Virus record (IMG/VR): IMGVR_UViG_3300030101_000024 | Coordinates: 1 to 21,203 of that record | Direction: 5' to 3' (one strand) | DNA length: 21,203 bases | Source of the DNA: a virus | In this document: positions 1 through 21,203 of the stretch, in pieces | How positions within the stretch are numbered: the first letter of the stretch is position 1 | How the letters are laid out: the number at the start of each line of letters is the position of its first letter | Program-made: the position numbers and the translations under genes | Notes under the pieces: model-generated | What the model saw: only the letters and a program-made list of their open reading frames with translations | Told to the model about the DNA's origin: nothing | The model's database searches: none

Positions 1-65
1 TGGTTATTCGCGACCACAGTATTTTTTTAGCGACTGGCTATATATATTTAGGTAATTGTTTACTT

Positions 66-566
66 ATGGCAACGCAAAGAGATGTAGCAGAACATTTAGA
101 CTTATCAACAAAAAGTATCTCTGAATTAATAACAAAAGGCGTATTACCATCAAAAAAAGGGCGATCACCTCTAAATATTGATGTTTGCAGACATAGTTAT
201 ATCAGTTATTTGCGAAAATTAGCTGGTTATCACAAAAAAAGTGGTTCAGGTGATATTGCAGAAGAAAAAACAAGACTTACCAAAGCACAAGCTGATAAAG
301 CAGAGCTAGAAGTGTCAGAATTAGAGGGAAAACTAATACCAGCACCATTAGTACAAGATACATGGACTGATTTTGTTGCTAATGTACGAGCAAAGCTACT
401 TGGTATACCATCAAGACTTGCACATCAAATGATTGCAACTGAAAACTATGCAGAAGCAGAAAAATTACTAAAAGACTGCATCTATGATGCACTAAATGAA
501 TTAGCAGACAATGGAATACCTACAGAATATGCAGATCGTGTTGAAAAACACGAATCAAACATTTAA
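66..566 (+). CDS. Terminase small subunit (Nu1-like)
   Basis: This 166-residue protein is most likely the small terminase subunit, which recognises viral DNA and recruits the large subunit for packaging. Residues about 2-50 form a winged-helix DNA-binding region, with a helix-turn-helix-like stretch (TQRDVAEHLDLSTKSISELI). Residues 65-120 carry the Nu1-family pattern: a charged helix with LTKAQADKAELE, then GKLIPAPLV and a W...R.KLLGIPSRLA motif. Its place directly before a GpA-type large subunit supports the call. It starts at the only early ATG, 35 bases after an in-frame-independent TAG at 28-30, without a strong ribosome binding site. Its last 56 bases overlap the start of the next gene. 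I am confident of the family; DNA target and oligomeric state cannot be read from sequence. Confidence 0.85.
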   Translation: MATQRDVAEHLDLSTKSISELITKGVLPSKKGRSPLNIDVCRHSYISYLRKLAGYHKKSGSGDIAEEKTRLTKAQADKAELEVSELEGKLIPAPLVQDTWTDFVANVRAKLLGIPSRLAHQMIATENYAEAEKLLKDCIYDALNELADNGIPTEYADRVEKHESNI

Positions 567-2331
567 ACCACCACCTGATTTAAAGCTATCAGAATGGTCA
601 GATCGTTACAGGAAGTTATCACCTGAATCTTCTGCTGAAGCTGGTCAATGGAATACCAGTAGAGCAGAGTATCAAAGAGAAATAATGGACACTTTCAATG
701 ATCCACATATTGAAAGGATAGTTGTTATGACTTCATCACAAGTTGGTAAGACTGAAATAATACTAAATGCAATAGGTTATTACATAGATCAAGATGCTTC
801 ACCTATTCTGATTGTGCAACCAACGCTTCAGATGGGACAAGCATTTAGTAAAGATAGGTTGTCAGCTATGATTAGAGATAGTGAAAAGTTAAGAGGTTGT
901 GTAAAAGATGCAAGAAGTAGAGATGCCAACAATACTACTATGCACAAAAAGTTTGCAGGTGGTCATTTAACTATTGTTGGCTCTAATTCAGCTTCAGGTT
1001 TAGCATCAAGACCGATTAGAATTTTGTTAATGGATGAAGTTGATCGTTATGAACTTTCTGCTGGTTCTGAAGGTTCACCTATTGCATTAGCAGTAGCAAG
1101 GACTAAAACATTTTGGAATAGAAAAATATTTATGTGTTCTACTCCTACAGTTAAAGGTTTATCTGCAATAGAAGCAGCTTTTGAAGAATCAGATAAACGC
1201 TACTATTATGTACCTTGTCCTGAATGCGAACATAAGCAAGTATTAAAATGGAAGAATGTTGTTTGGGAAGAGGATCAACCTGAAACAGCAACTTATGCTT
1301 GTGAAGAGTGTGGATCAGTAATAGAAGAATCAAAAAAACAATGGATGCTAAAACATGGTGAATGGAGAGCTACAAATAAATCTAGCAATACAGCAGGTTT
1401 TCACATATCAGAACTTTATTCAGTTTGGAGTACATGGTCGCAAATGGCTACCAACTTTCTTGAAGCTAAGAAGAATCCTGAAACATTAAAAACATTTATC
1501 AATACTGCTTTAGGCGAATCTTGGGAAGAACAAGGTGATGCAGTAGAGTATGACACTTTATTACAAAGAAGATTAAATTACGATAAGACTAATGTTCCTG
1601 AAGATGTATTAGTTATAACAGCAGGTATTGATACACAAAAAGATAGGTTGGAATGTCAGCTTGTAGGTTGGGGTAAAAATTATGAAGCGTGGGTAATTGA
1701 TTATCGTATATTTTGGGGTGATCCAAATGCTATAAATGTATGGCAAGAATTAGATACTTACTTAAAAAAAAGATACAAAACTGAATCTAATAGAGTTATG
1801 CCTATATCTTGTGCTTGTTTGGATTCAGGTGGACATCATACAAACTCTGTTTACAATTTTACAAAACCACGACAAGCTAGAAGAATATTTGCAATCAAAG
1901 GTTTATCACAAGCTGGTAAACCAATAGTCAATAGACCAACATTTGTAGGTAAGAATAAAGCTGTACTTTATGGTGTTGGTACTGATACTGCAAAAGAAGC
2001 AATATTTGCAAGACTTTCTACTGATCCTGAATCAACTACTTTACATTTTTGTAATGATCTTGATGAAGAGTATTTTAAGCAACTAACAGCAGAAAAAAGA
2101 GTAACTAAATGGGTTAGAGGTAAAAAGTCATTAGTTTGGAAGCAAATAAGACCAAGAAATGAAGCATTAGATACTTTGGTCTATAACTTTGCAGCTATTT
2201 ACATACTAAATCCTAATTATGATGTAATCGAACAAAAGATATTAGTACAAAACAACAATCAACAACAAAAAACAAAACAAAAACAAAGAAAAGGTATAAA
2301 TAGACAAAATTTTGCTACATCTTGGAAATAG
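511..2331 (+). CDS. Terminase large subunit (GpA family)
   Basis: This 606-residue protein is the packaging motor ATPase and nuclease that pumps DNA into the prohead and cuts it. Motifs appear in order: a deviant Walker A (SSQVGKTE, residues 75-82), Walker B (ILLMDEVD, 171-178), a CPEC...CEEC zinc-finger-like pair (C236, C239, C264, C267), and an RNase-H-like nuclease with probable metal-binding acids D374 (AGIDTQKDR), D438 (CLDSGGHH) and D554 (EALDTLVY). This is the lambda GpA arrangement, and the length is close to lambda gpA. The C-terminal 35 residues are Gln/Lys-rich and probably flexible. The start is uncertain: ATG 511 and ATG 529 are both in frame and both inside the small subunit gene, and neither has a convincing ribosome binding site. 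Confidence 0.93.
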   Translation: MEYLQNMQIVLKNTNQTFKPPPDLKLSEWSDRYRKLSPESSAEAGQWNTSRAEYQREIMDTFNDPHIERIVVMTSSQVGKTEIILNAIGYYIDQDASPILIVQPTLQMGQAFSKDRLSAMIRDSEKLRGCVKDARSRDANNTTMHKKFAGGHLTIVGSNSASGLASRPIRILLMDEVDRYELSAGSEGSPIALAVARTKTFWNRKIFMCSTPTVKGLSAIEAAFEESDKRYYYVPCPECEHKQVLKWKNVVWEEDQPETATYACEECGSVIEESKKQWMLKHGEWRATNKSSNTAGFHISELYSVWSTWSQMATNFLEAKKNPETLKTFINTALGESWEEQGDAVEYDTLLQRRLNYDKTNVPEDVLVITAGIDTQKDRLECQLVGWGKNYEAWVIDYRIFWGDPNAINVWQELDTYLKKRYKTESNRVMPISCACLDSGGHHTNSVYNFTKPRQARRIFAIKGLSQAGKPIVNRPTFVGKNKAVLYGVGTDTAKEAIFARLSTDPESTTLHFCNDLDEEYFKQLTAEKRVTKWVRGKKSLVWKQIRPRNEALDTLVYNFAAIYILNPNYDVIEQKILVQNNNQQQKTKQKQRKGINRQNFATSWK

Positions 2332-2417
2332 CAACTATTTAACTTTTAAATATTGACAATATAGTATTGAACCTTAGTGTTAGTAGTAGATTAATCTATA
2401 AAAAGAGAGGTTTATAC
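2332..2417 (+). promoter_or_regulatory. Intergenic region with candidate promoter and two palindromes
   Basis: This is the longest stretch here without a gene and it is very AT-rich. It holds an interrupted palindrome ATATTG-a-CAATAT (2350-2362) and a perfect 12-base palindrome TAGATTAATCTA (2387-2398). A possible -10 box, TATAGT (2360-2365), lies 15 bases after TTAACT (2339-2344). A consensus -35 word, TTGACA (2353-2358), is embedded in the first palindrome, but no good -10 follows it at 16-18 bases. A promoter for the head genes is plausible because nearly every other junction is overlapped or tightly packed. No rho-independent terminator is visible. Confidence 0.35.
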
Positions 2418-2420
2418 TTG
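2404..2420 (+). promoter_or_regulatory. Shine-Dalgarno deciding a TTG start
   Basis: AGAGAGG at 2404-2410 is followed after 7 bases by TTG at 2418, in frame with the gpW-like gene. No ATG lies in frame until far into the protein. This makes 2418 a better start than the earlier TTG at 2367. Confidence 0.6.
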
Positions 2421-3044
2421 TCTAACGCATTTGATAGAGCAAACTACACTACTAAAGAACCTAGTTCTCTTGTCCTTGGAGATTTTTGGGCGTGGAGAAG
2501 AGATGATCTTGCAAGTGATTATCCTGTAGGTGAATACGCATTAACTTATGAATTTCATGAAGATTCAGGTGGTGGTGGTACAGCTAAATTTACATTAACA
2601 GCAACAGAAGCAGATAGCACATATTTTATCGAAGCTGCATCATCAAGCACTACCAGCTATGATGTTGGAGATTATATATGGGAAGCATACATAACTAAAT
2701 CATCTGATTCTAATAGAATTATGGTTGATTCAGGAAGAACTACCATTACACAAAATTTAGCTAATACAAGTGCTGATTTAAGAAGTCATGCAAAGAAAGT
2801 TTTAGATGCAATAGAAGCTGTTATTGAAAATAGAGCTTCAATGGATCAATCTTCAATGTCTATAGCTGGTAGGTCTTTATCAAGAATGTCTATAGATGAA
2901 TTATTGACTTTTAGAGATAGGTATAAATCTGAATATCTAAAAGAAATAAAACTTGCAAGAATTAGAAATAAACAAGGTTCAGGTAATACTATCAAAGTAA
3001 ATTTTGGATCATCAACAACTAGAAATGTAACAGATTTATCATAA
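2418..3044 (+). CDS. Putative head-tail joining (gpW-like) protein
   Basis: The protein sits exactly where lambda gpW lies, between large terminase and portal. I chose the TTG at 2418 because AGAGAGG (2404-2410) is 7 bases upstream; this gives 208 residues. An upstream in-frame TTG at 2367 lacks such a site. The N-terminal half (about 1-110) looks beta-rich, with YPVGEYALTYEF and a GGGG turn. The C-terminal half is helical: LRSHAKKVLDAIEAVIENR, then SIAGRSLSRMSIDELLTFRDRY and a basic KEIKLARIRNKQG tail. I recognise this C-terminal pattern from gpW-like or head completion proteins next to lambda-type portals, but cannot confirm it without a profile search. It ends one base into the portal start codon. 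Confidence 0.6.
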   Translation: MSNAFDRANYTTKEPSSLVLGDFWAWRRDDLASDYPVGEYALTYEFHEDSGGGGTAKFTLTATEADSTYFIEAASSSTTSYDVGDYIWEAYITKSSDSNRIMVDSGRTTITQNLANTSADLRSHAKKVLDAIEAVIENRASMDQSSMSIAGRSLSRMSIDELLTFRDRYKSEYLKEIKLARIRNKQGSGNTIKVNFGSSTTRNVTDLS

Positions 3045-4528
3045 TGGCTTGGTATAACAATATATTTGGAAACAATAAAAAACCCAAAAGACAATTTAAA
3101 AGAAGCTATACAGGTGCAAATACAGGTAGATTATTTGCAGATTTTATAACTAGCTCTACTTCTGCTGACGCTGAAATAAAAGATAACATAAGGCTACTAA
3201 GAGATAGAAGCCGAGATTTAGCAAGAAACGATCCATTTATTGCAAGGTATCTAAACCTGATGGTATCTAATGTGATCGGAAAAGCAGGGATAAGAGTTAG
3301 CTCCAAAGCTAGAAATGACGACCAATCATTAGATATTGGAGCTAACCTCCTCATTGAAAGAGCTTGGAGAGAATGGTCGCAACTAGGTAACTGTACTGTA
3401 AATGAAAGACTTACATTTATAGATTGTCAAAAAATATTTATAGAAACTCTTTGTAGAGATGGTGAAGTATTAGTAAGAAAAGTAAAAGACACAAACTCAC
3501 CTTTTGGATTTAGGATTGCATTTTTGGAAGCAGATCATTTAGACGAAAACAAAAACAGCACAAAACTAGCTAATGGCAATAGTATTAAAATGGGTGTTGA
3601 AATGGATAAGAATGGTAAACCAGTAGCTTATCATTTATTTAAAAAACATCCATACGACAATACATATCCAAAACCAGCACAAGAATATATAAGAGTACCA
3701 GCAGAAGAAATTATACATGCTTACTTACCACAAAGAGCAGAACAAACTAGAGGTGTTTCTTTTATTGCACCTATTATAGCTAATATGAAAATGCTTAATG
3801 GATATTATGAAGCAGAGATTGTAGCAGCTAGAGTTGGTGCATCTAAAATGGGTTTCATTACAACTCCAAATGGTGATGATTATGTTGGTGATGGCGAACC
3901 TGAAGATACATTTAATCCTACAATGAATGCACAAGCAGGAGTGTTTGAGCAATTACCAGCAGGTACAAGTTTTGAAACATTTGATCCTAACCATCCAACA
4001 TCTGCTTTTGAAGCATTTACAACTAGCGTATTAAGAAGTATCGCTAGTGGTTTAAACATTTCATATCATGCTTTATCCAACGATCTTACTTCAGTCAATT
4101 ACTCTTCAATCCGTCAAGGTGCATTAGAGGATAGGAGTATGTATCAGGTATATCAACAATTTGTTATAGATCATTTTATAAATCCTATATTTAAGTCATG
4201 GTTAGAAATGGCAATATCTACAGGTTACATAAATTTACCAATAGGTAAGTTTGATAAATTTGCAAGATCAATAAATTACATTCCAAGAAGTTTTGCTTGG
4301 ATTGATCCTTTAAAAGAAATGCAATCAAATATATTAGGTTTACAAAATGGTACTGTTACATATTCAGATATAAGTATGGCGTATGGTAGAGATACAGAAG
4401 AACTATTTGAACAACATCAAAAAGAAATAGAATTAGCAAAACAATATGGTATTGAATTAGCTTATCAACCATTTGGTACTAAGTTACCAGTTGAAGCAAA
4501 TATATTAGGTGGAGATGATGGCGACTAA
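3044..4528 (+). CDS. Portal protein (lambda gpB family)
   Basis: This 494-residue protein forms the ring at the unique capsid vertex through which DNA enters and leaves. Lambda B-type features include the N-terminal R.LRDRSRDLARNDPFIARYL region (about 48-70), then MVSNVIGKAGIRV, a central EADHLD..KN stretch, the HAYLPQRAEQTRGVSFIAPII segment (about 226-246) followed by an Ala-rich helix, and the C-terminal ASGLNISYHALSNDL with NYSSIRQG and a long helix ending in FINPIFKSWLE. Length is normal for the family. The start ATG overlaps the preceding stop by one base (TAATG), so translation is probably coupled. There is no Clp-like scaffold/protease fused or adjacent as in lambda gpC; protease activity lies in the next frame. 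Confidence 0.93.
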   Translation: MAWYNNIFGNNKKPKRQFKRSYTGANTGRLFADFITSSTSADAEIKDNIRLLRDRSRDLARNDPFIARYLNLMVSNVIGKAGIRVSSKARNDDQSLDIGANLLIERAWREWSQLGNCTVNERLTFIDCQKIFIETLCRDGEVLVRKVKDTNSPFGFRIAFLEADHLDENKNSTKLANGNSIKMGVEMDKNGKPVAYHLFKKHPYDNTYPKPAQEYIRVPAEEIIHAYLPQRAEQTRGVSFIAPIIANMKMLNGYYEAEIVAARVGASKMGFITTPNGDDYVGDGEPEDTFNPTMNAQAGVFEQLPAGTSFETFDPNHPTSAFEAFTTSVLRSIASGLNISYHALSNDLTSVNYSSIRQGALEDRSMYQVYQQFVIDHFINPIFKSWLEMAISTGYINLPIGKFDKFARSINYIPRSFAWIDPLKEMQSNILGLQNGTVTYSDISMAYGRDTEELFEQHQKEIELAKQYGIELAYQPFGTKLPVEANILGGDDGD

Positions 4529-7500
4529 TTTTCCAACGCAAGGTGATGATAAAAAAATATCATTAAGAAACTCACAATATCCACAATTTGATTATGATTT
4601 TATTGCTGGTGTAAAAGAGAATGATAACGATATATATAAAGCTGGTGGTAACATAAGAGGTAATGAAGCATTTAATCTATGGACAAAAGCAAGAGCAGGT
4701 GAAGAAACTGCTGGTGTTATAAAATGGATTAAAGAGAGAGAAGCGTGGGCTGCAAGACATTTTGGTGATGGTTCTCAATTTAAGTCAGGAGATAAACCAG
4801 CTAGACCATCTAATATTGCAGGAGTTATAGCACAAATGAAGTGGGGAGTAATAGGTAATTTAGGAGAACAAAGAATGAAGGAAGTTGTATTAGAAGCTAT
4901 AAAGTATAGAGAAGGTAAAGAATCAGGATCAGCAAGTCAGGCTCAACAGGATAGAAATATGGAAACAAGACAAGAAACAATAGAATATGAAGTAATAATT
5001 AAAAAGGGTGAGAATAAATATGGTGAAGGTAATAAGTTTTATTTAGATGGTGAACTATCACCAAGTCTAGTAATGCTACAAGGCAATACATATAAATTTG
5101 ATATTTCTGATTCTTCTAACAAAACTCATGCTCTAAGATTTTCAACAACTGAAGATGGTACTCATAATGAAGGTAGTGCATATCAAACTGGTGTAACTAT
5201 AAATGGTAAAGCAGGTGAGGAAGGTGCATCTATAAGTATTGAGATACAAGAAGATACTCCTGATCTATATTATTATTGCGTAAATCATTCAGGTATGGGT
5301 GGCAAAATTGATGTAAGACAAGTAGAAGATACTGAAGAGAGAGCAGTATCAGAAGCAGTAGAAAAAGGTTTAAAAGAAAAAGTAGAAAAACATAATGAAG
5401 AGGTTGGTAATACAGCTTCAAAAAGAACAACATACAGAACACTTCTTGCAGTCTTTGAAAGAGGTATTGGTGCTTATAAAACCAATCCAGCTTCAGTAAG
5501 ACCAAATGTAAGCTCACCTGAACAATGGGCATATGCAAGAGTTAATAGCTTTCTATTCGCTTTGCGTAATGGAAGGTTTCAAGGTGGGAAGCACGATACT
5601 GATCTGCTTCCTGAATCACATCCTTTATCATCAAAAGAGGAAAAAGCTATGAAAGATAAAGAAGATAGACATATCCTCAATATCAGCGAACAAGACAACA
5701 AAGTAGTTGTTGAGTTTGCAAAACAGAATGAGGATAGAGAAATGGTTGAAGAAGAAGATAAGGAAATGGAATCAGCTAGACCTTATCACTATGACGAAGA
5801 TGAAGATAAAGATAGAAAAGTTGTTAGTATTAAAACTAGCTACAGAACTATTGATTTATCTAGGTCTGAATTTATAGATGAAGAGAAAAGGTTGGTACGA
5901 GTTGGCGTATCTTCTGAAGAACCAGTTGAACGCAGTTTTGGAATGGAAGTTCTAGGACATGCACCTGAAGATATAAACATGGAGTTTATGCAATCAGGAA
6001 GATCACCTTTATTGTTAGATCATGATATGACTAAGCAAATTGGTGTTGTAGAAGAATTTAAACTAGATCAGACAGCTAAAAGGACAATAGCTGTAGTCAG
6101 ATTTGGAAAATCTGCTCTTGCTGAAGAAGTTTTTAGAGATGTGGTCGATGGTATAAGAATGAATATATCAGTTGGCTACAGAGTAGATAAGATGGAACGA
6201 TACAATAAAGATGATGAAACTTATTATCGTGCTAGTTGGACTCCTATGGAGATTAGCTCTGTAAGTGTACCAGCAGATCAAAGCAGACTTGTTGGAGTTG
6301 GTCGTTCTAAAGATAAACAAACTTTAAATACACATAAGGTAAAAATAATGGAAAACGAAAAACAAGAAATAAATCTTGATGAAGTTAGAACTCAAAGTGT
6401 GGAAGAAGCAAGAAAAGAATTTCAAAAAAATTCAAAAGAAATTATTGATCTTGGCGTAAGACACAATAAAAGAGATTTAGCTAATCAAGCTATTAAAGAA
6501 GGTATTTCTGTAGAAGAATTTAGAGGACAACTATTAGAAAATATTTCTAATGATGTTCCTTTAGAAACTCCAACAGAAATTGGTTTAACTGAAAAAGAAA
6601 CTAAAAGATTTAGTTTGATGAGAGCAATAAATGCTATGGCTAATCCTACAGATAGAAAAGCCCAAGAAGCTGCAAAATTTGAATTTGAATGTTCAGAAGC
6701 AGCACAAAGAGCTTATGGGACTACAGCACAAGGCGTAATGCTTCCTGACGAAGTTTTAAGAAACTGGAATCAGAGAGATTTAAATGCTTCAGATGATTCA
6801 AATCTTATAGGACAAGATTATAGAGCAGGTGATTTCATAGATGTTCTAAGAAATAACTCTGCTGTAATGCCTATGGCAACTATGCTTAATGGACTAAGTG
6901 GCGATGTAAAAATCCCTAAGAAAACTGCTGCTTCAAGTGCTGCATTTATTAGTTCAGAGGGTGGTGCTAGTGGCGAATCTGAATTTACAGTAGGTTCTGT
7001 AACTATGTCTCCAAAAACATTAGGAGCTCATACAGATGTTACTAGACAATTAATGATTCAATCATCTATTGATGTTGAAAACTTAATTAGAAATGATTTA
7101 GCACAAGCTATGGCTATTGCGATTGATGATGCTGCTCTTGAAGGAAGTGGCTCTTCAGGTAATCCTACGGGGATAACCAACACGAGTGGTATCAACTCGG
7201 TATCACTTTCAAGTGCTGCTGCACCAACATTTGCTGAAATGGTTTCAATGGAAACTGCTGTAAGAGTTGATAACGCATTACTTGGTGATCTTGCTTACAT
7301 AGTACATCCTACTAACTATGGAACATTAAAAACTACAGAAAAAGCAACAAATACAGCACAATTTATAGCTGTTAATGATGAAGTGAATGGCTACAAAGTT
7401 GTAGTTTCACCTCAAATTACTGCAAATAATTATGTATTTGGAAACTTTAATGACTTGCTTGTTGGTATGTTTGGTGGATTAGACATTGTTGTTGATCCAT

Positions 7501-7595
7501 TCTCAAACTCAACTTCAGGTACAGTTAGAATTGTAGCTCTACAGTCAGTTGATGTAGCTGTTAGACATGCTGTATCATTCTGTGCTGCTAGTTAA
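4518..7595 (+). CDS. Fused head protein: cupredoxin-like domain, S78-like prohead protease and HK97-fold major capsid protein
   Basis: This 1025-residue frame joins parts that are usually separate genes. Numbering from ATG 4518: residues 27-135 are a conserved-looking phage module (REAWAARHFGDG, PSNIAGVIAQMKWGVIGNLG). Residues 155-268 are cupredoxin-like (H204, then C254, H257 and M260 in YYYCVNHSGMGG). Residues 300-371 are a second module (RTLLAVFERGIGAYKTNP, WAYARVNSFL, DTDLLP..HPLS). Residues 407-433 are very acidic. Residues 440-600 are an HK97-type protease with likely catalytic H502 (LLLDHDM) and S551 (MNISVGY). The rest is an HK97-fold capsid protein after a helical delta-like region. 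GTG 4509 and ATG 4515 are alternative starts; GGTGGAG (4508-4514) best fits 4518. It overlaps the portal by 11 bases. Self-cleavage should release the capsid subunit. Internal starts at 5649 and 6348 may add shorter products. Confidence 0.88.
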   Translation: MATNFPTQGDDKKISLRNSQYPQFDYDFIAGVKENDNDIYKAGGNIRGNEAFNLWTKARAGEETAGVIKWIKEREAWAARHFGDGSQFKSGDKPARPSNIAGVIAQMKWGVIGNLGEQRMKEVVLEAIKYREGKESGSASQAQQDRNMETRQETIEYEVIIKKGENKYGEGNKFYLDGELSPSLVMLQGNTYKFDISDSSNKTHALRFSTTEDGTHNEGSAYQTGVTINGKAGEEGASISIEIQEDTPDLYYYCVNHSGMGGKIDVRQVEDTEERAVSEAVEKGLKEKVEKHNEEVGNTASKRTTYRTLLAVFERGIGAYKTNPASVRPNVSSPEQWAYARVNSFLFALRNGRFQGGKHDTDLLPESHPLSSKEEKAMKDKEDRHILNISEQDNKVVVEFAKQNEDREMVEEEDKEMESARPYHYDEDEDKDRKVVSIKTSYRTIDLSRSEFIDEEKRLVRVGVSSEEPVERSFGMEVLGHAPEDINMEFMQSGRSPLLLDHDMTKQIGVVEEFKLDQTAKRTIAVVRFGKSALAEEVFRDVVDGIRMNISVGYRVDKMERYNKDDETYYRASWTPMEISSVSVPADQSRLVGVGRSKDKQTLNTHKVKIMENEKQEINLDEVRTQSVEEARKEFQKNSKEIIDLGVRHNKRDLANQAIKEGISVEEFRGQLLENISNDVPLETPTEIGLTEKETKRFSLMRAINAMANPTDRKAQEAAKFEFECSEAAQRAYGTTAQGVMLPDEVLRNWNQRDLNASDDSNLIGQDYRAGDFIDVLRNNSAVMPMATMLNGLSGDVKIPKKTAASSAAFISSEGGASGESEFTVGSVTMSPKTLGAHTDVTRQLMIQSSIDVENLIRNDLAQAMAIAIDDAALEGSGSSGNPTGITNTSGINSVSLSSAAAPTFAEMVSMETAVRVDNALLGDLAYIVHPTNYGTLKTTEKATNTAQFIAVNDEVNGYKVVVSPQITANNYVFGNFNDLLVGMFGGLDIVVDPFSNSTSGTVRIVALQSVDVAVRHAVSFCAAS
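4977..5321 (+). other. Cupredoxin-like domain inside the capsid polyprotein
   Basis: Residues about 154-268 of the polyprotein read as a beta-sandwich with alternating hydrophobic strands, ending in YYYCVNHSGMGGKIDV. H204 (KTHALRF), C254, H257 and M260 match the ligand set of type-1 copper proteins. The C-x2-H-x2-M spacing is that of amicyanin; plastocyanin has two more residues before Met. This shows a possible metal site but not metal binding. Similar YYYC..H.GMGG segments are, to my knowledge, common in structural proteins of marine phages, where they may serve as a capsid decoration or adhesion fold. Confidence 0.65.
5636..5651 (+). promoter_or_regulatory. Candidate internal ribosome binding site and start before the protease module
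   Basis: AGAGGA (5636-5641) lies 7 bases upstream of an in-frame ATG at 5649 (residue 378). Initiation here would give a 648-residue protease-capsid protein without the cupredoxin-like and N-terminal modules. The motif also encodes part of SKEEKAM, so it could be a coincidence of codon choice. Confidence 0.35.
6335..6350 (+). promoter_or_regulatory. Candidate internal ribosome binding site and start for separate major capsid protein
   Basis: TAAGGT (6335-6340) is 7 bases upstream of an in-frame ATG at 6348 (residue 611), exactly between the end of the protease domain and the start of the capsid delta-like region. The product would be 415 residues, a normal length for an HK97-type capsid precursor. 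It parallels lambda, where Nu3 starts in frame inside gene C. Confidence 0.4.
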
Positions 7596-7614
7596 TGACA
7601 CTTAGTACAAACAA

Positions 7615-7640
7615 AATGGGTGGATTAATTTCCGCCCATT
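7615..7640 (+). repeat. Strong hairpin after the capsid gene
   Basis: AATGGGTGG (7615-7623) pairs with CCGCCCATT (7632-7640) in a 9-base-pair stem with one G-T wobble and the 8-base loop ATTAATTT. On the + strand no T-tract follows; instead a ribosome binding site begins 5 bases later. This favours an mRNA end-protecting or processing structure over a terminator. On the opposite strand TTTTGTTTG follows the stem, which resembles a terminator, but no opposing gene is seen. Confidence 0.55.
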
Positions 7641-7657
7641 CTTCAAAGGGAGAGAAA

Positions 7658-7861
7658 ATGAAATATTTAATTTTACAAAACACAATAGCTAACAAACAAA
7701 AAGTAAATGCAGGTGATGTAGTAGAACTTTCAGTTGATGAAGGAAGATCACTTATAGGTTATGGCAAAGCTGAAGAATATAAAGGCAAACCAAAAAAAGA
7801 AACAAATAGAAGTGTTGGCTTAAAAAAATCAGAAACAAAAGTAAAGAAAAGAGCTAAGTAA
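7658..7861 (+). CDS. Small Lys-rich head-region protein of unknown function
   Basis: I do not recognise a defined function. From ATG 7658 the protein has 67 residues: a short folded-looking part (MKYLILQNTIANKQKVNAGD, then VVELSVDEGRSLIGYGKAE) and a Lys/Thr/Ser-rich, highly basic tail. The pattern recalls small proteins often found just after the capsid gene in siphoviruses. The start is supported by AAAGGGAG ending 5 bases upstream. An alternative start at ATG 7595 overlaps the capsid stop and would add 21 residues, but those codons run through the hairpin at 7615-7640, so it is less likely. The basic tail could contact DNA or the acidic capsid interior; that is speculation. Confidence 0.65.
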   Translation: MKYLILQNTIANKQKVNAGDVVELSVDEGRSLIGYGKAEEYKGKPKKETNRSVGLKKSETKVKKRAK

Positions 7862-7863
7862 TT

Positions 7864-8262
7864 ATGCCTATTGAAAGTGCTAGAGATTTTGATTCTTTTG
7901 TTGACTCGACTACAGGTCATGGTGTAACTGGCACTTATTTTCAATCAGGCAAACTTTTTGATTCTTTTCCGTTAATTGATACTTTAGGTTTAATTGATGA
8001 TGGTTCTTCAGTAATTATTAATTTAATAATAGACCAAGAATATATAAATATTGAAGGTGGGACTATTCCAGTTGAGGGTTTTCAACCAACTGCTATTATA
8101 AAATCAAATTCAGTAGATAGCATTGTACAAGATGATAAGATAGTTGTTGATGCTATAACTACAAACAAAGGAAATACACTTACAGCAGAAACTACTTTTT
8201 TTATTAAAACTGTAGAGCCTGATAATACTGGTTTTGTTTCTCTTAAACTGGAACAAGCATAA
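7864..8262 (+). CDS. FII-like head-tail adaptor, copy 1
   Basis: This 132-residue protein resembles lambda FII-type head-tail attachment proteins: an N-terminal helix (ARDFDSFVDSTTGHGVTGTY) followed by a small beta barrel with a V-G-F/PTAIIKSNSVDSIVQ region and a C-terminal NTGFVSLKLEQ strand. Such proteins cap the portal complex and form the site where the tail docks. It is a paralogue of the next gene: both share D-x-S-aromatic-hydrophobic-D, T-x-GHGVT, GNTL.A and TGF...LE. This copy is longer because of an insertion of about 18 residues after the GHGVT motif (KLFDSFPLIDTLGLIDDG). It starts 2 bases after the preceding stop and ends one base into the next start codon. Confidence 0.7.
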   Translation: MPIESARDFDSFVDSTTGHGVTGTYFQSGKLFDSFPLIDTLGLIDDGSSVIINLIIDQEYINIEGGTIPVEGFQPTAIIKSNSVDSIVQDDKIVVDAITTNKGNTLTAETTFFIKTVEPDNTGFVSLKLEQA

Positions 8263-8612
8263 TGTCCCAATTTAGAATTGAAACAGAAGAGGATATGTCC
8301 TCTTATTTAGATACAACTTTTGGTCATGGTGTAACAGCAGTATTTAATAATGGTGGTACTTCTTCAAATATAAATATAATAATTAACAATGAATATGTTG
8401 AGCAGCTAGATGGAACAGGTGTAGAAGCACTAAAACCAGTTGCTTATTGTAGAAGTGTTGATGTTCCTAATATAAGTTTTGGTAATACTTTAAATGTATC
8501 TGCTATAAAAGATGTTGATGGTAACACTTTGAAAGCTGCTCAAAATTATACAGTTGTTAATGTTCAATCAGATCGTACAGGTTTTTCTGTAATTATGTTG
8601 GAAGAAATATAA
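8262..8612 (+). CDS. FII-like head-tail adaptor, copy 2
   Basis: This 116-residue protein is the compact second copy of the adaptor. Its length is close to lambda FII (117). The N-terminal helix contains DMSSYLDTTFGHGVTAVF, followed by a beta-rich body (NINIIINNEYVEQL, NTLNVSAIKDVDGNTLKA) and the final TGFSVIMLEEI strand. The role is probably head completion or tail docking, perhaps at a different level of the connector from copy 1. Start and stop overlap the neighbours by one base each. A perfect 7-base-pair hairpin (8287-8304) lies early in its coding region and may slow ribosomes. Confidence 0.7.
   Translation: MSQFRIETEEDMSSYLDTTFGHGVTAVFNNGGTSSNINIIINNEYVEQLDGTGVEALKPVAYCRSVDVPNISFGNTLNVSAIKDVDGNTLKAAQNYTVVNVQSDRTGFSVIMLEEI
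8287..8304 (+). repeat. Perfect hairpin in the start of adaptor copy 2
   Basis: AAGAGGA (8287-8293) and TCCTCTT (8298-8304) form a perfect 7-base-pair stem with loop TATG, about 25 bases after the start codon. It could modulate translation of this gene or simply follow from the codons. Confidence 0.4.
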
Positions 8613-9058
8613 TGGCAAATCATATAAGACAACAAATTAGAGAAAGGGTTGGTACTGTTTTAACTGGTTTGACAACTACTGGTAATAATGTGTTTGAAAC
8701 AAGGGTATATCCTTTAGAAAATACTAACTTACCAGCATTAGTGATTTATACAAAAGATGAAACTTCAGAGCCTTTAGTAATTAGTACAGATAGGGTTATG
8801 AGTAGAGAGTTAGAATTAATTGTTGAGATATATGTAAAACAAACAAGTAATTTTGATGATGAAGTTGATAAAATATGTAAAGAAGTTGAGATAGCTATTA
8901 GTGCTGATACAACAATAAATGGACTTGCTAAAGACTGTTTTTTACAATCAACGAGTATAGAATATAATACAGAGGGAGAGAAGCCATTAACATTTGCTTC
9001 TCTTACATTTTTAACTAACTACTATGTCAACGAGACTAGACCTGATATAGCAGTTTAA
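8612..9058 (+). CDS. Tail terminator / minor tail protein U-like
   Basis: This 148-residue protein fits the lambda U family, whose hexamer stops tail tube polymerisation and joins the tail to the head. Visible features are an N-terminal helix (RQQIRERVGTVLTGL), the hallmark VFETRVYPLENTNLPALVIYT strand-turn region, a V-M-S-RELELIVEIYVKQ strand, a helix with FDDEVDKICKEVEIAI, and a C-terminal FASLTFLTNYYV strand. Position between head-tail adaptors and the tail tube gene is exactly as expected. It is coupled to the preceding gene by a TAATG overlap. Confidence 0.85.
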   Translation: MANHIRQQIRERVGTVLTGLTTTGNNVFETRVYPLENTNLPALVIYTKDETSEPLVISTDRVMSRELELIVEIYVKQTSNFDDEVDKICKEVEIAISADTTINGLAKDCFLQSTSIEYNTEGEKPLTFASLTFLTNYYVNETRPDIAV

Positions 9059-9070
9059 CGAGGTACAATT

Positions 9071-9217
9071 ATGAAAATGATTAGTCCAAATGGCAAAAGT
9101 TCTATAGATGCTCACCCTGATAGTGTTGAGTATTTAAAGAGTAAGGGTTGGAAAGAAGAAGCAATCCCATCAAAAGATAAATCTAAATCTTCTTCTAAAA
9201 CTAAAAACGAGGAATAA
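9071..9217 (+). CDS. Small conserved-looking tail-region protein (48 residues)
   Basis: This short reading frame fills the gap between tail terminator and tail tube. GAGG (9060-9063) lies 7 bases before its ATG, and it ends 2 bases before the tail tube start, so it is probably real. The sequence begins MKMISPNGKSSIDAHPDSVE and continues with YLKSKGWKEE, then a Lys/Ser-rich tail. The first part, with a short helix ending in a KGW turn, is of a type I have seen in small phage tail-region proteins; function is unknown. Like the 67-residue protein at 7658 it has a small ordered part and a basic low-complexity tail. Confidence 0.65.
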   Translation: MKMISPNGKSSIDAHPDSVEYLKSKGWKEEAIPSKDKSKSSSKTKNEE

Positions 9218-9219
9218 TT

Positions 9220-9609
9220 ATGGCAACACATCTTGGAAAAGAAGGAACTGTACAAGTTGGCTCAAATAGTATAGCTGAAATTAGAGGTTTTAGTATAGAT
9301 GAAACTATTGATACTGTTGAAGATACTTCAATGGGCGATGCTTCAAAATCATACTTAGCTTCTATAAAAGACTTTAGTGGATCAGTTGATGTACTTTATG
9401 ACGAAACTGATACTAATGGTCAAACAGCATTATCCATAGGAGCATCTGTAACATTGAACTTTGCACCTGAAGGTACAGCTAGTGGCGATGTAAAGCTAAC
9501 TGGTACTGCTATAGTAACTGGTAAATCTATAACATCATCATTTGATGGTTTAGTAGAATCTACTATTACTGTTCAAGGTACTGGTGGTTTAACAACAACT
9601 ACTTATTAA
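9220..9609 (+). CDS. Major tail tube protein
   Basis: This 129-residue protein is most likely the tail tube subunit. It has the typical start MATHLGKEGTVQVGSNSIAE, followed by the I-R-G-F-SIDET.DTVEDTSMGDASK segment, a central KDFSGSVDVLYDE strand pair and a C-terminal VESTITVQGTGGL strand. It is compact, with no Ig-like addition of the sort on lambda gpV. GAGGA (9209-9213) lies 6 bases upstream of the start, one of the better ribosome binding sites in the operon, fitting a protein needed in many copies. The next gene, 2 bases on, is the chaperone that usually follows the tube gene. Confidence 0.87.
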   Translation: MATHLGKEGTVQVGSNSIAEIRGFSIDETIDTVEDTSMGDASKSYLASIKDFSGSVDVLYDETDTNGQTALSIGASVTLNFAPEGTASGDVKLTGTAIVTGKSITSSFDGLVESTITVQGTGGLTTTTY

Positions 9610-9611
9610 TC

Positions 9612-9947
9612 ATGAAAGCTATTGAGAGAGCTAAAACGCATTTTGCAGAGCAAGATGTAAAGGTGATAAAAGTGCCTGAATGGGGTGAAGAAGATAAACC
9701 TTTAGAGATTTACAGTAAGCCATTAACGCTAAGTGAAACTTCTAAACTTTATAAAATGAGTAAGAATGATGATCTTACGATGATGGCTTATGTACTTATC
9801 TATAAAGCACTTGATGAAAATGGAGATAAATTATTTACATTAGATGATAAAGGTTCTTTATTAAACAATGTAGATCAAGAAGTATTAGTAAGAGTAGCAA
9901 CTCAAATTATGGGACAAGAACCTATTGAGGAAACTAAAAAAAACTAA
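9612..9947 (+). CDS. Tail assembly chaperone, short form (gpG-like)
   Basis: The zero-frame product has 111 residues and occupies the position of lambda gpG, between tail tube and tape measure genes. It is acidic and mixed alpha/beta: VKVIKVPEWGEEDKPLEIYS, then LTLSETSKLYKMSKN, and a helical region ending in VRVATQIMGQEPIEETKKN. In the family, this form coats the tape measure protein during tail assembly. The last codons are AAA AAA AAC followed by two stops (TAA TAG). Those A-rich codons form a slippery site that lets some ribosomes continue in the -1 frame. There is no clear ribosome binding site; translation is likely coupled to the tube gene. Confidence 0.85.
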   Translation: MKAIERAKTHFAEQDVKVIKVPEWGEEDKPLEIYSKPLTLSETSKLYKMSKNDDLTMMAYVLIYKALDENGDKLFTLDDKGSLLNNVDQEVLVRVATQIMGQEPIEETKKN

Positions 9948-10096
9948 TAGAGGATGTTAATTTATATACGCAATATGCACTAGCAGAAAAACTAGGCAAG
10001 ACTTTAGAAGAGTTGCAAAAAATTAGCATCCAAGAATATCAAGGTTGGATAGCATACTTTGAATTATTAGAAGAAAGGCAAAGGAATGGCAAATAA
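9612..10096 (+). CDS. Tail assembly chaperone, frameshifted long form (gpG-T-like)
   Basis: Ribosomes that slip back one base at 9938-9944 join codons 9612-9944 to the -1 frame 9944-10096, giving about 161 residues. The added 50 residues start LIEDVNLYTQYALAEKLG and end with an I-Q-E-Y-QGWIAYFELLEERQ helix, the pattern of the gpT half of such chaperones. The -1 frame has a TAA at 9935-9937, so it is open only from 9938, and it contains no ATG; the slip must therefore fall on the A-run. In the family the long form recruits tail tube subunits to the coated tape measure. Its stop overlaps the tape measure start by 11 bases. Confidence 0.85.
9938..9944 (+). promoter_or_regulatory. -1 ribosomal frameshift slippery site A AAA AAC
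   Basis: The heptamer is in the correct phase (A|AAA|AAC in the zero frame), lies in a run of eight A, and is followed at once by TAA TAG. TGAGGA (9926-9931), 6 bases upstream, could act as a stimulatory Shine-Dalgarno-like element. Downstream structure is weak: only CTAG...CTAG with 4 base pairs (9981-9996 region). The A-run could also cause polymerase slippage. Confidence 0.85.
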
Positions 10097-11825
10097 AAAA
10101 ATAAAGTTTGAATTAACTGCTGTAAATAAAACTAAAGCTGCTTTTGACAAAGTTAAAGGTGGTTTAAGTGGTATATCTAATGCTAGTAAAGTAGCTGTTA
10201 AGGGTATAGCTGGTTTAGGAATAGCAATAGGTGGTTTAGCTACTGCAATAGCATTAGTTGTTAAAAATTCTTTTGATTTTATTGATGCTATTGGTAAAAC
10301 TGCTACTAGAACAGGTATTGCAACAAATACAATACAAGCATTTCACTTAGCAGCAAGAGAATCAGGTACAAATATAGAAGGTGCAAATAAAGCATTAGAA
10401 AAGTTTGCTAGAAGTGTTGGTGATGCACAAAGAGGTCTTAAAACACAACAAGATATATTTAAAGCAATAAATGTTGAGCTAGTTGATGCTGCTGGTAATT
10501 ATAGAAGTACAGATGAAATCTTAGCAGATACAGCTAGTGGTATTGCAAATCTTGGATCACAAACAGAAAAAACAACTGCATTAGCAAATTTATTCGGAAG
10601 GCAAGGTATTTTACTAAATAATGCTATAGAAGATTTAAATGCAAGAGGTTTAGATGGATTTATAAAAAGAGCAGAAGATTTAGGTATTGTATTATCAGAA
10701 AAGGTTATTAGAAGAACAGAACAGTTTAATGATTCAGTTGGAGTTCTTGGTATGCAAATTAGAGCAATCAAAGATAATATTACAACTGCTTTTTTACCAG
10801 TATTTGAAAAAATGCAAGAAAAAATTGCAAATGTATTTAAAAGAATCAAAGAAGATGCAGATGGTTTTGATAAATTAGGTATGAATATAGCTAACTCAAT
10901 TATAGAAGGAGTTGCAGCAGCAATTACAGCATTAGGTGAATTTCAATTAGTATTAGCAAATTTAGCAGCTAACATAGACATTATATTACCCAATATGACA
11001 CTTTCATTTGTAAAATTTGCTAATTCAATAAGAGATATGATTCCAATGAGTAATCTATTTGCAACAGCAATAGAACTTGGAATAATTAAAAAACAAGCTG
11101 AATTACAGTTAGAGCTTAATAATAGTGTAAAAGCAAATACAGAGTTCAGAGATAAAATGATTCTTGTTGCACAAGAATTGCTTGGATTAAAAATAACTCT
11201 TGATGATATTACTGATTCATATAGTAAATACAACGAAAAAACAAAAGAACAAGCTAATGCTATGTTTGATACTATGAACCCATTAACAGCATTTAAAAAT
11301 AATTTAGCAGATGTGGGTAAAACATTAGATCAAATAGCAGTAAATTCAATGAAAAAGTTTGAAGATAGCATAGTAACTGGATTACAAACAGGTAAACTTG
11401 CATTTAAAGATTTTGCAACTTTTGTCGTTGAACAACTTATTAGAGTTGCAATACAACAATTAATTATAGCAAGATTAATTGATCCATTTAGAAGTATGTT
11501 ATCAGGTGGCAAATTAGGTGCGTTAAGAGAATTTAACAGTCTAACGGATGGTGATACTTTGTTTAATGGCGATGGTGGTGGTTTTACAGGTATGGGTGTA
11601 AGAGCAGGTGGTATAGATGGTAAAGGTGGTTTTCCAGCTATATTGCATCCAAGAGAAACAGTTATAGATCATACCAAGGCACAAGGTATGGGTGCTACAG
11701 TTAACTTTAATATCTCTACTGTAGATGCAGCAGGATTCGATCAACTGTTAGCTTCAAGAAAAGGTTTGATAACAACTATTATTAATAATGCTATGAACAA
11801 TCAAGGTAAGATGGGTATTGTCTAA
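10086..11825 (+). CDS. Tape measure protein
   Basis: This 579-residue protein sets tail length and passes into the host envelope during infection. It has the expected composition: an N-terminal helical region, a hydrophobic segment at about 36-59 (VAVKGIAGLGIAIGGLATAI), a long helical body rich in Ala, Lys, Glu and Gln, and a lambda-type C-terminal region at about 420-462 (MKKFEDSIVTGLQTGKLAFK, then VVEQLIRVAIQQLI). Near the end comes a Gly-rich segment (GGGFTGMGVRAGGIDGKGG) followed by PAILHPRETVIDH. At roughly 0.15 nm per residue the tail would be near 85-90 nm, shorter than lambda's. No peptidase or lysozyme domain is evident. AAAGG (10074-10078) lies 7 bases before the ATG. Confidence 0.92.
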   Translation: MANKKIKFELTAVNKTKAAFDKVKGGLSGISNASKVAVKGIAGLGIAIGGLATAIALVVKNSFDFIDAIGKTATRTGIATNTIQAFHLAARESGTNIEGANKALEKFARSVGDAQRGLKTQQDIFKAINVELVDAAGNYRSTDEILADTASGIANLGSQTEKTTALANLFGRQGILLNNAIEDLNARGLDGFIKRAEDLGIVLSEKVIRRTEQFNDSVGVLGMQIRAIKDNITTAFLPVFEKMQEKIANVFKRIKEDADGFDKLGMNIANSIIEGVAAAITALGEFQLVLANLAANIDIILPNMTLSFVKFANSIRDMIPMSNLFATAIELGIIKKQAELQLELNNSVKANTEFRDKMILVAQELLGLKITLDDITDSYSKYNEKTKEQANAMFDTMNPLTAFKNNLADVGKTLDQIAVNSMKKFEDSIVTGLQTGKLAFKDFATFVVEQLIRVAIQQLIIARLIDPFRSMLSGGKLGALREFNSLTDGDTLFNGDGGGFTGMGVRAGGIDGKGGFPAILHPRETVIDHTKAQGMGATVNFNISTVDAAGFDQLLASRKGLITTIINNAMNNQGKMGIV

Positions 11826-12430
11826 TGTCAGGTGCTTTTCCAACAAATCCATTATTTAGAGCCTTAAACTTTCAAGACAATAGACCTACTCTAACAAATC
11901 AAACACTTTCAGGTAAAAAACAAGTAAGACAAATAGGATCACAATACTTTTCATTTACAGCATCTATGCCACCTATGCAACAAGAGAAAGCTATGGAAGT
12001 ATTTGCTTTTTTACAAAAACAAAAAGGTTCTTTTGAAAATTTTACAATACAAGCACCTTTAGATAATTTAGGTGCATCAAAAGGTGAAACAGATATATTA
12101 GTTGCAGGTTCACATGTTGTATCAGATGCTTCTATTGCTTTAGATGGATTTAGTCCAAATACTACAGGTGCATTAAAAGCTGGTGATCTTATTAAGTTTG
12201 CAAATCATACTAAAGTTTATATGGTACAAAGTGATATTGATTCAGATGGATCAGGTGCATTAACTGTATTAATATCACCAAATCTTGTAACAACTCTAGC
12301 TGATAATGAAGCTGTTACTGTAAATAAACCTAGTTTTACTGTATATCTGCAAAGTGATGAAATTATGTATTCAACAGATGCAAGTGGTTTATATACTATT
12401 TCATTTGATGTTAGAGAGGTTATAACCTAA
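11825..12430 (+). CDS. Minor tail protein, probably distal tail (Dit)-like
   Basis: This 201-residue protein follows the tape measure gene, where lambda has M and where other siphoviruses and gene transfer agents have the distal tail protein. The first 85 residues (PLFRALNFQDNRPTLTNQTL, then R-Q-I-GSQYFSFTASMPPM, a helix, and FENFTIQAPLDN) and the last 40 (KPSFTVYLQSDEI...LYTISFDVREVI) look like two halves of one beta-sandwich. Between them lies an inserted beta domain at about 85-160, with IALDGFSPNTTGALKAGDLI and DSDGSGALTVLISP. An interrupted core domain fits a Dit ring that links tube and tail tip. The call rests on order and pattern, not on a diagnostic motif. Confidence 0.6.
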   Translation: MSGAFPTNPLFRALNFQDNRPTLTNQTLSGKKQVRQIGSQYFSFTASMPPMQQEKAMEVFAFLQKQKGSFENFTIQAPLDNLGASKGETDILVAGSHVVSDASIALDGFSPNTTGALKAGDLIKFANHTKVYMVQSDIDSDGSGALTVLISPNLVTTLADNEAVTVNKPSFTVYLQSDEIMYSTDASGLYTISFDVREVIT

Positions 12431-12978
12431 TGCCAAGAAGTTTATCAACTGCTTTACAAAATCAAGTATCAGCTTCAGCTACTAAAACAGCTTTTCTAGT
12501 AGAGCTTGATTTATCATCAACAGTCAGATTGACAGATTATTACACTAATGTTGTTTTTGATTCTAATACTTATGAAGCAGGTGGTTCTTTTCTTACTGTA
12601 GATGCAACTGCTGAAACAGGACAATTACAAGTAGATGAAGTAAATATAGCTTTTTCTAATATAACAGATCAGGTTAGATCACTAGTACAATCAGGTGCAT
12701 TTACAGATAAAGAGGTTGAAATACACTTAGCTTATTTTGATACAAACGAAAGTATTGTAGGAGCTATAAATTATTTTACTGGTAATATTAGAAATGTATC
12801 TATAAAAGAAAATATAGATGATTCTACTCTAACTCTTGTTGTTGCTTCACATTGGTCAAATTGGAATTTAACGAAAGGTAGGCATTTTTCAGATGAATCA
12901 CAACAAGCATTTAGTAGTGGTGATAAAGGTATGGAGTTCGCTACACAAGTCAAAGAAGATGTTAGGTGGGGTGCTTAG
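12430..12978 (+). CDS. Minor tail / baseplate hub protein (DUF2163 or gpL-like)
   Basis: The 182-residue protein has an N-terminal beta domain (TAFLVELDLSSTVRLTDYYT, VFDSNTYEAGG) and a repeated strand pattern typical of tail hub proteins. Its end carries the signature GRHFSDESQQAF..GDKGMEFA...VRWG, seen in DUF2163-like and gpL-like tail proteins: the S-D-x-S-Q-Q and G-D-K/x-G motifs followed by a terminal RWG. In lambda gpL this region is followed by a C-terminal iron-sulfur part; here the protein stops, so no Cys cluster exists. TAATG and TAGTG overlaps couple it to both neighbours. It probably joins the Dit-like ring to the J-like tip. Confidence 0.68.
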   Translation: MPRSLSTALQNQVSASATKTAFLVELDLSSTVRLTDYYTNVVFDSNTYEAGGSFLTVDATAETGQLQVDEVNIAFSNITDQVRSLVQSGAFTDKEVEIHLAYFDTNESIVGAINYFTGNIRNVSIKENIDDSTLTLVVASHWSNWNLTKGRHFSDESQQAFSSGDKGMEFATQVKEDVRWGA

Positions 12979-15900
12979 TGGGTTTACTTAGTGGTATTAA
13001 ATGGTTTGTTGCAGCAGTAAAAGCATCCAAGGCTTTTAAGGCTATAAAAATAATTGGTGCTATTGTAACGCTTACTGTTGGCGTGAAGGGTTTTATGATG
13101 GCAAGGCAAATGTTGGCAAAAGGTCAGGATATACTTGCAAATAAAACATCTGCTGGTGGCAAAATTCCAATCATATATGGTACTAGAAGAGTTGGTACAC
13201 AAATTATCTATATGGACACAAGTGCAAATGATTCAAGAGACTTATATGTTGTTTATGCTTTAGCTGTAGGTGAATGTGAAGAAATTATTGGAAGATCGAT
13301 AGAGCTTGATGGCAATCCATTGACTGATTCTGCTAGATTTAGAAATGGTGGTTATATAGGTACAGATAAAATAAGTTCAGGCAATGGTTCATTAAATTCA
13401 GTTTCACAAAATGGTACTAATAGTTTGAATCTTGCAGGTGGTACTTTTGGGACAAGTCCTACTGCTAAATATAGATATGTTATGAATCTACATCATGGAG
13501 CAGCTACGCAAACTGCTGATCCTATGCTTGTTGCTTCTATGCCAAACTGGACTTCAGCACATAAGTTAAATGGCGTTTGTTATATAGCTGCTCATTATGG
13601 TTTTGATAAAGAGGGTATGTGGTCAGGAGTACCACAATTAACAGTACAAGTTAAAGGCAAAAAAGTTTTTGATCCTAGGGATGCTTCTCAAACATTTGGA
13701 AATGTATCAACCTATAAATGGTCTGATAATCCAGCTTTATGTTTTTTAGATTACATAACAAATGATGAATATGGTAAAGGTTTACCTATTGCTAAAGTAA
13801 ATACATCAACATTTACTACTGCTGCAAATACTGCTGATACTTTAGTTGATCCCCCATTTCATAATGGCTCATCACAATCAATAACATGGAGTGGTGCTAA
13901 TGGTAATGACTTTATTAGTGTCTTAGGTGCTAACGCTAATAGAGATTGGTTTCAAAATAAAATCGGAGAGCATATAACTCTAGTTAATTCTTCAGGTTCT
14001 ACAATCTTAAATGATGTTAATATCAAAGATGTTAGAAGAGATGAATTTTATGATGCTAGTGAAGTTTACAATGTTTTTGTAGATGAAACATTAGATGCAG
14101 ATTATTCTTCTAATACAGGTACATATTTACTAAAGGTAAAAAGATTTCATTGTAATGGTGTAATAGATGCTAATAAAAATGTTATGGACAATGCAAAAGA
14201 ATTACTTGCTAATATGCGAGGTATTTTTTTATATGTTGATGGTAAATATGAGCTAGAGATTGAAGATACAGGTTCTTCAACATTTTCAATAACAGACGAT
14301 CATGTTATAGCAGAAGCAGGTATTGCAGTTGATTATGGAAATAAGGATCAAAGAGCTAATAAAGTAATAGTTGAATTTTTTAATGCTAATAAAAAATATG
14401 AATTAGATACAGCAACAGTTTTACATTCAGCTACAACAGATGCTAGTGATTTTACTTCAGATGATGGTGGTGAAGAATTAGAAGTAAAAGCAGAGTTTCC
14501 TCTTATAACTGATCCATATATTGCTCATAATATGGGTAAAGCAATTCTTACAAGAAGCAGAAATCAAACTACTATACAGTTTTTAGGTACTCCTGAAATG
14601 TATAAACTTAATGTTGGAGATATTGTAGATTTTACTTATGCTGGTTTAGGATTTAGTAGTAAGGTGTGTAGAGTTGAAGCATTAGAGCTTCAGTCAGATG
14701 GTTTGGTATCTGTAAGTCTTATTGAATATTTTGATGTATATACTTGGGAAGTACCAGCACAAGAACCATTAGAAGAACTAGCAAATTTACCATCTGCTTT
14801 CGCAGTAAAAGCACCTACAGGTTTATCATTTACTGATACTGACTCTAGCTCTACAGGTCGACCTTTTTTAAGTTGGAATGAGCCAACAGATTTTCCTGAT
14901 TATCAGTATAGAGTAAATGTTGTAGATTCTTCAGGTAATCAAGTCGTAAACAAAATTGTTGATGTAACGAATTGTGATTTAATATTTGTTCCTAAAGATA
15001 CAAACTATGTAGCAAGTGTAAGCTCTTTAAATGTTTTAGGTTCAGAATCTTCACCAGCTACACTTACATTTACTATTGGTCAAGAACCAGTAGTTACAGG
15101 GGATGTAAGAGATGCAGCTATTATTACCGATAAAATAAATGATGGTGCAATAACAACAGTTAAAATAGGCGATGCACAAATAACAAATGCAAAAATTAAT
15201 GATTTAAGTGCTGAAAAAATAAATGCTGGTACTATAGCTACAGCAAGACTAAATGTTTCAGATATTATCAGTACAGGTAATATTATCGTACAAAATGATA
15301 ACATTTCTGATCTTACTAATAATTCAGGTTTTGTAGATGCTTCAGGAGCAGCTTCAGCAGCACCAGTTCAATCAGTTGCAGGTGGTACAGGAGCAGTATC
15401 AGCATCAACAATAATCTCTGCAGGTAATATAGTAGTACAAGGTGACAACATTTCTGATCTTACTAATGATTCTTCTTTTATTAATGGCGGTCAAGTTAAT
15501 TCGAATGTTACAGCTATTAGTGGTGGTGCTATAACGACTGGTACTGTAGCAGCAGCTAGAATAGATGTATCAGGTGTAATTAGTGCTGGTGGCATAATTG
15601 TAAGTTCAAATCTTACAGATGGATCAACCTCTATATCAGGAAGTAATATAGATACTGGTACAATTAATGCAAACAGATTGCAGATTGATGATGTTACTAT
15701 TGATACAGATGGTAGTGGTAATTTAATAATTAAATCAGGTGGAGTAGGTACAACACAAATAGCAGATGATGCTGTTACAGATGCAAAGGTATCTAATTTA
15801 AGTGCTAACAGTATAACTACTGATACTTTAGATTCTGCAAGAATTAATGTTGATACTTTAGATGTAAAACACTTTGCAAATGTTTCAGCAGATATAGTTT

Positions 15901-16310
15901 CACATACAGGATCAACAGTTCCTTTATCAGTTTTTGGAAGTGCTTTTCAAAGAGCTTCTACAGACTTTAAACAGCAAACACAAACTACAGGTAATTTTTT
16001 ACCATTATCAGTTAGTAATGTTAGAAACAACGCAAAGTATCAAGCTATATTTACAGGTGTTCTTGGTGATAATACAGGTATATTTGTAGAATATTCTGTT
16101 GATGGTGGCACTACTTTTATACAAGCAGCAGGTGGTATTCAAGATATAGACATGGATGCAGGAACATTTAGAACTTATGTTTTTGTTTATAGTGGCGATA
16201 TAACAGGATTAGGATCAAGTGCGACAACTGTAAACTGGCGTGTTAGATTTGTAACAAAACATAGAAGCACATATTTAAGTTTATATGTTTTTATAGATAA
16301 TACACAATGA
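12978..16310 (+). CDS. Central tail-tip / host-specificity protein (gpJ-like)
   Basis: I place the start at GTG 12978, which overlaps the previous stop by one base and has GGTGGGG 6 bases upstream; 1110 residues result. GTG 12966 is an alternative. Residues 3-45 are hydrophobic and Ala/Lys-rich, possibly a gpI-like membrane segment. Then comes the J-type core (GGKIPIIYGTRRVGTQIIYM; CFLDYITNDEYGKGLP near 255), a fibronectin-III-like domain at about 610-702, a repeat-rich stalk at about 705-960 (DKINDGAITTVKIGDAQITN and twice a GNI.VQ.DNISDLTN unit), and a C-terminal beta-sandwich at about 970-1110 (FVEYSVDGGTTF, VNWRVRFVTKH). It probably closes the tail tube and carries the distal receptor-binding part. 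Confidence 0.88.
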   Translation: MGLLSGIKWFVAAVKASKAFKAIKIIGAIVTLTVGVKGFMMARQMLAKGQDILANKTSAGGKIPIIYGTRRVGTQIIYMDTSANDSRDLYVVYALAVGECEEIIGRSIELDGNPLTDSARFRNGGYIGTDKISSGNGSLNSVSQNGTNSLNLAGGTFGTSPTAKYRYVMNLHHGAATQTADPMLVASMPNWTSAHKLNGVCYIAAHYGFDKEGMWSGVPQLTVQVKGKKVFDPRDASQTFGNVSTYKWSDNPALCFLDYITNDEYGKGLPIAKVNTSTFTTAANTADTLVDPPFHNGSSQSITWSGANGNDFISVLGANANRDWFQNKIGEHITLVNSSGSTILNDVNIKDVRRDEFYDASEVYNVFVDETLDADYSSNTGTYLLKVKRFHCNGVIDANKNVMDNAKELLANMRGIFLYVDGKYELEIEDTGSSTFSITDDHVIAEAGIAVDYGNKDQRANKVIVEFFNANKKYELDTATVLHSATTDASDFTSDDGGEELEVKAEFPLITDPYIAHNMGKAILTRSRNQTTIQFLGTPEMYKLNVGDIVDFTYAGLGFSSKVCRVEALELQSDGLVSVSLIEYFDVYTWEVPAQEPLEELANLPSAFAVKAPTGLSFTDTDSSSTGRPFLSWNEPTDFPDYQYRVNVVDSSGNQVVNKIVDVTNCDLIFVPKDTNYVASVSSLNVLGSESSPATLTFTIGQEPVVTGDVRDAAIITDKINDGAITTVKIGDAQITNAKINDLSAEKINAGTIATARLNVSDIISTGNIIVQNDNISDLTNNSGFVDASGAASAAPVQSVAGGTGAVSASTIISAGNIVVQGDNISDLTNDSSFINGGQVNSNVTAISGGAITTGTVAAARIDVSGVISAGGIIVSSNLTDGSTSISGSNIDTGTINANRLQIDDVTIDTDGSGNLIIKSGGVGTTQIADDAVTDAKVSNLSANSITTDTLDSARINVDTLDVKHFANVSADIVSHTGSTVPLSVFGSAFQRASTDFKQQTQTTGNFLPLSVSNVRNNAKYQAIFTGVLGDNTGIFVEYSVDGGTTFIQAAGGIQDIDMDAGTFRTYVFVYSGDITGLGSSATTVNWRVRFVTKHRSTYLSLYVFIDNTQ
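15274..15472 (+). repeat. Imperfect direct repeat in the gpJ-like stalk
   Basis: A 52-base unit at 15274-15325 recurs at 15421-15472, 147 bases (49 codons) later and in frame. Both copies encode GNI-[IV]-VQ-x-DNISDLTN-[ND]-S, and a core of 21 bases is identical. This points to expansion of the stalk by in-frame duplication. Confidence 0.7.
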
Positions 16311-16678
16311 TGAAATATACAGATTACACAATATATAAAACAGCAACAGGTGATATTGTTTCTAATGGAACAACTAATTCTGAACTTAATTTGTTAATAC
16401 TAAACAATGACGAGTCTGTAATTGAAGGTATTTACAAGATTGATGAATATAAAATCATAAACAATGAACCTATAGAACAGATTGTTGATTTTTGGATTAA
16501 TGTAAGAAACGCAAGAAATAGATTATTACTTGAATGTGATTGGACACAATTAGAAGATGTACCTGAAACATTTAAAATTAAATATAAACAATATAGACAA
16601 GAATTAAGAGATTTACCACAAACATACAATCAAGCAGATAAAATTGATGATGTAATATTTCCATCAATACCTGAATGA
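16307..16678 (+). CDS. Tail assembly chaperone-like protein (fibre-associated type)
   Basis: This 123-residue protein carries the signature of the phage tail assembly chaperone family near fibre genes: R-N-x-LL...DWTQL-D-x-P followed by a helix with YRQELRDLPQTY (residues about 70-108). The N-terminal half (TDYTIYKTATGDIVSNGTTN...) looks like a small beta domain that may bind fibre or tip parts. Such proteins sit beside tail fibre genes in many phages and often act in fibre assembly. Two ATG codons in a row (16307 and 16310) both overlap the J-like gene's TGA; either can be the start. Confidence 0.72.
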   Translation: MMKYTDYTIYKTATGDIVSNGTTNSELNLLILNNDESVIEGIYKIDEYKIINNEPIEQIVDFWINVRNARNRLLLECDWTQLEDVPETFKIKYKQYRQELRDLPQTYNQADKIDDVIFPSIPE

Positions 16679-16704
16679 TTTAATATATACAAGAGGATTA
16701 GAAT

Positions 16705-19700
16705 ATGGCTCAACACGATTACAACATAGCTAACCAAACAGGTGCAAACTTTAGAGCAGACTTAAACAATGCTTTAAATGCTATTGCAACTAATAATAGT
16801 GGAGATAACGAACCATCAACTACATTTGCTTATGAGTGGTGGATTGACACTACAAACGATGTGCTTAAATTAAGAAACACAAGTAACAATGCTTGGATAA
16901 CAATGCCATTTAGCATTAATGCTGATAATACTGTAGATATAAATGCTGGTACTGTTAATGGTATAACATCATTTAGTTTTAGTTCAGGATCAACAGTAAC
17001 AGCAATACTAGATGAAGATAATTTAAGCAGCAACTCTGCAACTGCATTAGCAACTCAACAATCAATAAAGGCGTATGTTGATAGTCAGGTAACAGCACAA
17101 GACCTAGATATATCAGATGGTTCTTCTACTATTGCTATTGATCTTGATTCAGAAACTTTATCACTATTAGGTGGTACAGGTGTTACATCAACAGCTTCAG
17201 GTAATGGTGTTACTTTTGCAATAGGACAACCTGTAGGCACTTCAGATAATGTAGTATTTAATCAAGTAACAGCTTCATTAGTTGGTAATGCTTCTACTGC
17301 AACTGCTCTAGCTACAGCTAGAACAATATCAGGAGTATCTTTTGATGGAACTGCAAACATAACTTTAGATACAGATGATATAGGTGAAGGTTCTAGTAAT
17401 CTATATTTTACAAATGCTAGAGTTGACTCTAGGTTTGATACAAGACTTGCAACTAAAACAACAGATAATTTAACTGAAGGATCAAGTAATAAATACTTTA
17501 CAAATGAAAGGGTAGACGATCAAGTAAATGCTTTACTAACAGCAGGTGCAAATATAAGTCTTACTTATGATGATGCTGCTGGGACACTTACAATAGCTAA
17601 TACAAATAGTGCTGATATAACTTCAGTTGTAGCAGGAGATGGTTTAACAGGTGGTGGAACTTCAGGCGATGTTACATTAGCTGTAGGTGTAGATGATTCC
17701 TCTATAGAAATTAATTCAGATGCACTAAGAGTAAAAGCTAGTGGTGTAACAAATGCTATGTTAGCTGGTTCTATTGCAAATGCTAAATTAGCTAATTCAA
17801 GTGTAACTGTAAATTCACAAGCAATATCATTAGGTGGATCACATACATTTGATACAGATGATATTGGTGAGGGTAGCTCAAATCTTTACTATACAGATAC
17901 AAGAACTAACTCTGCTATAGATGCTAGAGTAACTAACACATTTATAAATAATTTATCAGGTGTTGTAGCAGATACATCAACAGCTTTAGCTAATGCAAGA
18001 TCAATAGCAATAGCTGGTGATGTTGTAGGTTCAGCTTCTTTTGATGGTTCTTCTGATATATCTATATCAGCAACTATACAAGCTAATTCAGTTGCATTAG
18101 GAACTGATACAACAGGTAACTATGTACAATCTATAACTGGTACTGCTAACAAAATTTCTGTATCAGGATCAGGTAGCGAGTCAGCAGATGTAACACTAAC
18201 TTTGCCTTCAGATGTGCAAATAGCAAATGATTTAACTGTAGCTGGTGATTTAACAGTAAATGGTGATCTTACCTATTTAGATACAACTAATTTAAAAATA
18301 GAAGATAACTTATTTGAATTAAATGCAAATCTAACTGGTTCACCAGTAAATGATTCAGGTATGTTAATCAATAGAGGTAATCAAAATAATGCAATATTTA
18401 TGTGGGATGAATCTTCTGATAAGTTTGCAATAGGATTAACAACAGCAGATGGAACTACAACAGGTAATATAACTTTAGCTTCTACAAGCACATTAGTTGC
18501 AAATCTTGAAGGTAATGTTACAGGTACAGTTTCATCTATAAGCAATCATTCAACTTCTGATCTTAGTGAGGGCACAAACCTTTATTACACGGATGCTAGA
18601 TTTGATACAAGACTTGGTACAAAGACTACAGATAATCTAACTGAAGGTTCTAACAACCTTTATATGACTACTGAAAGGGTGCAAGACATAGTTGGTGGTA
18701 TGGTTACAGGTAATACTGAAACAGGTATTACAGTAACTTATGATGATTCAGATGGTACTTTGGATTTTGTAGTTGGTACTCTTAATCAAGATACAACAGG
18801 TAATGCAGCAACAGCTACTACAGCAGGAACAGTTACAACAGCAGCACAACCTAATATTACAAGTCTTGGAACTCTTACAACACTTACAGTAGATGATATA
18901 ACTATAAATGGTTCTACTATTTCTGATAGTGGTGATTTAACTTTTGATTTAGGTGGCAACTTACTAGTAGATGTAGATGGTGGAATTGTTAGATATTATG
19001 ATGATGGAACTGAATTTGCTCAATTCAAATCTAATTCTCAAGATGTACAAATTATAAGTATTGTTCAAGATAAAGATATTATTTTTAGAGGTAATGATGG
19101 TGGTTCGTTTTTTAATGCCCTTACTCTTGATATGTCAGATGCAGGGACAGCTATATTTAATAACAAAGTTGGAATTGGAACTGATAGTCCAAGTTATCCA
19201 CTTACTATTCATAGTACAGGAGATGGAATTAAATTTGAAGTTAGTGATACAGTAGATGCTAATTATAGAATACAAGTAAGCGGTAATGACATTCTTACTG
19301 GTTCTTCTACAGCTAGTGATTTAATTTTTCAAACTGGCAATACAGAAAGGATGCGTCTTGATTCTTCAGGAAACTTGTTGGTGGGTAAGACTGCTTTAGA
19401 TAATTCTACTGTTGGTATTCGTATGAACTCTACAGGCGATGCTTCTTTTGTTTCAGATGGTAATAGACCATTAGTTTTAAATAGAAAAACATCCGATGGA
19501 GATATAGCATTATTTTTAAAAGACGGCACTACAGTTGGAAGTATTGGTACTGCTAGTAGTATTATGTATATTGGTACTGGTGATGTTGGTATAAGAACCA
19601 ACGCCATTAGTGATACCATAGAGCCTTTTAATACTTCTAATACCAATGTTAGAGATGCACTAATTGATTTAGGTTCTTCAGGAGCAAGATTCAAAGACCT

Positions 19701-21150
19701 CTACCTTTCAGGAACAGCAAGAACAAACCAACTTAGACTTCAAGATAGTGGTTCTACATCTTCAGGACTTTTTCATGAAAAAGATGTAACAGGTTCAGGA
19801 ACATCAACGAATTTATCAGTTTTTGCAGAATCAGGTAAAGAAATTAACTTTATGACCAATGGTAGTGTCACTAAAGCTATGACTATTGATAGTTCAGGCA
19901 ACGTTGGAATTGGAACTGATAGTCCAACTCAAATGCTAACTTTATCTAATGGTACTTTTCAAATTAATGGTAGCTCTTCTTTTTCTAGCAATGTAGAAAT
20001 AGGCAGAGTTGGTGGTGATAACAACATGGCATTTGCGACTGGTGGCACAGAAAGACTTAGAATAGACACTTCAGGCAACGTTGGAATTGGAACGACTAGT
20101 CCAGTAACTTCACTATCTTTAGGAAGTGGCTCTACTGGAATGTCATTTAAGTCAAGTAATACATCTTTTAATAGTGGAAAAATTGCAGTTATAAAACAAT
20201 CTGAGGTTGGTTCAGGAAATGGACATTTAATTTTTGAAACTTATGAAGGTGGTTCAGGTGGTGGAGAAAAACTTAGAATAACTAATGCAGGAAATGTTGG
20301 AATTGGAACTAGTAGTCCTTCTTCTTATTATTCAGGTGCAGATAATTTAGTTGTACATCAATCAAGTGGTGAAGCAGGTATGACTATTGCTACAGCAAAT
20401 AATACAACAGGTGCTTTATATTTTGCAGATGGTACAACTGGTTCACAAGCCTATCAAGGTGGTATAGCTTACTCGCATGGAGCTGAAATTTTAAATTTAG
20501 TTTCAGGTGGAGCAACTAAAGTGACTATTGATAGTTCAGGCAAGGTTGGAATTGGAGAAACTTCGCCATCTAAATTATTACATATAACTAGCAATACTAA
20601 CTATGAAGGTATGCTTATTAAAGGTGCTGGTCATAAACAATTAACAATAGAAAGTACACAAAGTTCTAAGCAATCTCTGGTAACTTTTACAACTGCTAGT
20701 CAAAATATGAGTATTGGTTTAGAAACTGATGATTCGTTTATATTTCATAGTGGAACTGCTAGTGCAGAAAGAATTCGTATTACAAGTAAAGGTAATTTGC
20801 AGTTAGCTTTGGGAAGTCCATTACAAGCAACTGCAGATGGTAGAGCAACAAATGTATCAGTTGGTGAAAGTTTTGTAACAATTTTAGATTTTTCAACAGT
20901 AGGTGGAACTAATGCTGGTAGAGGTTTTTATTTGGTAACAGTAGTAAGAGAAGGTGCGAGTGTTGGTACATCTATAACATTACAAGTAGGTGTATCATCA
21001 AGTGGTCTTGTAGTTATTTATGACACTATACAAGCTAATGGTTTCTCAGCACAAGCATCAAATGCACAGATACAAGTCAAACATTTATCTGCAGGTTCTG
21101 TAACCTGTCACGCTACAGCAATACCAATGTCAATAACAGGTACAGATTAA
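16705..21150 (+). CDS. Repeat-rich tail fibre protein
   Basis: This 1481-residue protein is almost surely a trimeric tail fibre for host attachment. Residues 1-70 form a domain seen at the base of many marine phage fibres (HDYNIANQTGANFRADLNNA, TTFAYEWWIDTTND.LKLRN). A TALATQQSIKAYVDSQV segment follows. Five EG-S-x-N-x-Y-x-T-x-x-R repeats lie at about 220-660, then a LTVAGDLTVNGDLTY stretch, then at least five NVGIGT.SP-type repeats between about 820 and 1290. The last 110 residues are a separate beta-rich tip (FVTILDFSTVGGTNAGRGFY, SITLQVGVSSSGLVVIYDTI) that likely touches the receptor. No chaperone-type autocleavage domain is seen at the end. AGAGGA (16692-16697) is 7 bases upstream. Confidence 0.88.
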   Translation: MAQHDYNIANQTGANFRADLNNALNAIATNNSGDNEPSTTFAYEWWIDTTNDVLKLRNTSNNAWITMPFSINADNTVDINAGTVNGITSFSFSSGSTVTAILDEDNLSSNSATALATQQSIKAYVDSQVTAQDLDISDGSSTIAIDLDSETLSLLGGTGVTSTASGNGVTFAIGQPVGTSDNVVFNQVTASLVGNASTATALATARTISGVSFDGTANITLDTDDIGEGSSNLYFTNARVDSRFDTRLATKTTDNLTEGSSNKYFTNERVDDQVNALLTAGANISLTYDDAAGTLTIANTNSADITSVVAGDGLTGGGTSGDVTLAVGVDDSSIEINSDALRVKASGVTNAMLAGSIANAKLANSSVTVNSQAISLGGSHTFDTDDIGEGSSNLYYTDTRTNSAIDARVTNTFINNLSGVVADTSTALANARSIAIAGDVVGSASFDGSSDISISATIQANSVALGTDTTGNYVQSITGTANKISVSGSGSESADVTLTLPSDVQIANDLTVAGDLTVNGDLTYLDTTNLKIEDNLFELNANLTGSPVNDSGMLINRGNQNNAIFMWDESSDKFAIGLTTADGTTTGNITLASTSTLVANLEGNVTGTVSSISNHSTSDLSEGTNLYYTDARFDTRLGTKTTDNLTEGSNNLYMTTERVQDIVGGMVTGNTETGITVTYDDSDGTLDFVVGTLNQDTTGNAATATTAGTVTTAAQPNITSLGTLTTLTVDDITINGSTISDSGDLTFDLGGNLLVDVDGGIVRYYDDGTEFAQFKSNSQDVQIISIVQDKDIIFRGNDGGSFFNALTLDMSDAGTAIFNNKVGIGTDSPSYPLTIHSTGDGIKFEVSDTVDANYRIQVSGNDILTGSSTASDLIFQTGNTERMRLDSSGNLLVGKTALDNSTVGIRMNSTGDASFVSDGNRPLVLNRKTSDGDIALFLKDGTTVGSIGTASSIMYIGTGDVGIRTNAISDTIEPFNTSNTNVRDALIDLGSSGARFKDLYLSGTARTNQLRLQDSGSTSSGLFHEKDVTGSGTSTNLSVFAESGKEINFMTNGSVTKAMTIDSSGNVGIGTDSPTQMLTLSNGTFQINGSSSFSSNVEIGRVGGDNNMAFATGGTERLRIDTSGNVGIGTTSPVTSLSLGSGSTGMSFKSSNTSFNSGKIAVIKQSEVGSGNGHLIFETYEGGSGGGEKLRITNAGNVGIGTSSPSSYYSGADNLVVHQSSGEAGMTIATANNTTGALYFADGTTGSQAYQGGIAYSHGAEILNLVSGGATKVTIDSSGKVGIGETSPSKLLHITSNTNYEGMLIKGAGHKQLTIESTQSSKQSLVTFTTASQNMSIGLETDDSFIFHSGTASAERIRITSKGNLQLALGSPLQATADGRATNVSVGESFVTILDFSTVGGTNAGRGFYLVTVVREGASVGTSITLQVGVSSSGLVVIYDTIQANGFSAQASNAQIQVKHLSAGSVTCHATAIPMSITGTD
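17368..18690 (+). repeat. Five-copy fibre repeat EG-S-x-N-x-Y-x-T-x-x-R
   Basis: Units begin near 17368, 17461, 17851, 18553 and 18628. Each encodes [DN]-[IL]-x-EGS-x-NLY-x-T-x-x-R followed by a short helix-like stretch. They occur as two close pairs (17368/17461 and 18553/18628) with a single copy between, so the pairs look duplicated as a block. Confidence 0.75.
19168..20567 (+). repeat. Five-copy VGIGT.SP fibre repeat
   Basis: Core copies lie at 19168-19190, 19903-19925, 20080-20102, 20296-20318 and 20545-20567. The first two are identical over 23 bases; the others differ in a few positions. Each is preceded by an R/K-hydrophobic-TI-D-S-S-G segment. A degenerate relative (LDSSGNLLVGKT) occurs near 19357-19392. 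Confidence 0.8.
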
Positions 21151-21154
21151 AAAT

Positions 21155-21168
21155 AGGAGAAATTTATG
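21155..21168 (+). promoter_or_regulatory. Ribosome binding site of the gene leaving the window
   Basis: AGGAGA (21155-21160) lies 5 bases before ATG 21166, the closest match to a consensus Shine-Dalgarno in the window. Confidence 0.7.
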
Positions 21169-21203
21169 GCAGTAACAATACAAGAAGCACAAGCAGTACA
21201 ATC
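21166..21203 (+). CDS. Partial gene at the window end, product unknown
   Basis: Twelve codons are visible (MAVTIQEAQAVQ), preceded by a strong ribosome binding site and 15 bases from the fibre stop. The 3' part is missing. Its place after the fibre gene could suit another fibre, tail or lysis gene, but the visible residues do not decide this. Confidence 0.6.
   Translation, partial: MAVTIQEAQAVQ

Follow-up and report, generated by a model that had tools for sequence, protein, structure and literature searches.

The open reading frame (ORF) at 4518–7595 of the window, the whole stretch of 21,203 nucleotides of DNA from a marine phage analysed here (IMG/VR record IMGVR_UViG_3300030101_000024), is probably a nested gene, from which the capsid protein is also made independently while the long forms carry a prohead protease. 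Conserved internal ribosome-binding sites point to such an arrangement rather than to a single giant self-cutting protein, and we infer that three products of 113.6, 71.6 and 44.6 kDa (1025, 648 and 415 aa) are made, all sharing the same C-terminus. The fusion itself is known and it is the putative internal starts, deduced from sequence comparison, that are added here. Protease-capsid fusions are widespread and their annotations describe a single long major capsid protein, which would be the wrong precursor if the capsid protein starts internally.

The earlier note had claimed an uninterrupted frame of protease and capsid protein, and this was confirmed as translation gives a single open frame of 1025 codons without a stop on the + strand (Table 1). 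An in-frame GTG is present upstream at 4509 and its use would add three residues. The Pfam profile Phage_capsid (PF05065) matches residues 770–1022 (E 4e-37) in the C-terminal part and the closest solved capsid structure is that of phage R4C (PDB 8gta, E 5e-43), which identifies this part as an HK97-type capsid protein at the level of homology. The delta-like segment ahead of it has a length that fits the stand-alone relatives described below, which possess approximately 125–130 residues in front of their capsid domain. The gene order around the ORF (terminase, head-tail joining protein, lambda-family portal, protease-capsid ORF, connector, tail, tape-measure and tail-fibre) is that of an ordinary siphovirus head-tail cluster. 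A hairpin (ATGGGTGG/CCGCCCAT) is located at 7615–7640 directly 3' of the capsid stop, and the following gene probably starts at 7658, with AGGGAGA upstream, rather than at 7595.

Table 1. Features of the protease-capsid ORF (positions in the window)
Feature	Position	Strand	Description
Whole ORF	4518..7595	+	1025 aa, 113.6 kDa; N-terminal modules, protease, delta-like segment, HK97-fold capsid protein
N-terminal module	4518..4952	+	residues 1-145; relatives lack it or have another module in its place
Cupredoxin-like module, optional	4962..5321	+	residues 149-268; plastocyanin-like H...C-x2-H-x2-M
DUF5824 module	5355..5612	+	residues 280-365; Pfam match 300-347
Shine-Dalgarno AGAGGA before putative internal start 1	5636..5641	+	energy -6.0; last GG 8 nt upstream of ATG
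Putative internal start 1, ATG	5649..5651	+	residue 378; predicted 648-aa, 71.6-kDa protease-delta-capsid product
S78-type prohead protease domain	5826..6344	+	residues 437-609; H502/S551, invariant E578 and D587
Shine-Dalgarno AAGG(T) before putative internal start 2	6336..6339	+	8 nt spacing
Putative internal start 2, ATG	6348..6350	+	residue 611; predicted delta-capsid precursor of 415 aa and 44.6 kDa, corresponding to HK97 gp5
Delta-like (scaffold) segment	6348..6722	+	residues 611-735; assigned from position and length
HK97-fold capsid domain	6723..7592	+	residues 736-1025; by R4C (8gta) homology, start of the modelled shell chain is close to residue 760

Residues 437–609 are assigned to the S78-type prohead proteases on the basis of the catalytic histidine and serine, the family profile and the predicted gp21/assemblin fold. 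H502 and S551 are indeed 49 residues apart, as the earlier note had pointed out, and both are invariant across 64 diverse protease domains, as are E578 and D587. From the two Pfam families proposed there for these domains only Phage_capsid was matched by the window protein itself, which gives no match to Peptidase_S78 (PF04586), although 12 of 13 aligned family members do. The match of TIGR01543 (proheadase_HK97) to residues 496–590 is weak, with 24.5 bits compared to a cut-off of 59. The AlphaFold model of residues 437–610 is confident (pLDDT 89) and Foldseek matches it most clearly to gp21, the capsid protease of T4 (5jbl; probability 1.00, TM 0.50, E 0.017), followed by herpesvirus proteases, with all E-values for this model being at or above 0.001.

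Both domains lie in a single frame in all 408 relatives that hold both of them (411 sources examined), and a missed stop, a frameshift or an assembly error at 6250–6400 could thus be rejected. As a control for selection bias a capsid-only profile was run on 563 genomes belonging to the two classes in which prophage hosts had been found, and all six matches above 200 bits were fused. The nearest unfused relatives score 131–145 bits and are stand-alone capsid ORFs of 420–430 aa with the capsid domain beginning at residue 125–130. In one unfused relative (L417 1147–3179) an S78-like protease, identified by eye, is encoded as a separate downstream gene, so that the capsid gene comes first and the usual order is reversed. 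PHROG 617 aligned to residues 437–1023 over positions 5–620 of its 626 (E 3.5e-145), and with this profile covered end to end the window protein can be placed in this protease/capsid fusion family. For the NCBIfam model NF045541 ('prohead protease/major capsid protein fusion protein') it scores 140.3 bits at model positions 1–304, which is below the curated cut-off of 525 bits and leaves it outside this family, and the same applies to the fusions of ep3 (167), CRP-811 (155) and VP882 (202). Cultured phages with the fusion include VP882, phiHAP-1, ep3, PPpW-3, R4C and Roseobacter phage CRP-811. The fusion had been described as a departure from most HK97-like phages, and while the frame is real and conserved it is no exception, as PHROG 617 and NF045541 already represent it. 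As in the fusions of PHROG 617, PHROG 4523 and NF045541, the frame of the window protein runs from the protease through a delta-like segment into the HK97-fold capsid protein, but in contrast to these fusions it adds an N-terminal part of about 400 residues (N-terminal module, cupredoxin-like module and DUF5824) and a second putative internal start.

The ATG at 6348 sits exactly at the boundary between protease and delta-like segment. For its analysis the relatives were grouped into 133 lineages (clusters less than 70% identical to each other) and a site was defined as an in-frame ATG with a Shine-Dalgarno (SD) energy of ≤ -4 within 45 codons after the protease. Such a site is present in 77% of the 133 lineages compared to 13.9% of 1431 equal-length windows from the same ORFs (Fisher 2e-52), and when the clade of the window phage is left aside it is present in 76% of the remaining 127 lineages. 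An in-frame ATG in the linker was found in 131 of the 133 lineages. The mean SD energy at the junction is -5.9 kcal/mol, while 1793 other in-frame Met codons average -1.5 kcal/mol and synonymous shuffling gives -4.0 (Wilcoxon 9e-15). Some of the signal survives the shuffling, as the residues encoded there require G-rich codons in any case. The RNA structure at the junction is weak, with a local folding energy of -5.2 versus -10.5 kcal/mol (p 7e-20). In the close family the K, E and R codons at the SD position end in G 81 times when 32 are expected, and close relatives keep the SD even though the encoded residues vary (KV, EV, RV, QV). SD and ATG are found at the same boundary in CRP-811 (AAGGAG), CRP-831, CRP-406, R4C (GGAGG), Alexa, ep3, VP882, phiHAP-1 and RcCronus, despite the linker of these isolates being poorly alignable. 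About a fifth of the lineages, including those of cyanophages S-CBS1 and S-CBS3, show no detectable junction SD. Taken by itself, the window shows no exceptional signal at the 6348 site, as SD energies are equal or stronger at the ATGs of residues 107, 120 and 409 and the shuffle test of the site is not significant (p 0.15). SD evidence from the window only was therefore rejected as insufficient, and the case for the internal starts is a comparative one. We found no account of an internal start in these fusions in the open-access literature, which given this scope is a weak negative.

The second candidate start at 5649 and its SD are retained by 58 of 79 close relatives, including some with differing residues at this position or with another N-terminal module. 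A scan of these 79 relatives showed the lowest synonymous rate of the gene at residues 366–388, the region of ATG 5649, and a near-lowest one at residues 598–613, with the z-scores being overstated since neighbour pairs in the scan are not independent. When all in-frame ATGs in the 79 relatives were scanned, an SD preceded 68 of 76 ATGs at residue 611 and 52 of 53 at residue 378, compared to 23 of 154 in the next-best ATG column. The 5649 site is clade-specific, being absent from relatives at approximately 60–63% identity, and other lineages with N-terminal extensions gave a mixed picture for a second internal start. Codons 405–413 (5730–5756) are synonymously constrained as well and hold ATG 409 with GAGGA upstream, which is possibly an alternative start.

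The ORF contains in-frame internal ATGs with SDs under selection, as characterizes a nested gene of the lambda C/Nu3 or Mu I/Z type, and the 415-aa product would have the same geometry as the stand-alone capsid relatives. The nested frame continues through the capsid domain to 7595 and does not encode a stand-alone scaffold. We propose that the former protease and capsid genes, the counterparts of HK97 gp4 and gp5, are now read in one frame, but that the capsid gene still has a ribosome-binding site and a start codon (ATG 6348) of its own. Most of the capsid precursor, consisting of delta and shell domain, would thus be made independently. Initiation further upstream, at 5649 or at 4518, would give long forms of 648 and 1025 aa, respectively, with the same delta-capsid end. 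Such long forms would co-assemble with the short form, so that a minority of shell positions would carry a covalently tethered protease and, from the 1025-aa form, also the N-terminal modules. Finally the protease would release both itself and the delta segment by cleavage, and the remaining shell would consist of subunits of approximately 27–30 kDa. The protease had been suggested to act as an attached scaffold, but the likelier scaffold is the delta segment (residues 611–735), with the protease being joined only in the minor long forms. Transport of the N-terminal modules into the prohead, as also suggested, is possible but would be substoichiometric.

If the capsid start at 6348 is used, the ORF would resemble HK97 gp4/gp5 in functions, order and sizes, with 415 aa compared to the 385 aa of HK97 gp5. 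HK97 has two separate genes, whereas in the window phage a capsid subunit can carry the protease in covalent linkage. Lambda C/Nu3 is a nested protease/scaffold precedent, with gpC being an S49-type protease. In Mu an internal start for the scaffold is located inside the protease gene and a similar site is present in PaMx73 (PMC4378225). As in lambda C/Nu3 and Mu I/Z, an in-frame internal SD and start would release the downstream part separately and the long form would hold the protease. In contrast to these systems, where the nested product is the scaffold only, that of the window would be the capsid protein itself together with a delta-like domain, and the clade of the window phage would possess a second nested level. 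The Dinoroseobacter phage R4C has a fused ORF with an SD before the junction ATG like the window phage, but is devoid of the long N-terminal extension, and its shell contains 415 capsid proteins (PMC10276861). The modelled chain of R4C (8gta) comprises residues 362–629 of the 629-aa fused ORF, i.e. its C-terminal 268 residues, and the upstream part is thus absent from the modelled shell. A word search of the main text of the R4C paper (PMC10276861) found neither 'protease' nor 'cleav'.

The earlier note had read the ORF as one self-processing product of 1025 residues. If every subunit were this long fusion, the protease and the N-terminal modules of all 415 copies would enter the prohead and be cut away there. 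The lack of an intervening stop in all relatives and the public records, in which the long product alone is annotated, agree with such a polyprotein, but the SD and ATG that are conserved and constrained exactly at the junction speak against it. Additionally, by our estimate 415 full-length copies would not fit into the shell, as their residues 1–735 would take up approximately 41,800–42,000 nm3 compared to approximately 33,500 nm3 available (for an assumed inner radius of 20 nm). We therefore regard a long product in every subunit as unlikely and the earlier description, in which the fused frame itself was right, as probably incomplete. It is also known that intragenic SD-like sequences can slow ribosomes, and those found here sit between folded domains, where they might act as pause sites that allow the protease to fold before the capsid domain is made. 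Pausing requires neither an ATG at start-like spacing, as present in nearly all lineages, nor a low RNA structure, making this explanation very improbable. Finally, the sites could be unused relics of once-separate genes, since the nearest relatives have separate genes and a fusion through stop loss would leave the old start behind, but relics would decay, whereas here the SD codons show synonymous constraint within the clade and junction sites persist in lineages with only approximately 40% identity, so that we give this hardly any credence.

With the nested gene as the preferred reading, the puzzle of how 415 fused proteases fit into one prohead would disappear, and translation initiation would be a simple way to set the protease dose. 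More speculatively, the strengths of the three ribosome-binding sites might set the amount of protease and N-terminal cargo per prohead, including the cupredoxin-like domain, possibly delivered together with the DNA; we consider this conceivable, though somewhat less likely than not to hold. If the nested gene is real, it would also suggest how additional domains could be tethered naturally within a phage head, and the N-terminal modules are possibly such tethered cargo. Residues 1–400 are a mosaic in which the N-terminal module is often replaced by others in the relatives, with PHROG 2859 matching 27 and DUF5824 matching 37 of 45 relatives. The cupredoxin-like motif, with its ligand set H, C, H and M present, occurs in 19 of 408 capsid ORFs and this type of module is also found in tail-fibre and baseplate PHROGs. 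Its structure model is of low confidence and gave no Foldseek match at E ≤ 0.001, and the model of the N-terminal module is poor (pLDDT 56) with an uninformative Foldseek search. The N-terminal and DUF5824 regions resemble a hypothetical protein of a Salinibacter phage. The record of Roseobacter phage CRP-823 (L100 2698–5626) lists a gene of its own for the N-terminal part, which overlaps with the protease-capsid gene and may reflect a real split or a sequencing error. A close relative of the window phage was also found on a 72.7-kb contig labelled as a SAR86 single-cell genome, approximately 10–20 kb from bacterial metabolic genes, and may be a provirus or else offer a clue to the host. Both putative internal starts are present in the capsid ORF of this contig (L453 12411–14714; L454).
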